Below are positions 1 through 64,000 of a DNA stretch of 64,000 bases, in pieces. The notes beneath the pieces were generated by a model. It was not told where the DNA came from, did no database searches, and saw only the letters and a list, made by a program, of their open reading frames with translations. The stretch covers positions 124,001-188,000 of the forward strand of contig JAKSKX010000002.1 of assembly GCA_024401535.1 (NCBI GenBank), in the 5' to 3' direction. The position numbers and the translations under genes are program-made. Origin of the DNA: Paludibacteraceae bacterium (lineage in GTDB: Bacteria > Bacteroidota > Bacteroidia > Bacteroidales > Paludibacteraceae). Each line of letters begins with the position of its first letter. Position 1 is the stretch's first letter.

Positions 1-3000
1 ATTCGCATCGTTCCATGTCACTGACGGAGAAGGAAGGACAACTCCCTCAGCACCGGCACAGACTGACGTCAATGTGGCTGTTCCGATCTCAGGATCGGCG
101 TAAACGTTTACAACGATATTCACCTCTTCGCTAGGACATCCGTACTTGTCAGTTACAACTGCCTTGTGTGTGCCCTCGCCAAGAGCGAACTTCGTCTTGT
201 CTATAGCATCTGACGACTCCGTACCGTCAACTGTGTACTTGTACTCGCCCTCTGTCTCTGTCTTCAAAGTAAGCTTGAACTCTGCTGTAGCACCCTCACA
301 CACAGTCTTAGGCTCGACTTCGTTAAGTGCAGGAGAGTCATACATCTTCACCTCGAACTCACCTGATGTGTTCTCGCATCCGTTTGCGTCAGAGACTGTA
401 ACAGTGTACTTGCCTGCTGCACTCACGTTAATCTCGCGAGTCACTTCTGCTGTACTCCACTTGTATGTAGTGTATTCCTCAGAAGTACTCAAAGCCAATG
501 CAACTCCATCGTTACACAAGTAGTCGTCAGCATATGTCTTCTCTATAACAGGCTGAGGAAGTTCGTTGAACTCAACTACCTTGCTGTCACTGTTCACACA
601 ACCCTTAGAATCCTTGACATATACTGTATGCTCCTTGTTGTCAGAGCTTACTGTGATTGAAGGCTTGTCACTGTATTCAGTCTCTGAGTCCCACTTGTAT
701 GTAACGCCTGTGGCATTAGCCTTAAGTGTTGTATTCTTTCCTTCACAAACCTTATCATAGCTTAGCGATACGCTAGGCTTAGAGTTTGCTGATACAATGT
801 GAGATATCGAGTTTGTACAGTTCTCGCCCATTGACACCTCGACATGGTATGTGCCTGCCTCGGCAACCTCAAGAGTGTTCTTTGTGCCAAGACTTGTCTC
901 TTTTGCTCCCTCCTTGTACCAGTTGTATGTCACACCTGTAGCGTTTGCTGTCAACAAAGCCTTCTGCTGTGCTTCCTCGTCTCCATCCTTACACAACGCT
1001 GTTGTCTCTGTGATGGTTACCGAAGGTCTTGCGGAAGCTGTCATTGTGGCAGTAGCAGGCTCAGATGCGCTACAAGTTCCGTTCTTGGCTGTTGCAGATA
1101 TATGCCATACATCACCGTCTCCGATAGCTTGAGTAATCTTGCTATCCGTAACTGTTGCCAATGTCTTGTGCGCTGCGTCTCCATCCTTCCAGATGTATGC
1201 AGTGACATCTCCGACAACATTATTAAGTGTCACTGAAGCATCGTTGCCAGGACATACGCTTACGCTTGCGTCTGCGAACTCTACGTGAGACGTTGCATCT
1301 ACATTGACTGTGATTACGTTTGAATAAACCGGACTGCCACAGTCGTTCTTAACCATATATCTAATTTCGTAAGAACCGTTTTTCGATATTGCTGTTCCCG
1401 CAGTATAATCAGCCCAGTTATCCTCGCCCGCTTCTGAAATCTGCCAGCCCTGCTCTTTAATAGCATCGCCGTTATCGTCGATTGTCTTTGTCAATCCATT
1501 CAATGCTGTTTCTGAAAGCGAGCCGCCCTCACAGATGTTCGCCAATACACCGGACATGCTTACTGTAGGCGCAGAATTGATTGTCAATGTGTATGTCAAA
1601 TCCTCTGTCTTACCCTTTGTACAAGCGTCATTAACTGTAACCTTATATGTGTAAGTTCCTACCTCTGTAACTGTTGGAGTAAATGAGTTTGTTGTCACGG
1701 AAGACATGTCCTCCGCAATAGCATCTATGGATTCAGATGTCCATTTGTATGTCAAACCGCTCTCCTCTCCATTTGTTGTAGCATTGACTTTGATTTGGGC
1801 AACATCTTCAATCTTCTCCTTACAGATTGTCTGCGCAGTAGAGGCAAGTGTCGCTTCTGTCCATGTATATTCGTCAATAGAGAATGTCTCTGGTTCACTT
1901 GTACATCCGAACTTGTCGGTCACTGTCGCTGAGTAGCTGCCAGACTTCGCTCCAAGTGAGAATACTGCATCGTTTGTTGATGATTTAGAACCATCTACCT
2001 TGTATGTGTATGTTCCTTCTGTTTCTGTTACAAGAGACAAAGTAACTGTTGCTGTAGCATCCTTACATACTTTCTTGTCATCAACCTCGGCAAGAACAGG
2101 CAAGGTATACATCTTCACCTCGAACTCACCTGATGTGTTCTCGCATCCGTTTGCGTCAGAGACTGTAACAGTGTACTTGCCTGCTGCACTCACGTTAATC
2201 TCGCGAGTCACTTCTGCTGTACTCCACTTGTATGTAGTGTATTCCTCAGAAGTACTCAAAGCCAATGCAACTCCATCGTTACACAAGTAGTCGTCAGCAT
2301 ATGTCTTCTCTATAACAGGCTGAGGAAGTTCGTTGAACTCAACTACCTTGCTGTCACTGTTCACACAACCCTTAGAATCCTTGACATATACTGTATGCTC
2401 CTTGTTGTCAGAGCTTACTGTGATTGAAGGCTTGTCACTGTATTCAGTCTCTGAGTCCCACTTGTATGTAACGCCTGTGGCATTAGCCTTAAGTGTTGTA
2501 TTCTTTCCTTCACAAACCTTATCATAGCTTAGCGATACGCTAGGCTTAGAGTTTGCTGATACAATGTGAGATATCGAGTTTGTACAGTTCTCGCCCATTG
2601 ACACCTCGACATGGTATGTGCCTGCCTCGGCAACCTCAAGAGTGTTCTTTGTGCCAAGACTTGTCTCTTTTGCTCCCTCCTTGTACCAGTTGTATGTCAC
2701 ACCTGTAGCGTTTGCTGTCAACAAAGCCTTCTGCTGTGCTTCCTCGTCTCCATCCTTACACAACGCTGTTGTCTCTGTGATGGTTACCGAAGGTCTTGCG
2801 GAAGCTGTCATTGTGGCAGTAGCAGGCTCAGATGCGCTACAAGTTCCGTTCTTGGCTGTTGCAGATATATGCCATACATCACCGTCTCCGATAGCTTGAG
2901 TAATCTTGCTATCCGTAACTGTTGCCAATGTCTTGTGCGCTGCGTCTCCATCCTTCCAGATGTATGCAGTGACATCTCCGACAACATTATTAAGTGTCAC

Positions 3001-6000
3001 TGAAGCATCGTTGCCAGGACATACGCTTACGCTTGCGTCTGCGAACTCTACATGAGATGTTGCATCTACATTGACTGTGATTGTCGCATCCGAGTAAGTC
3101 TCTTTGCAAGAGTTCTGTGCATAGTACTTGATTTCGTATGCACCAACCTCGTTGACTGCTGTGCCTGGAGTGTAGTCTGACCATGTCTCTGCGCCAGACT
3201 TCCTGTACTTCCAGCCCTCATTTAATATTGGCTTCTGATTATCTTCGACAACCTTTGTCAATGCTGAAAGGTCGAACGCACTACCCTGACAGATGTTGGC
3301 TGCAGTTCCTGTCAACTCAACAGTCGGCTTGCCACTGATTGACAATGTGTAGTGAAGATCCTTGCTTGTGTTCGAACACTTGTCACTGACTGAGACTGTA
3401 TATTTGTAGATGCCTACTGCAGTCTCTTCTGACTTGAATGACGATGTCTTGCTAAGGATAGTCTTAGGGCTCTTTGTGTCAGCATCATTTGTCCATGCGT
3501 AAGATATGCAGTCCTCACATTCCAATGACGATGCAGAACCTATCACAGATGCAGGGAGAACTTCATCGCCTACACAGATGTCTCCAGCCGGAGATATTGT
3601 TCCTACCGTGAATGTTGACGGATTAGAAATCACAACATTAGTCTCACTTGAAACAGGACATCCGTTGGCGTCGGTCACTGCAACAGAATATGTACCCTGA
3701 GCCTCCTGGATTGTAGCTGTTGACTCAGTTTCTCCCATTTTTACAGCTTCATCACTGTTGACCCTGTAAGTGTATGGTTTTGTACCACCACTTATAGCCA
3801 AATTGATGTCTGTTTTCACATCGTGGCAAACCTCTGTCACATCTGCAGACCAAGTGTCTAGCTTCAATGACTCAGGAACAGTAAGAGTGATGTATGTCTC
3901 TTGTGACTGTCCGCAAGTATCCTTTGCCAAGACATATACCTTTGTATCCTTCGAGATTGTAGCGCCCAAAGGCTCTCCGTCCTTGTCTCCAACCTTGAAT
4001 ATGTATTCGTTGTCTTTCTCGAACAAGCAGTCAGCAATCTTGAACTGTATGTTAGTCTTGATCATGTCGATATCAACAGGGAACTCACAGTTCACTCCTG
4101 TTGTCAACTTGACTGGTTCAGGATTCTTGTTGATTGTTGGCTGTTCCAAACCTGCGTAGAAACTGCCATCATTTGTGGCTGAACATCCGCTCTCGTCATT
4201 TGTAACTGTCAGTGAGTAATTGTATGTTCCTCCACAACGCTTTGTCATGTCTCGTTTAATCTTGACATGAGCACCATCTTCGACAACTCCTGTACCCACT
4301 GCTGTCCATACATAAGAGTTTGTACCCTCAGTATATCCTGCGCCTTCACCGGTTACGAATGTAGCTTCAACACCATATCTGTCCTCACTTGAACAGTAGC
4401 CTGTCTTTCTAAGTCCAGTAACCATATCAATATCGTCAACAAGGAAATCACCAAGATATGGCTTGCGATATACTGTTGCGCTTGCAGGAGTCGAAGTTGC
4501 CTCACAGCCGTTTACAGAAGCCACAACTGTGTATGTTGCAGTTGAGTGTGTAGCTCCGGCAGCAAGCTTCAATGTCTGAGATGCGGCAGAAGCGTCTGCT
4601 AGGGCAGGTGTTCCTGTCCATTCGTATGTGATGCCCTCTGTCACAACTGTCTCGCCTATCTTGACCTCCGGAGTGAATGTGATGTCTGTCTCACATGACT
4701 TCTCTGCAGAAACTTTCAATGTCACAACAGGCTGAGGCTTGATTGTAATTGTAGCCGGCAAATTCTTGCTTCCGCAAATTGTACCATCGGAAACGTTAAC
4801 AATATATGTATAAGTTCCTGGCACATAGTTGCCATTAGCCTTGCTCAACTCCGGCTTATAGCTATCTGCCGAACCGGACTGAAGCACAACATCGCCTTTC
4901 TTGAACGTGTATGTAAAGCTTTCCGAACCACCTGTAGGAGACGTAGCGAACGATATAACAGGCTCGACAGATGTCTCGTTTGCACATAGTGGCTCGATAG
5001 TTTTCAATGAGCCTTCGTTCAAGTCGCTGTATGAGTCGATCATCAAATCTCCCTTAGCATCCTCACAGCCATTTCCATCAGTAACCTTTACAACGTAAGC
5101 TGTTGTTGAAGCTCCCAATCCTGAGAACTGTCCAGCTGAGTATATCGCCTCACTGTCATTGATAGAGAACGTGTATTCTCCTGTTCCACCTTCCGCAGAT
5201 ACTGTAATGACACCATCTTTTTCACACACCTTAGGAGTAACAACATTTGCTGTCAATTCTGGCACGGAGTGGAATGACAAAGTAAACACATCACTCTTTT
5301 CAGTACATACAGATTCATCGGTAGCCTTTACCTTGGCGGTAGCTATCAATGTGAACTTGTCGCCATCGTTGTCTGCATAGGTCAAATCTGTAGTCGTAGC
5401 GGGATTACCCTCGCCATCAACCCAAGAATAGGTATATAGAGCCTCATTTGGATTCTTCACGGCAAGAGAAACTTTGTCATACTCACAGACCTTAGTAAAG
5501 TCAATCTCTGGCTTTTTAACCTCGATTGTAGTCACACTGAAAGATGCATCAGCGCTACAATCGTTGGCATCTTTTACTGTAAGCACATGCGAACCAGCAG
5601 GAACTTTGACAGTTATCTCGTTCTCATCTATAGTTACCTTGCTTGCGTCAATCTTGACATCTTTATTCCAAACACTATAACCTCCCGCACCGTTGGTAAC
5701 ATTGATTACTGCTGAGTATTCTCCACCCTCACAAACTCGGCCATCAGCAACATCAGACAATGACATAGGTGCTGGCTCTGAGATAGTAAACTTAGCATTT
5801 ACCTTCTTTACTACCTTACAACCATGCTTAGTTGTATAAGTACCTGTAAGTTCGATTACATCACCTGCACTTACCTCAGTACCTGCTGCAGGAGATTGAG
5901 ACCAAACGAAATCACCATCGATTGTAGCATCACAAGGGATGAATGACCAGTTGACAAAGTCAATCTCTGGTGCGTATATCTTACATTCAGCACCTCTTAC

Positions 6001-9000
6001 TCCGTCAACATTTACTACTGGGGCAGAAGCATCTACTGCATCTACCGCATCATATCCGTCGAACTTCAAATCACCAAGCTTTATAGATAGCAATCCATCA
6101 TTCTTAGTTGTGTGACACAAAGTTCTTCTGTTGACTACAGTCAAGCCATAATTGATGTCTCCCTCACAAATATCAGAGAAGATGTAAGCGTTATTGCTTC
6201 CTGCATTACCCCAAGGCTTTCCTGCCTTGTTTGCCCAGTCATAGTCGAAGTAGTCACCAGTCTCAGCATTTTTTACCGTCGCAGAGACCTTGAAACCTCT
6301 ATTATGCTCTGCAACTGGTGGCATTTGAGCAGGATCGAAAGTATTATAGCCGTCAGGACGAACAATGTTGTCAGTACCACGAACATAGTCAGCGTCAATA
6401 AGGAAGCCAGACAATCTGCCGTCATCAGTATGAGTAGAAGCTTTATTAGAGAACAAATACCAGCCTGGCTTTATAGCCTTAGTATTATTATAACCAGTCT
6501 TGTATGCATTTCGTCCTGAGACTTGCTCATTAGCACCCGTGATGTACCTGACAGCAATATGTTCATCCTTGTAAGCATAATTCAATCTGCTGGCAACAGT
6601 GATAGACACACATGGATCGGCAGTTGTATTGTAGTTACGTACTTCATAGTTAATGTTGTCAATAACTGTCTGACCGAACTTATCAACCAACTTCTTATAG
6701 ATTCCAAGTTGTTGACTACCACCAAGAGAACCATTATTACGAGTCTCAATAGTATTATTATTCTGTATCTTGTTATTATCGTAAGTCACAACAACACCAT
6801 CACTTTTTGTCAAGCTTCCAGAACTTAACAAGTAGTCGATGTAGCGAATAATCTCCTCGAACAACTGAGTTTCAGGAGTTGTTGCAAATGGTTTATAGAA
6901 TGGTCTGTCATCACCAGAACTCCTGCCAAGAGTATTGTACATACGAGCATCATAATAAGTGAAACCGTATGTATTCTTTGTGTTTGTTCCTTCCAAATTC
7001 TTCTCATCGTCAACCACAGTCTTGCCCTTTTCCAAGTAAACCTCATGCTGAGTACAAGCTGTAGTCTTTTCAAGGTCAAACTCTGGATTAGGGTTGACAG
7101 TAAAGGCAAGACTATAATTACATAAACTACTGTTTGTATAAGTAAGTTTATATGTACCCACCTCAGAAAGTGTGTACTTACCACCTACTGCAGTAACTAC
7201 ATTTTCCTCGCTATTCTTTACTATAAAGTCTGGATAAATAGGAGAGTCCAAGTTAGACTTAAAGTCAAACTCAATCTCGATCTCACTACCCTCACAAACC
7301 TCAGAAGCGTTAGCCTTTACAGGGTTAGTAACGACTATCTTGTGAGTTGCCCAAAGAGGACATTCCTGAGTATCACCATTCTTGTCTGTATAGTAATTGA
7401 ATAAAGTAGCCTTTAACCACCATATACCTGTCTCAGTAGGATAGAATGAGTATGTCTTGGTTGTTGGATTACCTGGAATAGGTTGATATACACCATTCTC
7501 TGTATTACAAATTTCCCATCTAACATTTTCATACTCTTCAGTAATGTCAACCTTAGGCTGCTTACTAACTATTTCAGACCAAGCAGTAGCAGTCAAATCA
7601 AGCTTCTGACAAAGGGCAATGGAATCTGGGACAGACTTGCTCTGAGCTGATGTTTTGTCATTAATTCTTATCTCAGGAGTAGGTACTTCTGCATCCTTAT
7701 AATAATAAGACCTACAGCCATTCTCATCATAAACAAAGGCATAAATCTTATATGTGTTAGTAACATCAAGCAATGGAGAGAACTGTGTTTCTTTTCCTCC
7801 CTTCAAACTATCGTGAATTGAATAATCTCCATTTCTTAGCTTATAGTACCAATTGATACTATCAATACCTGTAGGGATAATTTCATCGCCAATAACCTTA
7901 GTACTACTATTATACTCTTTTAGCACATAAGTCGGAGAAGAACACTTAGACCAGCGACCAGGGCCGTCGATGGCTTTGTCATCATTTGTAACACTAAATG
8001 AAGAAGTGGCCTTCCACATACAACCTTCTTCATCAGTGATTTCAGCAAAAACTGTATAGTTTGATTGCAACAATTCCTTTCCGTTTTCTATGTGGTCATA
8101 GTCAGTCCATGTGAACGGATAAGTGATTACAATCTCATTGTCTCCGGTTACAGAAACATATTTATCAAGTTCCTCTGGAGTAAAGTAGAACCTAGCAACA
8201 GAATCCTTGGATGGATCAACTACAGACTTCTTTACATTTCCGTAATATTTCCAGTCAAAACCGAGAACTAATTGATTATTCTCATATAGCTCCTTCAAGT
8301 TTGGATAAGCCAAGCTTGCATTATCCCTAACAAGAGATAGAGATGTATTACATTCCCTCTTATTAACATTAACAAACTTAGCCATAGCTTTAAGGCTAAC
8401 CTTATACCAGTCAGTCTCCCAGTTACATTCCTCTGAACCCTTAAGTTTTCCAGTCACCCTTACATAGTAGTCTCCACCTGGTACAGCATCAGCATATGAT
8501 TTCCTTAATATTTCAGTCAAGTTAATATTGACATCAGCACTAGATTCCCACTCTTTTGAACCCTTTATAGTATATAGATCTTTACCCTTATCATATGTTG
8601 CCACTTCCCACTTGACTGTCAAATCACCACTATCAATACCATCAATGACAGACTGGCTCAAACCAGTAGCTGTCAAGTCAGCTTCAGCATCACACATCTT
8701 TGGTGTACCATTGATAGCCAATCCTTCTAGCTGAGCTTTTCCCACAGACACAACAGGGTTGTTGTAGCAAGTACTTTCTATGTGTTTGAACTGCACACGA
8801 TAGTAAGGACCTGGATCAAGTATGAATGAAAGTTGTCCTGGAACTGATTCATCTACGTTATCCACAATAACTTCATCTGCCTGACTCACACCACCCTTGT
8901 GCATATCCCATGGAGAAGAGTAAACTTTATATTGGTATCCTGGCTCCCAACCAGTGATGTTCACAGTAATAGGCTCAACAGGACACTGAGGGTTAAGAAC

Positions 9001-12000
9001 CTTAACTTCAGGCCATCTAGTAGGCATATTTGAAGTAAGTTCAATAACATACTCATCCTTTCCTCCACACTCGTTAGTAGCAGTTAGCACTACCTGGCTA
9101 GGAGTATTTGTAAACGGATCATATCTTGTACCCTTAGGTGGATTTTGAGTGTATGTGATATTCAAGTCACAGTTGCTTTTAGCCATAAGGTACCTCTTCA
9201 AATCCTGAGTTCTTGAATCATTCATATACCTGTCGATAGCGTCCTGATCAGGGTGTACGAAGTCAGGTATTGTAAAGACACATTCGTCAGAAAGAATTGT
9301 CCAAGTCTTATGCTCAACCGGAATGCCTTCGAACCAGACTTTATTGTCACCGTTCACACCAAACACTACAGCAGTATCATACTTACAACCTGTAGTCTTA
9401 TCATCAATATGAACAACAAATCGAGCTTCAGTAGCATCACAATCACCCGACTTCACTAACGCAGAGTTTGGATTGGCGTCGTTTGCTGTCTTTGGTATGG
9501 CATTTTCACTGTCATAAGTGAACATATAGCTGTGCTCTGGTTCTACATTCACGTTGATTTCGTTCACTGTACCTAACGCATCCAACTGCTTCTGATAAGA
9601 AACCAAAGCCTTTTGGTATGCTGCTTCCGCAACATTGTATCTGTCCATAGCGGCACGCGGCATAGCTATATTCTTGTTAGTGACGTCTCCTTCAATACCG
9701 GTATAGTCAGCTTTCATATAATATGTACGAGCTATAGAGAAGCCGGCAGGAATGGTTTGAATAACTTTTGGACTCGTTGTGTACGGATCTTTGATGTTAT
9801 TACAAACCTCCTTAGACAAAGACGCAGTACTGAATCTCACACATGGATATAGATACAGCGAGCGGTCTGCCGAATCATTTGGCAGATTCTTGTTTATCAT
9901 AGGATTACCATCCTTATCCTTGGCTAGTATTTTGTCAGCTTCGCTCAAAGACACAACAGTAATCTGGAATACAGGTTTTCCGTCCTGGTCGTAATCTCTA
10001 TGCAGCTTAAAGAAGAATCCCTCTATACTTGCAGGTAGTTTGCCCTTGAACTCCTGCTGGAACAAGTATTTGACAACATCTGCATCCTGCTTTGTACTAG
10101 TTTCTGTATATGTCGCATCAAAGAAAACAGGTCCCTGAATAATATCCTTGTGACAGAAGTTTATTTCCGCGCAAGGCTTCTCTTGATGAATGTTCTTGTA
10201 GTACTGAACATAGAAATAGTTGTTATCGTTATCGACATTAGAGAATTTACGCCATATATATGCAGCGATTTCCTTGTACCAGTACACATTACCGTCTGCA
10301 GGGCTAAGAGACGCAGCATCATAAAAACCTGTAGTATCCTTCGCAAAGTTATACGCAGATAACGCTTCATCCCTAACATCTTTTAATTCATCAATCATTC
10401 CCTGAGTGAAGTTATTTGCCAAAGGACACACTTCATCAGGAGCAGTAATTGTTATCGTCGATTTCAAAGTCGGCTCGTAAGTAATCTCATCGGAAGTACA
10501 TTGAACTACACCGTAATCTGTCACCACATAAAGGGTTGCCGGTTTGTCTCCATTGTTAAATACAAACGATGATTGGTCAGCCTTGTCTTCACGATTCCAC
10601 CAGTAGCCTATTGTAGCTCCGGCAGTAGGAGTGGTTACTACAGCCTCTATAGTCTCTGTACAGCTCAAATATGTAGGCGCATCGCCGAACTTGACAACAG
10701 GTTTAGGGTGGATTGTCAAAGTCCACTCGCCTGTAGCCATAGAGTATTCTGTCTGGCAGACTCCGTCCTTAGCCCAGCGAGAGTACTTGCCCGACACAGC
10801 AGGCTTGTATGAAGCGGAAGTTGCTCCTGGTATCTCGTCCCACTTGCCAGCTGTCTCGTTCCATACCATCCACTGATATGATATTGTTCCCACACCCGAA
10901 GTTGCAGGTACAGAACTTTCAATTGTGCTGATTGCCTTGCCCTCACAGATTGACTGTCCGTCAGCCGCAATTTCTCCGGCTACGAAAGGCTCCGGCTGAG
11001 TGATTGTAACTTTTTCAGCGTCACTCTCACAAAGTTCCTTGTCAAATGCCTTGACATAGTATATACCGGCATCAAGCGGTGTCGAAGAAGTCAAAGGCAC
11101 GGTTACAGAAGTTGCAGAGCTACCATACTTGAATGTGTAAGGAGCGCCATTGCCCTTGTCTCCTGCAAGGGTGATTGTACCCTTACCTCCGTTACACTCT
11201 GCATTGTTTGGTATATGAGTCTTTAGGACAACCTTCTCCGGCTGAGAAATAGACACAGGTATCTTGGCACTTGGACAGTTCTCGGCGTCAAATGCCTGGA
11301 CGTAGTATGTCTTGTCTGGTTCAAACTCTGTAGTGGCAGAGACAAAAACATTAGTTATAGTCGATTCAGTTTCACCCCACTTTAGTGTGTAAGTGCCAGC
11401 GTTTCCACCAGCAGGAGTTGCTGTAATGGTTCCGTTTCCACCGTAGCAGACAGGACTGTTTGCCTCAGCATCAAGGGTAACCAATGAAACCTGAGGAATA
11501 GCAACAATATATGTTGTGTCACAACCGCTTGCGGCATGGCTCAACTTAATGGAGTACTTAGTAGAATATGGCAAAGTGAATGTACTGCCATCAGGTGTGA
11601 TGGTAGTCTTAGCGCCATCTTTGTCATAAACGGCAACATCGTATGCGGTCAAATCACCGTCCAACTCGTAAGTGCTGTTATCTCCGTAACACTTGGCTGC
11701 AGTCAGTGTGCCACCATCAGGCCATACAGGCTTGTTTGTAGTCAAGAACACGCTCTTGGTAGCAGACTCCTCACAGCCGTTTGTTGCAGTCAATACAACC
11801 TCTGTATCACCTGTAATCTCAATACCTGCTGCAGGAGACTGAGTGTAAGTCAACTCAAGCTCACAGCCGCTAGTAGCTGTAGTATAGTTTGCATCTTTAG
11901 TAAAGTCAGGAACTTTGAACTTGCATCCCACTCCCTCGACAAGCAGCTTGTGGTCTTCATCCTTACCGTCCTCGACCTTGAAGTCGCCATAGACAACCTG

Positions 12001-15000
12001 AACATCGGCTAGTGTAAACTCAACTGTTCCCTCCTTCTTGGTAACACAACCCATAGCGTCAGTCACAGACACGCTATAGCTTACCTCCTTGTTAGAACAG
12101 TCCTTGATAATCACAAGGGCGTCATTCTCACCGTCCTCAGTATCAACCCAGCCAATACCCAAGGCGTTCTCGTACTCGAAATGGAAAGGAGCAGTACCGT
12201 TCTCTACCTTGACATTAACCTTGTTGTACTGGTCTTTAGCAAAGTCATAGAATTTGTCGTAAGCATCGTCATCCTTGCTTACAGCAGCATCCATTCTAGA
12301 CTTGAATGCGCTATTTTCAGTAAGCAACTTGTTCTTGCCACCGTCAATGAAAGTGTTCAAGGAGTATGCACCAGCCTCCTTCTTGTCATCAGTAGCTGAA
12401 TACAATCTCACTGTCGAATAATAGTCAAGACCATCCACAGTCTGCCTGTTAGCCGCATCCCTGGAAGCTACAGTCACAATATATACAGGTTCGTCCTTGC
12501 TGTTGTTAGGCAGCTTGTCCAACTGAACATAGACGTTCTTTGAAGGATGTGCGTCATGCACAAGTGTCTGCTCTAGAGTTGTGTTGGCATCTTTATCCTT
12601 GTTCACTACGAAAGAGAACACCTCTGCCGGAGCAGTCAATTCCAACGAAGAGTTGTAGAATGTCGAATACAAGTAGCTGTTGTCTCTGTCGGTATTCATG
12701 AACTTTCTAAGAACAAAGGCAGCTATCTCCCTTAGCTCGTAAACAGTAGGGTTCTGAGTCTTTGAGACCTGTTTAACATCCTTTAGTGCAGTAAGCTTGT
12801 TGTACTTGTCATAGTCACCGTGAAGAGACTCATGAGCCTCGTACAATGTCTTTAATTCGCTCTCTTCCGAGATGTCGTTCTTGAATGGACATATATTGCC
12901 GTCAGGGGCAGTTAGGGTGATTGTAGGCTCTGTATATGCGTCAAAGCTAACCTTACAAGTCTTGGTAACGGTAGGCAAAGAAGCCCTGACAGGTTTTCCA
13001 TCGCCGTCAAGCACACGCTCGTGAGTCACTGGGTCAAGCTTGTAGGCATAGGCACTCCACATGACTTCGTACTCGCCCTTGTCAGCAGCGTGCAAATCCT
13101 TCAAGTACCAGTCTCCATTGTCAAGCTTTAGTCCGGCCTTGTTGTTCTTGTTACCCTTTTCTACACCGTTCTTATAATATCTCTGGAACTCCATGACAAC
13201 CTCTGCGTCAGGGATACAGAATGGTAGAGCAGGCCTGCTTAGAAGCAAGTCAACACCCTTCTCATAGTCAGATGCACAGGCCAGAGTCACTGCATTAGGC
13301 TCACACTCGATAATAATCGACTGCGGTACGCTCAACTTGTACTCAGTTGTACGAGGACATACCAAAGTCTCCTCGTTACCTACAGACTTGAAGTGACCTG
13401 GATGAGCCACCAAGTAGTATGTGTCGAATACAGAGGTCTTGACCACATCAACAGAAACGACCTCGTCGTCAGCAGTAGTTTTGCCGCTCTTTAGGACTTT
13501 GCCGTTGACGTCGGTATATTCGTACTCATACCCCCTAGGAAGTGTGTCCTGAAGCACAACAATGTCATTAGGACATGCACTCAACTCCACTGTCTTCAAG
13601 TTCTTTCTCTCGTGGACATGAACCCAGAAGTCATCCGAGTGAGCATATATCAAGGCACAGTCATTCTTAGGCCACATAGAGCCCAAATCCAACTGTTTGT
13701 TGTATGGCTTAATCTGGTCAAGGATACCCTCGATGTCGGACTTGTCAGCCACTACGACACGAAGTCTGTAGTCACCAAGTTCAGAAAGAGGATAGAAGAA
13801 GTCGTACTTGTCACCAGGGTCACCTGCGACATATCCCGGATGCACCGCACGACCGGAGTCAGCGCAGCTTCTATAGACATCAACCCACTCTCCGATGAAC
13901 TCGTCTTCTCCTCCTGTCCATAGCTGCCAGTTAACCTGCAAGTTCTCTATATCAGCAAAGAAGTTCGAGAATGGAAGCTCTGGAACAGCATAAACCTTGG
14001 CGTCAAGAGGGTCAACAATACATAGGTCAATCTCCTGCTCGTGAGTAACCTTGTTCTCTGACGCAATAGACACGTCAGGGTTACATACGTAAACCTCGAT
14101 ATCGTCGAACAGGAAGTCGTTACCCTGGTTTGAAGAAGCATTGGACTCTATGACGAACTTGTAGTAGTACTCACCGTCATGAAGGTTGCCGTCACCTGGC
14201 TGCGGCTCCAAAGGTGCCTGGAAAGTCAGGTGAGTCCATATATTGTCCTGATATCCGTTCTGGATACGTGCGAAGATATCACCGGACTGGTACGATGAAA
14301 GAGCTGTACCGTCCTCTGTAAGCACGCTCATCTTGACGTTACAAGGCGAACTACCCACTGTCTGCGAGGCGTTGGCCACGTAGCATGATATTGTCACCAC
14401 AGCGTTCTTGCACTGAGTCTTGAACTCGCCGGAATATACCTCGCCTGTACCTGGCATGTTGATGAACAGCATACCTCCAGCCTTGCCTGAAGGGGATGCC
14501 TGGGTGTGGTCGCCTGAATTGATAGACCAGTCTCCACAACCTCCAATAAGCGCATTACTTACAATGGCATAGGAACCGTCGGTAACCTCGTATGAGGCAA
14601 ACTGTCTGAGTTGGAATCCGTCAATATCCCAACAATTCTTCAAAGATGTGAACTCCGTCACGAACGGCACATTCAACGCACCGGAGTTGTCCCTTGCCCA
14701 AATCTTCTCAGCTTCCGGCTCAAGAGTGTAGCTGTACTTGTACTTGGCATCTGTAGCAGGCTTGCCGTCAATCTCGATTTCACGCGAGTACGTATCGAAT
14801 CCAAGGTTCGGATATAGTATGTTCTCGTGGTATGAATACTTGTTGTCCTTACCACCCTTCTCTACTCTTGGAAAAGACTTGTTTGCATAGTCGCTGAACT
14901 CACCGAAGTCATCGTACCATACACGCACAACATCACCATTAAGGCTCTGGCACTCCCTTATTGCACGTACAAACATGTGCTCTGTGCTCTGACAGAATAC

Positions 15001-18000
15001 ATTTCCGTTCACCCAAAGCTCATAGTCAGTGGTTGCAGGTATATCGATGTACCAGTCTCCATCCTCGTTCTTTCCAGTAGGTCCCCACTGTCCGCTCCTT
15101 CCAGTCTGTACGTCAATGAAGTTGAGCTTAGGCTGTTTCTTGCTCCATTCCTCATTGTTGGCAACATGGAACACCATACGGTATGTGCTGTTTGCCGGAG
15201 CTTCGTACTCCCTAGGGTTAATGATGGTAACACCCTCAAAGCTCCATCCGCACTGCTCGTCGGCAAGTGTAAGCTTTATTCCGTTGGAAACACAGTAAAG
15301 CACCTGGCTAGGCTCATTGCCCTCCATGACAGCTACACGGATGTAAAGGCTGTCGCCAAAGAAATCTGTCTTCTTGAGGTTGGTTAGTGTCAATGTAGCG
15401 CCACCGTCACTGACCTTACCCCTTGCATCGCTGCCAGTCAACGGGATTGGTTCCCACTGTGAGTCTGGCTTGTATCTCTTGTCGCTCCACTGCCAAACGT
15501 AATTGACACCGACAGGAAGGTTCACGAAAGTTGACTGGATACGGATATCGTTAGTCTTGGTATAGACTACGTCCTTAACGTCCTCTCCGATGTTCACACA
15601 GTTGCTGCACCTAGGGTCACGGCCGACAATGACATTGTTAGAGAATGTCGATACAGTAGCGTCCTTGGTCATAGTGACCTCGCAGCGGTAGTTCACATAG
15701 TTGACGTCAGCGTCAGGGAACTCTGTGTCAAGACGAGCCACACCGCCCTCCTCATGGCCGATGTTGCTTGCGATGTCATCCAAGCCAAGAGTACGGCCGA
15801 CCTGCTCGCCAGTAGCGTCGTTGTACCACTTTATCTCTATCTCGTCAACAAAATCCCTTACGTTCTTCAAGTTCTTTACGAACAGGCTTATGGCGTCATG
15901 CGCACATGCACTCTCGGTGCTTGCACAGACAACCGGCTTCAAAGGAAGCTCCTGAACCTGATGTCCGTCAACTTCCTTCATCTCTGTCATCATGTACTCG
16001 ACAGCCACCGCAGAGTTGTTGTTCTCTGGCAGTACCATAGGATAGAAGACAGGACAGTGGTTGTCAGTAATGAATCCCTCGAACTTGAACTCGGCTGTCA
16101 TAGTGTACCAGCCCGGCTTGATGTTGGACACGTAGCAGTGAGTCAAACAGTCATTTTCGTTACTGTTTGCCATAAGCTCGTTTGTGTTGCTCATAGACAC
16201 AGTCCATGACGGAGTGTCTGCGTCACCCTCGAACTTCAACGTACCGCCCAAGAAAGGGTTACTGCTAAGCTCTCCTGCTGGTTCCGAGCTTCCGTGTCGG
16301 TCAGAGAAGAAACCGAAGTAACCTCCGTTGTTAGGGCTGTCGTCGTTTGTACCCACGAACCAGAAGCGTAGGGAAACCTTACCCTTTGCACCAGGATATA
16401 TGTCGCTAGGATACTGGATACCCAAAACCGGATAGATAGTCGGAACAGACTTCAAGTCATTGTGGGTAATGTAGTGGGCACCGCCATGATGCCATACATA
16501 GTATATGTCGTTATCGCTGTATGTAGGAGGCAGTACCAAGTTAGTGCCTGCAATCTCGGACAACTTGTTGCGGTTAGCAATCTGGTATGCACATCCGTCA
16601 CTACCCATTGTGAAGATATCATCCCTATACTGAGGGAACTTGGTGTGTTCGCCTGTTCTTGGATTTTCAGGACGTGAAATTCGTCCGCAGTCGTCAATTC
16701 CCAAGAATGTGTATTGAGTCTGGTCACCTCCCAATAAAGGCAATCCCTGGCCCTGGAAATATTTCTGACCTGTAGTGACGTCATAGGCATCTGCAAAGTG
16801 TACGCTTCCGAATCCCTGGAAACATCTTGTATCCTTTGGATGAATGAACATATACGGCTGAACGTCGTCCTTGACAACTTTGAACTCGCCGTTATTGTCA
16901 CCCATTCCGTTGAATGAAATGATTGTAGCACCCTCTACGGAACAGTTCACGTCGATTTCGTCTATGCCGACCTTGATCTCGCTTGAAGTCTGGCACACCT
17001 TATCAGAGACGAACCTGAACTTTATCTCGTCATCATTGTTTGGAATAGTATATACAAGTCTGGTTGTTGCCGCACCTGGGATGCCAAGAGTTCTTGCGTC
17101 CTCCCACACACCTGTCGCAGGGTTAAGCTTCTCCCAATATCCATAGTTAGCCTCTATGTTGGACTCAGCCTCGACTATAACCTCGTGCTTCTGTCCAGGG
17201 TTGACACCATATACGAAAGACCTGTCATAAGTAGCTGTCAAGGTAACGCCGCTGACATCCTTGAATGACAAAGGAGCAGAGAATACGCCTCGGTCAGTGC
17301 GAACGTCATTGCCGTACTGGTCCTTCTCCATCACGACTGCCGCATAACGGTAGTAAGTGTAGATGACCTTGTCGATATGCACCTCGCTAGAGGTTACGTC
17401 ATCAACCTTGTACCAGTTAGTCTTGTCGTCGCTACCCTGAATCTCCTCAACGTAAGCACAAGTGAACTTGTCGAAATCCCTCTTGCTTATCTTGAGGTTT
17501 GCTTCGTCACACTTGTTGTTCTTGTCCGAAGACAGTGTAGCCACCGGCTTGTTAGGACAGTTCAAGACGCTATGCTCTTCAGTCAAGACCTTACATCCGA
17601 ACATAGTCGAAACCCTGCAGTGCATATATGAAGAAGCTATGGCACCGTCAAGGAAGTCATCGTCAGTACCGACTACAGTCCAGTCGCGGTAGTTGTTAGA
17701 GACCTCCCATACGAACTTAGGCTTCTGAGAGCCGAAGGAGTTGAGGATAGTCTCGCTGATGTTAGTTATTACAGCTGTATATTTGTTGTCGTCACAGACG
17801 TTGCAAGGAGCGTTCAAGACAAGTATAGGGTCAGGAGTCTCCACTGACCAGTATGCCGCGTCAGGCTTGACATAGACGAACAAAGAGCCGTCAGCACGAG
17901 TCACATTTACAGTCTTGCCACCCTTGACGATTGAGTAAACACCGTCACTCTTGGTCGTTTCCGCGTCATAGTTCGCAGTGTTCAAAGTTATTGTACCTGC

Positions 18001-21000
18001 ACCGGTGTAGTTGATTCTGTAGTGCTTGTTGCCATAGTCATCACAACACAAAGGAATGATGCCTGTAACTGTCAAGCCATCAGAACCTGTGAATTCAGGC
18101 TTGCTGATTCGCCATGACAAGTCACCACCTCTATATGCCTCGCTGCTTCCGTCAACCTTGACCTTGACACCGTAGTAGAAGCCGTACTTCTCTAGCATAT
18201 CTCCGGTAACAGTCAATTTCTTGCCTGTAGCTCCAGGAATATTAGTTCTGCCATAGCCGCTGTACCACTGATAGTCACTCGAGTTTGTTGTCGAGCCACA
18301 AGGGTTTGTTGCAAGAGTTATTGTAATAGGCTCGCAAGGGAAGTTAGCAGGAATGTTATAGTCGAAACCGATAACCTTCTCCTTCAAGTAAGGTTCGTTT
18401 CCGCCTGCATAACCGTCGGAGTTCACAAAGATTCTATTGTTAGCATTGTCAACGTATATGTACACAACCTTGTCGGCAGTAGATGCATTTCCGTTTCCGT
18501 TGTTCACATCACCACGAATACCTAGCACCTCCCAATAGTGCTTGCTTTTGTCTTCGGACTGGTGGGCAAAATACATTTCTATATGTGGGTCACCGTCAGC
18601 CGCACTATAAAAACGATAGTCTGGAACATAGACGTAAGCATACTCGTCATCCGCCCACTTGGAGTCGGCTGTGAATGTAACCTTATAGTTGTCACAGCAT
18701 AGCATCTCAACCTTCTTGACAGATAGCTGCGTAGAAGTTGACTTATCGCCGAACGGAGACTGGGATGCAGGCTTGAACTCGAACGGCAACAAAGGAAGCT
18801 CGTCGATAGCCACCCAGTTTGAATAGTAGTCATTGCCTCCTGCTGTAACCTTTAGGCGTATAGCAGAAACACCGTCAAGCTCAGTCTTGGTAATCTTTAC
18901 AGTTTTTGTGTTAGGCAGGTAATTCTGTTGAACACCCCAAGAGTACTGTCTCTCCCAATTCCAGTTTGTCACTGTGCCAGAGCATTTGAAGTCACCCTCG
19001 AAAGTGACATATCTGTCACACTCCAAGTTTCCGCCTGTGTAGTTGACCTCAACGCATGGGCAAGGGTCATTTGTAGTAAGCTCGTATGTACCGTTTCTGT
19101 TCACCAAATAAACCTGGTAAGGTGACCAGCCTGTACTCAACTGTAGTGCCTGTCCGTTCTTTGTGAACACAACTTTGTTTCCGTTGTCTGTACCCAAGTC
19201 AAGTCTTCCAAGCGTTACATCAAGGTTGCTACCACCTGCATCCCTGATATAGAACTCTGAGCCACCCCTATCACTTGCACCAAACTTGTAGTAGCATAGG
19301 CCACAGTTGTTGTCATACTTTTGTATGAACTTATCTCCGTTAGACCATAGGTTGATAGCAGAGCCACCAATCTTGACTACCTCGGACACATCACTTCCCT
19401 TTATAACACGATAGTAGCCTTCCTCTGTTACAGTCAGTGTTGTACCGTTGTCCTTGACTTTTGTCCAACCGTCAGTGCCATTTGCACTCTTCTGCCACTC
19501 CCAAGAAGTAATTGCGTCACACGACTTGTCAAGAGTAAGAGTTGCACTACCCTCACAACCTAGAGCTGTGCGGTCGGCAGTCAAAGAGAAGCACTGACAT
19601 GGATTTTCTGCTGTCAATGTCCAGTTGTTGCCATCGTGCAATAGGTAAATCTTATGATTGTTACCTGTAAGCGGCTTGTATTGGTCGCCTGTTTTTTCAA
19701 CTATCGTCAATACAGAAGGGTCAATTCTTGCATCGATGTTGTTACCAGATGCATCCCTTAGGTAATAGCTTTCACTATTCCATCCGGCTCCTCCGATGTT
19801 AGAGTTAATTTCATAGTAGCACTCACCACAAGTGTTCGGAGTAATATTGAAATCATAGTTAGCCCCACTACCAGCCATAGTCACTTTAGACGAAGGGTCA
19901 AAGAAAACTATATTGGACTCTCCTCCTGATGTACTGTTGGCACGATAATAACCCTTTTCAGTAATATTTAGTGAACCTGTAGAGTTGCTCTTTACTACAC
20001 TCCAGTTTGTCTTGTCAGTACTCTTCTCCCAGTTCCAATTAGGCACATCACAGTTGTTCTCTACCAAGATGTCGGCACTACCGTCAACACAACGGTTGCT
20101 CTGGTCAAGAGACAGGAACAAGCACTTGCAAGGGGCTGAAAACGTAAACGTCCAACCATCGTTCTTGTCATAGTACAAATACTTCGTATAGCTAAAATTA
20201 TATGTTGTATTTGACTTGCTATATAGGTTTCCTTTTGAGTTCACGTCTATGTCCGACGGAACATCAGGGGCAATAGTAATAGGCAGTTTCTTTCCTGCTC
20301 TCTCGAACCAGATCTCCTCACCTCCATTAAAGTTCTCAGTTGTCTGGAAAGCACACATGTCGGGACACTTCGTGTTTGTGTATCTTGAATAAACGAAGGT
20401 ATTACCCTTTGAGGTCTTCAGCAAAAGACCGCTAAACAATATCTCGTTACTTGTATAAGAGCCTTTCTTGGCATAGATATGAGTGTTGGCTTTGTAAGTC
20501 AGACCTTGTATTTTAATGGATATGACAAGTTCATGGTCGTTTATTGTAACACTACTGTTCAAACTACCTGTCTCCAACTTAGTAGTTCCATAGTACCACT
20601 CGATTGGGTCAGTACCCAAATCTCCGATTTCCTTTAGTTTGAATACATAGTCATCACAACCGTCACTTGACTCTATGTTTGAAGTAATAACCAAGCCTTC
20701 AGTCATAGCCTCACCGCCACAGCCTAACTCCGAAGCATACCAGTTGCCGTCATCCTTCTTGTATAAGTAGAATGTATAGTGGTCTCCGCTGAAGTTGTTG
20801 CCGAAACCATTGTGCTGCAAAGGCTTGTGAGTGCCGTTGCTGTTGGCTGTATTGTTATAAGGGTTGCCTGGATTACCCCAAATGTCGAATCCAAACTCGG
20901 CTGTTAGAGGGATCAGAACACCGTCATCCTCTGCTACAAACCACTCGGAGTTCTTTGCTCCGTCGGTAATCATGGTCGAGTAGCAGTCAGAACCCGCAGG

Positions 21001-22305
21001 ATTCAAAGGTGTTCCAAACTTACCTCCACCAAAATCCACATTAGTTCCCGAAACACGCTGATTAGATATAAGGTAGTATGTCTTTGGCCTTGCTGGTGTT
21101 GTTACTGTAAAGTTCTTTGGTGAACTTGTACCACACGCATTTGTTGCAGTATAAGTAAGGTTATATGTAGTTAATTCTGCGAACCTGAATGTTGCTGGGT
21201 CAAGAGGTGTACCGTTGTTAGTCCAAGTGAAGCTTTCCACAGGCACACCGTTGTCATTCACAGTTATAGTTGGCAACGGGTCGCCATAAGAGGCTGTAAT
21301 GGAAGACTGTGTGATTACGGGAACACCACCCTGAACCTTCAATGAACCTTCTGCACTGGTTGTTGTACCCAAGCTATTTTTCGCAGAATACCTTATTCTA
21401 TATGTACCATTGGCAAGCGTACTTGGCAAATCTTTCCATCCAGAGTTATAATACTGCCACTTTTCTTCAGAAATGCAATCGCCCTTTACATCAGGAATGT
21501 ACGCAGACAAGTCTATCGTCTTGCCAGGGCATAGAGTTGGAAGAGTTGGAATTGCACCGACTTCTGGTTTTGACACCTTTAGAGTCATCTCTTCCGATGT
21601 TGTAGAGCCAATGCTATTGGCAGCAACGTACCTTACTCTGTAAGTACCTTCGGCAAGTGTCAAAGATGATGTTATCTCTTTCCATCCCTTACCGGAACCT
21701 AAAAATCCTCCTTCATAGTAGTACTCCCAATGGCCAGTTGCATCCGGGTCGTCAACAACAGGTGTCGGCAGAGTAATCGGTTTAGTGCCACACGAATAAA
21801 TAGGCTCATCAAAAGGTGTGATTGTAGGCTTTGCAAGAACCGGATTCACCGCATTGGTCAAACATTCAGATTCAGACAATGTAGCAATCCACTCTCTGTC
21901 ATTGTTGTAGAACACGTAGATATCCTTTTTCACAGAACTCAAGCCATGGTTAAGGTTTCCGAATGTCTTGAATCCACCGTCAGCGTTAGGGCTGAATGTG
22001 CCAGAGGAAGTCCTCAACTCCTTGACTGGCAAAACCCTAGAGTCGGACGTCTCGATGTACCAGTTCGAATTCCAGCTCATCTGGTCATCCGCATGAGACA
22101 GGTAACAGCCCGCCTTTGAGGTTGTGTTGAACTGATACTCGTAATTGCCCCAACTTTGGGTAAGAGTTACTTTCTCGGGCAAATCAACCGCCGAAACACT
22201 ACCAACATTTAGCCATAGCAGTATCGTCGTTAGGACAGCTCCCAACGCTCCAAACAAGCTTGTACTAGTATATACTTTTTCAAACCAAGAGTAAAGTCTC
22301 CTCAT
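1..22305 (-). CDS. Giant secreted Ig/PKD/SprB-like repeat surface protein (C-terminus beyond window)
   Basis: The minus frame starting at the ATG complement of 22303-22305 stays open to base 1: 7,435 codons without a stop in the stretches read, which cover most of its length. The N-terminus (MRRLYSWFEK...) has a hydrophobic core and an ALTT..SVSA-type signal peptide of about 39 residues. The body is a chain of roughly 80-100 residue beta-sandwich-type modules, each with one or two Cys and phrases such as 'VCEG', 'TYTVTVSDANGCE' and 'NNCGTSS', typical of Ig-like, PKD-like and SprB repeats. Around residues 2,500-2,760 is a jelly-roll-like segment ending FDDIEVYVC. Residues about 700-1,130 hold repeated modules with the NPCQCFSLT / CGECYYE signature. 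Such proteins are usually T9SS adhesins or gliding proteins with a C-terminal sorting domain, which lies outside the window. The function in adhesion is inferred. Confidence in the ORF is high, in the role moderate. Confidence 0.93.
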   Translation of the reverse strand, partial: MRRLYSWFEKVYTSTSLFGALGAVLTTILLWLNVGSVSAVDLPEKVTLTQSWGNYEYQFNTTSKAGCYLSHADDQMSWNSNWYIETSDSRVLPVKELRTSSGTFSPNADGGFKTFGNLNHGLSSVKKDIYVFYNNDREWIATLSESECLTNAVNPVLAKPTITPFDEPIYSCGTKPITLPTPVVDDPDATGHWEYYYEGGFLGSGKGWKEITSSLTLAEGTYRVRYVAANSIGSTTSEEMTLKVSKPEVGAIPTLPTLCPGKTIDLSAYIPDVKGDCISEEKWQYYNSGWKDLPSTLANGTYRIRYSAKNSLGTTTSAEGSLKVQGGVPVITQSSITASYGDPLPTITVNDNGVPVESFTWTNNGTPLDPATFRFAELTTYNLTYTATNACGTSSPKNFTVTTPARPKTYYLISNQRVSGTNVDFGGGKFGTPLNPAGSDCYSTMITDGAKNSEWFVAEDDGVLIPLTAEFGFDIWGNPGNPYNNTANSNGTHKPLQHNGFGNNFSGDHYTFYLYKKDDGNWYASELGCGGEAMTEGLVITSNIESSDGCDDYVFKLKEIGDLGTDPIEWYYGTTKLETGSLNSSVTINDHELVISIKIQGLTYKANTHIYAKKGSYTSNEILFSGLLLKTSKGNTFVYSRYTNTKCPDMCAFQTTENFNGGEEIWFERAGKKLPITIAPDVPSDIDVNSKGNLYSKSNTTYNFSYTKYLYYDKNDGWTFTFSAPCKCLFLSLDQSNRCVDGSADILVENNCDVPNWNWEKSTDKTNWSVVKSNSTGSLNITEKGYYRANSTSGGESNIVFFDPSSKVTMAGSGANYDFNITPNTCGECYYEINSNIGGAGWNSESYYLRDASGNNIDARIDPSVLTIVEKTGDQYKPLTGNNHKIYLLHDGNNWTLTAENPCQCFSLTADRTALGCEGSATLTLDKSCDAITSWEWQKSANGTDGWTKVKDNGTTLTVTEEGYYRVIKGSDVSEVVKIGGSAINLWSNGDKFIQKYDNNCGLCYYKFGASDRGGSEFYIRDAGGSNLDVTLGRLDLGTDNGNKVVFTKNGQALQLSTGWSPYQVYLVNRNGTYELTTNDPCPCVEVNYTGGNLECDRYVTFEGDFKCSGTVTNWNWERQYSWGVQQNYLPNTKTVKITKTELDGVSAIRLKVTAGGNDYYSNWVAIDELPLLPFEFKPASQSPFGDKSTSTQLSVKKVEMLCCDNYKVTFTADSKWADDEYAYVYVPDYRFYSAADGDPHIEMYFAHQSEDKSKHYWEVLGIRGDVNNGNGNASTADKVVYIYVDNANNRIFVNSDGYAGGNEPYLKEKVIGFDYNIPANFPCEPITITLATNPCGSTTNSSDYQWYSGYGRTNIPGATGKKLTVTGDMLEKYGFYYGVKVKVDGSSEAYRGGDLSWRISKPEFTGSDGLTVTGIIPLCCDDYGNKHYRINYTGAGTITLNTANYDAETTKSDGVYSIVKGGKTVNVTRADGSLFVYVKPDAAYWSVETPDPILVLNAPCNVCDDNKYTAVITNISETILNSFGSQKPKFVWEVSNNYRDWTVVGTDDDFLDGAIASSYMHCRVSTMFGCKVLTEEHSVLNCPNKPVATLSSDKNNKCDEANLKISKRDFDKFTCAYVEEIQGSDDKTNWYKVDDVTSSEVHIDKVIYTYYRYAAVVMEKDQYGNDVRTDRGVFSAPLSFKDVSGVTLTATYDRSFVYGVNPGQKHEVIVEAESNIEANYGYWEKLNPATGVWEDARTLGIPGAATTRLVYTIPNNDDEIKFRFVSDKVCQTSSEIKVGIDEIDVNCSVEGATIISFNGMGDNNGEFKVVKDDVQPYMFIHPKDTRCFQGFGSVHFADAYDVTTGQKYFQGQGLPLLGGDQTQYTFLGIDDCGRISRPENPRTGEHTKFPQYRDDIFTMGSDGCAYQIANRNKLSEIAGTNLVLPPTYSDNDIYYVWHHGGAHYITHNDLKSVPTIYPVLGIQYPSDIYPGAKGKVSLRFWFVGTNDDSPNNGGYFGFFSDRHGSSEPAGELSSNPFLGGTLKFEGDADTPSWTVSMSNTNELMANSNENDCLTHCYVSNIKPGWYTMTAEFKFEGFITDNHCPVFYPMVLPENNNSAVAVEYMMTEMKEVDGHQVQELPLKPVVCASTESACAHDAISLFVKNLKNVRDFVDEIEIKWYNDATGEQVGRTLGLDDIASNIGHEEGGVARLDTEFPDADVNYVNYRCEVTMTKDATVSTFSNNVIVGRDPRCSNCVNIGEDVKDVVYTKTNDIRIQSTFVNLPVGVNYVWQWSDKRYKPDSQWEPIPLTGSDARGKVSDGGATLTLTNLKKTDFFGDSLYIRVAVMEGNEPSQVLYCVSNGIKLTLADEQCGWSFEGVTIINPREYEAPANSTYRMVFHVANNEEWSKKQPKLNFIDVQTGRSGQWGPTGKNEDGDWYIDIPATTDYELWVNGNVFCQSTEHMFVRAIRECQSLNGDVVRVWYDDFGEFSDYANKSFPRVEKGGKDNKYSYHENILYPNLGFDTYSREIEIDGKPATDAKYKYSYTLEPEAEKIWARDNSGALNVPFVTEFTSLKNCWDIDGFQLRQFASYEVTDGSYAIVSNALIGGCGDWSINSGDHTQASPSGKAGGMLFINMPGTGEVYSGEFKTQCKNAVVTISCYVANASQTVGSSPCNVKMSVLTEDGTALSSYQSGDIFARIQNGYQDNIWTHLTFQAPLEPQPGDGNLHDGEYYYKFVIESNASSNQGNDFLFDDIEVYVCNPDVSIASENKVTHEQEIDLCIVDPLDAKVYAVPELPFSNFFADIENLQVNWQLWTGGEDEFIGEWVDVYRSCADSGRAVHPGYVAGDPGDKYDFFYPLSELGDYRLRVVVADKSDIEGILDQIKPYNKQLDLGSMWPKNDCALIYAHSDDFWVHVHERKNLKTVELSACPNDIVVLQDTLPRGYEYEYTDVNGKVLKSGKTTADDEVVSVDVVKTSVFDTYYLVAHPGHFKSVGNEETLVCPRTTEYKLSVPQSIIIECEPNAVTLACASDYEKGVDLLLSRPALPFCIPDAEVVMEFQRYYKNGVEKGNKNNKAGLKLDNGDWYLKDLHAADKGEYEVMWSAYAYKLDPVTHERVLDGDGKPVRASLPTVTKTCKVSFDAYTEPTITLTAPDGNICPFKNDISEESELKTLYEAHESLHGDYDKYNKLTALKDVKQVSKTQNPTVYELREIAAFVLRKFMNTDRDNSYLYSTFYNSSLELTAPAEVFSFVVNKDKDANTTLEQTLVHDAHPSKNVYVQLDKLPNNSKDEPVYIVTVASRDAANRQTVDGLDYYSTVRLYSATDDKKEAGAYSLNTFIDGGKNKLLTENSAFKSRMDAAVSKDDDAYDKFYDFAKDQYNKVNVKVENGTAPFHFEYENALGIGWVDTEDGENDALVIIKDCSNKEVSYSVSVTDAMGCVTKKEGTVEFTLADVQVVYGDFKVEDGKDEDHKLLVEGVGCKFKVPDFTKDANYTTATSGCELELTYTQSPAAGIEITGDTEVVLTATNGCEESATKSVFLTTNKPVWPDGGTLTAAKCYGDNSTYELDGDLTAYDVAVYDKDGAKTTITPDGSTFTLPYSTKYSIKLSHAASGCDTTYIVAIPQVSLVTLDAEANSPVCYGGNGTITATPAGGNAGTYTLKWGETESTITNVFVSATTEFEPDKTYYVQAFDAENCPSAKIPVSISQPEKVVLKTHIPNNAECNGGKGTITLAGDKGNGAPYTFKYGSSATSVTVPLTSSTPLDAGIYYVKAFDKELCESDAEKVTITQPEPFVAGEIAADGQSICEGKAISTIESSVPATSGVGTISYQWMVWNETAGKWDEIPGATSASYKPAVSGKYSRWAKDGVCQTEYSMATGEWTLTIHPKPVVKFGDAPTYLSCTETIEAVVTTPTAGATIGYWWNREDKADQSSFVFNNGDKPATLYVVTDYGVVQCTSDEITYEPTLKSTITITAPDEVCPLANNFTQGMIDELKDVRDEALSAYNFAKDTTGFYDAASLSPADGNVYWYKEIAAYIWRKFSNVDNDNNYFYVQYYKNIHQEKPCAEINFCHKDIIQGPVFFDATYTETSTKQDADVVKYLFQQEFKGKLPASIEGFFFKLHRDYDQDGKPVFQITVVSLSEADKILAKDKDGNPMINKNLPNDSADRSLYLYPCVRFSTASLSKEVCNNIKDPYTTSPKVIQTIPAGFSIARTYYMKADYTGIEGDVTNKNIAMPRAAMDRYNVAEAAYQKALVSYQKQLDALGTVNEINVNVEPEHSYMFTYDSENAIPKTANDANPNSALVKSGDCDATEARFVVHIDDKTTGCKYDTAVVFGVNGDNKVWFEGIPVEHKTWTILSDECVFTIPDFVHPDQDAIDRYMNDSRTQDLKRYLMAKSNCDLNITYTQNPPKGTRYDPFTNTPSQVVLTATNECGGKDEYVIELTSNMPTRWPEVKVLNPQCPVEPITVNITGWEPGYQYKVYSSPWDMHKGGVSQADEVIVDNVDESVPGQLSFILDPGPYYRVQFKHIESTCYNNPVVSVGKAQLEGLAINGTPKMCDAEADLTATGLSQSVIDGIDSGDLTVKWEVATYDKGKDLYTIKGSKEWESSADVNINLTEILRKSYADAVPGGDYYVRVTGKLKGSEECNWETDWYKVSLKAMAKFVNVNKRECNTSLSLVRDNASLAYPNLKELYENNQLVLGFDWKYYGNVKKSVVDPSKDSVARFYFTPEELDKYVSVTGDNEIVITYPFTWTDYDHIENGKELLQSNYTVFAEITDEEGCMWKATSSFSVTNDDKAIDGPGRWSKCSSPTYVLKEYNSSTKVIGDEIIPTGIDSINWYYKLRNGDYSIHDSLKGGKETQFSPLLDVTNTYKIYAFVYDENGCRSYYYKDAEVPTPEIRINDKTSAQSKSVPDSIALCQKLDLTATAWSEIVSKQPKVDITEEYENVRWEICNTENGVYQPIPGNPTTKTYSFYPTETGIWWLKATLFNYYTDKNGDTQECPLWATHKIVVTNPVKANASEVCEGSEIEIEFDFKSNLDSPIYPDFIVKNSEENVVTAVGGKYTLSEVGTYKLTYTNSSLCNYSLAFTVNPNPEFDLEKTTACTQHEVYLEKGKTVVDDEKNLEGTNTKNTYGFTYYDARMYNTLGRSSGDDRPFYKPFATTPETQLFEEIIRYIDYLLSSGSLTKSDGVVVTYDNNKIQNNNTIETRNNGSLGGSQQLGIYKKLVDKFGQTVIDNINYEVRNYNTTADPCVSITVASRLNYAYKDEHIAVRYITGANEQVSGRNAYKTGYNNTKAIKPGWYLFSNKASTHTDDGRLSGFLIDADYVRGTDNIVRPDGYNTFDPAQMPPVAEHNRGFKVSATVKNAETGDYFDYDWANKAGKPWGNAGSNNAYIFSDICEGDINYGLTVVNRRTLCHTTKNDGLLSIKLGDLKFDGYDAVDAVDASAPVVNVDGVRGAECKIYAPEIDFVNWSFIPCDATIDGDFVWSQSPAAGTEVSAGDVIELTGTYTTKHGCKVVKKVNAKFTISEPAPMSLSDVADGRVCEGGEYSAVINVTNGAGGYSVWNKDVKIDASKVTIDENEITVKVPAGSHVLTVKDANDCSADASFSVTTIEVKKPEIDFTKVCEYDKVSLAVKNPNEALYTYSWVDGEGNPATTTDLTYADNDGDKFTLIATAKVKATDESVCTEKSDVFTLSFHSVPELTANVVTPKVCEKDGVITVSAEGGTGEYTFSINDSEAIYSAGQFSGLGASTTAYVVKVTDGNGCEDAKGDLMIDSYSDLNEGSLKTIEPLCANETSVEPVISFATSPTGGSESFTYTFKKGDVVLQSGSADSYKPELSKANGNYVPGTYTYIVNVSDGTICGSKNLPATITIKPQPVVTLKVSAEKSCETDITFTPEVKIGETVVTEGITYEWTGTPALADASAASQTLKLAAGATHSTATYTVVASVNGCEATSTPASATVYRKPYLGDFLVDDIDMVTGLRKTGYCSSEDRYGVEATFVTGEGAGYTEGTNSYVWTAVGTGVVEDGAHVKIKRDMTKRCGGTYNYSLTVTNDESGCSATNDGSFYAGLEQPTINKNPEPVKLTTGVNCEFPVDIDMIKTNIQFKIADCLFEKDNEYIFKVGDKDGEPLGATISKDTKVYVLAKDTCGQSQETYITLTVPESLKLDTWSADVTEVCHDVKTDINLAISGGTKPYTYRVNSDEAVKMGETESTATIQEAQGTYSVAVTDANGCPVSSETNVVISNPSTFTVGTISPAGDICVGDEVLPASVIGSASSLECEDCISYAWTNDADTKSPKTILSKTSSFKSEETAVGIYKYTVSVSDKCSNTSKDLHYTLSISGKPTVELTGTAANICQGSAFDLSALTKVVEDNQKPILNEGWKYRKSGAETWSDYTPGTAVNEVGAYEIKYYAQNSCKETYSDATITVNVDATSHVEFADASVSVCPGNDASVTLNNVVGDVTAYIWKDGDAAHKTLATVTDSKITQAIGDGDVWHISATAKNGTCSASEPATATMTASARPSVTITETTALCKDGDEEAQQKALLTANATGVTYNWYKEGAKETSLGTKNTLEVAEAGTYHVEVSMGENCTNSISHIVSANSKPSVSLSYDKVCEGKNTTLKANATGVTYKWDSETEYSDKPSITVSSDNKEHTVYVKDSKGCVNSDSKVVEFNELPQPVIEKTYADDYLCNDGVALALSTSEEYTTYKWSTAEVTREINVSAAGKYTVTVSDANGCENTSGEFEVKMYTLPVLAEVDDKKVCKDATATVTLSLVTETEGTYTYKVDGSKSSTNDAVFSLGAKSGSYSATVTDKFGCTSEPETFSIDEYTWTEATLASTAQTICKEKIEDVAQIKVNATTNGEESGLTYKWTSESIDAIAEDMSSVTTNSFTPTVTEVGTYTYKVTVNDACTKGKTEDLTYTLTINSAPTVSMSGVLANICEGGSLSETALNGLTKTIDDNGDAIKEQGWQISEAGEDNWADYTAGTAISKNGSYEIRYMVKNDCGSPVYSNVITVNVDATSHVEFADASVSVCPGNDASVTLNNVVGDVTAYIWKDGDAAHKTLATVTDSKITQAIGDGDVWHISATAKNGTCSASEPATATMTASARPSVTITETTALCKDGDEEAQQKALLTANATGVTYNWYKEGAKETSLGTKNTLEVAEAGTYHVEVSMGENCTNSISHIVSANSKPSVSLSYDKVCEGKNTTLKANATGVTYKWDSETEYSDKPSITVSSDNKEHTVYVKDSKGCVNSDSKVVEFNELPQPVIEKTYADDYLCNDGVALALSTSEEYTTYKWSTAEVTREINVSAAGKYTVTVSDANGCENTSGEFEVKMYDSPALNEVEPKTVCEGATAEFKLTLKTETEGEYKYTVDGTESSDAIDKTKFALGEGTHKAVVTDKYGCPSEEVNIVVNVYADPEIGTATLTSVCAGAEGVVLPSPSVTWNDAN
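340..1314. repeat. Internal near-identical duplication, copy 1 (inside giant gene)
   Basis: Bases 340-1314 match 2107-3081 at a fixed offset of 1,767 bp (589 codons). The only differences I see are two substitutions near the right end (around 1285 and 1291). Outside these limits the two neighbourhoods are only loosely similar. The offset is a multiple of three, so the frame is preserved. Confidence 0.9.
2107..3081. repeat. Internal near-identical duplication, copy 2 (inside giant gene)
   Basis: This is the partner of 340-1314. It encodes the same block of about 325 residues, spanning three to four Ig/PKD-like modules. Near identity at synonymous positions implies a recent duplication or ongoing gene conversion, unlike the diverged modules elsewhere in the gene. 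Confidence 0.9.
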
Positions 22306-22394
22306 AGTCCTATTATGAATATTTTTGATAAGTCTTACTAAATTTACTAAAAAGGTACAGCACGGACATAGTTAGCCCATAATATACCAATGTA

Positions 22395-22426
22395 CAAAGG
22401 TAGCGTCTTTTTACTTACCCGCCAAA
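22395..22426 (-). promoter_or_regulatory. Bacteroidota promoter of the giant gene
   Basis: On the minus strand a TTTG -33 element (complement of 22423-22426) is followed after 20 bp by TACCTTTG (complement of 22395-22402), an exact match to TAnnTTTG. Transcription should begin near 22388, giving a leader of about 80 nt. Confidence 0.8.
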
Positions 22427-22476
22427 TCTTTAGGGGATTATTTCAACTAATAGTCGATATTTTTAGGCATAACGGC

Positions 22477-23949
22477 TCAAAAAATTTCAAGTTGTCTGGC
22501 TCTTTCGGTGCGCATCCGCACAACCTCCTCCTCAGCCTTGCGTATGGACTCCTTGTCCTCCTCGCTCAGCATGTAGTCGTAGTTCAGAGGAGTTCCGTTC
22601 TTGAGGCTCTCTATCCACCTGCAGCTAGAACCGGCGCTCAGTCCGAAGTACTTGCGGAGCAGAGAGGGCTCACGGATGACGCCGTGGGCGAAGCACTCGG
22701 CCACGATGGCCTTCTGGTGGTCGGTCTGCGGGTCCGACTCCGAGGACTTCCTCTCGGTAAGCAGATTGCCGATAGGCGCCACACTCTCGAGCTCGAACCT
22801 CAGGAAGTTGTCCGGCTCGTCCTTGACTATGCTCATAATCATTGCGTTGTCGTTATTGAACACCAGGTCCCCGTCACGGCTCTTGACCTGCGTGAGTATC
22901 TTTACCGGCTCCCTCAAACCCTGGTCCAGAGCCCAAAGCGAGTCGAACATATTCGTGATTGCTGACGAACCGTAGAGCGAGTACTTGTCCATCTTGTCCT
23001 TCTTGCGGTCAACTGCGGAGCGCTTCTTGGTGTGGAGGATGATGAGGAAAGTCACGCTGTTCTCCTTGGCGATTTCCTTGAAGTACTTGATGAGAGGCTT
23101 CACCTGGGTCATCTTGGTCATGTCGCTGTCCGCCACCTGGCATAGCGAGTCGATGATGATGATGTCGGGACGGGCTTTCTTGACCACCATCTTGACCATC
23201 GCCTTCATCTTCTCCTCGTTCTCCATGTTCTTGTCAACATAAATGAGGCTGTCGCTGAACCGATACACACCACCCTTTTCGCTGCTGTATCGGCGCTTCA
23301 TCTGAGTGTCGGACATCTCGGCTGACATGAAGCAGACCTTCTGCGCACCGGCCTCGTTGCGAAGCCCCTCGATGGCGAACTTTCCCGAAGTCCAGAACTC
23401 GGCAAGCTGCATGGCAAAGATGGTCTTTCCCACATTACTCTCGGCGACAAGTCCCACGACATCGCCCTGGTGCATGAGCGGACCAAGGAGCGGCTTGCTG
23501 TAGGCGTCATCGACCTGGTCCATAGCCTCGTTCATGGTCAGGAACTCGTAGTTCTCCAGCTCCTTCTCATACTCCTCGCAGGTCTTGTTGCCCGAATCCT
23601 CGAGGGCGGATATGGAGCGGTTCTTGAGCGCCTTGCCTAGCATTGAGGCATGCACATCCGAAGGCAGGTCGGAAGATTTGTTTACGCCACCGAAATCAGC
23701 GTTGTTCACGCTCCTGGAGTCCTCGGCCGGAGACAGAGCCGGACGGGGGTCGCAGTCGAATTTCCGAGTTGAGACCATAGGGCTGTTAAGCACCTCGAGA
23801 AGAGCTGCGGAGTCGGGGCGAGATGAGGGGACAGGCTCTGCCGACTCGTCGTCAAACCTGATGATGTCAAGTTGCTGTTGCGGAGCTATCTTGCTGATAT
23901 GCTTGGCTTTTCTGCGCGCACTGGAGCGCTTTTTCTTGAATTTTTTCAT
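22477..23949 (-). CDS. RecA/RepA-like AAA ATPase (AAA_25-type)
   Basis: A 490-residue protein. Residues 1-150 are low-complexity, starting with a very basic stretch (KKFKKKRSSARRK). A RecA-fold ATPase follows: Walker A AESNVGKT at 169-176, a Walker B-like DIIIIDSL around residue 275, and a later LHTKK segment where RepA/DnaB-like ATPases carry a sensor residue. This resembles AAA_25 / RepA-like ATPases of plasmids and integrated elements, which act on DNA at replication or repair. No primase, relaxase or integrase is adjacent, so it appears as an orphan. It lies upstream of and in the same direction as the giant gene, but that gene has its own promoter. The GC content is visibly higher than in the flanking intergenic DNA. 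The assignment to a RecA-like ATPase is firm; the biological role is unknown. Confidence 0.8.
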   Translation of the reverse strand: MKKFKKKRSSARRKAKHISKIAPQQQLDIIRFDDESAEPVPSSRPDSAALLEVLNSPMVSTRKFDCDPRPALSPAEDSRSVNNADFGGVNKSSDLPSDVHASMLGKALKNRSISALEDSGNKTCEEYEKELENYEFLTMNEAMDQVDDAYSKPLLGPLMHQGDVVGLVAESNVGKTIFAMQLAEFWTSGKFAIEGLRNEAGAQKVCFMSAEMSDTQMKRRYSSEKGGVYRFSDSLIYVDKNMENEEKMKAMVKMVVKKARPDIIIIDSLCQVADSDMTKMTQVKPLIKYFKEIAKENSVTFLIILHTKKRSAVDRKKDKMDKYSLYGSSAITNMFDSLWALDQGLREPVKILTQVKSRDGDLVFNNDNAMIMSIVKDEPDNFLRFELESVAPIGNLLTERKSSESDPQTDHQKAIVAECFAHGVIREPSLLRKYFGLSAGSSCRWIESLKNGTPLNYDYMLSEEDKESIRKAEEEVVRMRTERARQLEIF

Positions 23950-24073
23950 AAAAGACTAATAAATAAAGATATAATTTCAAAAGACATGACGCAACCTCCG
24001 GACAGTGGCATCATAAAAAAGGTCGGAACGAAGTCACTAAAGATCAAGAGACCCGCTCCTCCCCTATTGAGTG

Positions 24074-24105
24074 CAAAGTTACGAAAAAACAGGACACCAA
24101 ACAAA
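24074..24105 (-). promoter_or_regulatory. Promoter of the RepA-like ATPase gene
   Basis: TTTG (complement of 24102-24105), 20 bp, then TAACTTTG (complement of 24074-24081). The predicted leader is about 120 nt. Apart from this promoter, the stretch 23950-24185 shows nothing recognisable. Confidence 0.7.
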
Positions 24106-24185
24106 CATTTTAGCGAGAAGTTTCATAAGAAATCAATAACTCGCTATGTATCATCCGATTCCTAAAGAGTTAACAAATAGGCAAT

Positions 24186-24232
24186 AATAATTCATAATGC
24201 AAACCATGCTGGCGCATCCATTATGAATTATT
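24186..24232. terminator. Perfect 14-bp inverted repeat at the 3' end of a TonB-domain gene
   Basis: Arms 24186-24199 and 24219-24232 are perfectly complementary around a 19-nt loop. The right arm overlaps the stop codon of the gene at 24231. The arms belong to the dispersed 'cattatgaatta' repeat family. There is no long T-tract, so termination is plausible but unproven. Confidence 0.45.
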
Positions 24233-24728
24233 ACAACTTGAAGAACACCGGCAAAGTGAACTTGCTGCGTACAGGTTTGCCCAGCTGTTCTCCTGGAACC
24301 CACTTAGGCATGATGTTTACCACACGAACAGCCTCTGCGTCAAGAAGCTCGTTCTGAGAACTTCTTATCACAGTAGCATTACAGATCGAGCCATCCCTAT
24401 TGACTACAAACTCCACAAAGACTTTGCCCTGAATGGAGTCCTTGAGAGCCTGCTCTGGGTACACGAGGTTATCTCTAAGGAACTGGTACATTGGCTGATT
24501 TCCGCCTGGGAACTGTGCCTTCTTCTCAATTTTGTAAAAGATGATCTCGTCATCGGACTCGGTTTCCGCTGTAGCCTCTACAGGAGCATGATCCAAAGCC
24601 TGAACAGTATGTTCTTCTGTAGCCTCCACTCTGACGTTAGAAGCTCCTGAGTTTGCATCAGTCTTCTTGCTCCTGGCGAACACATTCACAGCAAGACACA
24701 TCGATATGAAAATGAAAAGTTTCTTCAT
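24231..24728 (-). CDS. Exported TonB C-terminal domain protein 1
   Basis: A 165-residue protein with a cleavable signal peptide (MKKLFIFISMCLAVNVFA). A variable acidic linker follows, then a TonB_C domain from about residue 75: the KKAQFPGG start, VFVEFVVNRDGSI, and the family signature of an E-A-V-R-V central helix followed by MPKWVPGEQLGKPV. Unlike canonical TonB it has no N-terminal membrane anchor and no proline-rich spacer, so it is probably periplasmic or a stand-alone domain. It is the first of four tandem paralogues and the most diverged, with its own promoter. Energy transduction to TonB-dependent receptors is the family function; whether this short form does that is unknown. Confidence 0.85.
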   Translation of the reverse strand: MKKLFIFISMCLAVNVFARSKKTDANSGASNVRVEATEEHTVQALDHAPVEATAETESDDEIIFYKIEKKAQFPGGNQPMYQFLRDNLVYPEQALKDSIQGKVFVEFVVNRDGSICNATVIRSSQNELLDAEAVRVVNIMPKWVPGEQLGKPVRSKFTLPVFFKL

Positions 24729-24900
24729 GACTATAAATTTATTTTAGTAATGGTGCAAAGATACATTTTTCAATTCATAATGCAAAATTTGTAATGCATA
24801 ATGAACCGTGGCAACGGTTCAACTATATAGCCTATGGTTGACAAGAGCGCAAGCTCTTGGCTACCGTAGGAAATAAAGGATTGGAGGGGATGAATGCCGG
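24715..24900. repeat. Duplicated 5' region with structured intergenic repeat, copy A
   Basis: The signal-peptide start, promoter and upstream DNA are nearly identical to 25368-25553 (offset 653). Inside are two perfect small hairpins: a 7-bp stem GAACCGT/ACGGTTC and a 6-bp AAGAGC/GCTCTT stem closed by GCAA. They are nested in the longer motif CTATGGTTGACA...TGGCTACCGTAGG, which recurs at 28051-28115. Confidence 0.8.
24756..24785 (-). promoter_or_regulatory. Promoter of TonB-domain gene 1
   Basis: TATCTTTG (complement of 24756-24763) with TTG (complement of 24783-24785) 19 bp upstream. It is part of a block duplicated at 25368-25553. Confidence 0.65.
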
Positions 24901-24937
24901 GGATTGATGATTAGTCGGGAAACGATAGCCACGGCTA

Positions 24938-25381
24938 TCACTTCGGCAAAGCGAATTTAATCGGCAAAGTGAACCATGAATTGACCGGTTTTCCTCGCTG
25001 CTCTGCCGGAGTCCAATTTGGCATGCTCTTCACAACACGCACAGCCTCCTCGTCAAGTAGCGGATGAACGCTTCTCACCACTCTCACATCACCTACCGAG
25101 CCGTTCGACTTGACCACAAACTGAACAATTACATTGCCGGAAATATCGAAGTCAATTGCCTCTTCCGGATATTTAACATTCTCGGAAAGGAACTTTACAA
25201 GCGCACTATTCCCGCCTGGAAACTGTGCCTTCTTCTCAACGACTCGATAGATTTCCTCTTCTTCATCATAAATAACCGGAACTTCAACATCATTAACCGG
25301 AACTTCAACAGCCGGAACTTCAGCACGCACAAACGAGTTCACAGCAAGACACATCGATATGAAAATGAAAAGTTTCTTCAT
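24938..25381 (-). CDS. Exported TonB C-terminal domain protein 2
   Basis: A 147-residue paralogue with the same signal peptide as protein 1 (MKKLFIFISMCLAVNSF) and a short linker containing the repeated phrase VEVPV. The TonB_C domain includes KKAQFPGGNSAL, VQFVVKSNGSV, HPLLDEEAVRVV and MPNWTPAEQRGKPVNS. The domain is much closer to proteins 3 and 4 than to protein 1, while the 5' end is almost identical to protein 1. The gene is therefore a chimera left by tandem duplication or conversion. Confidence 0.85.
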   Translation of the reverse strand: MKKLFIFISMCLAVNSFVRAEVPAVEVPVNDVEVPVIYDEEEEIYRVVEKKAQFPGGNSALVKFLSENVKYPEEAIDFDISGNVIVQFVVKSNGSVGDVRVVRSVHPLLDEEAVRVVKSMPNWTPAEQRGKPVNSWFTLPIKFALPK

Positions 25382-25553
25382 GACTATAAATTTATTTTAG
25401 TAATGGTGCAAAGATACATTTTTCAATTCATAATGCAAAATTTGTAATGCATAATGAACCGTGGCAACGGTTCAACTATATAGCCTATGGTTGACAAGAG
25501 CGCAAGCTCTTGGCTACCGTAGGAAATAAAGGATTGGAGGGGATGAATGCCAC
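25368..25553. repeat. Duplicated 5' region with structured intergenic repeat, copy B
   Basis: This is the second copy of 24715-24900. Beyond its right edge the copies differ by an insertion of about 35 bp present only next to copy A (around 24901-24930). Confidence 0.8.
25409..25438 (-). promoter_or_regulatory. Promoter of TonB-domain gene 2
   Basis: Same TATCTTTG / TTG pair as at 24756-24785, carried over in the duplicated block. Confidence 0.65.
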
Positions 25554-25558
25554 GGCTA

Positions 25559-25987
25559 TCACTTCGGCAAAGCGAATTTAATCGGCAAAGTGTACCATGA
25601 ATTGACCGGTTTTCCTTGCAGCTCTGCCGGAATCCAATCTGGCATGCTCTTCACAACACGCACAGCCTCCTCGTCAAGTAGCGGATGAACGCTTCTCACC
25701 ACTCTCGCATCACCTACCGAGCCGTCCGACTTGACCTCAAACTGAACAAATACATTGCCGTTAATACCGAGTTCCTGTGCCTCTTCCGGATATTTAACAT
25801 TCTCGGAAATAAACTTTACAAGCGCACTCTTTCCGCCAGGAAACTGTGCCTTCTTCTCAACGATTCGATAGACTTCCTCTTCATGATCTTCAGCCGCCGC
25901 AACAGCCGGATCAATAGCCGGACTTTCAGCACGCACAAACGAGTTCACTGAAAGGAACATGGAAGCAAGTAAAAAAAACTTTTTCAT
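25559..25987 (-). CDS. Exported TonB C-terminal domain protein 3
   Basis: 142 residues from the ATG at 25987. I prefer this over upstream non-ATG starts because it opens a good signal peptide (MKKFFLLASMFLSVNSFVRA) and lies just after a promoter. The linker is acidic and the TonB_C domain (KKAQFPGGKSAL, VFVQFEVKSDGSV, HPLLDEEAVRVV, MPDWIPAELQGKPV) is about 85% like protein 2 by eye. A periplasmic single-domain protein; its partner receptor is unknown. Confidence 0.83.
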   Translation of the reverse strand: MKKFFLLASMFLSVNSFVRAESPAIDPAVAAAEDHEEEVYRIVEKKAQFPGGKSALVKFISENVKYPEEAQELGINGNVFVQFEVKSDGSVGDARVVRSVHPLLDEEAVRVVKSMPDWIPAELQGKPVNSWYTLPIKFALPK

Positions 25988-26012
25988 ACGAATAATTTTT
26001 TTGATTATGTGG

Positions 26013-26043
26013 CAAAGATAAGAATCAACGGAAAAAGACGCAA
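26013..26043 (-). promoter_or_regulatory. Promoter of TonB-domain gene 3
   Basis: TATCTTTG (complement of 26013-26020) with TTG (complement of 26041-26043) 20 bp upstream. The 5' leader is under 25 nt. Confidence 0.65.
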
Positions 26044-26371
26044 AAACTACCACAAAAAAATCATGGTCAAAGGTTAAAAAATGTTAAGGTCCGAGCGCTG
26101 CGTCTCCACACGATTTCCACAGCCATTTTTGAAGCGTAGTTCCAGGTCATGGAATCGGGCAAAAAATGTGTGTGCGGTGCGGAAGGAAGCTCCTTCCACC
26201 CTCCAACTTAGATATATATACTTCGTATATATCTAAAAGTGCGGAAGCAACATACAAATCAGAAAACGTGGAAGCAAAAGATTTTCACGGTGGAAGCACT
26301 TGCGGAAGATACGGTTTCTGCTCGCTGAATCCTGCCCTCGGGGAATCCATCTGACAGCTTCCGCTTCCCCA
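26044..26371. other. Gene-poor stretch with hairpins and GGAAGC repeats
   Basis: No convincing gene. It holds an A/T hairpin at about 26209-26235 (TTAGATATATATAC / GTATATATCTAA around TTC), a second short stem GGAAGGAGCTTCC-like around 26181-26198, and repeated 'gcggaagc / gtggaagc' words through 26180-26310. It resembles a decayed dispersed repeat rather than coding DNA. The short plus-strand ORF here has no promoter and a biased, arginine/serine-rich product. Confidence 0.4.
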
Positions 26372-26803
26372 TCACTTCGGCATAGCGAATTTAATCGGCA
26401 AAGTGATCAATGAATTGATCGGTGTTCCTCGCTGCTTTGCCGGAGTCCAATCTGGCATGCTCTTCACAACACGCACAGCCTCCTCGTCAAGTAGCGGATG
26501 AATGCCTCTCACCACTCTCACATCATCTACCGAGCCGTCCGACTTGACCGCAAACTGAACAATTACAATGCCGGAATAACCGAGTTCCTGTGCCTCTTCC
26601 TGATATTTAACATTCTCGGAAAGGAACTTTAGAAGCGCACTCCCTCCGCCTGGAAACAGTGCATTCTTCACAAATCGATAGACTTCCTCTTCATCATCAT
26701 GACCTTCAGCAGCCACAAAAACCGTTTTAATACCCATAGCTACACTACGCGCAAACGAGTTCAATGAAAGGAACATGGAAGCAAGTAAAAAAAACTTTTT
26801 CAT
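26372..26803 (-). CDS. Exported TonB C-terminal domain protein 4
   Basis: 143 residues. The signal peptide MKKFFLLASMFLSLNSFARS is nearly that of protein 3. The domain start has drifted: 'FVKNALFPGG' replaces 'VEKKAQFPGG', and 'KYQEEAQELGYSG' replaces the usual YPEEA. The 3' half (GIHPLLDEEAVRVV, MPDWTPAKQRGTPIN) is well kept. I see no clear TAnnTTTG promoter upstream, where the DNA is a run of 'tgtgcattgtg' repeats. Possibly the least active member of the array. Confidence 0.8.
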   Translation of the reverse strand: MKKFFLLASMFLSLNSFARSVAMGIKTVFVAAEGHDDEEEVYRFVKNALFPGGGSALLKFLSENVKYQEEAQELGYSGIVIVQFAVKSDGSVDDVRVVRGIHPLLDEEAVRVVKSMPDWTPAKQRGTPINSLITLPIKFAMPK

Positions 26804-26853
26804 GCGAATTTTTTTTTTGATTGTGCATTGTGCATTGTGAATTGTGCATTAAT

Positions 26854-27888
26854 TCAAATTCTCACCTCACTCTCTACCAAATCCTTTAGCACAAATTTTC
26901 CGCCTTTCAGTTCGTATCTTTCGTAGGTGTATGTCTTGAAACGATTTTCCTTTTTGGTGGAGTTGTTCATCTCGATATAGCCTTTGGGGTGAATGACTAT
27001 GACCTCTCCCTTATCGGACACAGAGATTTCCGGATAGCCTTCCTCATCCCAGTCCTCGACCACATAGTCGCCACCTTCATAATACGCCACAGGATCCGCC
27101 TCCCAAGGATCAAACGGAGGTGTGCATCCTCCAGATCTAAAACTCATCTTATCAACAAGACTGAAATCCTTGTCCATAGAGGCTACGAAGAACGACCTTT
27201 GACAGTCCGTAACATCCGAACATGTCACCACATAGAACGAATCCACCCTGGCAATGCTCGTAAAGAAAAACTGAATTGGGTAAAGAGACGGCAAAGTACG
27301 AAGAACAGAGTCATCATGATCGTAATAATAGACACCGAACACCTTGTTCTCATAGACACCGAAAGCCCTCTGCTTCTCGTTCAATTCATCTGAATAGAAT
27401 CCCATGCAACACCCGTTCGACATTCGCTTGCTAAGATAGTCAAAGTAAGCCTCCGTAGAGATCCTTCTAAGGCTGTCTCGGTAGTATATTGCGGCACACC
27501 ATTCCATGTCTCCATGCAGAGTCTTGTCTTTGTACGAGAGTCCGTAGAAATCGCAGTACCCGTCCGCCCTCTGCTCCTCGCTCATGTCAGCGGGTTCGTC
27601 TGGGAAAGCTTCAAACTTGTCACCTCTTAAGGAAAGGCACAAGCTGTCCTGAATAGCCATGGCAGTCAATATTTTCACCCTGTCTGCGCTGTCAGACTGT
27701 TCCTGGAGCAAGTTGTCCTGCGTAGCCTTAACCATTTCTTCCTCGACACTTGCTTTCACCGAGTCCGAATAGTCGTACGTCGCCGAGTCCGAATAGTCGT
27801 ACGTCTCAGCTCCCTCATTTGTCTGTGTGAAGCTGCACGAAGCCATGAATGGAAGCATGGCGAACATGTATCTTGATATTGTTCTCAT
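26854..27888 (-). CDS. Lipoprotein of unknown function
   Basis: 344 residues from ATG 27888, chosen because the lipoprotein signal MRTISRYMFAMLPFMASC starts there (lipobox FMASC, lipidated Cys18). After the Cys comes an acidic low-complexity stretch in which 'TYDYSDS' is repeated back to back, then a soluble domain rich in Asp/Tyr with many Cys (CCMGFYS, VTCSDVTDCQRSF, GGCTPPFDPW). No family recognised. The promoter sits only about 12 nt upstream, so the leader is very short. Confidence 0.75.
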   Translation of the reverse strand: MRTISRYMFAMLPFMASCSFTQTNEGAETYDYSDSATYDYSDSVKASVEEEMVKATQDNLLQEQSDSADRVKILTAMAIQDSLCLSLRGDKFEAFPDEPADMSEEQRADGYCDFYGLSYKDKTLHGDMEWCAAIYYRDSLRRISTEAYFDYLSKRMSNGCCMGFYSDELNEKQRAFGVYENKVFGVYYYDHDDSVLRTLPSLYPIQFFFTSIARVDSFYVVTCSDVTDCQRSFFVASMDKDFSLVDKMSFRSGGCTPPFDPWEADPVAYYEGGDYVVEDWDEEGYPEISVSDKGEVIVIHPKGYIEMNNSTKKENRFKTYTYERYELKGGKFVLKDLVESEVRI

Positions 27889-27906
27889 ATTGGTGTTGTT
27901 TTGATG

Positions 27907-27935
27907 CAAAGATATTCATAATTCATAATGCACAA
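27907..27935 (-). promoter_or_regulatory. Promoter of the 26854 lipoprotein gene
   Basis: TATCTTTG (complement of 27907-27914). The best -33 TTG is 18 bp upstream (complement of 27933-27935), inside the AT repeat. Confidence 0.5.
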
Positions 27936-27998
27936 TGCATAATGCATAATTTTTTCTAATTCATAATTCATAATGCATAATGCATAATTCATAATGGA
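27916..27998. repeat. AT-rich 'attcataatgcataatg' repeat tract
   Basis: Tandem and interleaved copies of about 8-11 bp words (ttcataatg, cataatgca). The same words recur at 24187, 24774, 25427, 26820, 32064 and 33079, always between genes. Confidence 0.7.
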
Positions 27999-28050
27999 AA
28001 ATATTCAACCACAGATTGGCACAGATTTGACGTAATTATGAATTATAAAA

Positions 28051-28115
28051 GAAACGAGGTAACGGTTCGTTATTATAGCCCATGGTTGACAACCGAAGGT
28101 TGGCTACCGTGGGGG
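28051..28115. repeat. Structured intergenic repeat, copy C
   Basis: Related to the elements at 24803-24870 and 25456-25523. The core CCATGGTTGACAACC / GGTTGGCTACCGTGG forms an imperfect 15-bp hairpin (12 pairs) around GAAG. Confidence 0.65.
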
Positions 28116-28211
28116 ATGAGGGGGATGAGAATACATTCTACCACAGATTGACACGCATTTTTCTTTCCCCTCCCCAAAAAAACACGACACCTAACATTAT
28201 CCCTGGTTTTC

Positions 28212-28242
28212 TTGCAAATCCGGAAACAAACCACTAACTTTG
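28212..28242 (+). promoter_or_regulatory. Promoter of the first DUF285 gene
   Basis: TTG (28212-28214), 20 bp, TAACTTTG (28235-28242). The start codon at 28268 follows by 25 nt. Confidence 0.75.
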
Positions 28243-28267
28243 CAGTATAACTATTTTGTTTCATTCC

Positions 28268-29806
28268 ATGAATACATTTGCAAAGTCAATTCTACTGCTT
28301 TTCGCAGTCATGTTCAGCGCTATAGCAAGCGCAAAGTACAAATACTTCCCAAAGACCAAAAAGGAGCTACAGGAAGCCATAAAGGCAGAAATTGCCATCC
28401 AGGGAGACTCGGCTGACCTGAACTGCATAAACACATCGGAGATCACCGACATGTTCAGATTGTTCGACAACAGCCCTTTCAACGGGGACATATCAAAGTG
28501 GGATGTGAGCAGCGTGACCAACATGGTCTTCATGTTCATCGACAGCCCTTTCAACGGCGACATATCAAAGTGGAATGTAAGCAATGTGACAAACATGACG
28601 GGAATGTTCGTTGGATGCCCTTTCAACGGCGACATATCAAAGTGGAATGTAAGCAATGTGACAAACATGACGGGAATGTTTTCGGGAAGCCAGTTTAACG
28701 GGGATATATCAAAGTGGAATGTCAGCAACGTAAAATACATGACCAACATGTTCGCCGAAAACCGGTTCAACGGAGACATCTCCAAGTGGAACGTGAGCAG
28801 CGTGACTGACATGGCCTACATGTTCTACGGAAGCCAGTTCAACGGAGACATATCAAAGTGGGATGTCAGAAACGTGACTAACATGTCCTCAATGTTCATC
28901 GACAGCCAGTTCAACGGAGACATCTCGAAATGGGATGTAAGCAAGGTGACAGACATGTCCGAAATGTTCCTCAACAGCCAGTTCAACGGCGACATATCAA
29001 AGTGGGATGTGAGCAAGGTAACTGACATGTCCGAAATGTTCCACAACAGCCAGTTCAACGGAGACATATCAAAGTGGAACGTGAGCAGCGTGACTAACAT
29101 GGCCTATATGTTCATCAACAGCCCTTTCAACGGCGACATATCAAAGTGGGATGTGAGCAACGCGATTAACATGTCAGGAATGTTCATCAACAGCCCTTTC
29201 AACGGAGACATATCAAAGTGGGATGTGAGCAAGGTAACTGACATGCACAACATGTTCGCCGACAGCCCTTTCAACGGAGACATATCAAAGTGGGATGTGA
29301 GCAACGCGACTAACATGTCAGGAATGTTTGCGGACAGCCCTTTCAACGGAGACATATCAAAGTGGGATGTAAGCAAGGTGACTGACATGTCGGGAATGTT
29401 TGCGGACAGCCCTTTCAACGGAGACATATCAAAGTGGGATGTCAGCAAGGTGACTGACATGTACGAAATGTTCTTGGGAAGCCAGTTTAACGGGGATATA
29501 TCAAAGTGGAATGTCAGCAACGTGACTAACATGAACGGAATGTTCAAGAGAAGCTCGTTCAACGGGGATATCTCCAAGTGGGATGTCAGCAACGTGACTA
29601 ACATGTCCTTCATGTTCTACGGAAGCCCTTTCAACGGCGACATCTCCAAGTGGAATGTTAGCAAGGTGGAATACATGTACGAAATGTTCTTGGGAAGCCA
29701 GTTTAACGGGGATATATCAAAGTGGAATGTCAGCAACGTGACTAACATGCACAACATGTTCGCCGACAGCCCTTGCAAGGTACCTGCGTGGTACAAAGAA
29801 AAGTGA
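28268..29806 (+). CDS. BspA-like DUF285 repeat surface protein A
   Basis: 512 residues from ATG 28268. The in-frame TTG at 28256 is closer to the transcription start and would spoil the signal peptide. Signal peptide MNTFAKSILLLFAVMFSAIASA, a short domain to about residue 65, then 18 tandem copies of a 24-residue unit FNGDISKWxVSxVTxMxxMFxxS, and a short tail CKVPAWYKEK. This is the DUF285 / 26-residue surface repeat (PF03382) found in BspA-like and Listeria/Mycoplasma surface proteins, which fold as leucine-rich-like solenoids and bind host or bacterial partners. No anchor domain is visible, so the protein is probably secreted or attached by its paired Cys near the end. Variable positions lie mainly at xM..MFxxS. 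Confidence 0.9.
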   Translation: MNTFAKSILLLFAVMFSAIASAKYKYFPKTKKELQEAIKAEIAIQGDSADLNCINTSEITDMFRLFDNSPFNGDISKWDVSSVTNMVFMFIDSPFNGDISKWNVSNVTNMTGMFVGCPFNGDISKWNVSNVTNMTGMFSGSQFNGDISKWNVSNVKYMTNMFAENRFNGDISKWNVSSVTDMAYMFYGSQFNGDISKWDVRNVTNMSSMFIDSQFNGDISKWDVSKVTDMSEMFLNSQFNGDISKWDVSKVTDMSEMFHNSQFNGDISKWNVSSVTNMAYMFINSPFNGDISKWDVSNAINMSGMFINSPFNGDISKWDVSKVTDMHNMFADSPFNGDISKWDVSNATNMSGMFADSPFNGDISKWDVSKVTDMSGMFADSPFNGDISKWDVSKVTDMYEMFLGSQFNGDISKWNVSNVTNMNGMFKRSSFNGDISKWDVSNVTNMSFMFYGSPFNGDISKWNVSKVEYMYEMFLGSQFNGDISKWNVSNVTNMHNMFADSPCKVPAWYKEK

Positions 29807-29823
29807 TAAATTTTCAGTGTGTT

Positions 29824-30930
29824 ATGAAGACATTTGCAAAGTCAATTCTACTGCTGTTCGCAGTCATGTTCAGCTCCATAGCAAGCGCAAAGTACAAGTA
29901 CTTCCCCAAGACCAAAGAGGAGCTGAAAGAAGCCATAGAGGCCGAAATTGCCATCCAGGGAGACTCGGCTGACCTCAACTGCATAAACACATCGGAGATC
30001 ACCGACATGTTCAGATTGTTCGACAACAGCCCGTTCAACGGAGACATATCAAAGTGGAACGTGAGCAGCGTGACCAACATGGTCTTCATGTTCATCGACA
30101 GCCCTTTCAACGGGGACATATCAAAGTGGAATGTCAGCAATGTGACAAACATGGCGGGAATGTTCCACAACAGCCAGTTCAACGGGGACATATCAAAGTG
30201 GGATGTGAGCAACGTGACTTTCATGTCGGGAATGTTTTCGGGAAGCCAGTTTAACGGGGATATATCAAAGTGGAATGTCAGCAACGTAAAATACATGATC
30301 AACATGTTCTGGGAAAGCCGGTTCAACGGAGACATATCAAAGTGGAACGTGAGCAGCGTGACTGACATGGCCTACATGTTCCACGGAAGCCAGTTCAACG
30401 GAGACATATCAAAGTGGGATGTCAGAAACGTGACTACCATGCACAGCATGTTCTACGGTAGCCAGTTTAACGGGGATATATCAAAGTGGAATGTCAGCAA
30501 CGTGACTACCATGGCCTACATGTTCATCAACAGCCCTTTCAACGGCGACATCTCAAAATGGGATGTAAGCAAGGTGACAGACATGTCCGAAATGTTCCTC
30601 AACAGCCAGTTCAACGGCGACATATCAAAGTGGGATGTGAGCAGCGTGACCAACATGGCCTACATGTTCTACAAAAGCCAGTTTAACGGGGATATATCAA
30701 AGTGGGATGTGAGCAACGTGACCGACATGTCCAGATTGTTCTACGAAAGCCAGTTCAACGGAGACATATCAAAGTGGGATGTGAGCAAGGTAATTGACAT
30801 GCACAACATGTTCGCCAACAGCCCTTTCAACGGAGACATATCAAAGTGGGATGTCAGAAACGTGACTAACATGAACGGAATGTTCTACGAATGCCCTTGC
30901 AAGGTACCTGCGTGGTACAAAGAAAAATGA
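29824..30930 (+). CDS. BspA-like DUF285 repeat surface protein B
   Basis: 368 residues from ATG 29824, 17 bp after the stop of protein A, so probably co-transcribed. The N-terminal 65 residues are almost identical to A (KTFAKSILLLFAVMFSSIASA) and the tail CKVPAWYKEK is identical. It has 12 repeat units against 18 in A. The order of unit types agrees for the first six units and then diverges, so the pair arose by gene duplication followed by gain or loss of 72-bp units. The reading starts at its own ATG; the longer in-frame extension overlaps gene A and is not needed. Confidence 0.9.
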   Translation: MKTFAKSILLLFAVMFSSIASAKYKYFPKTKEELKEAIEAEIAIQGDSADLNCINTSEITDMFRLFDNSPFNGDISKWNVSSVTNMVFMFIDSPFNGDISKWNVSNVTNMAGMFHNSQFNGDISKWDVSNVTFMSGMFSGSQFNGDISKWNVSNVKYMINMFWESRFNGDISKWNVSSVTDMAYMFHGSQFNGDISKWDVRNVTTMHSMFYGSQFNGDISKWNVSNVTTMAYMFINSPFNGDISKWDVSKVTDMSEMFLNSQFNGDISKWDVSSVTNMAYMFYKSQFNGDISKWDVSNVTDMSRLFYESQFNGDISKWDVSKVIDMHNMFANSPFNGDISKWDVRNVTNMNGMFYECPCKVPAWYKEK

Positions 30931-31072
30931 TGACCAACAGCCGGGAAGCCTCAACCCGACTTTGTTCCACCTACAAGCATTTGTCAGCAAAATTTATTCC
31001 AACTCCTAAACATTGATATTTAGCATTTTACACAACTTTCTTTATATACAGCTAAAAATATATCGGAAAAAA

Positions 31073-31104
31073 TTTGGTAATATAAAAATCTTGTATTACC
31101 TTTG
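31073..31104 (+). promoter_or_regulatory. Promoter of the DUF6261-like gene
   Basis: TTTG (31073-31076), 20 bp, TACCTTTG (31097-31104). The leader is long, about 113 nt. Confidence 0.75.
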
Positions 31105-31114
31105 CACTTGTAAT

Positions 31115-31198
31115 CGAGAAGATACGGGTTAGTTCTCGGTTTGGATATATCTACGGAGCGCTCGTTTTAACCCGGACAACCCGTTTTTTAACTTTTTT
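31115..31198 (+). promoter_or_regulatory. Attenuator-like 5' leader with alternative stems and T-tract
   Basis: Stem 1: CGAGAA (31115-31120) pairs with TTCTCG (31133-31138), placing ACGGGTT in its loop. Alternative stem: ACGGGTT (31124-31130) pairs perfectly with AACCCGT (31178-31184), or six bases of it with AACCCG (31169-31174), and is followed directly by TTTTTT and a second T-run to 31198. GAGCGCTC (31156-31163) is a palindrome. Mutually exclusive pairing just before a T-tract looks like a terminator/antiterminator. The ligand or trigger is unknown. Confidence 0.5.
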
Positions 31199-31223
31199 GT
31201 TCTTTATTTTAATCTTTAGAAAA

Positions 31224-32063
31224 ATGAAAAACTTCAGTTTTGTCAAGAAGCTGCGCAACGAGAGACACGCGCACTACATGTCAGAGTTCCTAGAGGGCAT
31301 GCCCCAGGGCATCTATGACAACAAGAAACCTCTGTTGACCAAACTTGTGGCCAACGAGATCGAGAACCTCAGCAACTGCCGCAAGAACCACACCCGCGTG
31401 CAGTGGAACGACAAGGTCAACCAACTCCGCAACATCATGGCCGCTCTGGGACACATCCTCGTGAAGGAGGCCGAGATGGGCAGACAGGGAGGTGACATCG
31501 AGAAGCACTCATACTTCTCAAGAGTCAGCAACGTGAACAACAACCACGACTATGTCGAGAGCGTCCGCGCATTCCTCGGCGCATGGTCGGGCGTAGAGAG
31601 TACCAGCGCAGAGGCTTTGGTGGACGAGGCCAGGGAGATATGCGAGGAGATTGAGAACCTGGTCAGCTTCATGGAGATGGAGGACCTCATGATTGCAAAC
31701 ATCCCACCTCAGGTCAAGCTGCGCATCCCTACTGACGAGCTTGTGGACTCAATCATCAAGAAGGCCGAGGTCGAGCAGTACGAGCTAAGCCCGAACATAG
31801 AGTCGGAGGTCGAGAGACTCGAGATGATAACCGAGTTCCTTGGCTTCGTCAAGAACTGGATCAAGCGAATCACCGTGTCGGTCAAGAACTCCGGAAACGA
31901 GGAGGACGAGCCTCAACCGGAGCCCGAGGTCGAGCCGCTCCTTGTATCGCTCAAGAAGGTCGAGCTTCTGCCCGACGGAGCCGACTACAGGGACATATCC
32001 CCGGAGGAGGACAGAGCCTTTGACCAGGCAGTAGAGGACGGACTCTATGAGGTCTATCCCTAA
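31224..32063 (+). CDS. DUF6261-like protein
   Basis: 279 residues from ATG 31224. A TTG start 27 nt upstream would lie in the leader T-tract. The protein is predicted all-helical, with no signal peptide or membrane segment. It opens FVKKLRNERHAHYMSEFLE, a pattern I associate with the Bacteroidales DUF6261 family (about 240-280 residues, unknown function). The last 60 residues are rich in Glu/Pro (EDEPQPEPEVEPL). It is preceded by a structured leader, suggesting regulation by attenuation. The family name is from memory and should be treated as tentative. Confidence 0.65.
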   Translation: MKNFSFVKKLRNERHAHYMSEFLEGMPQGIYDNKKPLLTKLVANEIENLSNCRKNHTRVQWNDKVNQLRNIMAALGHILVKEAEMGRQGGDIEKHSYFSRVSNVNNNHDYVESVRAFLGAWSGVESTSAEALVDEAREICEEIENLVSFMEMEDLMIANIPPQVKLRIPTDELVDSIIKKAEVEQYELSPNIESEVERLEMITEFLGFVKNWIKRITVSVKNSGNEEDEPQPEPEVEPLLVSLKKVELLPDGADYRDISPEEDRAFDQAVEDGLYEVYP

Positions 32064-32160
32064 TGCATAATGCATAATGCATAATTTACAATGCACAATT
32101 CATAATTCAGCGTGAGCCACGCACGGATTGTGGATTGTGCATTGTGAACTGTGTTTTAAT
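32064..32160. repeat. AT-rich 'gcataat' repeat tract
   Basis: Three back-to-back copies of 'tgcataa' followed by related 'cacaattcataattc' and 'ttgtgcattgtgaa' words. It separates converging genes and may serve as their 3' ends. Confidence 0.6.
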
Positions 32161-32169
32161 GGAAAGAGA

Positions 32170-32727
32170 CTAATCAATGTCGTTCAAGTCAAAGTAAAGC
32201 AGTCTTGTGTAGTCGGAATCCTCGTCATCACTGTTCAATGGCGAAAACCCATTCTTTTCATAAAAGGGAATAGCATTTATGTAGGCATCTACGGTAATGA
32301 ACCTGCATCCGGTACGGTTGGAGGTCACGAAATAGGTCTTGATAAAGTCCAGCAAAAGCGAGCCTGCAGACATACCCTTGGCAGAGTTATCTACGGCCAA
32401 ACGACACAGCTTGACAGCAGGGTAACTCCTCATGCGCTTGGACTGAGGGAAGTTCTGATGCTTTCTGAAACGGTTGAACTCTGTCCTGTTCTCGAAGTCG
32501 GACATAGATATACGGTCGTTGGCAAGGCTGCAGAAAGCAATGGCATGGCGTGGGTTATCCTTTGGGCAAAGCACATAGGTCACAGCCAGCTTCGCCTTCA
32601 GGTATGCTTGAGCCTCGTTCTTGATAAAGTCGTTGAGGTCAGCGTCCCCGCAGTCAAAGTCGGTAACAATTTCATCGCCCTCGAGCCGGCGTATGAAACT
32701 ATTTGTCAAGGATTCTGTAAGCATCAT
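32170..32727 (-). CDS. GNAT acetyltransferase, probable TacT/AtaT-like toxin
   Basis: 185 residues. GNAT fold markers: the DCGDADLNDFIKNEA opening typical of toxin GNATs, an acetyl-CoA loop in CRLAVDNSAKGMSAGSLLL (about 107-125), and the C-terminal catalytic region INAIPFYEKNGF with Tyr at about 157. TacT/AtaT toxins acetylate the amino acid on charged tRNAs and halt translation. The start codon overlaps by 29 bp the end of a small upstream gene on the same strand, the usual antitoxin-toxin order. The toxin role is inferred from fold and linkage. Confidence 0.8.
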   Translation of the reverse strand: MMLTESLTNSFIRRLEGDEIVTDFDCGDADLNDFIKNEAQAYLKAKLAVTYVLCPKDNPRHAIAFCSLANDRISMSDFENRTEFNRFRKHQNFPQSKRMRSYPAVKLCRLAVDNSAKGMSAGSLLLDFIKTYFVTSNRTGCRFITVDAYINAIPFYEKNGFSPLNSDDEDSDYTRLLYFDLNDID

Positions 32728-32917
32728 CCAAAGTCATAGGTCGTGTTGTCATCACCACATCCTTGCCAGCCTCGAACATCTGCATAGCCAAAGCATAGTT
32801 TTTCAAGCGCTTCTCTCTGGCCTCTGCGCTCTCAGTACGCTTCTCCTGCATACGTGCCTCGAACTGGCGTGCATCCTTGCCAAACAGTATCGGTGTTTCT
32901 TTGATTGGTCTTGCCAT
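32699..32917 (-). CDS. Putative antitoxin partner of the GNAT toxin
   Basis: 72 residues from ATG 32917 (MARPIKETPILFGKDARQF). It is strongly charged and helical, with no classical RHH or HTH seen. The 'ARPIKETPxLxGxDAxxF' opening is one I recall from small proteins preceding GNAT or PIN genes in Bacteroidota. It overlaps the GNAT start by 29 bp. A possible -7 box TATTTTTG is the complement of 32948-32955, without a clear -33. It probably neutralises the toxin and autoregulates. Confidence 0.65.
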   Translation of the reverse strand: MARPIKETPILFGKDARQFEARMQEKRTESAEAREKRLKNYALAMQMFEAGKDVVMTTRPMTLDDAYRILDK

Positions 32918-32999
32918 ACTATCTGATTTTTTTTTTGCTTTAGCATGCAAAAATACAAAAGAATAACAGAAAAACCATAAAAACTAACAATAATTTGCC

Positions 33000-33080
33000 A
33001 TGAAAGATAAAACAGTAAGGATAGTGAACCTTGTGCTTGACATCATCGTGGGTATATGGCGGAGAATAACCAATAGGTAA
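33000..33080 (+). CDS. Possible 26-residue hydrophobic peptide
   Basis: An ATG at 33000 opens MKDKTVRIVNLVLDIIVG and continues to TAA at 33080: 26 residues with Lys/Arg at both ends and one amphipathic or membrane-seeking helix. It is transcribed away from the GNAT/antitoxin pair and followed by the AT repeat tract. No consensus promoter seen. It is too short to be sure of; it could be a type I toxin-like peptide. Confidence 0.25.
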   Translation: MKDKTVRIVNLVLDIIVGIWRRITNR

Positions 33081-33200
33081 TGCACAATTCATAATGCACA
33101 ATGCATAATGCACAATGCATAATGCATAATTAACGCACGAAACACGTGCCAATTATGAATTGAGCATCTTGGATTGAAAAAAAATTGTGAATTATGAATT
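33079..33200. repeat. AT-rich 'cacaatgcataatg' repeat tract
   Basis: Six or more head-to-tail copies of a 10-11 bp word (ataatgcacaatgc). A palindromic pair AATTATGAATT and ATTGTGAATTATGAATT follows, close to the promoter at 33201. Confidence 0.65.
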
Positions 33201-33231
33201 TTGTTTTTCTCGTAATTTTTCCGTACATTTG
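33201..33231 (+). promoter_or_regulatory. Promoter of the retropepsin operon
   Basis: TTG (33201-33203), 20 bp, TACATTTG (33224-33231). The surrounding ~50 bp closely match the prfA promoter at 33873. Confidence 0.75.
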
Positions 33232-33250
33232 CACACTTAAAAACTTGAAT

Positions 33251-33415
33251 ATGATAAGAATCGGAAATCTTAACATAGAGGCACACGCCTCAGCAAAGAC
33301 AAGAGTCAAGAAGGTTGCCAGGCAGACCACATCTTACGTCAAGGTCAAGCCAGGCTCCAACTCTGCGCCCAAAAAGGCAATCAAACTTATAAGAATGCCA
33401 GAGGGAGTGCTATGA
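33251..33415 (+). CDS. Small basic protein upstream of the retropepsin-like protease
   Basis: 54 residues from ATG 33251, the first ATG after the promoter. The longer in-frame reading would start before the promoter. It is very basic (KTRVKKVARQ; KKAIKLIRM) with no signal peptide. Its stop overlaps the next start as ATGA, so translation is coupled. No family recognised. A substrate, chaperone or RNA-binding partner of the protease are all possible. Confidence 0.6.
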   Translation: MIRIGNLNIEAHASAKTRVKKVARQTTSYVKVKPGSNSAPKKAIKLIRMPEGVL

Positions 33416-33846
33416 GCCAATACACCAAAGACTTCGACGGGTATGCCGAAAGCATCGTAACCAATGCAATCGTATTCCCTGGTGTGGAGCTGGAGAACCT
33501 TAACCACGAAACTCCACGCAAATTTACCGACAACGCACTTTGGGACACAGGCGCACAAGTGACCGTTATATCCAACAGAATCGTAGAGGAACTCAGCCTC
33601 AAGCCCTACAGCAAGGGCTCAGTGGTAGGAATCGGAGGTGACAACGAGGTTCAGACATACCTTATCCACGTGCTTCTGCCCAACAATTTCCTAGCCTGCG
33701 ACGTAGAGGCCTATTGTGGCGACATAGAGGACGACATACTGATAGGCATGGACATCATCGCACTTACGGACTTCGTAATAACCAACACCGGAGGAAACAC
33801 AAAATTCATACTCAGAGCCCCTTCCGAGGGAGTAAAAATAGACTAA
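33412..33846 (+). CDS. Retropepsin-like aspartic protease
   Basis: 144 residues. Active-site motif WDTGAQVTVIS with Asp45, and the C-terminal hydrophobic-glycine motif ILIGMDIIAL at about 109-118, as in single-domain clan AA retroviral-type proteases, which work as homodimers. No signal peptide, so it is cytoplasmic. Start ATG 33412 overlaps the stop of the basic 54-residue protein. No Gag/RT-like gene or transposon is nearby. The substrate is unknown. The family call is firm; activity is inferred from intact DTGA. Confidence 0.85.
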   Translation: MSQYTKDFDGYAESIVTNAIVFPGVELENLNHETPRKFTDNALWDTGAQVTVISNRIVEELSLKPYSKGSVVGIGGDNEVQTYLIHVLLPNNFLACDVEAYCGDIEDDILIGMDIIALTDFVITNTGGNTKFILRAPSEGVKID

Positions 33847-33872
33847 AAACAAGCCGAAATCTACCCCTAAAA

Positions 33873-33904
33873 TTTGTTTTTCTCGTAAAACTTTCGTATC
33901 TTTG
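33873..33904 (+). promoter_or_regulatory. prfA promoter
   Basis: TTTG (33873-33876), 20 bp, TATCTTTG (33897-33904). The block 33872-33923 resembles 33199-33249, sharing TTTGTTTTTCTCGTAA and ACTTAAAAACTTGAA. Confidence 0.8.
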
Positions 33905-33939
33905 CAGACTTAAAAACTTGAAGAAAAGACAACTAAGAT

Positions 33940-35049
33940 ATGGCAGAAAATTCGCTATTACAGAAACTCGAGGGACTAGAGATTAAGTTCCAGGAAATCA
34001 GCACTCTAATCACTGACCCGGCTGTCATCGCCGACATGAAGCGCTTTGTCAAGCTAAACAAGGAGTACTCAGAGCTTGAACGTATCATGAAGACCAAGAA
34101 GGAGTACGAGATGACTCTTTCACACATTGCCGAGGCCAAGGAGATACTACAGACCGAGGACGATGCAGAGATGCGAGAGATGGCAAAGGCTGAACTTGAC
34201 GAGCTTGAGCCTAAGCTACCAGTCATGGAGGAGGAAATAAAGATTATGCTTATCCCTTCGGACCCCGAGGACGGCAAGAACGCTATCGTCGAGATTCGTG
34301 GCGGTACGGGTGGTGACGAGGCAGCAATCTTTGCCGGCGACCTGTTCAAGATGTACTCGAAGTACTGCGAGACAAAGGGATGGAGCGTCTCTGTAAGCTC
34401 GTTCACAGAGGGAACTGCCGGTGGATTCAAGGAAATAATCTTCAACGTGAACGGTGACGGTGTGTATGGCACTTTGAAGTACGAGTCGGGTGTGCATCGT
34501 GTTCAGCGTGTGCCGGAGACCGAGACTCAGGGACGTGTGCATACATCTGCGGCTACTGTGGCTGTTCTGCCAGAGGCTGACGAGTTCGACGTGGAGATTC
34601 AGGAGGGACTTATCAAGTGGGATACCTTCCGCTCGGGCGGTGCAGGTGGACAGAACGTAAACAAGGTTGAGTCCGGTGTGCGTCTTAGATACCCTTGGAA
34701 GAACCCTAACACTGGCGTAGTCGAGGAAATCCTTATCGAGTGTACAGAGACTCGTGACCAGCCCAAGAACAAGGAGAGAGCGCTATCACGTCTTCGTACA
34801 AAAATCTATGACCAGGAGCATCAGAAGTACATGGACGACATCGCTTCACGACGCAAGACTATGGTCAGCACAGGTGACCGCTCTGCCAAGATTCGCACAT
34901 ACAACTACCCTCAGGGACGTGTTACAGACCACCGCATAGGCCTTACACTCTACAACCTGTCAGCTATCGTTGGCGGTGACATCCAGGGCATCATCGACCA
35001 GCTTATAGTGGCAGAGAACACTGAGAGACTCAAGGAGAGCGAAATGTAG
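33940..35049 (+). CDS. prfA: Peptide chain release factor 1
   Basis: 369 residues. It recognises UAA and UAG stop codons in the ribosomal A site and releases the finished chain. The codon-recognition motif is PET (PxT type, in RVPETETQGRVHTS), which separates RF1 from RF2 (SPF). The peptidyl-tRNA hydrolysis motif is GGQ, in SGGAGGQNVNKV at about residues 230-241. Length is normal. It has its own promoter; the following membrane-protein genes have no clear promoter and may be read from it. The usual neighbour prmC is absent. Confidence 0.97.
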   Translation: MAENSLLQKLEGLEIKFQEISTLITDPAVIADMKRFVKLNKEYSELERIMKTKKEYEMTLSHIAEAKEILQTEDDAEMREMAKAELDELEPKLPVMEEEIKIMLIPSDPEDGKNAIVEIRGGTGGDEAAIFAGDLFKMYSKYCETKGWSVSVSSFTEGTAGGFKEIIFNVNGDGVYGTLKYESGVHRVQRVPETETQGRVHTSAATVAVLPEADEFDVEIQEGLIKWDTFRSGGAGGQNVNKVESGVRLRYPWKNPNTGVVEEILIECTETRDQPKNKERALSRLRTKIYDQEHQKYMDDIASRRKTMVSTGDRSAKIRTYNYPQGRVTDHRIGLTLYNLSAIVGGDIQGIIDQLIVAENTERLKESEM

Positions 35050-35084
35050 TTCAGTTAATAGTTAATGATTAATAGTTAATAGTT

Positions 35085-35285
35085 ATGACAGTACAGGATA
35101 TTTTGAACAACGATTTCATGTTATACGGCTTGGTAATTCTTTTGTTGGGGCTATCGACAGTAATGGCTCTAAAATTTACGAAGATCAAGAATGAACAAGC
35201 TAAGAAGTTTATGATAACTCAGGCAGGTTTGTCTCTTCTTATTGGTACTGGATTGCTAGTGGCTGGCCTTTTGCAGCAACAATAA
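35085..35285 (+). CDS. Small two-TM membrane protein
   Basis: 66 residues with two hydrophobic helices (about 14-30 and 46-63) and a basic connecting loop (KFTKIKNEQAKKF). It follows prfA by 35 bp made of 'agttaatgattaat' repeats. First of a run of membrane-protein genes on the plus strand. Unknown function. Confidence 0.65.
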   Translation: MTVQDILNNDFMLYGLVILLLGLSTVMALKFTKIKNEQAKKFMITQAGLSLLIGTGLLVAGLLQQQ

Positions 35286-35317
35286 ACAATAAGCTGAAAG
35301 CAACATACAGAATTACT

Positions 35318-35785
35318 ATGAACTATGCGTTTTTAGGCTTATATCTCTTCTTCACAACTATTGCACTTATAGTCTATTTCTTCGTGGGAAGGAGAACCCT
35401 TGACAAGGTTTACATGAAGCGAGGCGACTACAAGTACATGGAGTGCAAGGAGAAGATGGACAGGAACTACAAGCTAATCGCAGCTGTGTATGTTATCACC
35501 CTTGTGCTTGCACTAGTATGGAGGGAAGGCTTGATGTACCTGTTTGACAAGTGGACAATACCATACGCCATAGTTGTGCTTGTTGTCAATGTACTACTGC
35601 CAATACATACAATAAACGAATACGTAAAGGATATCCTAGTACGCCACGACTACAGCAAAACGGCGGAGTACATCTCGTCTAGTCAGTACGCTGACGAGTT
35701 TCCGATTTTCTTGAGCTGTCTTGTGGCACCGTTCTTTGGGTTTTCAGGCTTCTTCTTTAAATGTTCAATAACTTATTTGATATAG
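35318..35785 (+). CDS. Four-TM membrane protein, paralogue 1
   Basis: 155 residues. TM1 5-24, a charged loop with a Tyr/Lys-rich stretch (YMKRGDYKYMECKEKMDR), TM2 about 52-68, TM3 about 82-100 ending VNVLLPIHTINEYVKD, TM4 at the end. The TM3 ending N-x-x-h-P...K recurs in the next two proteins, suggesting one family. No known family recognised. The gene ends 6 bp before the next. Confidence 0.65.
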   Translation: MNYAFLGLYLFFTTIALIVYFFVGRRTLDKVYMKRGDYKYMECKEKMDRNYKLIAAVYVITLVLALVWREGLMYLFDKWTIPYAIVVLVVNVLLPIHTINEYVKDILVRHDYSKTAEYISSSQYADEFPIFLSCLVAPFFGFSGFFFKCSITYLI

Positions 35786-35791
35786 AAAACT

Positions 35792-36238
35792 ATGGGAATT
35801 AACATCACGCTATATATGCTATACATTATTGGCACAGTCATGGGTGGAATAGTGGGAATTATGGCAATCCTTGAACTGCACAGGAAATGCAACGAAGAGC
35901 CGGACACAGTCGAGCTAGTGACACTCAGAAAGACAGCCATAATGACAGTCCTTCCGGCTCTGGCGTTCGCCATAGTCAACCTGTTCAACGACTTTATGGC
36001 AGGCGGCATAAACCTCGACTTTGACAGCGACACAATGATAAACTTGAGCAGAAGGACTATCATATTCATACTCATACTCAACTGGGCTATACCCTTCATG
36101 GGCTTGATAGACTGCTTCAAGATCGAGAAGGAGCTGTACGGCAACATACAGTTTAAGTTCAAGAACCTGGTAATTAGTCTAGTTGAGATTTGTCTGTCTG
36201 GTGCAGTTGGCTGGAAAGGTCTCACTTTGCTGTTCTAA
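35792..36238 (+). CDS. Four-TM membrane protein, paralogue 2
   Basis: 148 residues. TM1 7-25, charged loop (LHRKCNEEPDTVELVTLRK), TM2 about 48-66, TM3 about 88-106 ending LNWAIPFMGLIDCFKI, TM4 about 125-145. Same layout as its neighbours. Unknown function; no catalytic signature. Confidence 0.65.
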   Translation: MGINITLYMLYIIGTVMGGIVGIMAILELHRKCNEEPDTVELVTLRKTAIMTVLPALAFAIVNLFNDFMAGGINLDFDSDTMINLSRRTIIFILILNWAIPFMGLIDCFKIEKELYGNIQFKFKNLVISLVEICLSGAVGWKGLTLLF

Positions 36239-36250
36239 ATATCTATTATT

Positions 36251-36712
36251 ATGGGTGTAATCATTCTTCTCTTTATTTTCCCTTATTTGATACTAACTGG
36301 AGTTAGTCTGATTCTATTAGTCATCAATAGCATAAGGACAAGAAGCAGCATAGAAAAGCTCAACGATGTCAGCGACAAGCAGTTTGTGAGGAATGTTATG
36401 CTGATAAATTGGGCAACTTCTCTGCCAGCATACATATTCTTTTCTGTTTGCCTGTACTATATGTTATGCATTTGGGGAGGATTCAAAGACGATGACAACC
36501 TTAATATAATGACGTTTACCGTTACAGTAACTAACGTAATTTTACCATTGCTAGGCCATTACTTGACAAAGCTCTACAGCAAAAGGAAGGGAAAGAACAT
36601 TAGGTTTACAACCATATCATTGATTTCCCGAGGCCTGCTAATAATTGGAGGTTCTGGTTGCGCATTCTTGGCAGCCTGTTCTCTTCCAAGCAATTTTCAT
36701 TCATTTAAATGA
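36251..36712 (+). CDS. Four-TM membrane protein, paralogue 3
   Basis: 153 residues. TM1 4-24, basic loop (NSIRTRSSIEKLNDVSDK), TM2 about 52-73, TM3 about 85-105 ending TNVILPLLGHYLTKLY, TM4 about 122-142. The stop overlaps the next start as ATGA, so it is coupled to the cytoplasmic protein downstream. Unknown function. Confidence 0.65.
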   Translation: MGVIILLFIFPYLILTGVSLILLVINSIRTRSSIEKLNDVSDKQFVRNVMLINWATSLPAYIFFSVCLYYMLCIWGGFKDDDNLNIMTFTVTVTNVILPLLGHYLTKLYSKRKGKNIRFTTISLISRGLLIIGGSGCAFLAACSLPSNFHSFK

Positions 36713-37236
36713 CAAAGAAGAAAAACAACATATACAACACCTGCGACGTATTCGCTACCCTATGCGCCACATACATTGCTGACGCAGACGCAGAGGACAC
36801 TGTGTGCATATCAGGCTACGAGAACGCCGGAGAAGTCCAGCTCATGCGTGCCATAGAGATTGCCGAGGACCTTGGCTATGACGAGGTGGAGTTCACCGAC
36901 AAACTCGAGGACGCAGTCATCAAGATTGGTGAGATGGACGAAGCTACCTGGGAGGAATACAAGGCTGACATTACCGGATACGTGAACCGAGACAAGGCTC
37001 GTATGGTCATGGAGGGTGTCATTGACGTGGCTCTTTGCTACGGATACATCAACGAGATGATTATTAACATCATCCTTTCAGATGTGGAGCTACTTGGAGA
37101 GTCGGTAGAGATTGCTACCCTACTCATCGCTCGCAGATGCCAGGAGGAGACCACTATCGCCATAGACACCACATCTATGGACGAGGAAAGGAAAAGCATG
37201 ATAGCAAGCAGACTTCACGGTCCTGCCGACGCCTAA
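36709..37236 (+). CDS. Acidic cytoplasmic protein of the membrane-protein operon
   Basis: 175 residues, no signal peptide or TM. It is acidic and helical, with an ADADAEDTVCISGYENAG segment. Coupled by a 4-bp overlap to paralogue 3. GC is higher than in the membrane genes. Not recognised; it may be the soluble partner of the membrane components. Confidence 0.6.
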   Translation: MTKKKNNIYNTCDVFATLCATYIADADAEDTVCISGYENAGEVQLMRAIEIAEDLGYDEVEFTDKLEDAVIKIGEMDEATWEEYKADITGYVNRDKARMVMEGVIDVALCYGYINEMIINIILSDVELLGESVEIATLLIARRCQEETTIAIDTTSMDEERKSMIASRLHGPADA

Positions 37237-37248
37237 CTATGAATTGCC

Positions 37249-38415
37249 ATGAAGAAGCTTATACAACTCATAATCCTCGCTATCTGCCTTTGCTCATGCC
37301 AGACTGAAGCAAAGAAACAAGCACTGATAAAGGAGCTTGAAAAGGAGAAAATATCGGAATTATGCGGCCTAAAGATTGGCACTGACTATGAGCAGGCAAA
37401 GAAGCATTTTGACAACCTCTTTGGTCCGAGTACAGATATTGACAACGATGGCACTTACAGAAACGTAACATACAACAACAAGCCATACCAGTTGGTATCC
37501 ATAAAAAGAACTGAGATTAACGGCGAAGTTCTGTTCTCTGGAATAGTCTTTGTTGGTGAAGACAAACCTTTGGAATCCGTACTCAAGGATATGGACTCAA
37601 CTGCACAGATTTGCAGACAGAAATTTCCAAAGACCTTCAAGAGAAAAGACTTTAACAAAAAAAAGGGAAACATATACAACAAAGGACTAATAAGTTGCGG
37701 TGTAGCATATAACTGGACAAATGACCCTAGCTGGCTTCGATTCTATTCCCCGGTCTATAGGTATGATATTGGAATTTTTAAGGGCGAAATATTTTCTAGA
37801 GATGTATATGACTTTTCAGCCGCCATGGAAATGCCCTACAGATATATCGACCCACACAAAAGCACCAAAGAATACATTACCTATTTTTGCTGTTTCGGTG
37901 TGTTTCTCATCATTTGGGCATACTCTATCTTCTGCCTTTGGAAGTCCAAGCCATCTCTTTCCAAAGAAAAGTATGAAAGAAGAAAAAAACTGTACATCAA
38001 ATATATTTTCCTGGGTGTGATTTTGCTCAGCCTGTACTGGATTGGTTGTTTTGCCTGGCGTTTCTGGGAATATATGTACGGCATGATGATAATGAGTCAA
38101 GTCAATGAATCATTACCTGTACTGCTTCTGATATTTTTCGGTATAATTATGCCAGCTATAGGTCTGAAGCTCATCAATAGGGATATTAAAGCCTCTAGAG
38201 ACAACCATGAGGAGCAAAGGGAAACTGCAATAACAACCTACAAATCAACCTCTGAACTCCAACTGTACACGGGAATAGAGGAAGGGTATGGCGACGAGAC
38301 AGTGAACTACGAGCTTAGGTCACTAAAGTCATTCAGGATTGCTGCCATAGTAATCATTGTATCCAGCTGGATACAGGTCATCAATATGATTGTGCAATGT
38401 ATCAGGTGGACATAA
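37249..38415 (+). CDS. Lipoprotein with C-terminal TM helices
   Basis: 388 residues. Lipoprotein-type start MKKLIQLIILAICLCSC (Cys17), a soluble domain to about 200 (KIGTDYEQAKKHFDNLFG), then about four TM helices from residue 205. TM3 ends FFGIIMPAIGLKLINRD, like the P-motif of the three upstream paralogues. A lipobox joined to a polytopic domain is unusual; the Cys may instead be part of a plain cleaved signal. Last gene before the terminator at 38439. Confidence 0.65.
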   Translation: MKKLIQLIILAICLCSCQTEAKKQALIKELEKEKISELCGLKIGTDYEQAKKHFDNLFGPSTDIDNDGTYRNVTYNNKPYQLVSIKRTEINGEVLFSGIVFVGEDKPLESVLKDMDSTAQICRQKFPKTFKRKDFNKKKGNIYNKGLISCGVAYNWTNDPSWLRFYSPVYRYDIGIFKGEIFSRDVYDFSAAMEMPYRYIDPHKSTKEYITYFCCFGVFLIIWAYSIFCLWKSKPSLSKEKYERRKKLYIKYIFLGVILLSLYWIGCFAWRFWEYMYGMMIMSQVNESLPVLLLIFFGIIMPAIGLKLINRDIKASRDNHEEQRETAITTYKSTSELQLYTGIEEGYGDETVNYELRSLKSFRIAAIVIIVSSWIQVINMIVQCIRWT

Positions 38416-38438
38416 CAGATGTCCATGCAGACAAAAAC

Positions 38439-38477
38439 AATCACAGCCTTTAGTACTATGTGCTAAAGGCTGTGATT
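38439..38477. terminator. Strong bidirectional intrinsic terminator
   Basis: Perfect 15-bp inverted repeat: arms 38439-38453 and 38463-38477 around a 9-nt loop. On the plus strand it follows the lipoprotein stop by 24 nt and runs into TTTGTTAT. On the minus strand it is followed by TTGTTTTTGT, so it also ends the microprotein transcript. Confidence 0.85.
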
Positions 38478-38534
38478 TGTTATGGAAAATTGGTTATTAA
38501 CTAAGCTATTATGAGCCTAAGCCCATATTGTGTT

Positions 38535-38627
38535 TTATCCGTGGATGCAGTGAATCTCGTCCTTAACTGCCCACACCTTTGCAACGAATGCAACCAAAAC
38601 TACCGAAGAAAAAATTACTGCTATCAT
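38535..38627 (-). CDS. 30-residue single-TM microprotein
   Basis: ATG (complement of 38625-38627) to TAA (complement of 38535-38537). The peptide starts MIAVIFSSVVLVAFVAKVWA and ends KDEIHCIHG: one TM helix and a short polar tail with Cys and His. A consensus minus-strand promoter lies about 110 nt upstream and the bidirectional terminator about 60 nt downstream, so the unit is complete. Function unknown. Confidence 0.5.
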   Translation of the reverse strand: MIAVIFSSVVLVAFVAKVWAVKDEIHCIHG

Positions 38628-38738
38628 AGTCGTACATATTTAAATGTTAAACTTCCTTTACTTGTTTATTAACTTTGAATCTAGTCAGGTTCATCAGTTT
38701 TTCCTATCGTTAACCCCTGTTCCCTTTCGATTACAATG

Positions 38739-38769
38739 CAAAGGTATATCATTTTTTCATACTGTCAAA
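38739..38769 (-). promoter_or_regulatory. Promoter of the microprotein transcript
   Basis: TTTG (complement of 38766-38769), 19 bp, TACCTTTG (complement of 38739-38746). The predicted leader of about 105 nt is long for a 93-bp ORF and could itself be structured. Confidence 0.7.
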
Positions 38770-38819
38770 CATTTTTGAGAAAAATTTTCATAATTTTATA
38801 AAAAAAGTTTTTCTGCTTA

Positions 38820-39140
38820 CTTTTTGACACTTGCATACATTTTGCATACATACTGATTTACAACACTTTACAATGTATATATATTTTAGGCCATTTGCAC
38901 ATACTTTTGAATATTTTTCGTTGTTTCTGCATACAAGTCGGCTTTAAGTATTGTTTTATGCATAATTATCTGCATATATGCATTTATATTCATTTGCATA
39001 TACATTCCGATATACTTTAGAACGGACAAGATACATTTTGACACTTTGACAATACAAAATGTCAGCATTTGCACCCCAGGAAAAAACTTTTGACACAATT
39101 CTGCGACACCAAACGATATTTGATGTATATTTGCATACAC
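38820..39140. other. AT-rich intergenic with repeated TTTGCATA and TTTTGACAC words
   Basis: No gene. 'TTGCATA' or 'TGCATA' occurs about eight times between 38831 and 39138. 'TTTTGACAC' occurs three times (about 38822, 39034, 39088). It precedes the TPR gene on the plus strand and the microprotein promoter on the minus strand. Possible operator array. Confidence 0.5.
39126..39133 (+). promoter_or_regulatory. -7 box of the TPR gene
   Basis: TATATTTG matches TAnnTTTG. No TTG at the right distance upstream, which may point to an activator using the repeats there. Confidence 0.45.
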
Positions 39141-39182
39141 AAAGAGTACAGACTTAAAGAACATAGGAATCCAAGACTTACA

Positions 39183-40097
39183 ATGAAAAGAACAATACCC
39201 TTAATATTGGGCGCACTGCTTTCACTGTCAACTATGGCAGAGACGTCAAAGGTTGACGAGTACTTCATGGAAGGAAACAGCAAGTACGAGCGCAAGGACT
39301 ACCAGGCAGCCATAGAGTCATACACCAAGGCTCTGAACCTCAGCCCCGACAATGTTTACATCCTCTATAACATGGGAAACGCATACACTGACGCGGGAAT
39401 GGCAGACCAGGCGCTGAAGTGCTACCGCAGGGCCGCTGACGGGGGATTCGAGGACGCATCTCTTTTCTTTAACTTGGGAAACACATATATGTCTTTGGGC
39501 GAGATAGTCGAGGCTGTGGGAATGTACAAGAAGAGCATAAGGATAAACCCTATGGACCCGGGAGTATATCACAACCTTGCGATGTGCTACACCAAACTTG
39601 GTGACGGAGACAACGCCATAGCATCATACGAGGAGGCAGTCAAGATAGACCCCGACAACGCAGGCGCATACTACAACCTTGGAAATGTCTATGCCTCGCT
39701 CAACGACGACGCATCCGCAATACGCTGCTATGCGCAGACTGTACGCGTGAACCCATACTACGAGAAGGCATACTGCAACATGGGTGTAAGCCACTCTAAC
39801 CTGGGCGACGAGGACAGCGCCATAGACTGCTACCAGAGGGCCATCAAGGTCAACCCACGATACGCCAGGGCGCACTACAACCTTGGCATAGCGCACCTGC
39901 ACAGGAACAACAGCGCAGAGGCTGACGCCTGCTTCCAAAAGGTCATGGAGCTAACTCCATACGACATCTCTGCGTTCATCAAAATCGGCACTGCATACGG
40001 CGAAATAGGAATGAAGGAGAAGCAGGCAGAGTGCTTCACAAAGGCTGCTGACCTTGGCGACGAGGACTGCAGGAAGTGGCTGGAAGAAAACAAATAA
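39183..40097 (+). CDS. Exported TPR-repeat protein
   Basis: 304 residues from ATG 39183, chosen for its signal peptide MKRTIPLILGALLSLSTMAE; the longer reading would run through the promoter. The mature part is eight or so TPR units of 34 residues (AxxxYxxALxLxPDNxxxxYNxGNxY pattern), filling the whole protein to the C-terminus. TPR solenoids scaffold protein complexes; here in the periplasm or at the surface. No other domain. The same SxMAET cleavage region appears in PorQ below. Confidence 0.85.
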   Translation: MKRTIPLILGALLSLSTMAETSKVDEYFMEGNSKYERKDYQAAIESYTKALNLSPDNVYILYNMGNAYTDAGMADQALKCYRRAADGGFEDASLFFNLGNTYMSLGEIVEAVGMYKKSIRINPMDPGVYHNLAMCYTKLGDGDNAIASYEEAVKIDPDNAGAYYNLGNVYASLNDDASAIRCYAQTVRVNPYYEKAYCNMGVSHSNLGDEDSAIDCYQRAIKVNPRYARAHYNLGIAHLHRNNSAEADACFQKVMELTPYDISAFIKIGTAYGEIGMKEKQAECFTKAADLGDEDCRKWLEENK

Positions 40098-40104
40098 CAA
40101 GAAT

Positions 40105-40563
40105 ATGGGAACTACTTACGGCATTATAACAGCATTGACGATATCTGCGATAATCTGCTTGTTCTGCAACATAATCAGGGGAATCAACAAGGACGTTTCA
40201 GACGACAAGGTCTTCATTTTTTCAGGAAGCGTCACGTGTGCCGCAATACTGGCATACCTGTACATAGAAACAGGTGAAGTGTTATGGCTAGCAGTGTGCC
40301 TGACACCTCTACTTGTCGTGCTTATAATAGTGCCGTTCTATTTGAACAAACTGATCAGGAAAATCATACCCTCTCGCTTGGCATCACGTTTCGCCTCATA
40401 CTTTGTCAGTTTGGCGATATGGCTGACGCCGCTCTGCACTTGGACTGCATCAACGATAGACTACGCACAAAAGGGGAATTGGGGCAGAGAGCCAAAAGGA
40501 TACGTCCTGCCTGCCACCATCGACACAGTCAAAGACATTGACTTGCAGACAATTCCCGAGTGA
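40105..40563 (+). CDS. Membrane protein of unknown function
   Basis: 152 residues from ATG 40105, 7 bp after the TPR gene. Four hydrophobic helices (about 5-23, 40-54, 57-77, 95-113) and a C-terminal polar tail. No family recognised. The close spacing implies co-expression with the TPR protein. Confidence 0.6.
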   Translation: MGTTYGIITALTISAIICLFCNIIRGINKDVSDDKVFIFSGSVTCAAILAYLYIETGEVLWLAVCLTPLLVVLIIVPFYLNKLIRKIIPSRLASRFASYFVSLAIWLTPLCTWTASTIDYAQKGNWGREPKGYVLPATIDTVKDIDLQTIPE

Positions 40564-40616
40564 CGTGGAGAGCCGAAAATTACACTGTTTTTGTTCATAA
40601 ATTTCATCCAAAAAGC

Positions 40617-40647
40617 TTGTTAGTCTGCATAATTTTCACTATCTTTG
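40617..40647 (+). promoter_or_regulatory. Promoter of the DUF4290-porQ operon
   Basis: TTG (40617-40619), 20 bp, TATCTTTG (40640-40647), about 25 nt before the ATG at 40673. Confidence 0.8.
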
Positions 40648-40672
40648 CACTCTAATAAAGTTGATAAACGAA

Positions 40673-41401
40673 ATGGCATATACCCGCACAATTCATTTTC
40701 CTGTAAAATCAGACCCTAAAGCTAAATTCACTGAGGACAACAAGTTCTATAACACGCAGTTAAGCAAGATTTTCCTGCCGGAATACGGCCGTAACATCCA
40801 AAAGATGGTGGAACACTGCATGAACATAGAGAACAGGGACCAGCGCAACCAATGCGCCAGAACCATCATCGAGGCCATGTGCGAAATCAAGGCCAGAAAG
40901 ACTCCCAGCTTCCTTTCTAATCCGGAATATGACAAGGTGCTTTGGGACCACCTGGCTCTGCTTTCAAACTTCAAGCTTGACGTTGACTACCCTTACGAGA
41001 TAGTGAGGAAGGAAGAGTTCAACGAGAAGCCGAAACCGATGAACTATCCGGTGGAGAGCGAAAGGGACAGACATTACGGAGTATATACCCTTGAACTCAT
41101 CAAGAAGTGCGCCGCCATGAACGAGGGAAGGGAGAAGACACAGCTAGCCATAATCATAGCTAACGTGATGAAGCGCCAGTACTTCGCCTTCAACAAGCCT
41201 ACGACAAACGAAAGAATCATAAACGACCTATACTCCCTTTCATGCGGCAGCATCAGGCTTGACCCGGAAACTCCGCTGTTGAGGGACGACATAGCTCTCA
41301 GGGGAAGCAAGACTGTCGAGCAGTTCTATAACACGAGAATCAACACCACCAAGAGAGCCATCGCCAAGGACGCCAAGGCAACAACTAAATCCAAAATCTA
41401 A
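40673..41401 (+). CDS. DUF4290 protein
   Basis: 242 residues from ATG 40673 (the TTG at 40661 is not needed). The family signature is clear: YNTQLSKIFLPEYGRNIQKMVEHC, WDHLALLSNFKLDVDYPYEIV. A cytoplasmic, all-helical protein conserved through Bacteroidota, of unknown biochemical function. First gene of a transcription unit with porQ. Confidence 0.85.
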   Translation: MAYTRTIHFPVKSDPKAKFTEDNKFYNTQLSKIFLPEYGRNIQKMVEHCMNIENRDQRNQCARTIIEAMCEIKARKTPSFLSNPEYDKVLWDHLALLSNFKLDVDYPYEIVRKEEFNEKPKPMNYPVESERDRHYGVYTLELIKKCAAMNEGREKTQLAIIIANVMKRQYFAFNKPTTNERIINDLYSLSCGSIRLDPETPLLRDDIALRGSKTVEQFYNTRINTTKRAIAKDAKATTKSKI

Positions 41402-41425
41402 CAGGTAACTAAATAGAGACAATCC

Positions 41426-42496
41426 ATGCGCAAACTACTAACTTCACTTCTTGCATTGCCGCTTGCCATCTCAAGCATGGCAGAGACTGGGACCTATGGC
41501 TTCACAGCCTTGGACTTGCCTTTCTCGGCATTTTCGGTAGCATCCGGACAAGAGAACATAAGTAGCCACAGGGACGAGCTAGGACTGTCTCAGAAGAACC
41601 CTGCACTTCTTCAGCCGGAGAGCGAGGACAAGAGCTCTGCACAGCTGTCGTTTGTCAAGCAGGTAGCATCTGCAAACTCATTCAGCGGCTCATATTTGAA
41701 GGGAGTTGACGACAAGCAGATTTGGAGCGCATACTTCAACGGACTCACTTACGGAAGCATGGACGAGACAGACCAGTACGGAACAAAGGTAGGAAAGTTC
41801 TCGTGCTTCGACCTGGTGTTCGGAGGGAACTACTCGCGCAAGCTGGCCGACCACCTTACTGCAGGTATAGGCTTGAAGTTCCTGTATTCCCAGATAGCTG
41901 ACTACAAGGCTTTCGGCTTCGCCTTTGACCTTGGAGCAAACTACTACAATCCGGACAACAACTTGAGCCTTTCGCTTGCCGCACGCAACATCGGTGTGCA
42001 GCTGGCAACATACACAGAGTCGGACAACAGCAGGGACAGACTACCCTTCAACCTGGACTTCGGTGTATCAAAGAAACTTGAGCATGCTCCGATAGTCTTC
42101 CACTACACATACCACGACATCAACCGATGGGATTTGAGCTACTACAAGAGCGGCTACACAGAAAAGTCGCAGATTGACGAGGCTCACCTTAACGAGCCCA
42201 TAGAGGTGAAGTGGGGTGATATGTTCTTCAGGCACATGGTATTCGGACTTGACTTCTGCCCCGTTGAAACATTCGCTGTTACGGCAAGCTACAACTTCAG
42301 GCGCAACAGGGAGTTTATGCTTGTCGATACCAAGACAGGTGCAGGATGGGGATTCGGACTGACAGTCGATGTCAGGAAAGTCAAGGTACAAGCCGGCTAC
42401 TCAATATCGGGCAGAGCAGCAAACACATTCGGCCTTGCAATGACCTACAAGATAGGTGACGGAATCAAGCGAGTTGAATTCCAGAAGCTGTACTAA
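41426..42496 (+). CDS. porQ: Type IX secretion system protein PorQ
   Basis: 356 residues. Signal peptide MRKLLTSLLALPLAISSMA, then an outer-membrane beta-barrel of the PorV/PorQ (FadL-like) type: FTALDLPFSAFSVASGQENIS at the N-terminus, FNGLTYGSMDETDQYG, an amphipathic strand pattern, and a C-terminal aromatic residue (QKLY). In T9SS, PorQ partners the PorZ sortase subunit that attaches cargo to A-LPS. Its presence supports the idea that the giant protein at the left edge is T9SS cargo. No other T9SS gene is in the window. Confidence 0.8.
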   Translation: MRKLLTSLLALPLAISSMAETGTYGFTALDLPFSAFSVASGQENISSHRDELGLSQKNPALLQPESEDKSSAQLSFVKQVASANSFSGSYLKGVDDKQIWSAYFNGLTYGSMDETDQYGTKVGKFSCFDLVFGGNYSRKLADHLTAGIGLKFLYSQIADYKAFGFAFDLGANYYNPDNNLSLSLAARNIGVQLATYTESDNSRDRLPFNLDFGVSKKLEHAPIVFHYTYHDINRWDLSYYKSGYTEKSQIDEAHLNEPIEVKWGDMFFRHMVFGLDFCPVETFAVTASYNFRRNREFMLVDTKTGAGWGFGLTVDVRKVKVQAGYSISGRAANTFGLAMTYKIGDGIKRVEFQKLY

Positions 42497-42532
42497 TACA
42501 TACAAATATCTATATAACAGTAATTTATTAAC

Positions 42533-43144
42533 ATGAAAAAAGCTTTATTATTCATGCTTGTTGCCTTCATGGGAGCAATGAGCGTACTTACATCGTGCAA
42601 AAAAGACGACGATGACGACGATATTCTTAACGTACACCCCGACTCGATAGTTATAGATGACGCAAAGGTACTGGATTTGGGTGACTACTCTTTCATTTTC
42701 CCTACTGACGAGAACAAGGAAGTGCCTTGGAACTATTTTTCTGATGAAAGAAACAAGGGCAACTACGGAGATATAAAGTTTAACATGAGCGAAGTTTATG
42801 CAAAAAATGACTTTGCAGTAGTAATCAACTTTTACGAGCAGATTGACGAGCAGGCAGGAAAGTTCACGATTGGAGACCTTGAGGACTTTCTTGACAAGAA
42901 TATTTACTGCGAGGACGGTAGATATAACCCAATAGAAAAATACACAGATGGAAAGCTTGGCTCTGCAAAGGCAATCAAATACAAGGCAACTGATAAGGAA
43001 ACTGGGAATTATTTAGAGCAATACCTTGTCTATATAGAAAAAACAAAAAAAATACTTGTGGTATTGGTAGAGTTGCCTGCTGACGTGAAAGACCAAAGAT
43101 TCGCAGAAGTGCAGACAATACTCAACTCATTCAAATTAAAGTAA
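42533..43144 (+). CDS. Lipoprotein of unknown function
   Basis: 203 residues. Lipobox VLTSC with lipidated Cys22, followed by KKDDDDDD; in Bacteroidota, acidic residues just after the lipid Cys favour surface export. A compact alpha/beta domain follows, with no family recognised. 36 bp after porQ and 23 bp before the ABC-F gene. Confidence 0.75.
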   Translation: MKKALLFMLVAFMGAMSVLTSCKKDDDDDDILNVHPDSIVIDDAKVLDLGDYSFIFPTDENKEVPWNYFSDERNKGNYGDIKFNMSEVYAKNDFAVVINFYEQIDEQAGKFTIGDLEDFLDKNIYCEDGRYNPIEKYTDGKLGSAKAIKYKATDKETGNYLEQYLVYIEKTKKILVVLVELPADVKDQRFAEVQTILNSFKLK

Positions 43145-43167
43145 CAACAAGAACACAGCATAGATTT

Positions 43168-44808
43168 ATGATATCAGTTGATGGATTAGCCGTAGAGTTC
43201 AGTGGCAAAACACTCTTTGAGAACATCTCTTTTCAAGTAAACGAGAAGGACAGAATAGCCCTAATGGGTAAGAACGGCGCAGGCAAGAGTACACTTCTAA
43301 AGATTCTTGCAGGCGCACAGAAGCCCACTCGTGGCAACGTCTCTGCACCCAAGGACACTGTGATAGCATATCTTCCCCAGCACCTAATGACCGAGGACGG
43401 ACGCACAGTTAGGGAGGAAGCAAGCCTAGCTTTCCAACAAATCTTTGAGATGGAGGCTGAGATTGAGCGACTAAACAAGGAGCTTGAGACACGTACTGAC
43501 TACGAGAGCGACGACTATATGGCTCTTATAGAGCGTGTATCCGCTATAAGCGAGAAATTCTATGCCATCGACAACACAAACTATGCTGAGGATGTGGAGA
43601 GAACTTTGCTCGGACTTGGTTTCCTACGCAGTGATTTTGACAAGCCTACAAGTGACTTCAGTGGTGGATGGAGAATGCGTATAGAGCTTGCCAAGCTATT
43701 GCTTAAGAAGCCCGATGTACTGCTTCTGGACGAGCCTACGAACCACTTGGACATCGAGTCTATTCAGTGGCTTGAGGACTTCATCGTGAACAGTGCCAAG
43801 GCGGTGATAGTAATCTCTCACGACCGTGCTTTCGTTGACAATATCACTACCCGTACCATAGAGGTTACTATGGGCAGAATCTATGACTACAAGGTCAACT
43901 ACTCCAAATATCTAGAGTTACGTGCTGAGCGCCGTGAACAGCAGCAAAAGGCATACGATGAGCAGCAGAAGATGATTGCTGAGACTAAGGACTTCATCGA
44001 GAGATTCAAGGGTACTTACTCCAAGACACTGCAGGTGCAGTCACGTGTCAAGATGCTCGAAAAACTTGTGCTTCTTGAGGTTGATGAGGAGGATACTTCA
44101 GCACTAAAGATTAGGTTTGAACCTGCTCCTCGTAGCGGTAGCTATCCCGTTATTGTAGAGAACTTGAAGAAGGCATACGACGAGCATACAGTAATCAGCA
44201 ACGTCAACCTGACTATCGAGAGAGGTGACAAGGTTGCCTTTGTAGGTCGTAACGGTGAGGGTAAATCTACGCTTGTAAAGTGCATCAAGAATGAGATTGA
44301 TTTCGAGGGCAAATGTACTATAGGTCATAATGTCCAGATTGGCTACTTCGCACAGAATCAGGCGTCTATGCTTGACGGAGAGTTGACTGTATTCGACACT
44401 ATCGACCAAGTTGCAAAGGGTGATATACGTACTAAAATCAAGGATTTGCTCGGTGCTTTCATGTTCGGTGGAGATGCATCTCTAAAGAAAGTTAAGGTAT
44501 TGAGTGGTGGAGAAAAGACTCGTCTTGCGCTACTTAAACTTCTGCTTGAGCCAGTGAATTTGCTTATTCTTGATGAGCCTACGAACCACCTTGACCTTCG
44601 TACCAAAGATATTTTGAAGGCTGCATTAAAGGCTTTCGAGGGTACAGTTATATGTGTTTCTCACGACCGAGACTTCCTTGACGGACTCGTTACCAAGGTA
44701 TATGAGTTTGGTGGCGGTAAGGTTCTTGAGCATCCGGGCACAATAAAAGAATACCTTGCGATGAAAAAAATGGAAAACTTGAGAGAGTTGGAGAAGAGAA
44801 GGGTGTAA
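43168..44808 (+). CDS. ABC-F family ATPase
   Basis: 546 residues, two ABC domains on one chain without TM segments. Walker A GKNGAGKST (about 35-43) and GRNGEGKST (about 358-366), signatures SGGWRMR and LSGGEKTR, and two Walker B DEPTNHLD motifs. The linker between them is the helical, Lys/Gln-rich arm of ABC-F proteins, which bind the ribosomal E site and rescue stalled or drug-bound ribosomes. The short linker suggests a housekeeping member, but subfamily cannot be settled by eye. Confidence 0.92.
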   Translation: MISVDGLAVEFSGKTLFENISFQVNEKDRIALMGKNGAGKSTLLKILAGAQKPTRGNVSAPKDTVIAYLPQHLMTEDGRTVREEASLAFQQIFEMEAEIERLNKELETRTDYESDDYMALIERVSAISEKFYAIDNTNYAEDVERTLLGLGFLRSDFDKPTSDFSGGWRMRIELAKLLLKKPDVLLLDEPTNHLDIESIQWLEDFIVNSAKAVIVISHDRAFVDNITTRTIEVTMGRIYDYKVNYSKYLELRAERREQQQKAYDEQQKMIAETKDFIERFKGTYSKTLQVQSRVKMLEKLVLLEVDEEDTSALKIRFEPAPRSGSYPVIVENLKKAYDEHTVISNVNLTIERGDKVAFVGRNGEGKSTLVKCIKNEIDFEGKCTIGHNVQIGYFAQNQASMLDGELTVFDTIDQVAKGDIRTKIKDLLGAFMFGGDASLKKVKVLSGGEKTRLALLKLLLEPVNLLILDEPTNHLDLRTKDILKAALKAFEGTVICVSHDRDFLDGLVTKVYEFGGGKVLEHPGTIKEYLAMKKMENLRELEKRRV

Positions 44809-44820
44809 AGACACAAACCT

Positions 44821-44854
44821 ACATAGAGCATATTAGTCATAGTATGCTCTATGT
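44821..44854. terminator. Perfect 12-bp hairpin after the ABC-F gene
   Basis: Arms 44821-44832 and 44843-44854 with a 10-nt loop, 12 nt after the ABC-F stop. No T-tract follows. It swallows the ATG at 44844, so I place the helicase start at 44871. Confidence 0.6.
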
Positions 44855-44870
44855 ATATCCAAAAACGCCT

Positions 44871-47129
44871 ATGTCAATTTGGGATAGAATACAAGAGCTA
44901 ATATCAAATAAGGATGAGAAAAATCTCGACCCTTCTAAGTATGCTATCATAGACACTGAGGTTAGCAACAATGACCATAAAGTCCATGACATAGGTACCA
45001 TAAGGTTTGACGGCCAAATCTATCACGGAAATGACAAGAACGCACTTTTCTCTTTCATCAGCGAAGTAGATTTCATTTGCGGACACAATATCATCAACCA
45101 CGACGCAAAGTACATCTTCGGAGACGAAAACAGCAAATGGGAGCTTATAGATACGTTATATGTATCTCCGCTACTATTTCCTGAAAGGCCATACCATAAG
45201 TTACTTAAGGATGACAAAATACTGACTGACGAGCTTAACAACCCTGTCAATGATTGCTACAAAGCCCAAGACTTGCTGCTGGACGAAGTTGAACAATGGC
45301 TTTCCCTACCAACGGACAAGAAAAAAATCTACATAGCCTTACTGCTGGACAAGAAGGAATTCAAAGGTTTCATAACATTCGCCGAGAAAGACAAGGAACT
45401 GCTAAGGGAATACACAAACACGGAAACGGCAGACCTGATAAAGTCATGCTATAGATCCAAGATATGCCAAAACACAGACATAGAAGCTATTATTTCATCA
45501 CAGCCTATAGAATTGGCATATGCTCTGGCTTTGGCTGACACTACGGACTACAGGTCTATTACACCTGGCTGGGTAATCCATAACTTCCCTAACGTAGAGA
45601 ATATAATAATCAGGCTAAGGCATACTCTATGCGACGAGGGATGCGAGTACTGCAACTCCAAACTAAACATATACACCAACCTAAAAACATTCTTTGGCTA
45701 TGACAAGTTTAGAGAGTACGAAGGTGAACCTTTACAGGAACTCGCAGTAAAGGCAGCAGTAAACAGAGAATCTCTGCTTGCCATATTCCCTACAGGAGGA
45801 GGAAAATCCCTGACATTCCAGCTGCCTGCTATTATAGAGGGAAGAACTGTTCACGGCCTTACAGTGGTAATATCTCCGTTGCAGTCACTGATGAAGGACC
45901 AAGTTGACAATCTGGCAAACAAAGGCATATCTGACGCAGTTACTATAAACGGACTGCTTGACCCGATTAGCCGATCAAACGCAATACAAAGGGTTTTGGA
46001 CGGTGACGCCTCTATCCTTTACATTGCACCGGAAATGCTCCGTTCAAAAACTATAGAAAGAATTCTGCTTGTACGCCATGTTGTACGATTTGTAATAGAC
46101 GAAGCACACTGTTTCTCGGCCTGGGGCCAGGACTTTAGGGTTGACTACCTATACATAGGCAAGTTTATCAGCGAATACCAGAAGAAAAAGCAATACGGCA
46201 CAACAATACCTGTATCCTGCTTCACTGCAACTGCCAAGCCAAAGGTTATACAGGACATCTGCGACTATTTCAACAAAACTCTGGGCATAGATTTGAAACT
46301 GTACGCATCAAAGGCATCGAGAACTAACTTAAAATACTCAGTAATACATTCGGAAACTGACGACGACAAATATACAAGGCTACGAAGCCTAATCACAGAA
46401 AGCTCCTGTCCTACAATAGTTTACGTTTCAAGAACACAAAGAGCAGTTGACCTTGCCAAAAAGCTGGAGAGAGACGGATTCGACGCACTGCCGTATCACG
46501 GCAAAATGGACAATGATGAAAAAATCAAGAACCAAGAGGCGTTCATGAACGACCAGGCACGCATCATTGTCGCAACTTCCGCCTTTGGCATGGGTGTGGA
46601 CAAAAGCGATGTAGGACTAGTCGTACACTATGACATTTCCGACTCGCTGGAAAACTATGTGCAGGAAGCAGGAAGAGCAGGCAGAAACCCAATGCTCAAA
46701 GCCAAATGCTATGTTCTGTTCAACGAAGATGACCTGAACAAGCATTTTATACTGCTCAACCAGACCAAGCTCAGCATCAGCGAAATACAACAAGTCTGGA
46801 AAGCTATCAAGGAGCTGACAAAACATAAGGAAAAGACAAGCAGCTCAGCATTGGAAATTGCAAGAAAGGCTGGCTGGGACGATTCCGTCAGCGACATAGA
46901 AACACGTGTAAGGACTGCTATATCGGCACTTGAGCAGGGCGGATACCTGGAACGAGGCAACAATATACCGCACGTTTACGCTACGGGAATAACTGTCAAG
47001 AACCTGGGAGGAAGCACGCAAGCGAATTACCGATTCCATTCTGTTCGACAACGAAGACATAGAAAAGGCTGTTCGCATAATCAAATCTCTGATATCAAAA
47101 AAGAACATAAGCAAGGCACAGGACTCTGA
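44871..47129 (+). CDS. Exonuclease-RecQ helicase, 5' part of a frameshifted exo-RecQ-UvrD gene
   Basis: From ATG 44871. Residues 1-150 resemble a DEDD-type 3'-5' exonuclease: IIDTEV with the paired acidic residues, CGHNIINHDAKYI, DTLYVSPLL, NDCYKAQDLL. A RecQ helicase follows: PTGGGKSLTFQLP (motif I), IDEAHCFSAWGQDFR (II), SCFTATAKPK (III), FGMGVDKSDVGLVVHY (V), QEAGRAGRNP (VI). After about 47006 the reading turns into Arg/His-rich nonsense ending at 47129, while the sensible sequence (EEARKRITDSIL...) continues one base over. An extra G in CTGGGAGG explains it. RecQ unwinds 3'-5' and is often paired with a nuclease in repair or defence. Confidence 0.85.
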   Translation: MSIWDRIQELISNKDEKNLDPSKYAIIDTEVSNNDHKVHDIGTIRFDGQIYHGNDKNALFSFISEVDFICGHNIINHDAKYIFGDENSKWELIDTLYVSPLLFPERPYHKLLKDDKILTDELNNPVNDCYKAQDLLLDEVEQWLSLPTDKKKIYIALLLDKKEFKGFITFAEKDKELLREYTNTETADLIKSCYRSKICQNTDIEAIISSQPIELAYALALADTTDYRSITPGWVIHNFPNVENIIIRLRHTLCDEGCEYCNSKLNIYTNLKTFFGYDKFREYEGEPLQELAVKAAVNRESLLAIFPTGGGKSLTFQLPAIIEGRTVHGLTVVISPLQSLMKDQVDNLANKGISDAVTINGLLDPISRSNAIQRVLDGDASILYIAPEMLRSKTIERILLVRHVVRFVIDEAHCFSAWGQDFRVDYLYIGKFISEYQKKKQYGTTIPVSCFTATAKPKVIQDICDYFNKTLGIDLKLYASKASRTNLKYSVIHSETDDDKYTRLRSLITESSCPTIVYVSRTQRAVDLAKKLERDGFDALPYHGKMDNDEKIKNQEAFMNDQARIIVATSAFGMGVDKSDVGLVVHYDISDSLENYVQEAGRAGRNPMLKAKCYVLFNEDDLNKHFILLNQTKLSISEIQQVWKAIKELTKHKEKTSSSALEIARKAGWDDSVSDIETRVRTAISALEQGGYLERGNNIPHVYATGITVKNLGGSTQANYRFHSVRQRRHRKGCSHNQISDIKKEHKQGTGL

Positions 47130-49734
47130 TGCAGAAACACGTATAGACTACTTGGCCGACACTCTCGGCATATCAAAAAACGATGTCATATCCATTATCG
47201 GGCGAATGCGCCAAGAGGGAATACTTGCAGACAGCATGGACATTTCCGCATTCCTGATAGACAGTGACTCAGCCAAGAGATCGCAAATGCTTGTTGACAA
47301 ATTCTCTGCTCTGGAGAGATACATACTAGGCCGAATATCAAACAGCAGCCTAAAAACTACATACAAACAGCTTAACGATGAGGCTGTAAACAGCGGAATT
47401 AAAAATTCTTGCGAGAAAGACATAAAGACGCTACTCTTTTTTCTGAACATCAAGGGCTACACCTTCAAGAAGAACGATGGAATGAACAATATGGAGATAG
47501 TTCGCAAGAAAGACTATAACACAACGATCTCCCAATTCCAAAAGAGAATTGAAATAGCAAAACTGATTGTTGACTATCTTTATGAAATAGCAAAAGACAG
47601 AGCCAAAGAAGAGGGCAAGACTCAAGCCGTGCAATTCTCTGTCCTGGAAGTCCTTGACAAGATAAGGAAGTCTGGCGGTTTCATTTTGTCCGGCATACAG
47701 ATTGAGGACGTAGAGGAAGCACTTCTGTACCTTTCAAAGATTGAGGCTCTAAAACTGGAAGGAGGATTTCTAGTCCTCTACAATGCCATGCAAATACGCA
47801 GAATAAAGGCCAATAAATTCCAGTACAAACAGGATGATTACAGAATCCTCAACGAGTTCTATAAGCAGAAAACACAACAGATTCATATAGTCGGCGAGTA
47901 TGCAAACCTGATGGTCAAAGACTATGACGCAGCAATGCTCTATGTCAAGGACTATTTTCAAATGGACTACAAGAAGTTCATCTCTAAATACTTCAAGGGA
48001 GAGAGACAAGCTCAAATAGAGAAGAATATCACTCCCCGCAAATACGAACAGCTGTTCGGCACTCTGTCTGAACGGCAAATGGAGATTATACAGGACAAAG
48101 AGTCCCGTTGCATAGTCGTTGCAGCAGGTCCAGGAAGTGGAAAGACACGAGTGCTTGTCCATAAACTTGCATCTCTGCTTCTTCTTGAGGATGTCAAACA
48201 CGAGCAACTTCTGATGCTTACATTCTCGCGTGCAGCAGCTACAGAGTTCAAGCAAAGACTAATGAGTCTGATTGGCAATGCAGCCCACTTTATAGAAATC
48301 AAAACTTTCCATTCATATTGCTTCGACCTGCTTGGAAGGATAGGCAACCTGGAAGATGCAGGGAATGTAGTCATACAAGCCGCAGAAATGATTGAAAAGG
48401 GAGATGTTGAGCCGAACAGAATCGGTAAAACAGTCCTTGTTATAGACGAGGCTCAGGACATGAGCAGGGACGAATACGCACTTGTAAATGCCCTGATGAC
48501 TGCCAACGAGAACATGCGCGTCATAGCTGTAGGCGATGACGACCAGAACATCTATGAATTCAGGGGCTCTGACTCCAGACACATGCAAATGCTGACTAAT
48601 GTGGAAGGAAGCAGATTTGTCGAAATGACGGAAAACTATCGCAGCCACAGGCATATCGTAAATACGGCTAACACTTTCTCCGCATACATACAAAACAGGC
48701 TGAAAAAGAGTCCTATATTGTCCATGACAAACCAGGGCTATGTCAGTGTAACGAAACACAAGTCTTTGCTCTTGTACGAGCCTTTGGCCAACGAACTATG
48801 CCAGAACTTCCAAACAAACAAGGAAAGTAAAGAAACGACATGCGTGCTGACGCAGACCAACGAGGAAGCTGTGATTATGGTGGCTCTTCTACGCAAGAAG
48901 GGATTAAAGTGCAAGCTTATTCAGTCAATGGAAGGAATAAGATTTATCAACTTGGCAGAGATGCGTTACTTCCTGAAATGTATTGACGAGAAAATCACTA
49001 CCCCGCTAATTAACGATGAACTCTGGGAATACGCCAAGACAAACACCTACACAGCATACAGCAACAGCGAATCACTGATATATGTAACAAGATGCATAGA
49101 GGGGTTTGAATCTACAAACAAGAGCAAATACTATAGTGACTTCAAGGAGTATGTATTTGAATCCTCTATCGAGGACTTTGACATCTTCTCAGCAGACGAC
49201 ATCGTAGTATCTACCATACACAAATCCAAGGGAAGGGAGTTCGACAACGTTTATATGCTCGTCAGCGGAGGCCACTCAATAGACAACTCTATGCTAAAAA
49301 GGTATTATGTAGCGATAACTAGAGCGAAAAAGAACCTTTACATACACACAAACTCGAACATATTTGACAATATAAACCCAGACAGATACACAAAAGACGA
49401 ACAGGTGTACTATATGCCTGACGAAGTAGCACTACAACTATCTCACAGGGACGTCAATCTGGGGTTCTTCAAAAACATCAAAAAGGAGGTTCTAAGACTA
49501 AGAGGAGGCTATAAACTGGGATTCTCGTTCCCATACCTGCTATCAAACACCTGCACACCTATAGCCATGCTTTCCAAGAACATGCAGCAAACGATAACAG
49601 ACTGGAATAACAAGGGATATGTAGTAACCGAATGCAAAACAAGGTTTATAGTTGCGTGGAAGCCCAAAGACGCCGAAAAGGACGAACCAGAAACAGCAGT
49701 AATACTTGCGGATATTTCATTAAAAAAAATATAG
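47008..49734 (+). CDS. UvrD/Rep-like helicase, 3' part of the frameshifted exo-RecQ-UvrD gene
   Basis: The frame opens without any ATG of its own (first candidate is a TTG at 47152, inside what should be the RecQ C-terminal helices), so it is best read as the continuation of 44871. Winged-helix and linker sequence to about 47990, then a superfamily 1A helicase: AAGPGSGKTRVL (I), TFSRAAATEFKQR (Ia), VIDEAQDMSRDE (II), VGDDDQNIYEFRG (III), TIHKSKGREFDNV (V), YVAITRAKKNLYIH (VI). Restored by one base, the whole is 1,620 residues. RecQ-UvrD fusions occur in Bacteroidota. Probably repair or anti-phage. Confidence 0.83.
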   Translation, partial: EEARKRITDSILFDNEDIEKAVRIIKSLISKKNISKAQDSDAETRIDYLADTLGISKNDVISIIGRMRQEGILADSMDISAFLIDSDSAKRSQMLVDKFSALERYILGRISNSSLKTTYKQLNDEAVNSGIKNSCEKDIKTLLFFLNIKGYTFKKNDGMNNMEIVRKKDYNTTISQFQKRIEIAKLIVDYLYEIAKDRAKEEGKTQAVQFSVLEVLDKIRKSGGFILSGIQIEDVEEALLYLSKIEALKLEGGFLVLYNAMQIRRIKANKFQYKQDDYRILNEFYKQKTQQIHIVGEYANLMVKDYDAAMLYVKDYFQMDYKKFISKYFKGERQAQIEKNITPRKYEQLFGTLSERQMEIIQDKESRCIVVAAGPGSGKTRVLVHKLASLLLLEDVKHEQLLMLTFSRAAATEFKQRLMSLIGNAAHFIEIKTFHSYCFDLLGRIGNLEDAGNVVIQAAEMIEKGDVEPNRIGKTVLVIDEAQDMSRDEYALVNALMTANENMRVIAVGDDDQNIYEFRGSDSRHMQMLTNVEGSRFVEMTENYRSHRHIVNTANTFSAYIQNRLKKSPILSMTNQGYVSVTKHKSLLLYEPLANELCQNFQTNKESKETTCVLTQTNEEAVIMVALLRKKGLKCKLIQSMEGIRFINLAEMRYFLKCIDEKITTPLINDELWEYAKTNTYTAYSNSESLIYVTRCIEGFESTNKSKYYSDFKEYVFESSIEDFDIFSADDIVVSTIHKSKGREFDNVYMLVSGGHSIDNSMLKRYYVAITRAKKNLYIHTNSNIFDNINPDRYTKDEQVYYMPDEVALQLSHRDVNLGFFKNIKKEVLRLRGGYKLGFSFPYLLSNTCTPIAMLSKNMQQTITDWNNKGYVVTECKTRFIVAWKPKDAEKDEPETAVILADISLKKI

Positions 49735-49753
49735 CTTATATAAAAAAAATATA

Positions 49754-49761
49754 TATCTTTG
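49754..49761 (+). promoter_or_regulatory. -7 box of the 49816 lipoprotein gene
   Basis: TATCTTTG 55 nt before the ATG; the upstream DNA is A-rich without a proper TTTG. Confidence 0.5.
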
Positions 49762-49815
49762 CGGATATATAACGCTTTATAGAAACAGATATATTAACAA
49801 ATAATACTAATAGCC

Positions 49816-50253
49816 ATGAAAAAAATCAAGCTTTTTGGCGCACTTATTGCCGCCACAACTTTTTGTTTCTCATCCACATCCTGTGATGACGACGAGGTGA
49901 GATGCGGAGTCGCAGAGGTCACAGAAAACCCCATAGTAAAATTCGCAAGCACTCCCACTGAGGCATCCCTAAGTGTAGAGTACAAAGGTCAGCGCATAGA
50001 GAGTCACGTAGCAAAGTTCACCAACCACACTTGCAGCAGCTATGTAACTAAGTACACATACTTTGACGAGGCTAACAAGAAAACTTTTGAATACCTCTAT
50101 GAGAAGGAGATTGCGAGCGGCTCAATAACATACGACGGAGAGAGCTATATCTATGACCGTTCAGACAAGTTTAAGGGCTGGAAAAGCGAAGATGTGGACG
50201 AGTATTTGCAAGCAATAGAAGCAAGAGAAAAACAGGAAAATGATAGAATATAA
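49816..50253 (+). CDS. Small lipoprotein of unknown function
   Basis: 145 residues. Lipobox SSTSC (Cys23) followed by DDDE, then a small domain with two more Cys (RCGVAEV; HTCSSY) and a charged C-terminal helix. No family recognised. Own promoter. Confidence 0.75.
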   Translation: MKKIKLFGALIAATTFCFSSTSCDDDEVRCGVAEVTENPIVKFASTPTEASLSVEYKGQRIESHVAKFTNHTCSSYVTKYTYFDEANKKTFEYLYEKEIASGSITYDGESYIYDRSDKFKGWKSEDVDEYLQAIEAREKQENDRI

Positions 50254-50329
50254 CTTTGAAACGAAGTTTGACTGCGTCTGTGAACGCTGTAATTATGCAT
50301 TATTGCTAACGTACTAACAAAATAACAAA

Positions 50330-50512
50330 AAAAAAATCCGTGCAACATTTAGTTACACGGATTTAATTATTAATTATGCATTGATATTTACTTCACCTCC
50401 TCGAATATGAGTATAGGTAATAATCAAAACGTTAAGTCAGTTTGCTACTGTTTTACTACAAATCTAATACCATTAGGCATAAATCTGCCATAGACAACGA
50501 TAAGTAATTGCT
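50330..50512 (-). ncRNA. Candidate small RNA
   Basis: Minus-strand unit of about 180 nt: a promoter at 50517-50548, no ORF longer than about 11 codons, an exposed purine run GAGGAGGTGAAG (complement near 50391-50402), and a strong intrinsic terminator. No known RNA family recognised. Confidence 0.45.
50331..50364 (-). terminator. Intrinsic terminator of the candidate small RNA
   Basis: Perfect 9-bp stem: plus-strand arms 50334-50342 and 50356-50364 with a 13-nt loop. On the minus strand it is followed by an unbroken T-run of about ten (plus-strand A-run before 50334). It may also stop the converging lipoprotein transcript. Confidence 0.75.
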
Positions 50513-50516
50513 GGCG

Positions 50517-50548
50517 CAAAGATGGGATTTTTCTTTGACTTGACCAAA
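50517..50548 (-). promoter_or_regulatory. Promoter of the candidate small RNA
   Basis: TTTG (complement of 50545-50548), 20 bp, CATCTTTG (complement of 50517-50524), one mismatch from TAnnTTTG. Confidence 0.55.
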
Positions 50549-51021
50549 TTTTTGTTGCAAAAAATGAGGAATCAGATGAAAGATTTGTTACAAAGGTGGA
50601 GGTTCGGCCAACGAGGATTACAATCTTGAAGTATTTCGGATAGCTCAATGAGGTGTGGAAAAATCGTCGGAAGGAGTCTCGTTTTGTAAGGCTCATTTGA
50701 CAATCTGAATTTTCTTAAAAAAAATCACAAATTTTGTTTCTTTAGACCTAAGTATTGCATAAGATTGCATCGTCGGAAATGACCGTATTGCACCGTCATT
50801 GCTTTTTTTGAGATACATTGCGATGATTACGGCTTATCGAGAGAGACGATTTTTTATGAAGTACGAACATGATGGCTTGATTATGTGCAGATTGGACATT
50901 TTGGACAAGTGGACATTTTTGGACAACTGGACACATTTGGACAATTCAATAAATAGTAATCGTTTGAATATGAGTTTATTGCATTTGCGTTGCATTTTAC
51001 CTTGTCTTGCGATTTAAAGAA
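50549..51021. other. Intergenic stretch with a six-fold GGACA array
   Basis: No convincing gene. GGACA begins at 50894, 50903, 50911, 50921, 50929 and 50939, i.e. every 8-10 bp, about 85-130 bp upstream of the promoter at 51022. The small ORF through it has a low-complexity LDxWTFLDN product and looks accidental. Confidence 0.5.
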
Positions 51022-51053
51022 TTTGGAGGCTATCTATTTTTGCCATATCTTTG
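51022..51053 (+). promoter_or_regulatory. Promoter of the 51084 gene
   Basis: TTTG (51022-51025), 20 bp, TATCTTTG (51046-51053), 30 nt before the ATG. Confidence 0.8.
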
Positions 51054-51083
51054 CACCACGATTTCAAATGATCGCTAACCGAT

Positions 51084-51650
51084 ATGGCATATTTACTCGA
51101 ATCAATCTTCACTAGAATTTGCTGTCTGTTGGGCATCCGTCCAGCAGTGTCTGTCCGTGTTATTACACCTGTTGCCTATGCGCATAGTACGAACAACATT
51201 GAGGCCATCATACATGAGCACAAGACAAATAATATGATGATAGAGGCAGAGCGAGTAGAGATTATCTGTACCTGGGTGACACGTCGGCTCATTCGGTTCC
51301 AGAAGGAGGAACTTGAATCTATCATTATGACAATTCGGGAGTACTTCAAGAGCCGGCAACTGCCTTCTTTGTCGTTGTCGATCCCTACCAATCCCCATTA
51401 CACGAAGCAGTATCTCACAACGACAATCTACTCAGCCTGTCATGCCTATTCGAAGTCTATTTCACGGATGGACAGCATCAATTTGGCTATCGCTCTTTTC
51501 TCCAATATGCTGGAGATTCCGTATCCTGTAGAAACAACTAGCGATAACAAAAAGCAGGCATCTGTAAGCAACCTATATAAGAAGGTCGATACACCCATCG
51601 AGATTGTTGAATTGACTGTGTTCGATCAGAAGCATAAGGATCAGTTTTAG
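51084..51650 (+). CDS. Unknown protein at the left edge of the dnd island
   Basis: 188 residues, no signal peptide. Residues 1-35 are hydrophobic and Cys-containing (LLESIFTRICCLLGI), the middle is charged and helical (RVEIICTWVTRRLIRFQKEELESIIMTI), the end basic. Codon use (many CGT, TCG) differs from genes upstream of 50253. No family recognised. Preceded by a clear promoter and the GGACA array. Confidence 0.6.
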   Translation: MAYLLESIFTRICCLLGIRPAVSVRVITPVAYAHSTNNIEAIIHEHKTNNMMIEAERVEIICTWVTRRLIRFQKEELESIIMTIREYFKSRQLPSLSLSIPTNPHYTKQYLTTTIYSACHAYSKSISRMDSINLAIALFSNMLEIPYPVETTSDNKKQASVSNLYKKVDTPIEIVELTVFDQKHKDQF

Positions 51651-51755
51651 TCCTTCGCCGTTCCTCTTTATCATTCAAAAAAGCGTCCGAAAATGAAAAA
51701 ACGATAACAAAGAACATAAAAAACGACTATCAACAATAAGGTTTCAATCCCATAA

Positions 51756-51787
51756 TTTGCATCTTTAAAATAAATAATGTATATTTG
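51756..51787 (+). promoter_or_regulatory. Promoter of the 51888 gene
   Basis: TTTG (51756-51759), 20 bp, TATATTTG (51780-51787). The leader is about 95 nt. The interval 51651-51755 shows nothing else. Confidence 0.75.
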
Positions 51788-51887
51788 CCCGCGATATTAT
51801 ATAAACAGTCCTGGAACTTGTCGCTACATAGTGTGGCAGGCTCTAGCGGAGCTTATACGCTTAAACTGATTGTTAGCAAAGATAACT

Positions 51888-52523
51888 ATGAACGACAGCA
51901 AAATGCAAGCAATGACACCTCGATTCAAGAAAGGCGATGCTTTTGTAGAAATGGATCCACCCCCTCTAGTCTTTATGGAGATTAACGAAGTCGAAGATTC
52001 TACAGAGTGTATGGATTTCTGTATCGTCACTTGGTACATGATTAGCGAAAAAGGACTTAATGCTCAGCGTCGTTTCTCCATGGCAGCTCGTGATGGTAAG
52101 TTTGGTGGATTTGACCCAATTTCTCGCAAGACACTAAAAGAGGCTAAGAAGGTAATGCGCCAATTCGATACAGAAGTGAAGGCATTAGCCGATTCTAAAG
52201 CTATCAAGTCACGATATCTGGATTGCCAGAATTGTCTGAATAAACTGGTCGGTTTTGAACCTGATATAACACAAGCGATACAACAGGTAGAGATGGATAT
52301 TCCTACTAACCAATGGCTCGATTGTACAGAAGAAAACTATTGGGTAGAAGAGAATCTTGAACAGATGGACTCTTATGTTGTACTCGTTAGCATTGCTTCT
52401 GGCTCTTACGAAGAGGAAGACAGTTCTCCATTTGTCTGCTTTCTTGATCAATCTCCTTTTGGATGGGGAACACTTTCAAAAAAAGGTGCAAAGTTTATGC
52501 TGGCAGAAAAACCACAGCAATAG
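51888..52523 (+). CDS. Unknown soluble protein
   Basis: 211 residues from ATG 51888. It is cytoplasmic and acidic, with a CQNCLNKLVGFEPDI segment and a beta-rich C-terminus (SSPFVCFLDQSPFGWGTLS). No family recognised. It lies 33 bp before the AlbA-type regulator and is probably co-transcribed with it. Confidence 0.6.
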   Translation: MNDSKMQAMTPRFKKGDAFVEMDPPPLVFMEINEVEDSTECMDFCIVTWYMISEKGLNAQRRFSMAARDGKFGGFDPISRKTLKEAKKVMRQFDTEVKALADSKAIKSRYLDCQNCLNKLVGFEPDITQAIQQVEMDIPTNQWLDCTEENYWVEENLEQMDSYVVLVSIASGSYEEEDSSPFVCFLDQSPFGWGTLSKKGAKFMLAEKPQQ

Positions 52524-52556
52524 CAAATATTGTCGATCATTGACAAGAAAAGAAGC

Positions 52557-54041
52557 ATGTCTAATATGACCATAGAAGATATACAGACACGCAAGGAATC
52601 TCAGACATTCGATTGCAAAAGCTTACAAATTGAACCAAAAGCATTGGCCATCCCTATCGTCGCAATGGCAAATGCCGATGGTGGTGTGCTTGCCATTGGT
52701 GTCTCTGATAAGACCCGCAGAATTGAAGGCGTCAACGGAAACGAGGAACGTCTGAACGAAATCCTCAGAGTACCTTTCGACTTCTGCAATCCATCGGTGA
52801 GAGTGCGTTGCGAATATCTGCCATGCACCGATCATGAAGGTCATGACAACCGAATCCTGCTCATGCACATTCCGGCCAGCGGTCAGCTGCACACCAATCA
52901 GGCCGATGAATGCTTTATGCGTGTGGGCGATAAGAGCAAGAAGTTAAATTTCGAGGAACGCATGCAGCTGCTCTATGACAAAGGCGAACGCTACTATGAA
53001 GACAAGGATGTCTATGGAGCGACGATCAATGACGTTGACATGAATCTTGTCATCGACTATGTGAATGTCATCGACTACGGCAAGTCGGCCATGGAGTATC
53101 TCCTTGAGAACAACGATTTCGTAACCGAGGCAGACGGTAAGCAGAAGATCAGCACCGCCTGCATTCTCCTCTTCGGCAAGAACCCGCAACGCTTTTTCCC
53201 TCGTGCCCGCACCCGCTTCATTCGCTATGAGGGAACAGAGGAAAAGGTCGGTACCGAGATGAATGTTGTGAAGGATGTGACGTTCGAGGGAGCCATTTTG
53301 CAACAGGTGCAACGCACCATTGACTATCTTGAGACACAAGTACGCGAACACACTTATCTTGGACAAGATGGACTCTTTGTAACCAATCGAAACTACCCAA
53401 AGTTCGCCATTCAAGAGATGGTAGTCAATAGCTGCTGTCATAGAGCATATAACATCAAGGGTACGGAGATACAGATCAAGATGTTCGATGACCGACTTGT
53501 CTTCGAGACCCCAGGAGACCTCCCTGGACTTGTTCGTCCCGACAACATCCGTCATACCCACTTCTCTCGCAACCCCAAGATTGCTCAGTACCTCAAAGCC
53601 TACAAGTACGTCAAGGAGTTTGGCGAGGGCATTGATCGTATCTGCAACGAACTTGAAACAAGAGGTTCCGCCATTCCTACATTCCACATAAACGCATTTA
53701 TACTGAAAGCGACTTTGAAGGCAGAATGGACAACAGAGAAAGAACTAAGCCCTCTAAGCACTAGCCAGAACGGTGATACGGTAAATGTCCCAGAAAATGA
53801 TACGATAAACTTGTCGCAACTCACTGAAAGACAAGTAAAGATTTATCATATCATAAAAGGTGATACGATAAATGTCCCGATAAATGTCCCGATAAATGCA
53901 TCTGGTCTTGCAACAATATTTAATGTTTCCGAGAAGACTATCAAACGCGATCTCTACATCCTTCGAGATTTGAATCTCATCAAGTATGTAGGAAGCAACA
54001 AGACTGGACATTGGGAGGCCGTGAATCTCATAAAGAAATAG
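52557..54041 (+). CDS. AlbA_2/Schlafen-type ATP-binding putative regulator
   Basis: 494 residues from ATG 52557. N-terminal AlbA_2 (Schlafen-like) domain: FDCKSLQI near 22, AIPIVAMANADGGVLAIGVSD. Middle region with an ATPase-like (HATPase_c_4) segment around NYPKFAIQEMVVNSCCHRAY and FETPGDLPGLV. C-terminal winged helix (TERQVKIYHII; FNVSEKTIKRDLYIL). Proteins of this build are putative transcription regulators or helicase-like DNA binders, common in defence islands. A 12-bp microrepeat (GATAAATGTCCC) within 53869-53898 gives the repeated INVP linker. Likely controls the island, by inference only. Confidence 0.8.
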   Translation: MSNMTIEDIQTRKESQTFDCKSLQIEPKALAIPIVAMANADGGVLAIGVSDKTRRIEGVNGNEERLNEILRVPFDFCNPSVRVRCEYLPCTDHEGHDNRILLMHIPASGQLHTNQADECFMRVGDKSKKLNFEERMQLLYDKGERYYEDKDVYGATINDVDMNLVIDYVNVIDYGKSAMEYLLENNDFVTEADGKQKISTACILLFGKNPQRFFPRARTRFIRYEGTEEKVGTEMNVVKDVTFEGAILQQVQRTIDYLETQVREHTYLGQDGLFVTNRNYPKFAIQEMVVNSCCHRAYNIKGTEIQIKMFDDRLVFETPGDLPGLVRPDNIRHTHFSRNPKIAQYLKAYKYVKEFGEGIDRICNELETRGSAIPTFHINAFILKATLKAEWTTEKELSPLSTSQNGDTVNVPENDTINLSQLTERQVKIYHIIKGDTINVPINVPINASGLATIFNVSEKTIKRDLYILRDLNLIKYVGSNKTGHWEAVNLIKK

Positions 54042-54133
54042 CCAAAAAGGATTATTCCACATTTCATGCTAGTTGCAGAAAATGTGGGTAAATTAACATA
54101 AAGATATGAACAACAATAAATAACCCTCAACGA

Positions 54134-55486
54134 ATGAAAGCTGAAATAAAATCAAAACGTGTCCGAGCTATCATAGAGGAACTGAAAGATCAGTACATGG
54201 AGGCAGACAAAAACTGCCGTCCGTGGATTATTGGCTTTTCGGGGGGCAAGGATTCTACAGTTCTGCTGATGCTTACATGGATTGCCATGCTGGAGTTGAG
54301 GGAAGAAGGGCAACCGCTGTACAGACGTGTGTATGTGGTTTGTAATGATACGATGGTAGAGAATCCCGTCATCGAAGAATACGTATCTACCGTACTGCTG
54401 AAGATTGCTGATGCTGCACGTGAGCAGTTGCTTCCGGTGCAAGTGGTGACTACTACGCCACAGCTTGAAGATACTTTTTGGAGTTGTGTTATCGGTAAGG
54501 GCTATCCTGTACCGAACAACTCATTCCGTTTCTGTACGGAGAAGATGAAGATTAAACCTACATCGAAGTTCATCACCGACCAAGTGGTGGCTGATGGTGA
54601 GGCAATCGTGCTTGTGGGTACTCGCTTGACCGAGAGCCAACAGCGTGAACGCAGCATTCGTCGTCATGAAATCAAAGGTCACCGTCTCTCAAAGCACCCA
54701 TTGAATCCAAACACCTTCACATACGCTCCAATCAAGGAACTGATGCTTGAAGAAGTTTGGTGGATTATCAATTCTATTCCTTCACCATGGGGATTCGACA
54801 ACCAAATCCTCTTCAACATCTACCTCGATGCCTCAGCCGATGACTACGAGTGCCCAACAGTAGTGACTGATGATAGTCACCGCAGTTGTGGTCAGAGTCG
54901 TTTCGGTTGCTGGATTTGTACCGTGGTAAAGGAAGACAAGTCAATGTCTTCACTCATCAAGAATGGCGTAGAGTGGATGAAGCCGTTGCTGGAGTTCCGC
55001 GACCGACTTGTTGAGAATCGTAATGTTTCCGAACTCCGTTGCGACACTCGCCGCAATGGTCAGAGAGCTGTGGACGAAACCGGACACAACCTTGGTAACT
55101 ACACCATGGAGTATCGCATACAAATGCTTCGCGAACTCTTGCAGACGCAGAAGACCGTACAGGAAGGACACTCAAGCGTGAACCTCATCACCAGTCAAGA
55201 GCTCATTGCCATTCAGGTAATCTGGTTCCGCGATGGCAACTTCACTACCACCGTCAATGACATTTACAACGAGGTTTACGGCTACAACATCCCGAACCTT
55301 GAAATCGGTTTGCAGGAACGACTCATATTGGAGAAATCATGCATCGACCCTCAGCATTTCCAACTCATTCAAGAACTCCTCGCCCTACAGAAGAGCAAGG
55401 TTCTGTTGATGCGTAAGTTCGGCTTGCAGAATGACATTGAGGAACGATTGGATTCATTCATCAAAGAAAAGGAGGCAGAGGCATGA
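54134..55486 (+). CDS. dndC: DndC, phosphorothioation PAPS-reductase-like ATPase
   Basis: 450 residues. The PP-loop SGGKDST at 36-42 binds ATP to adenylate the DNA backbone before sulfur insertion. A Cys cluster (Cys240, Cys252, Cys259, Cys262 in ECP and CGQSRFGCWIC) fits the 4Fe-4S cluster that relays sulfur. The C-terminal helical tail (FQLIQELLALQKSK...MRKFGL...IEERLDSFIKEK) matters because it reappears as a separate ORF at 58025. Its stop overlaps dndD as ATGA. In Dnd systems sulfur comes from a cysteine desulfurase (DndA), absent from this window; a housekeeping IscS may serve. Confidence 0.93.
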   Translation: MKAEIKSKRVRAIIEELKDQYMEADKNCRPWIIGFSGGKDSTVLLMLTWIAMLELREEGQPLYRRVYVVCNDTMVENPVIEEYVSTVLLKIADAAREQLLPVQVVTTTPQLEDTFWSCVIGKGYPVPNNSFRFCTEKMKIKPTSKFITDQVVADGEAIVLVGTRLTESQQRERSIRRHEIKGHRLSKHPLNPNTFTYAPIKELMLEEVWWIINSIPSPWGFDNQILFNIYLDASADDYECPTVVTDDSHRSCGQSRFGCWICTVVKEDKSMSSLIKNGVEWMKPLLEFRDRLVENRNVSELRCDTRRNGQRAVDETGHNLGNYTMEYRIQMLRELLQTQKTVQEGHSSVNLITSQELIAIQVIWFRDGNFTTTVNDIYNEVYGYNIPNLEIGLQERLILEKSCIDPQHFQLIQELLALQKSKVLLMRKFGLQNDIEERLDSFIKEKEAEA

Positions 55487-57603
55487 TCATACAGAGCATT
55501 ACATTGAACAACTACCGCCTCTACGAAGGCGTTAATACAATAAAGTTCTCACTCGACGAAGAGAAGAACGTACACCTCATCTGTGGTGAGAATGGCTTTG
55601 GCAAGACAACATTCCTGCACTCGCTGCTTTGGTGTCTGTATGGCCGTTTTGTGGGTGACGTGCCTGCATCAGGACAGGATGCCAACGCCAATTACAATGC
55701 ACTCCTTCAGAGCAACCTGAACATCAATGCCGCCAAGCGTTATCAGTCAAATCTTACTCCAGAGATAACGGCACTCATCAAGAAACATGGCTACACCAAC
55801 GAACTTGAAGAGATTAAGAAAGATTCGGTTTACAGCGTGACCATCCGTTTCTCCGAGCTTGCCATTCCTGCTATTCCCTGCCGTGTGATTGACGTAATCC
55901 GCAGCTATGACTCCATTCTCCAGAAGGAACAGGTGGAGATAATGATTGATGGAGTGCGCAACGAGCTGACCGAAGAAATAGGTCCTGACGTTTTCATCAA
56001 CGACTTTATCCTGAACAAGGACATTGCTCGCCTTTTCTTCTTCGACTCAGAGGAAGTTGTTGAACTTGCAGAGACAGGAACCATTGCCGACCGCCGTAGA
56101 TTGAGCCGTGCATACGAGGAGGTTCTTGGCATCCGCAAGTACGAGGATTTGAAGTCAAATCTTGAGAGTCTTCGCCTTCGATACCGCAAGAAGTCACGCG
56201 ACATTGGATTGCGTCACGAACTGGAGAAACTCCTTGTACAGAAGGAAGAAGCTGACAAGGAAGCAGCTGAAATTGAGGAGCAAATTCAAAAACTTAACGA
56301 CAAGCTGACAACGCTTCGCCAGGATGACACCTCCCTACAAGCAGAACTCTCTCGCGAAGGTAGTAGCGTTAAGTCAGAAGAAATGAATCGTGTAAAGTTG
56401 CTCATTGAAACCTGCAAGAAAAACGATGTGGAAATGAAGAGCAAGCTAAAGCAATTCATTGACTATGCACCATTCGCCATTGCAGGAAACGTGTTTGCTC
56501 AGGCATACGAACTTGCCAAAGCAGATCATGACACCATCAGTAGCAACAACGCTTCGATTGCACAGAACCATGTCCTTGACTCGCTGAACAAGGAACTTCA
56601 TGCCATGCTTGCATCCCTGCCAATCGAAAAGAAGAGCAAGGACGAAGCCACTAAGAAACTTGATAGTATTGTAGCAAAATATCGTGGTGAGAAATCCGAC
56701 CTCGAACCACAGATGATACTCAGTGATGACGACTATGCAGAAATTGAAGCCGTCTATAATAGCATTACAACGACTTACCGCATAGAGTTTGAAACGCTGG
56801 CAGAGAACTACCGCAAGAACAAAGTAATGCTGGAGCGCAATTCTCGCCGACTCTCAAATATGCACAGTAAGGAAAGCGACGAGGTTATCAAGCGTCTTCG
56901 CACAAAGAAAAACGAAACGGAGAAAGCTATTCAAGAAACTGATGATGCAATCCGCAAACTGCATGAGAAGACAGGCGAATCAAATCTGAAACTCGCTACA
57001 CTAGAAAAGCAGATTAAGGATTTGAGCAAGCGTGTAAGCGTGGACGATGCAGACGAGAAAAAGGATGCACTTGCCAACCAGCTTATAAGCGAACTTGACA
57101 CGTTCCTTTCGTCTTTGAAGCAAAACAAGAAGTCGTCTTTGGAACGCAGAATCAAGACAACGCTCAATTCGCTCATGCACAAGGAGGACTTCATTGGTCG
57201 AGTTGAAGTTACTATTGATGCCGATGCGATGGACATTTTGTTGTTTACTCCTGAGGGCGACGAAATAGACAAGGAAAAGCTCTCAAAGGGTGAGAAACAG
57301 CTTTATGCAACTTCTCTTCTGAAATCCCTTGTAGATGAGAGCGGCATCAAGTTCCCTGTGTTCATCGACTCGCCTTTGCAGAAGTTCGACAAGAGTCACA
57401 GCTCAAAGATTATTACAGAGTTCTACCCGTCAATCTCTAAACAGGTTGTTCTCTTCCCGCTGCTACACAAGGAACTGACTAAGCCTGAGATGGACATGAT
57501 GATTCCATTTGTGGGTAGTGCCACACTCATTACGAATGATACTACACGTTCTGGATTCAAGGCAGCGAAGGCAGAGCATTTGTTTTACGATTATAACTAC
57601 TAA
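55483..57603 (+). CDS. dndD: DndD, SMC/Rad50-like ATPase (first copy)
   Basis: 706 residues. Walker A GENGFGKT at 35-42, a long central coiled coil (about 235-330 and 480-530), ABC signature LSKGEKQ near 600, and Walker B PVFIDSPLQKFD near 625. DndD hydrolyses ATP to open or nick DNA for DndC/DndE during phosphorothioation. Coupled to dndC by ATGA, and dndE starts 6 bp after its stop. Paralogue of the protein at 58204, with the Walker A at the same residue numbers; composition is medium GC, unlike that copy. Confidence 0.9.
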   Translation: MIIQSITLNNYRLYEGVNTIKFSLDEEKNVHLICGENGFGKTTFLHSLLWCLYGRFVGDVPASGQDANANYNALLQSNLNINAAKRYQSNLTPEITALIKKHGYTNELEEIKKDSVYSVTIRFSELAIPAIPCRVIDVIRSYDSILQKEQVEIMIDGVRNELTEEIGPDVFINDFILNKDIARLFFFDSEEVVELAETGTIADRRRLSRAYEEVLGIRKYEDLKSNLESLRLRYRKKSRDIGLRHELEKLLVQKEEADKEAAEIEEQIQKLNDKLTTLRQDDTSLQAELSREGSSVKSEEMNRVKLLIETCKKNDVEMKSKLKQFIDYAPFAIAGNVFAQAYELAKADHDTISSNNASIAQNHVLDSLNKELHAMLASLPIEKKSKDEATKKLDSIVAKYRGEKSDLEPQMILSDDDYAEIEAVYNSITTTYRIEFETLAENYRKNKVMLERNSRRLSNMHSKESDEVIKRLRTKKNETEKAIQETDDAIRKLHEKTGESNLKLATLEKQIKDLSKRVSVDDADEKKDALANQLISELDTFLSSLKQNKKSSLERRIKTTLNSLMHKEDFIGRVEVTIDADAMDILLFTPEGDEIDKEKLSKGEKQLYATSLLKSLVDESGIKFPVFIDSPLQKFDKSHSSKIITEFYPSISKQVVLFPLLHKELTKPEMDMMIPFVGSATLITNDTTRSGFKAAKAEHLFYDYNY

Positions 57604-57609
57604 ACGAGT

Positions 57610-58011
57610 ATGATAGCAATAGCACAGATAAAGACAAGCGCCAAGAACAAGGAACTTGTAACACAGCTGACCCGCAAGTTTGCTTTGGGAGCAGAGAATG
57701 TGATTGCACGTATCGCCATCGCATACTCGCTGAAATGTGGAGTAAAGTTCCAACCAACCGACATCAAGGATGCAGGAGGTAAAGAGTATAGCAAGAGTGT
57801 GCTCTTTGGTAATCTCTTCCCCTTGTACGTAGCCATGGTGTGTGCTCACTACGGCATCAAGGACACGGACAAAGACCTTCCTCGCTACTTCAAGATGCAC
57901 CTTGATGATGGTTTGGAACGTATTGACGCAGACGTAAAAGACAATCCCAACCTAGTAGGTTTCGACTACTTGTTTGACCGCATACACGAAGGATTAATTT
58001 CATTTGACTAA
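57610..58011 (+). CDS. dndE: DndE, DNA-binding phosphorothioation subunit (first copy)
   Basis: 133 residues, standard DndE size. The opening KTSAKNKELVTQLTRKF and ENVIARIAIAYSL, and the FPLYVAMVCAHYGI core, match the helical DndE fold that binds nicked DNA as a tetramer. It has a paralogue as the N-terminal domain of the protein at 60310. Confidence 0.88.
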   Translation: MIAIAQIKTSAKNKELVTQLTRKFALGAENVIARIAIAYSLKCGVKFQPTDIKDAGGKEYSKSVLFGNLFPLYVAMVCAHYGIKDTDKDLPRYFKMHLDDGLERIDADVKDNPNLVGFDYLFDRIHEGLISFD

Positions 58012-58024
58012 TACATTCATAGAT

Positions 58025-58207
58025 ATGGAAGATAATAAAGAATTTCAACTCCTAAGGGAAATTTGCAAAGATAACGAAAACAAATTTTACCTTGTGTCAG
58101 ATTTGTTAGAGATTCAACGAAGCAAAGCCTTGATGAACCGCAAACGAGGTCTTAATGACGAAATTGAATCAAAAGTTGAGTCTTACATAAAAAAGAAGTT
58201 ATTATGA
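58025..58207 (+). pseudogene. dndC C-terminal remnant (60-residue ORF)
   Basis: 60 residues from ATG 58025. The sequence aligns with the last ~50 residues of the DndC at 54134: LLEIQRSKALMNRKRGL against LLALQKSKVLLMRKFGL, then IESKVESYIKKK against IEERLDSFIKEK. It lacks the PP-loop and all Fe-S cysteines. It overlaps the second dndD by ATGA, exactly as full-length dndC overlaps the first dndD. The ORF is intact and may still be translated to couple dndD2. AT-rich, unlike dndE 14 bp upstream. Confidence 0.75.
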
Positions 58208-60297
58208 AGATCAAAGAATTAGAACTGAATAATTTCAGAATTTATAAGGGTAGAAATACTATTGATCTTACTACATCAGAATCACGTAACATCATTATTA
58301 TTAGTGGTGAAAATGGATTTGGTAAGACTACTTTTCTCATGTCTATCGTTTGGTGTCTTTATGGCAAGCAAATGGAACAAGTTGATGAAATGTATAAAAA
58401 AGAGATAAATGCTAAAAGAGGTGGCTATAATGGATACATGAGTTCATGCCTTAATAAAGCGGCTGCGGCTAATTCTACGACAAAGTTTTCTGTATCACTA
58501 ACACTTACCGACTTAGATCTGCCGGGTGAGTTGGAATGTAGTGAGATTAAAATAACTCGTTCGTATGATACTAAAAATCCCAATGGTGATGATCTACTTA
58601 TATTATTTGATGGCAAACAAATAGATGAAGTTTTTCCTACTGTACCTAAAGAAGAACGAATCGAAGCAGAAGAGTTCTTCATTAGAGAACGTATTATGCC
58701 TATAGAAATTGCTAAGTTTTTCTTTTTTGATGCCGAACGTATTGTGGCTTATGCCGAACTTGATTCGTCTGAACAACAGAAAAGATTAGCAAGTGCGTAT
58801 TCGCAAGTTTTAGGTATTCAAAAATACATATCATTAAAGGAAACTCTGTCTGCTATCAAAGACGACTATCGTAAGAAGGGCGTAAACTCAAAAGAAAGAG
58901 ATGAATTTAACAAGCTCTCTTTAGAGATAGAAAATTCCGATGCAATTAAGAATGAATTACAAAATAAGATTTCCGAGATAAAAGTTGATATAAAGAATTA
59001 CCAAGACGAATCCGACACGATACAAGAGCGTCTTTTGCTTGAAGGGAATACAATGACACAAGAGCAATTAGATGAATATCGTAACAAACAGAAAGGATTC
59101 AAAGAGGAAATGGACAATTCTCAGGTTGGCCTCAAAGATTTGTATAACTATATTCCGTTTGGATTGTCTGGCGAACTATTTGCTCAATTAGTTGATCAGG
59201 TTAAGAAGGAAGTGGATTATCGTCAAAAGAAAATTCAAATAGATATAGCAGAAGAAAAAACAAACGATTTACTGAATGATTTAGATGACGAAAGCAGAGA
59301 TGTTAGCTTCCCTATAGATCGTAAGGTTAGACGTTTCTATGAAGATATAGTAAAAAAACTGATAAAAAAACATTTCTATGATACTTCAGATGAAGGTGAC
59401 GAAGACTTTGAAGAGTTACATGGATTAACAGATGTCCAATCCAACACATTGCTGTCTTTTGTGTCAAAAATTAAAGGCGCGCAGAAAGATTTTACGCGAC
59501 TTTATGATAGTTATAATCGTGCGAAACGAGAGTATTCTTTAATTGAACAACAGATTCGTGATGCCGAAGCACGTTCTGAAAGTCCATTTATTGTTGAACT
59601 TAGAGAAAAGAAGCAAGAGTTAGATGAATTAATCGCTGATCTACAACAAGAGCTTATTGACAAATCAGCAGAGTTGAAGCAAAAGTCAGATCAAGTAATT
59701 GCAAATAAAAAGCAGAAAGAACTACTCGCTTCCAAGATTCAAGTGTCTGATCAATTCAAAGAGAAAGACCGTGCCATGACTGATTTGATTCAGTCAGTTG
59801 ATGCATTCCTTATACGATTCAAGGAAGATAGAAAACAGTCATTGCAAAAGAGGATCCTTATAAATCTTCAACGTCTGTTACACAAAACGGACTTAGTTTC
59901 TAATGTCCAGGTTTTCATACAAAATGATATGGTTGACATCACATTAATTGACAAATCTAACAAGAAACAAGATATTAGTGATTTGTCTAATGGTGAGAAA
60001 CAGATGTTTTCCACAGCCCTTTTAAGTGCGTTAGTCGAAGAGACAGGTCTTCAATTCCCTGTATTTATTGATAGTCCTCTTCAGAAATTCGATAAAAATC
60101 ACTCAAAAAACATCTTAGAGAAGTTCTATCCGAATGTGTCAAAGCAAGTCGTACTATTCCCGTTGATTTACAAAGAATTAACAGAAAAAGAGTATCTTCT
60201 TATTAAAGATAGGACGGAGAAGACAATCATAATACAAAATGAAGATGACGGTTCTCATTTTGTTCCAATAAGCAAAGATGACTTGTTTTACGAATAA
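58204..60297 (+). CDS. DndD-like SMC ATPase (second copy)
   Basis: 697 residues. Walker A GENGFGKT at 35-42, coiled coils in the centre, LSNGEKQ signature near 596, Walker B PVFIDSPLQKFDKNHS near 620. By eye about a third of positions match the first DndD, best at both ATPase halves, so it is an old paralogue rather than a recent copy. GC is far lower (about a third) than dndD1. A heteromer with the first DndD, or work with the fused DndE downstream, are the alternatives. Loosely, a RecN/AAA_23-type ATPase by family. Confidence 0.85.
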   Translation: MKIKELELNNFRIYKGRNTIDLTTSESRNIIIISGENGFGKTTFLMSIVWCLYGKQMEQVDEMYKKEINAKRGGYNGYMSSCLNKAAAANSTTKFSVSLTLTDLDLPGELECSEIKITRSYDTKNPNGDDLLILFDGKQIDEVFPTVPKEERIEAEEFFIRERIMPIEIAKFFFFDAERIVAYAELDSSEQQKRLASAYSQVLGIQKYISLKETLSAIKDDYRKKGVNSKERDEFNKLSLEIENSDAIKNELQNKISEIKVDIKNYQDESDTIQERLLLEGNTMTQEQLDEYRNKQKGFKEEMDNSQVGLKDLYNYIPFGLSGELFAQLVDQVKKEVDYRQKKIQIDIAEEKTNDLLNDLDDESRDVSFPIDRKVRRFYEDIVKKLIKKHFYDTSDEGDEDFEELHGLTDVQSNTLLSFVSKIKGAQKDFTRLYDSYNRAKREYSLIEQQIRDAEARSESPFIVELREKKQELDELIADLQQELIDKSAELKQKSDQVIANKKQKELLASKIQVSDQFKEKDRAMTDLIQSVDAFLIRFKEDRKQSLQKRILINLQRLLHKTDLVSNVQVFIQNDMVDITLIDKSNKKQDISDLSNGEKQMFSTALLSALVEETGLQFPVFIDSPLQKFDKNHSKNILEKFYPNVSKQVVLFPLIYKELTEKEYLLIKDRTEKTIIIQNEDDGSHFVPISKDDLFYE

Positions 60298-60309
60298 ATC
60301 TAGAGTAAT

Positions 60310-61890
60310 ATGCAGATTAATATTAAAACATCAGAGGAAAATCAGAAAGTAATTACTGATTTGACAAGAAAGCTACCAGGCGATACAAAGGAGAATGTAA
60401 TCGCACGTATTGCTTTGGGTTATTCTCTTTCCAATGGCAAAAGATTCAAGAGAGAAGAGTTTGATACTTATGATTCTCAGGGAAAGGAGTATAAAGATCA
60501 CATTCTGTTTGATGCAGAATATAAAGATTTTTATATCGCTTTAGTCTGCCAAGCTTATCAAATTAAAAGCAATGATGAGGATTTAGTAAAACTCATCAAA
60601 CTACATATCGACCATGGTCTTCAAATGATTAGTAGATATTTTGAAGAACATGAAGACTGTACATTTTTTGAACTGCTTATGAATGGATTGGATAAGGGGG
60701 TCAATGCATTAGAAGATATTGACGTTCCATTTGACCCTGCCGTCAATTCAAACCAGCATATTAGCAAAGCGTATTTCTCTGAACCAATCAATATAAAAAT
60801 TGGTTATAACCCAGAAACCAAAAGCGAAGTGTATTTTTGCTTCAATAACACAAAAATATACAATAATCCCCACATTGCAGTTGCGGGAAAATCAGGTTCA
60901 GGAAAGACTCAATTCGCACAGGAATTTATGTCTCAATTACATGATGTGACTAAGAATAAGACAAATTTCCTATTTCTTGATTTTAAAGGAATTAAGGATG
61001 AAGACCGTAAAAAGATGCAAGGATTCTTTGATTCCACAGAAACGTCTTTCGTAAATGCCCCAGATGTGCCGTTTCCATTGAATCCACTCACTTTTATCGA
61101 TAACCTTAATCAAAAAAACAAGCTTATTGGCATCAATAAGTTTGTAGATATTATCGCAAGCTATTCAAATATAGGAAAAAAACAGCAGCAGACTCTAAAA
61201 GATGCTGTTGTAGAAGCATTTGGTGCAAAAATAGATAACAAATATCCTTCACTAAAGGAAGTTAATGAAATACTTTTAGACAGATATGGCGAAAAACGAG
61301 ATATTCTCACAGAAATAATGGGACGTCTTAGCGAATATGAATTATTTGAATCTAATGTTGAAGACCCAAGTTATTTCTTGAACCATAATTATTATCTCTC
61401 TTTGTCTGGTGATTTGGACAAGACCGTTAGATTCACATCTGTCTTTCTAATTATAAATTATATATTTAATGTGTTTTCCAATATGGGAAATGCAGATGTT
61501 GTAAACGGACACCAGAGCATGCGCTATGTATTGATGATTGATGAAGCTCATGATTTATTTAGAGAAAAAAAATCATTGGAGATTCTAGAAGTTATCCTTA
61601 GAAAGATGCGCTCTTATGGAGTTTCTGTGTTCTTACTGTCGCAAGGAATTTCTGAATATAACCAAGGAACATTTGACTTCTCGCAAGAATGTGAAACATC
61701 TTTTTTATTGCCAATTAACGATTTAGGTAACACTAAGGCAATTAACAAATTCTTAGGTCTGAATGATAAAGAAAGTACAAGGGCGATGAGAAATATTGAG
61801 AAACTCGATAATGGATTTGCAATTTCAAATGTAAAGGAATATCCCAAAACCGATGTTTTTGAAGTCGTTCAATATTGGAAAGAACACTAG
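60310..61890 (+). CDS. DndE fused to a HerA/FtsK-like ATPase
   Basis: 526 residues. Residues 1-130 are a second DndE domain (TSEENQKVITDLTRKL, ENVIARIALGYSLSNGKRF, FYIALVCQAYQI). From 165 on there is a HerA/VirB4-type ATPase: Walker A GKSGSGKT at 193-200, LFLDFKG, Walker B VLMIDEAHDLF near 415, SVFLLSQG as the sensor/Gln motif. HerA-type rings pump or translocate DNA. The fusion puts DNA-nick binding and a motor in one chain. I infer a role in moving along DNA to place sulfur or to police unmodified DNA. Confidence 0.85.
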   Translation: MQINIKTSEENQKVITDLTRKLPGDTKENVIARIALGYSLSNGKRFKREEFDTYDSQGKEYKDHILFDAEYKDFYIALVCQAYQIKSNDEDLVKLIKLHIDHGLQMISRYFEEHEDCTFFELLMNGLDKGVNALEDIDVPFDPAVNSNQHISKAYFSEPINIKIGYNPETKSEVYFCFNNTKIYNNPHIAVAGKSGSGKTQFAQEFMSQLHDVTKNKTNFLFLDFKGIKDEDRKKMQGFFDSTETSFVNAPDVPFPLNPLTFIDNLNQKNKLIGINKFVDIIASYSNIGKKQQQTLKDAVVEAFGAKIDNKYPSLKEVNEILLDRYGEKRDILTEIMGRLSEYELFESNVEDPSYFLNHNYYLSLSGDLDKTVRFTSVFLIINYIFNVFSNMGNADVVNGHQSMRYVLMIDEAHDLFREKKSLEILEVILRKMRSYGVSVFLLSQGISEYNQGTFDFSQECETSFLLPINDLGNTKAINKFLGLNDKESTRAMRNIEKLDNGFAISNVKEYPKTDVFEVVQYWKEH

Positions 61891-61947
61891 TAAGTAATAA
61901 TATAATAAAAGTGTAATAAGAGTTAGGTATCGCTTAACAATTAAAGA

Positions 61948-62433
61948 ATGGAAAATAGTAGAAACATTTTTATAGAGTGGTTTAATAACCTTAGAGAACC
62001 TTGGAAAGATTATGTTTTTACAGGTTATTTTGTTGGCTTTGTAGTTCTTGTTGGACTGGTAGGTGTATATCCTTCAATTATTGAATATATTAATAATGAT
62101 TCTGATTCAAATCATAGTTTCTGGCCTGTGATACAAAATATATTGACATACTCTATTGCATTGGCAATTCCTGCAGCAGTGTCTATATTATGTTCCAAAA
62201 ACAAGACAAACAAACAAGCAAGAATAATATTTACAGTATTGCTATTTATTTTACTTCCAATAGCTCTTTGCATTCTTGAGTATATTTACAAGAAGTATAT
62301 CTGTGCATTTATATGTCTGTTTCTTTCTTGGATAGTGTGGGTTATCGGCAACCATGGTAATCCTCAATATCATGACGGACAATATGGGAAATCGACTTTA
62401 GATAATGCAAAACGGATGACAGTTGGATGGTAA
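61948..62433 (+). CDS. Four-TM membrane protein within the dnd locus
   Basis: 161 residues. Hydrophobic helices at about 18-44, 66-84, 91-114 and 115-134, soluble ends. The C-terminal tail has NHGNPQYHDGQYG. No family recognised. AT-rich like its neighbours. It lies between the DndE-ATPase and DndB, with its stop overlapping an upstream candidate dndB start. A membrane effector or an anchor for the machinery are possible. Confidence 0.6.
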   Translation: MENSRNIFIEWFNNLREPWKDYVFTGYFVGFVVLVGLVGVYPSIIEYINNDSDSNHSFWPVIQNILTYSIALAIPAAVSILCSKNKTNKQARIIFTVLLFILLPIALCILEYIYKKYICAFICLFLSWIVWVIGNHGNPQYHDGQYGKSTLDNAKRMTVGW

Positions 62434-62450
62434 TAAAAAATATAAATATA

Positions 62451-63704
62451 ATGAATACTATAAAAGGCTTTTTGGTTTCTCAAAATAATCAAGATTTTAT
62501 TGTAGGAAAAACTACAATAAAAGAATTACTTACGTATACAAAGTACACAGAACGATTAATCATTGGATATGATGAGGAAGATAAACCTATATATAATAAT
62601 CATATTCAAAGGAAAGTTGAGGAAAGTAGAATCTCCAAAATATCTGACTTCTTAATATTTGACGATATGGCTACATTCCCCACAAATATTGTATTGGGCA
62701 TTCCTTCTTCTGTCATAGTATCACAAAACTGTAATGAAGAAGGCGTAATAACATTAACTCTAGATCCTAAAGTTGGAGAAGAAATTGAAAAGGCACAAAA
62801 TGGAGATGAATCTGCTGATATTTTTGTTACAATTATTGATGGACAGCATAGAATAGCGGGTATAGAAAGAGCCATTGAAGTGTTAAAAAAATATATATCT
62901 AAAAACACAGATGATACAGAGAAATATAGAAAAAAACTAGAGAATTTATATAATATAGATTTAGTGATTTCATGTTTTATTGATAAGAGTATAGAATATG
63001 AAGCAATGATATTCTCAACTATCAACAGAACACAGAAAAAGGTTTCACAAGATCTTGTACATAGTTTGTTTGGTATAACAGAAAATGACTCCCCATATAA
63101 AACCGGATTAGAAATTACCCTTGCTTTAAACGCACATCCTAATTCTCCGTTTTATAAAAGGATAAAGTTGTATGGTGGATCTATTGAAGGAGTTCTTCCT
63201 CCTTTATCTCAAACAACAATGATAAAGAACATTGTTGGCTTTATTTCAGAATCATTAAAAGAAGCTGAAAATGACAGATTTCGAAAGAGATCAGAACTCC
63301 AAAAGCAAAGAGGTAATAAAGTGTTACCTTTTAGGTCGTTTTATGCCAACAATAATGATAAAGCAATTGCTGATTGTCTTTTCTATTATTTTTCATCTAT
63401 CAAAGAAACATTTCCAGATTTATGGGAATATGATTTCAAAGATAAGCCCAAAAATGTATTACAATCTACAGTTGGATTCGAAGCGTTAATGAAATTATTA
63501 AGAGATATAATTGATAGATATGGAATAAACTCGTTCTATAAAGGGTGTTTTGATCATTATGTATCAAATATATCGAAACTACCTCTTTCTGATGTTAATG
63601 AGTTTCCTATGACAACAAAAGGAAAAAACATCATGTATAATGCTATGTATGTAGAAATTTTTCATAAAGACCCATCTGCAATTGCTAAAGCCAAAGAGTT
63701 ATAG
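62451..63704 (+). CDS. dndB: DndB-like DGQHR-domain protein
   Basis: 417 residues from ATG 62451, the start that matches the usual MxxIKGxxxxQ opening. An alternative ATG at 62427 adds eight residues and overlaps the upstream gene. The family motif DGQHR lies at 130-134 in IIDGQHRIAGIERA. In Dnd systems DndB binds DNA and ATP and represses the cluster, limiting modification density. Here it sits last instead of first. DGQHR proteins also occur in other modification systems, so it could be a relative, not strict DndB. Confidence 0.82.
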   Translation: MNTIKGFLVSQNNQDFIVGKTTIKELLTYTKYTERLIIGYDEEDKPIYNNHIQRKVEESRISKISDFLIFDDMATFPTNIVLGIPSSVIVSQNCNEEGVITLTLDPKVGEEIEKAQNGDESADIFVTIIDGQHRIAGIERAIEVLKKYISKNTDDTEKYRKKLENLYNIDLVISCFIDKSIEYEAMIFSTINRTQKKVSQDLVHSLFGITENDSPYKTGLEITLALNAHPNSPFYKRIKLYGGSIEGVLPPLSQTTMIKNIVGFISESLKEAENDRFRKRSELQKQRGNKVLPFRSFYANNNDKAIADCLFYYFSSIKETFPDLWEYDFKDKPKNVLQSTVGFEALMKLLRDIIDRYGINSFYKGCFDHYVSNISKLPLSDVNEFPMTTKGKNIMYNAMYVEIFHKDPSAIAKAKEL

Positions 63705-63755
63705 ATATTACGAAGTGAGTCTAAGATTCAATAGGTTAAACTTTGTGTAATAGGT

Positions 63756-64000
63756 ATGAACGAAGAACAGAAATATATTGACTTTGAATCTTACGAACGT
63801 GTGGCAGAACCACATAAGCGTGAGAGGGTCTCGGCTTGGCGTACCGCTATTGGTCTTCAAGATGTGGATGGACTTCGTGTGTCCGAATATCTGAAGGAAA
63901 CAGCGGTAAAGCACATTGAGGGTGACATCACTATCGATGAAGTTAGAGAACAACTTCGCTCATACTATATAAACAAGACAACGCACGATGTTGATGATGC
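63756..64000 (+). CDS. Fic-family protein, N-terminal part (cut by window edge)
   Basis: 81 codons are visible. The opening (HKRERVSAWRTAIGLQDVDGLRVSEYL) and ETAVKHIEGDITIDEVREQL fit the N-terminal antitoxin/inhibitory domain (VbhA-like) of Fic/DOC proteins, which AMPylate targets through an HPFxxGNG motif. That motif would lie beyond the window. GC and codon use revert to the medium level of dndCDE1. Confidence 0.65.
   Translation, partial: MNEEQKYIDFESYERVAEPHKRERVSAWRTAIGLQDVDGLRVSEYLKETAVKHIEGDITIDEVREQLRSYYINKTTHDVDD

What the first reader, a model, noticed from the sequence alone, without database searches (positions are those of the whole stretch)
54134..63704. Mosaic double phosphorothioation locus: dndC-D-E followed by dndC'-D2-E2::ATPase
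Seen: two DndD proteins and two DndE domains in one locus, with a 60-residue ORF between them that aligns to the end of DndC and lacks its active site. Each dndC end overlaps its dndD by ATGA. The first set is medium GC, the second strongly AT-rich, with the change at about 58015. Known: standard Dnd clusters carry single dndC, D and E. Inferred: a complete dndCDE cassette was inserted into, or recombined with, a resident dndC-D-E::ATPase cluster and destroyed its dndC, leaving one DndC to serve two DndD/DndE pairs. It may also be a real two-paralogue system.
Basis: partly seen in the sequence, partly recalled or inferred. Interest (0 to 1): 0.9.

Follow-up and report, generated by a model that had tools for sequence, protein, structure and literature searches.

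The report
Hidden docking gene inside dndC
A DNA-sulphur defence locus was spliced from two related systems, and the scrap left at the seam looks not like junk but like a small working gene that many relatives seem to keep hidden inside a larger one.

Summary
The locus is a mosaic of two Dnd lineages: dndC-dndD1-dndE1 ("type A"), then C'-dndD2-dndE::herA from a "type B" system whose relatives read dndC-dndD-dndE::herA (72 of 72 loci with enough upstream sequence; 0 of 80 have the window's order). The seam is at the dndE1 stop codon, about 15 nt before the C' ATG.

C' is probably more than a remnant. It is the DndD-docking tail of DndC and a member by score of the free-standing family Sp-DndD. 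Its start matches a Met present in 74 of 74 type-B DndC proteins, and the five codons before that Met are the most synonymously constrained in dndC (rank 1 of about 470 windows in five overlapping subsets; 0 of 20,000 draws).

I infer that type-B dndC holds a nested in-frame gene for a free docking protein, and that the mosaic replaced DndC but kept this gene. C' would dock on DndD2, giving a sulphur-free DndD2-DndE::HerA effector beside the type-A writer. Translation, binding and defence are not shown; a misassembly is not excluded.

The parts
54134..55486 (+). dndC (type A): sulfurtransferase with its own docking tail; no Met at the nested-start position
   Evidence: TIGR03183 397.7 bits; 76-80% identical to DndC of L084-L087, at most 61% to type B; tail scores 65.4 bits with the tail model; Met column is a gap
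55483..57603 (+). dndD1 (type A ABC ATPase)
   Evidence: 51-53% identical to DndD of four type-A loci; TIGR03185 231.2 bits; PADLOC PbeC 379, DndD 271 bits
57610..58011 (+). dndE1 (stand-alone DndE, full length 133 aa)
   Evidence: PF08870 82.8 bits; aligns end to end with L086/L087 DndE except for its last residues
58009..58012 (.). mosaic seam: type-B dndC homology starts about here, at the dndE1 stop codon
   Evidence: column -6 is Tyr/Phe in 74 of 74 type-B DndC but Thr in the window; columns -2 and -1 agree; GC step
58010..58024 (+). 15-nt leader kept from the resident dndC, equivalent in position to the five most constrained codons of type-B dndC
58025..58207 (+). C': free-standing DndD-docking protein (Sp-DndD), 60 aa; start codon = the invariant nested Met of type-B DndC
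   Evidence: PF20306 28.5 bits, cut-off 27.2; DndC C-terminus in TIGR03183/NF005316; own-genome tail search 83.1 bits, C' being one of the 66 rows of that model
58204..60297 (+). dndD2 (type B ABC ATPase), start overlaps the C' stop by ATGA
   Evidence: TIGR03185 257.1 bits; PADLOC PbeC 549, DndD 286 bits; the 26 nearest type-B DndD are 45-50% identical
60310..61890 (+). dndE::herA (DndE domain fused to a HerA/FtsK-type ATPase, DndH-like)
   Evidence: PF08870 63.9 bits; PADLOC DndH 101 bits over residues 152-515; PDB DptH 7es4_A E 2.2e-12; 70% identical to L095
61948..62433 (+). p161, putative membrane protein (inferred from weak transporter-like matches) that accompanies some type-B loci
   Evidence: no Pfam match over cut-off, none in NCBIfam or PADLOC; homologue between E::HerA and DGQHR in L095, L100, L104, L113, L117, L156, L166
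62427..63704 (+). DGQHR/DndB-superfamily protein, type-B accessory
   Evidence: TIGR03187 119.6 bits, PF14072 47.4 bits; homologues downstream of E::HerA in several type-B loci

Best explanation
The locus is a mosaic of two Dnd systems. A type-A dndC-dndD-dndE writer cassette replaced the 5' part of a resident type-B dndC and ends at its own dndE stop codon. The rest of the resident system was kept: docking tail, dndD2, dndE::herA, p161, DGQHR. The kept tail is a functional free-standing gene, because in type-B systems the 3' end of dndC already contains a nested in-frame gene that starts at an invariant internal Met. Proposed working: DndC carries sulphur to DndD1-DndE1 through its own fused tail and phosphorothioates DNA. 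C' occupies the DndC-docking site of DndD2 without bringing a sulphur enzyme, so DndD2-DndE::HerA works as a scanning or translocating effector rather than as a writer. Shown by sequence: the mosaic, the identity of C', the invariant Met and the codon constraint before it. Inferred: internal translation in type B, binding of C' to DndD2, and the effector role.
For: Mosaic: 72 of 72 E::HerA loci with enough upstream sequence read C-D-E::HerA; 0 of 80 have the window order. Own DndC is type A along its length; E1 is full length. Identity of C': PF20306 over its cut-off; 55 of 66 docking tails (C' included) match PF20306 at E up to 0.1, next family 12 of 66; hhalign of tails against free small proteins E 3.7e-8 and 9.2e-9; conversely the DndC model NF005316 matches six of the seven small proteins scanned at positions 397-461, E 3.3e-6 to 0.095. 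Docking: DndC residues 433-482 contact DndD in an AlphaFold3 model and L458D/E462A/R471A breaks DndC-DndD pull-down (PMC12193691, passages); these align to C' L27, Q31, K40, nearly invariant in 65 tails. Nested start: Met in 74 of 74; the window before it is rank 1 of 464-474 windows in five overlapping subsets, e.g. 32 disjoint pairs observed 0.88, expected 0.59; 0 of 20,000 random draws reach it, 26 of 32 pairs positive; Lys AAA 53 of 53 there vs 0.77 elsewhere, Asp GAT 0.96 vs 0.70. Controls: windows with z of 4 or more in dndC, dndD and dndE::herA are this site, the end of dndD (overlapping the next start) and the start and end of dndE::herA; six other conserved internal Met columns give z -1.4 to +0.7 against 4.3 here. 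Met-to-Cys spacing is 18-19 residues in 73 type-B genes and 19, 18, 20 in the free proteins L056, L057, L187. No faster divergence: C' vs type-B tails 45.3% identity; 42.9, sd 5.2, in 814 type-B pairs of equal DndD identity. Natural parallel: Methylorubrum extorquens AM1 has a 380-aa DndC, an in-frame stop, then a separate 70-aa tail-like gene, dndD and dndE::herA.
Against: The six codons after the nested Met are not constrained once amino acids are matched in four of five subsets (ranks 123 of 473, 155 of 469, 258 of 472, 87 of 464; 19 of 474 in disjoint pairs). Upstream A-richness is ordinary (percentile 0.58), and weak mRNA structure is not centred on the site (0.80 at the site, 0.86 30 nt upstream). 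Codon preferences there are not all A/T: Ser TCC 0.33 vs 0.08 and Ile ATC 0.30 vs 0.14. The spacing match fails for L059 (13), L191 (22) and C' itself (14). The Methylorubrum tail has no PF20306 match and only E 0.0019 with the tail model. The E. coli tail alone scores 0.5 bits with the tail model. One PF20306 small protein (L188) has no DndD found near it. Only one copy of C' exists, so selection on C' itself cannot be measured; a recent event would also leave no decay. The nested Met is absent in type A and, at that column, in the canonical DndC proteins aligned. The effector role is inference.
Confidence: 0.66

Rival explanations
1. C' is a non-functional relic of a truncated dndC, untranslated or useless, not yet decayed; DndD2-DndE::HerA either uses the type-A DndC or is dead.
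For: Truncation of a resident dndC is shown; the mosaic was seen only in this genome; a recent event needs no selection.
Against: The seam spares the constrained 15-nt leader and the nested start; divergence equals that of tails still fused to DndC; free tails of the same family lie directly before dndD in 9 of 14 small-protein loci.
Confidence: 0.2
2. One type-A DndC serves both DndD1-DndE1 and DndD2-DndE::HerA, giving two phosphorothioate motifs.
For: Only one dndC found in the genome; the two tails are alike (22 of 54 identical).
Against: Own DndC and its tail are type A; D2 comes with its own docking protein. Cross-docking is untested.
Confidence: 0.2
3. The invariant Met and the codon constraint in type-B dndC mark something other than a start: an internal promoter or binding site for dndD-dndE::herA, or a structurally required Met in a special linker.
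For: Position -2 is Leu, Ile, Phe, Met or Val in 73 of 74, so Leu-Asp-Met could be structural; a weaker second window at about -16 appears in one subset; codons after the Met are not constrained; A-richness and folding are not distinctive.
Against: The constraint is confined to the codons just before an ATG, and real starts of these genes give the same kind of signal; six other conserved Met columns give none; three free homologues start at the same spacing.
Confidence: 0.2
4. The mosaic is an assembly or binning artefact joining two systems.
For: The genome is a 69-contig draft of 91.5% completeness; no relative seen has the same order.
Against: Reading frames stay intact across the seam, which falls at a stop codon and just before a conserved leader; the locus lies inside a 259-kb contig with ordinary-looking chromosomal genes on both sides, judged by eye.
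Confidence: 0.06
5. A stable two-paralogue Dnd system with a fixed C-D1-E1-C'-D2-E2 order.
For: Tandem DndD/CxC pairs are common in general (PMC10853773, section 16).
Against: 0 of 80 named loci, and none of the six close E::HerA loci from the family search of 358 genomes (annotated), show this order.
Confidence: 0.03

Closest known systems
Dnd clusters with DndE fused to HerA/FtsK beside a DndD-related ABC ATPase (Rakesh, Aravind, Krishnan 2024, PMC10853773, 'clade-3' HerA/FtsK)
   Same: dndD2 and dndE::herA of the window fit this description by architecture; clade membership on their tree was not tested
   Different: The dndC of relatives is cut to its tail; a nested start in dndC is not mentioned in the sections read (14, 16, 22, 24) or in the passages found with the word DndC
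Sp-DndD (Pfam PF20306), small protein of certain Dnd systems
   Same: C' scores over the family cut-off and lies directly before a dndD
   Different: Pfam describes it only as a small Dnd protein; here it is shown to be homologous to the DndC C-terminal docking tail and, in type B, to be part of dndC
DndCDEA-PbeABCD (Xiong 2019, PMC6459918, passages)
   Same: Writer DndCDE followed by small protein, ABC ATPase, DndE; the type-A locus L087 continues with PbeA and a PbeC-like gene; PADLOC's best model for both window ATPases is PbeC
   Different: No PbeA in this genome beyond generic helicase matches; DndE is fused to HerA; Halorubrum PbeB belongs to PF20304 Sp-CxC, not to Sp-DndD
Cas11b made by internal in-frame translation of cas8b (PMC11899642, abstract and outline seen)
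   Same: A small subunit of a defence complex encoded inside a larger subunit's gene, from an internal Met
   Different: Unrelated proteins; there translation was shown, here it is inferred from conservation
Canonical DndCDE (E. coli B7A; PMC12193691, passages)
   Same: DndC-D-E with a C-terminal DndD-docking region in DndC
   Different: No free tail seen directly beside dndC-dndD and no Met at the nested column in the canonical DndC proteins aligned; Hymenobacter has a Met about two residues away

Membership tests
Sp-DndD (PF20306) | score over Pfam's gathering cut-off | tested here: met
   28.5 vs 27.2 bits
Sp-DndD (PF20306) | small separate gene directly upstream of a dndD-like ATPase gene | tested here: met
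   60 aa, ATGA overlap with dndD2
Sp-DndD (PF20306) | translated product that binds the ATPase | not testable with these tools
   no expression or interaction data
DndC (applied to C') | PP-loop ATP pyrophosphatase domain and Fe-S cysteines | tested here: not met
   C' covers only positions 396-445 of 447 of TIGR03183
DndCDE phosphorothioation system (first set) | DndC, DndD and DndE with family-level scores in one operon | tested here: inconclusive
   DndC over its cut-off and DndE1 over the Pfam cut-off; DndD1 and DndE1 below the TIGR equivalog cut-offs (231.2 vs 245.85; 54.6 vs 71.85); PADLOC ranks PbeC above DndD for DndD1
DndCDE phosphorothioation system (first set) | dedicated cysteine desulfurase DndA | tested here: not met
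   only a general desulfurase at 134 bits, cut-off 480, on another contig; housekeeping desulfurases are reported to substitute for DndA (PMC10853773, passage)
DndE::HerA clade | DndE fused to a HerA/FtsK ATPase next to a DndD-like ATPase | tested here: met
DndE::HerA clade (type B) | full dndC directly upstream of dndD | tested here: not met
   replaced by C' in the window; a dndC is there in 72 of 72 assessable relatives, partial in two
PbeABCD | PbeA (HKD nuclease-SF2 helicase) | tested here: not met
   best own-genome match 42 bits, as generic helicases give in 13 of 14 control genomes; PbeA in L087 scores 763 bits
DndFGH | DndF | tested here: inconclusive
   no match with TIGR03238 (taken as DndF from memory), but the control rang nowhere
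Nested in-frame gene (Cas11-like arrangement) in type-B dndC | conserved internal start with constrained leader | tested here: met
Nested in-frame gene (Cas11-like arrangement) in type-B dndC | protein product detected | not testable with these tools
   needs ribosome profiling or proteomics

The most novel reading that the evidence does not exclude
Across the mostly Bacteroidota DndE::HerA clade (type B), dndC encodes two proteins: the sulfurtransferase and, from a nested in-frame start, a free copy of its DndD-docking tail. This free tail is the same protein as the Sp-DndD small proteins of methylase-linked and some Pbe-linked DndD systems. It acts as the adaptor that turns a DndD-DndE core from writer into effector by filling the DndC site. 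The window is a natural experiment in which dndC was swapped and only the nested gene was kept.
Probability: 0.55. Interest if true: 0.82.

Novelty: new variant of a known kind. Interest (0 to 1): 0.72.

Why it matters
The small proteins of Dnd-like systems had no assigned molecular role in what I read; a 2024 study (PMC10853773) calls the CxC-system one rapidly evolving and mostly disordered and suggests a negative regulator. Linking Sp-DndD to the DndC tail gives a concrete, testable role: it docks on the ATPase where DndC docks. A nested gene in dndC would mean that dndC deletions or expression constructs in such systems remove or add two proteins at once. It would add another defence machinery, besides CRISPR Cascade, in which a small subunit is made from inside a large one. 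The mosaic shows how writer and effector halves of Dnd systems are shuffled.

Tried and rejected
Rejected: (1) C' as an unrelated ORF: alignment and models say otherwise. (2) Own dndC as a type A/type B chimera: best identity to type A is equal to or higher than to type B in all 50-residue windows. (3) Equating C' with PbeB in general: Halorubrum PbeB is PF20304, not PF20306, and has no meaningful score with the tail model; Natribaculum breve does have an Sp-DndD protein in that slot. (4) L068 and L069, PF20306 hits below cut-off inside 576-580 aa proteins with no Dnd gene found: taken as false and dropped. (5) Raw codon identity downstream of the nested Met looked raised but vanished after amino-acid matching in four of five subsets. 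(6) A-richness and mRNA folding as evidence for a start: not convincing. (7) Plasmids: near search no match; protein search for E::HerA 13 records, all under 60% identity. Viral contigs for E::HerA: none confirmed. (8) PDB by sequence: no match for DndC, DndD2 or C'. (9) A consensus promoter scan found no excess: 33 sites, 30.1 expected.

Rows dropped before counts: of 80 named loci, 8 end at a contig edge before dndC. DndC proteins outside 425-505 aa were left out of the 74 (L145, 345 aa; L154, 188 aa at a contig edge). L055 has frameshifts, was not mended and is not in the 74.
Full report
Anatomy. The order is dndC, dndD1, dndE1, a 60-codon ORF (C'), dndD2, dndE fused to a HerA/FtsK ATPase, a 161-aa putative membrane protein and a DGQHR/DndB-superfamily protein. 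PADLOC ranks PbeC above DndD for both ATPases. Downstream follow two Fic-family genes with an ORF6N-like gene between them and, further on, what looks by eye like a tyrosine integrase, which suggests a genomic island. GC falls from 0.453 in dndE1 to 0.317 in C'. One DndC and two DndD were found in the genome.

Two lineages. I call type B the systems with DndE fused to HerA and a dndC before dndD. A scan of one genome per species (84,980 genomes) with an alignment of eight DndE::HerA proteins confirmed 131 relatives, of which the best 80 were kept; 51 were not seen. In 72 of these 80 the sequence reaches far enough upstream, and in all 72 a dndC lies before the dndD (partial in L145 and L154; dndD itself is broken in a few); in the other 8 the contig ends first. 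None of the 80 has the window's order. The nearest relatives are about 70% identical in DndE::HerA. I call type A the relatives of dndC-dndD1-dndE1. Four such loci (L084-L087) and a fifth (L186) read dndC-dndD-dndE with a free DndE. The window's DndC is 76-80% identical to the DndC of L084-L087 and at most 61% to any type-B DndC, without a break along its length. In L087 the type-A operon continues with PbeA (763 bits) and a PbeC-like ATPase; L084 continues differently. In the window those genes are missing, and the best PbeA match in the whole genome is 42 bits, of the kind that 13 of 14 control genomes also give. So the window joins a type-A writer to the rear part of a type-B system, in the slot where L087 carries a Pbe module.

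The seam. dndE1 is full length (133 aa, as in L086 and L087), and only its last few residues depart from them. In the reading frame of C', homology to type-B DndC runs upstream of the ATG: in 74 type-B DndC proteins the column of the C' start is Met in 74, column -2 is Leu, Ile, Phe, Met or Val in 73, and column -1 is Asp in 40 and Asn in 17; the window reads Ile-Asp-Met. Column -6 is Tyr or Phe in 74 of 74 but Thr in the window. The resident dndC therefore begins at about 58010, at the dndE1 stop codon, 15 nt before the C' ATG.

What C' is. C' matches Pfam Sp-DndD (28.5 bits, cut-off 27.2) and the last 50 positions of the DndC models. The two are the same domain. Of 66 tails (65 type-B DndC tails plus C'), 55 match Sp-DndD at E up to 0.1, and the next family matches 12. 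Profile comparison of the tails with 12 and with 4 free small proteins gave E 3.7e-8 and 9.2e-9. A tail model built without C' placed the small proteins of seven loci as the top seven of 1,301 ORFs from 14 loci, three of them above the inclusion threshold; 12 of the 14 small proteins were listed at E up to 10. In the reverse direction the DndC model NF005316 matched six of the seven small proteins scanned, at positions 397-461, with E from 3.3e-6 to 0.095 (for L191, the 0.095 case, another model scored slightly better); the miss was Halorubrum PbeB, which belongs to the different family PF20304. Of the 14 loci, the small protein lies within about 15 nt of a downstream dndD-like gene in nine (L056, L057, L059, L061, L063, L065, L066, L067, L187), 0.6-0.9 kb upstream of one in four (L058, L060, L062, L064), and no DndD was found in one (L188). 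In E. coli B7A the same region of DndC docks on DndD: an AlphaFold3 model puts residues 433-482 on the DndD globular domain, and L458D/E462A/R471A breaks the pull-down (PMC12193691, passages). An E. coli DndC with those residues at those numbers (L190) aligns them to Leu27, Gln31 and Lys40 of C'. Among 65 tails these are Leu in 63, Gln in 62 and Lys or Arg in 65. The E. coli tail alone scores only 0.5 bits with the type-B tail model, so this mapping rests on a gapless alignment.

A nested start. An invariant Met in a variable linker invited a test for internal translation. For pairs of type-B dndC genes I compared codon identity at conserved amino acids with an expectation matched for amino acid and for pair. 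The window of codons just before the nested Met ranked first of 464-474 windows in all five subsets, which overlap: all pairs of at least 70% identity (551 pairs), three sets drawn from 65 dereplicated genes, and 32 disjoint pairs (observed 0.88, expected 0.59). In 20,000 random placements over the disjoint pairs none reached the observed excess; 26 of 32 pairs were positive. Lys is AAA in 53 of 53 cases there, 0.77 elsewhere; Asp is GAT in 0.96, 0.70 elsewhere; G at the third position is 0.05 against 0.12; but Ser TCC and Ile ATC are also commoner there than elsewhere. As a control the same scan was run on dndC, dndD and dndE::herA. Windows with z of 4 or more are the nested site, the last codons of dndD, and the start and end of dndE::herA; dndC's own start reaches 3.2. 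Other internal windows stay at 3.2 or below. Six other internal Met columns conserved in at least 90% give z between -1.4 and +0.7, against 4.3. Against this reading: the codons after the Met are not constrained in four of five subsets, and A-richness and mRNA structure are not distinctive. The Met is absent in type A and, at that column, in the canonical DndC proteins aligned, although Hymenobacter has a Met about two residues away.

Free tails elsewhere. Of nine relatives of DndE::HerA matched along most of their length in the class search (395 genomes), seven are type B and two (L056, L057) have a separate small-protein gene before dndD. L187, L059 and Methylorubrum extorquens AM1 (L191) also have one; L187 and L059 were found through the small protein itself, so they are not independent of it. 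In Methylorubrum the split is plain: a 380-aa DndC, an in-frame stop, a G-rich stretch, then a 70-aa gene in the same frame; that tail has no PF20306 match and E 0.0019 with the tail model. In L056, L057 and L187 the start lies 18-20 residues from the conserved Cys, as the nested Met does in 73 type-B genes (18 or 19); it is 13 in L059, 22 in L191 and 14 in C', which has a short deletion. In eight DndCDE loci without the DndE::HerA fusion (L084-L087, L186, L190, L193, L195) the two models found no tail outside DndC in the stretch held, which in L085 and L186 ends soon after dndE. The pattern suggests, on small numbers, that a free docking tail goes with DndD-DndE cores coupled to a motor.

No sign of decay. 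C' is on average 45.3% identical to the tails of its 26 nearest type-B systems. Type-B pairs of the same DndD divergence (814 pairs) average 42.9%, sd 5.2. A recent event would look the same.

Interpretation. The writer is DndC-DndD1-DndE1. The most likely role of C' is to fill the DndC-docking site of DndD2, so that DndD2-DndE::HerA acts as a scanning motor that responds to modification state, in line with the DNA-scanning role proposed for DndD-DndE cores (PMC10853773, section 24 read). Whether DndC also docks on DndD2 is open. The steps shown are the mosaic, the homology, the invariant Met and the codon constraint. Translation, binding and function are inferred.

Literature. Tandem DndD and CxC systems, and DndE::HerA next to a DndD-like ATPase, are known (PMC10853773, sections 14, 16, 22 and 24 read, plus passages). 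PbeABCD was seen in passages (PMC6459918). DndC-DndD binding at near equal molar ratio was seen in passages (PMC4611135). Cas11b from an internal start was seen as abstract and outline (PMC11899642). I found no report of a nested start in dndC or of the tail-Sp-DndD homology; searches were made, in an open-access library only, so other papers may hold it.

Noticed in passing
L191 4977-9959 (Methylorubrum extorquens AM1 megaplasmid): dndC appears naturally split into a 380-aa catalytic gene and a separate 70-aa docking-tail-like gene, followed by dndD and dndE::herA.
   Followed up: partly
L061, L063-L067: Loci that read methylase - helicase/restriction subunit - Sp-DndD - DndD-like ATPase - HerA ATPase or part of it; Type III methylase and restriction subunit were confirmed by PADLOC in L063 only, the rest by eye.
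   Followed up: partly
L059 5903-17223: HsdM- and HsdS-like genes (by eye), Sp-DndD, DndD, DndE::HerA, a 299-aa gene and a HamB (Hachiman) helicase of 1054 bits in one run.
   Followed up: no
L084 8226-10493; L056 5984-8200; L057 5750-7954: Genes of about 735-755 aa directly next to Dnd genes; those in L084 and L056 have RNA-polymerase alpha-CTD-like and sigma region-4-like segments, L057 was not scanned; function unknown.
   Followed up: no
L194 15202-15423 and L196 7731-7922 (haloarchaeal plasmids): The small protein before the CxC/PbeC-like ATPase is Sp-DndD (PF20306) in Natribaculum breve but Sp-CxC (PF20304) in Halorubrum trapanicum: two families fill the same slot.
   Followed up: partly
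L087 4720-4929: A 69-aa ORF without a Pfam match sits between PbeA and the PbeC-like gene of a type-A locus, the PbeB position.
   Followed up: no
window 63756 to L003 16839, then L004 6067-7320: Downstream of the locus: Fic (PADLOC candidate PDC-S72), an ORF6N-like gene, a second Fic/Doc-family gene, then what looks by eye like a tyrosine integrase, suggesting a mobile island.
   Followed up: partly
L256 5899-6132 (IMG/VR contig): A lone 77-aa ORF with a good docking-tail match (3.8e-13) in a viral contig; no other Dnd query hit there and no Pfam match.
   Followed up: no
L055 (G356): dndC, dndD and dndE::herA are broken into several frames in a single-contig genome, perhaps sequencing error.
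   Followed up: no
window 52530-54041: Schlafen/AlbA_2 protein upstream of dndC, 59% identical to one downstream of the type-B locus L113 (307 of 524); AlbA genes recur around these loci.
   Followed up: no
L188 9250-9525 (G984): A clear Sp-DndD-like 91-aa ORF with no DndD-like gene found in the 19 kb held.
   Followed up: no
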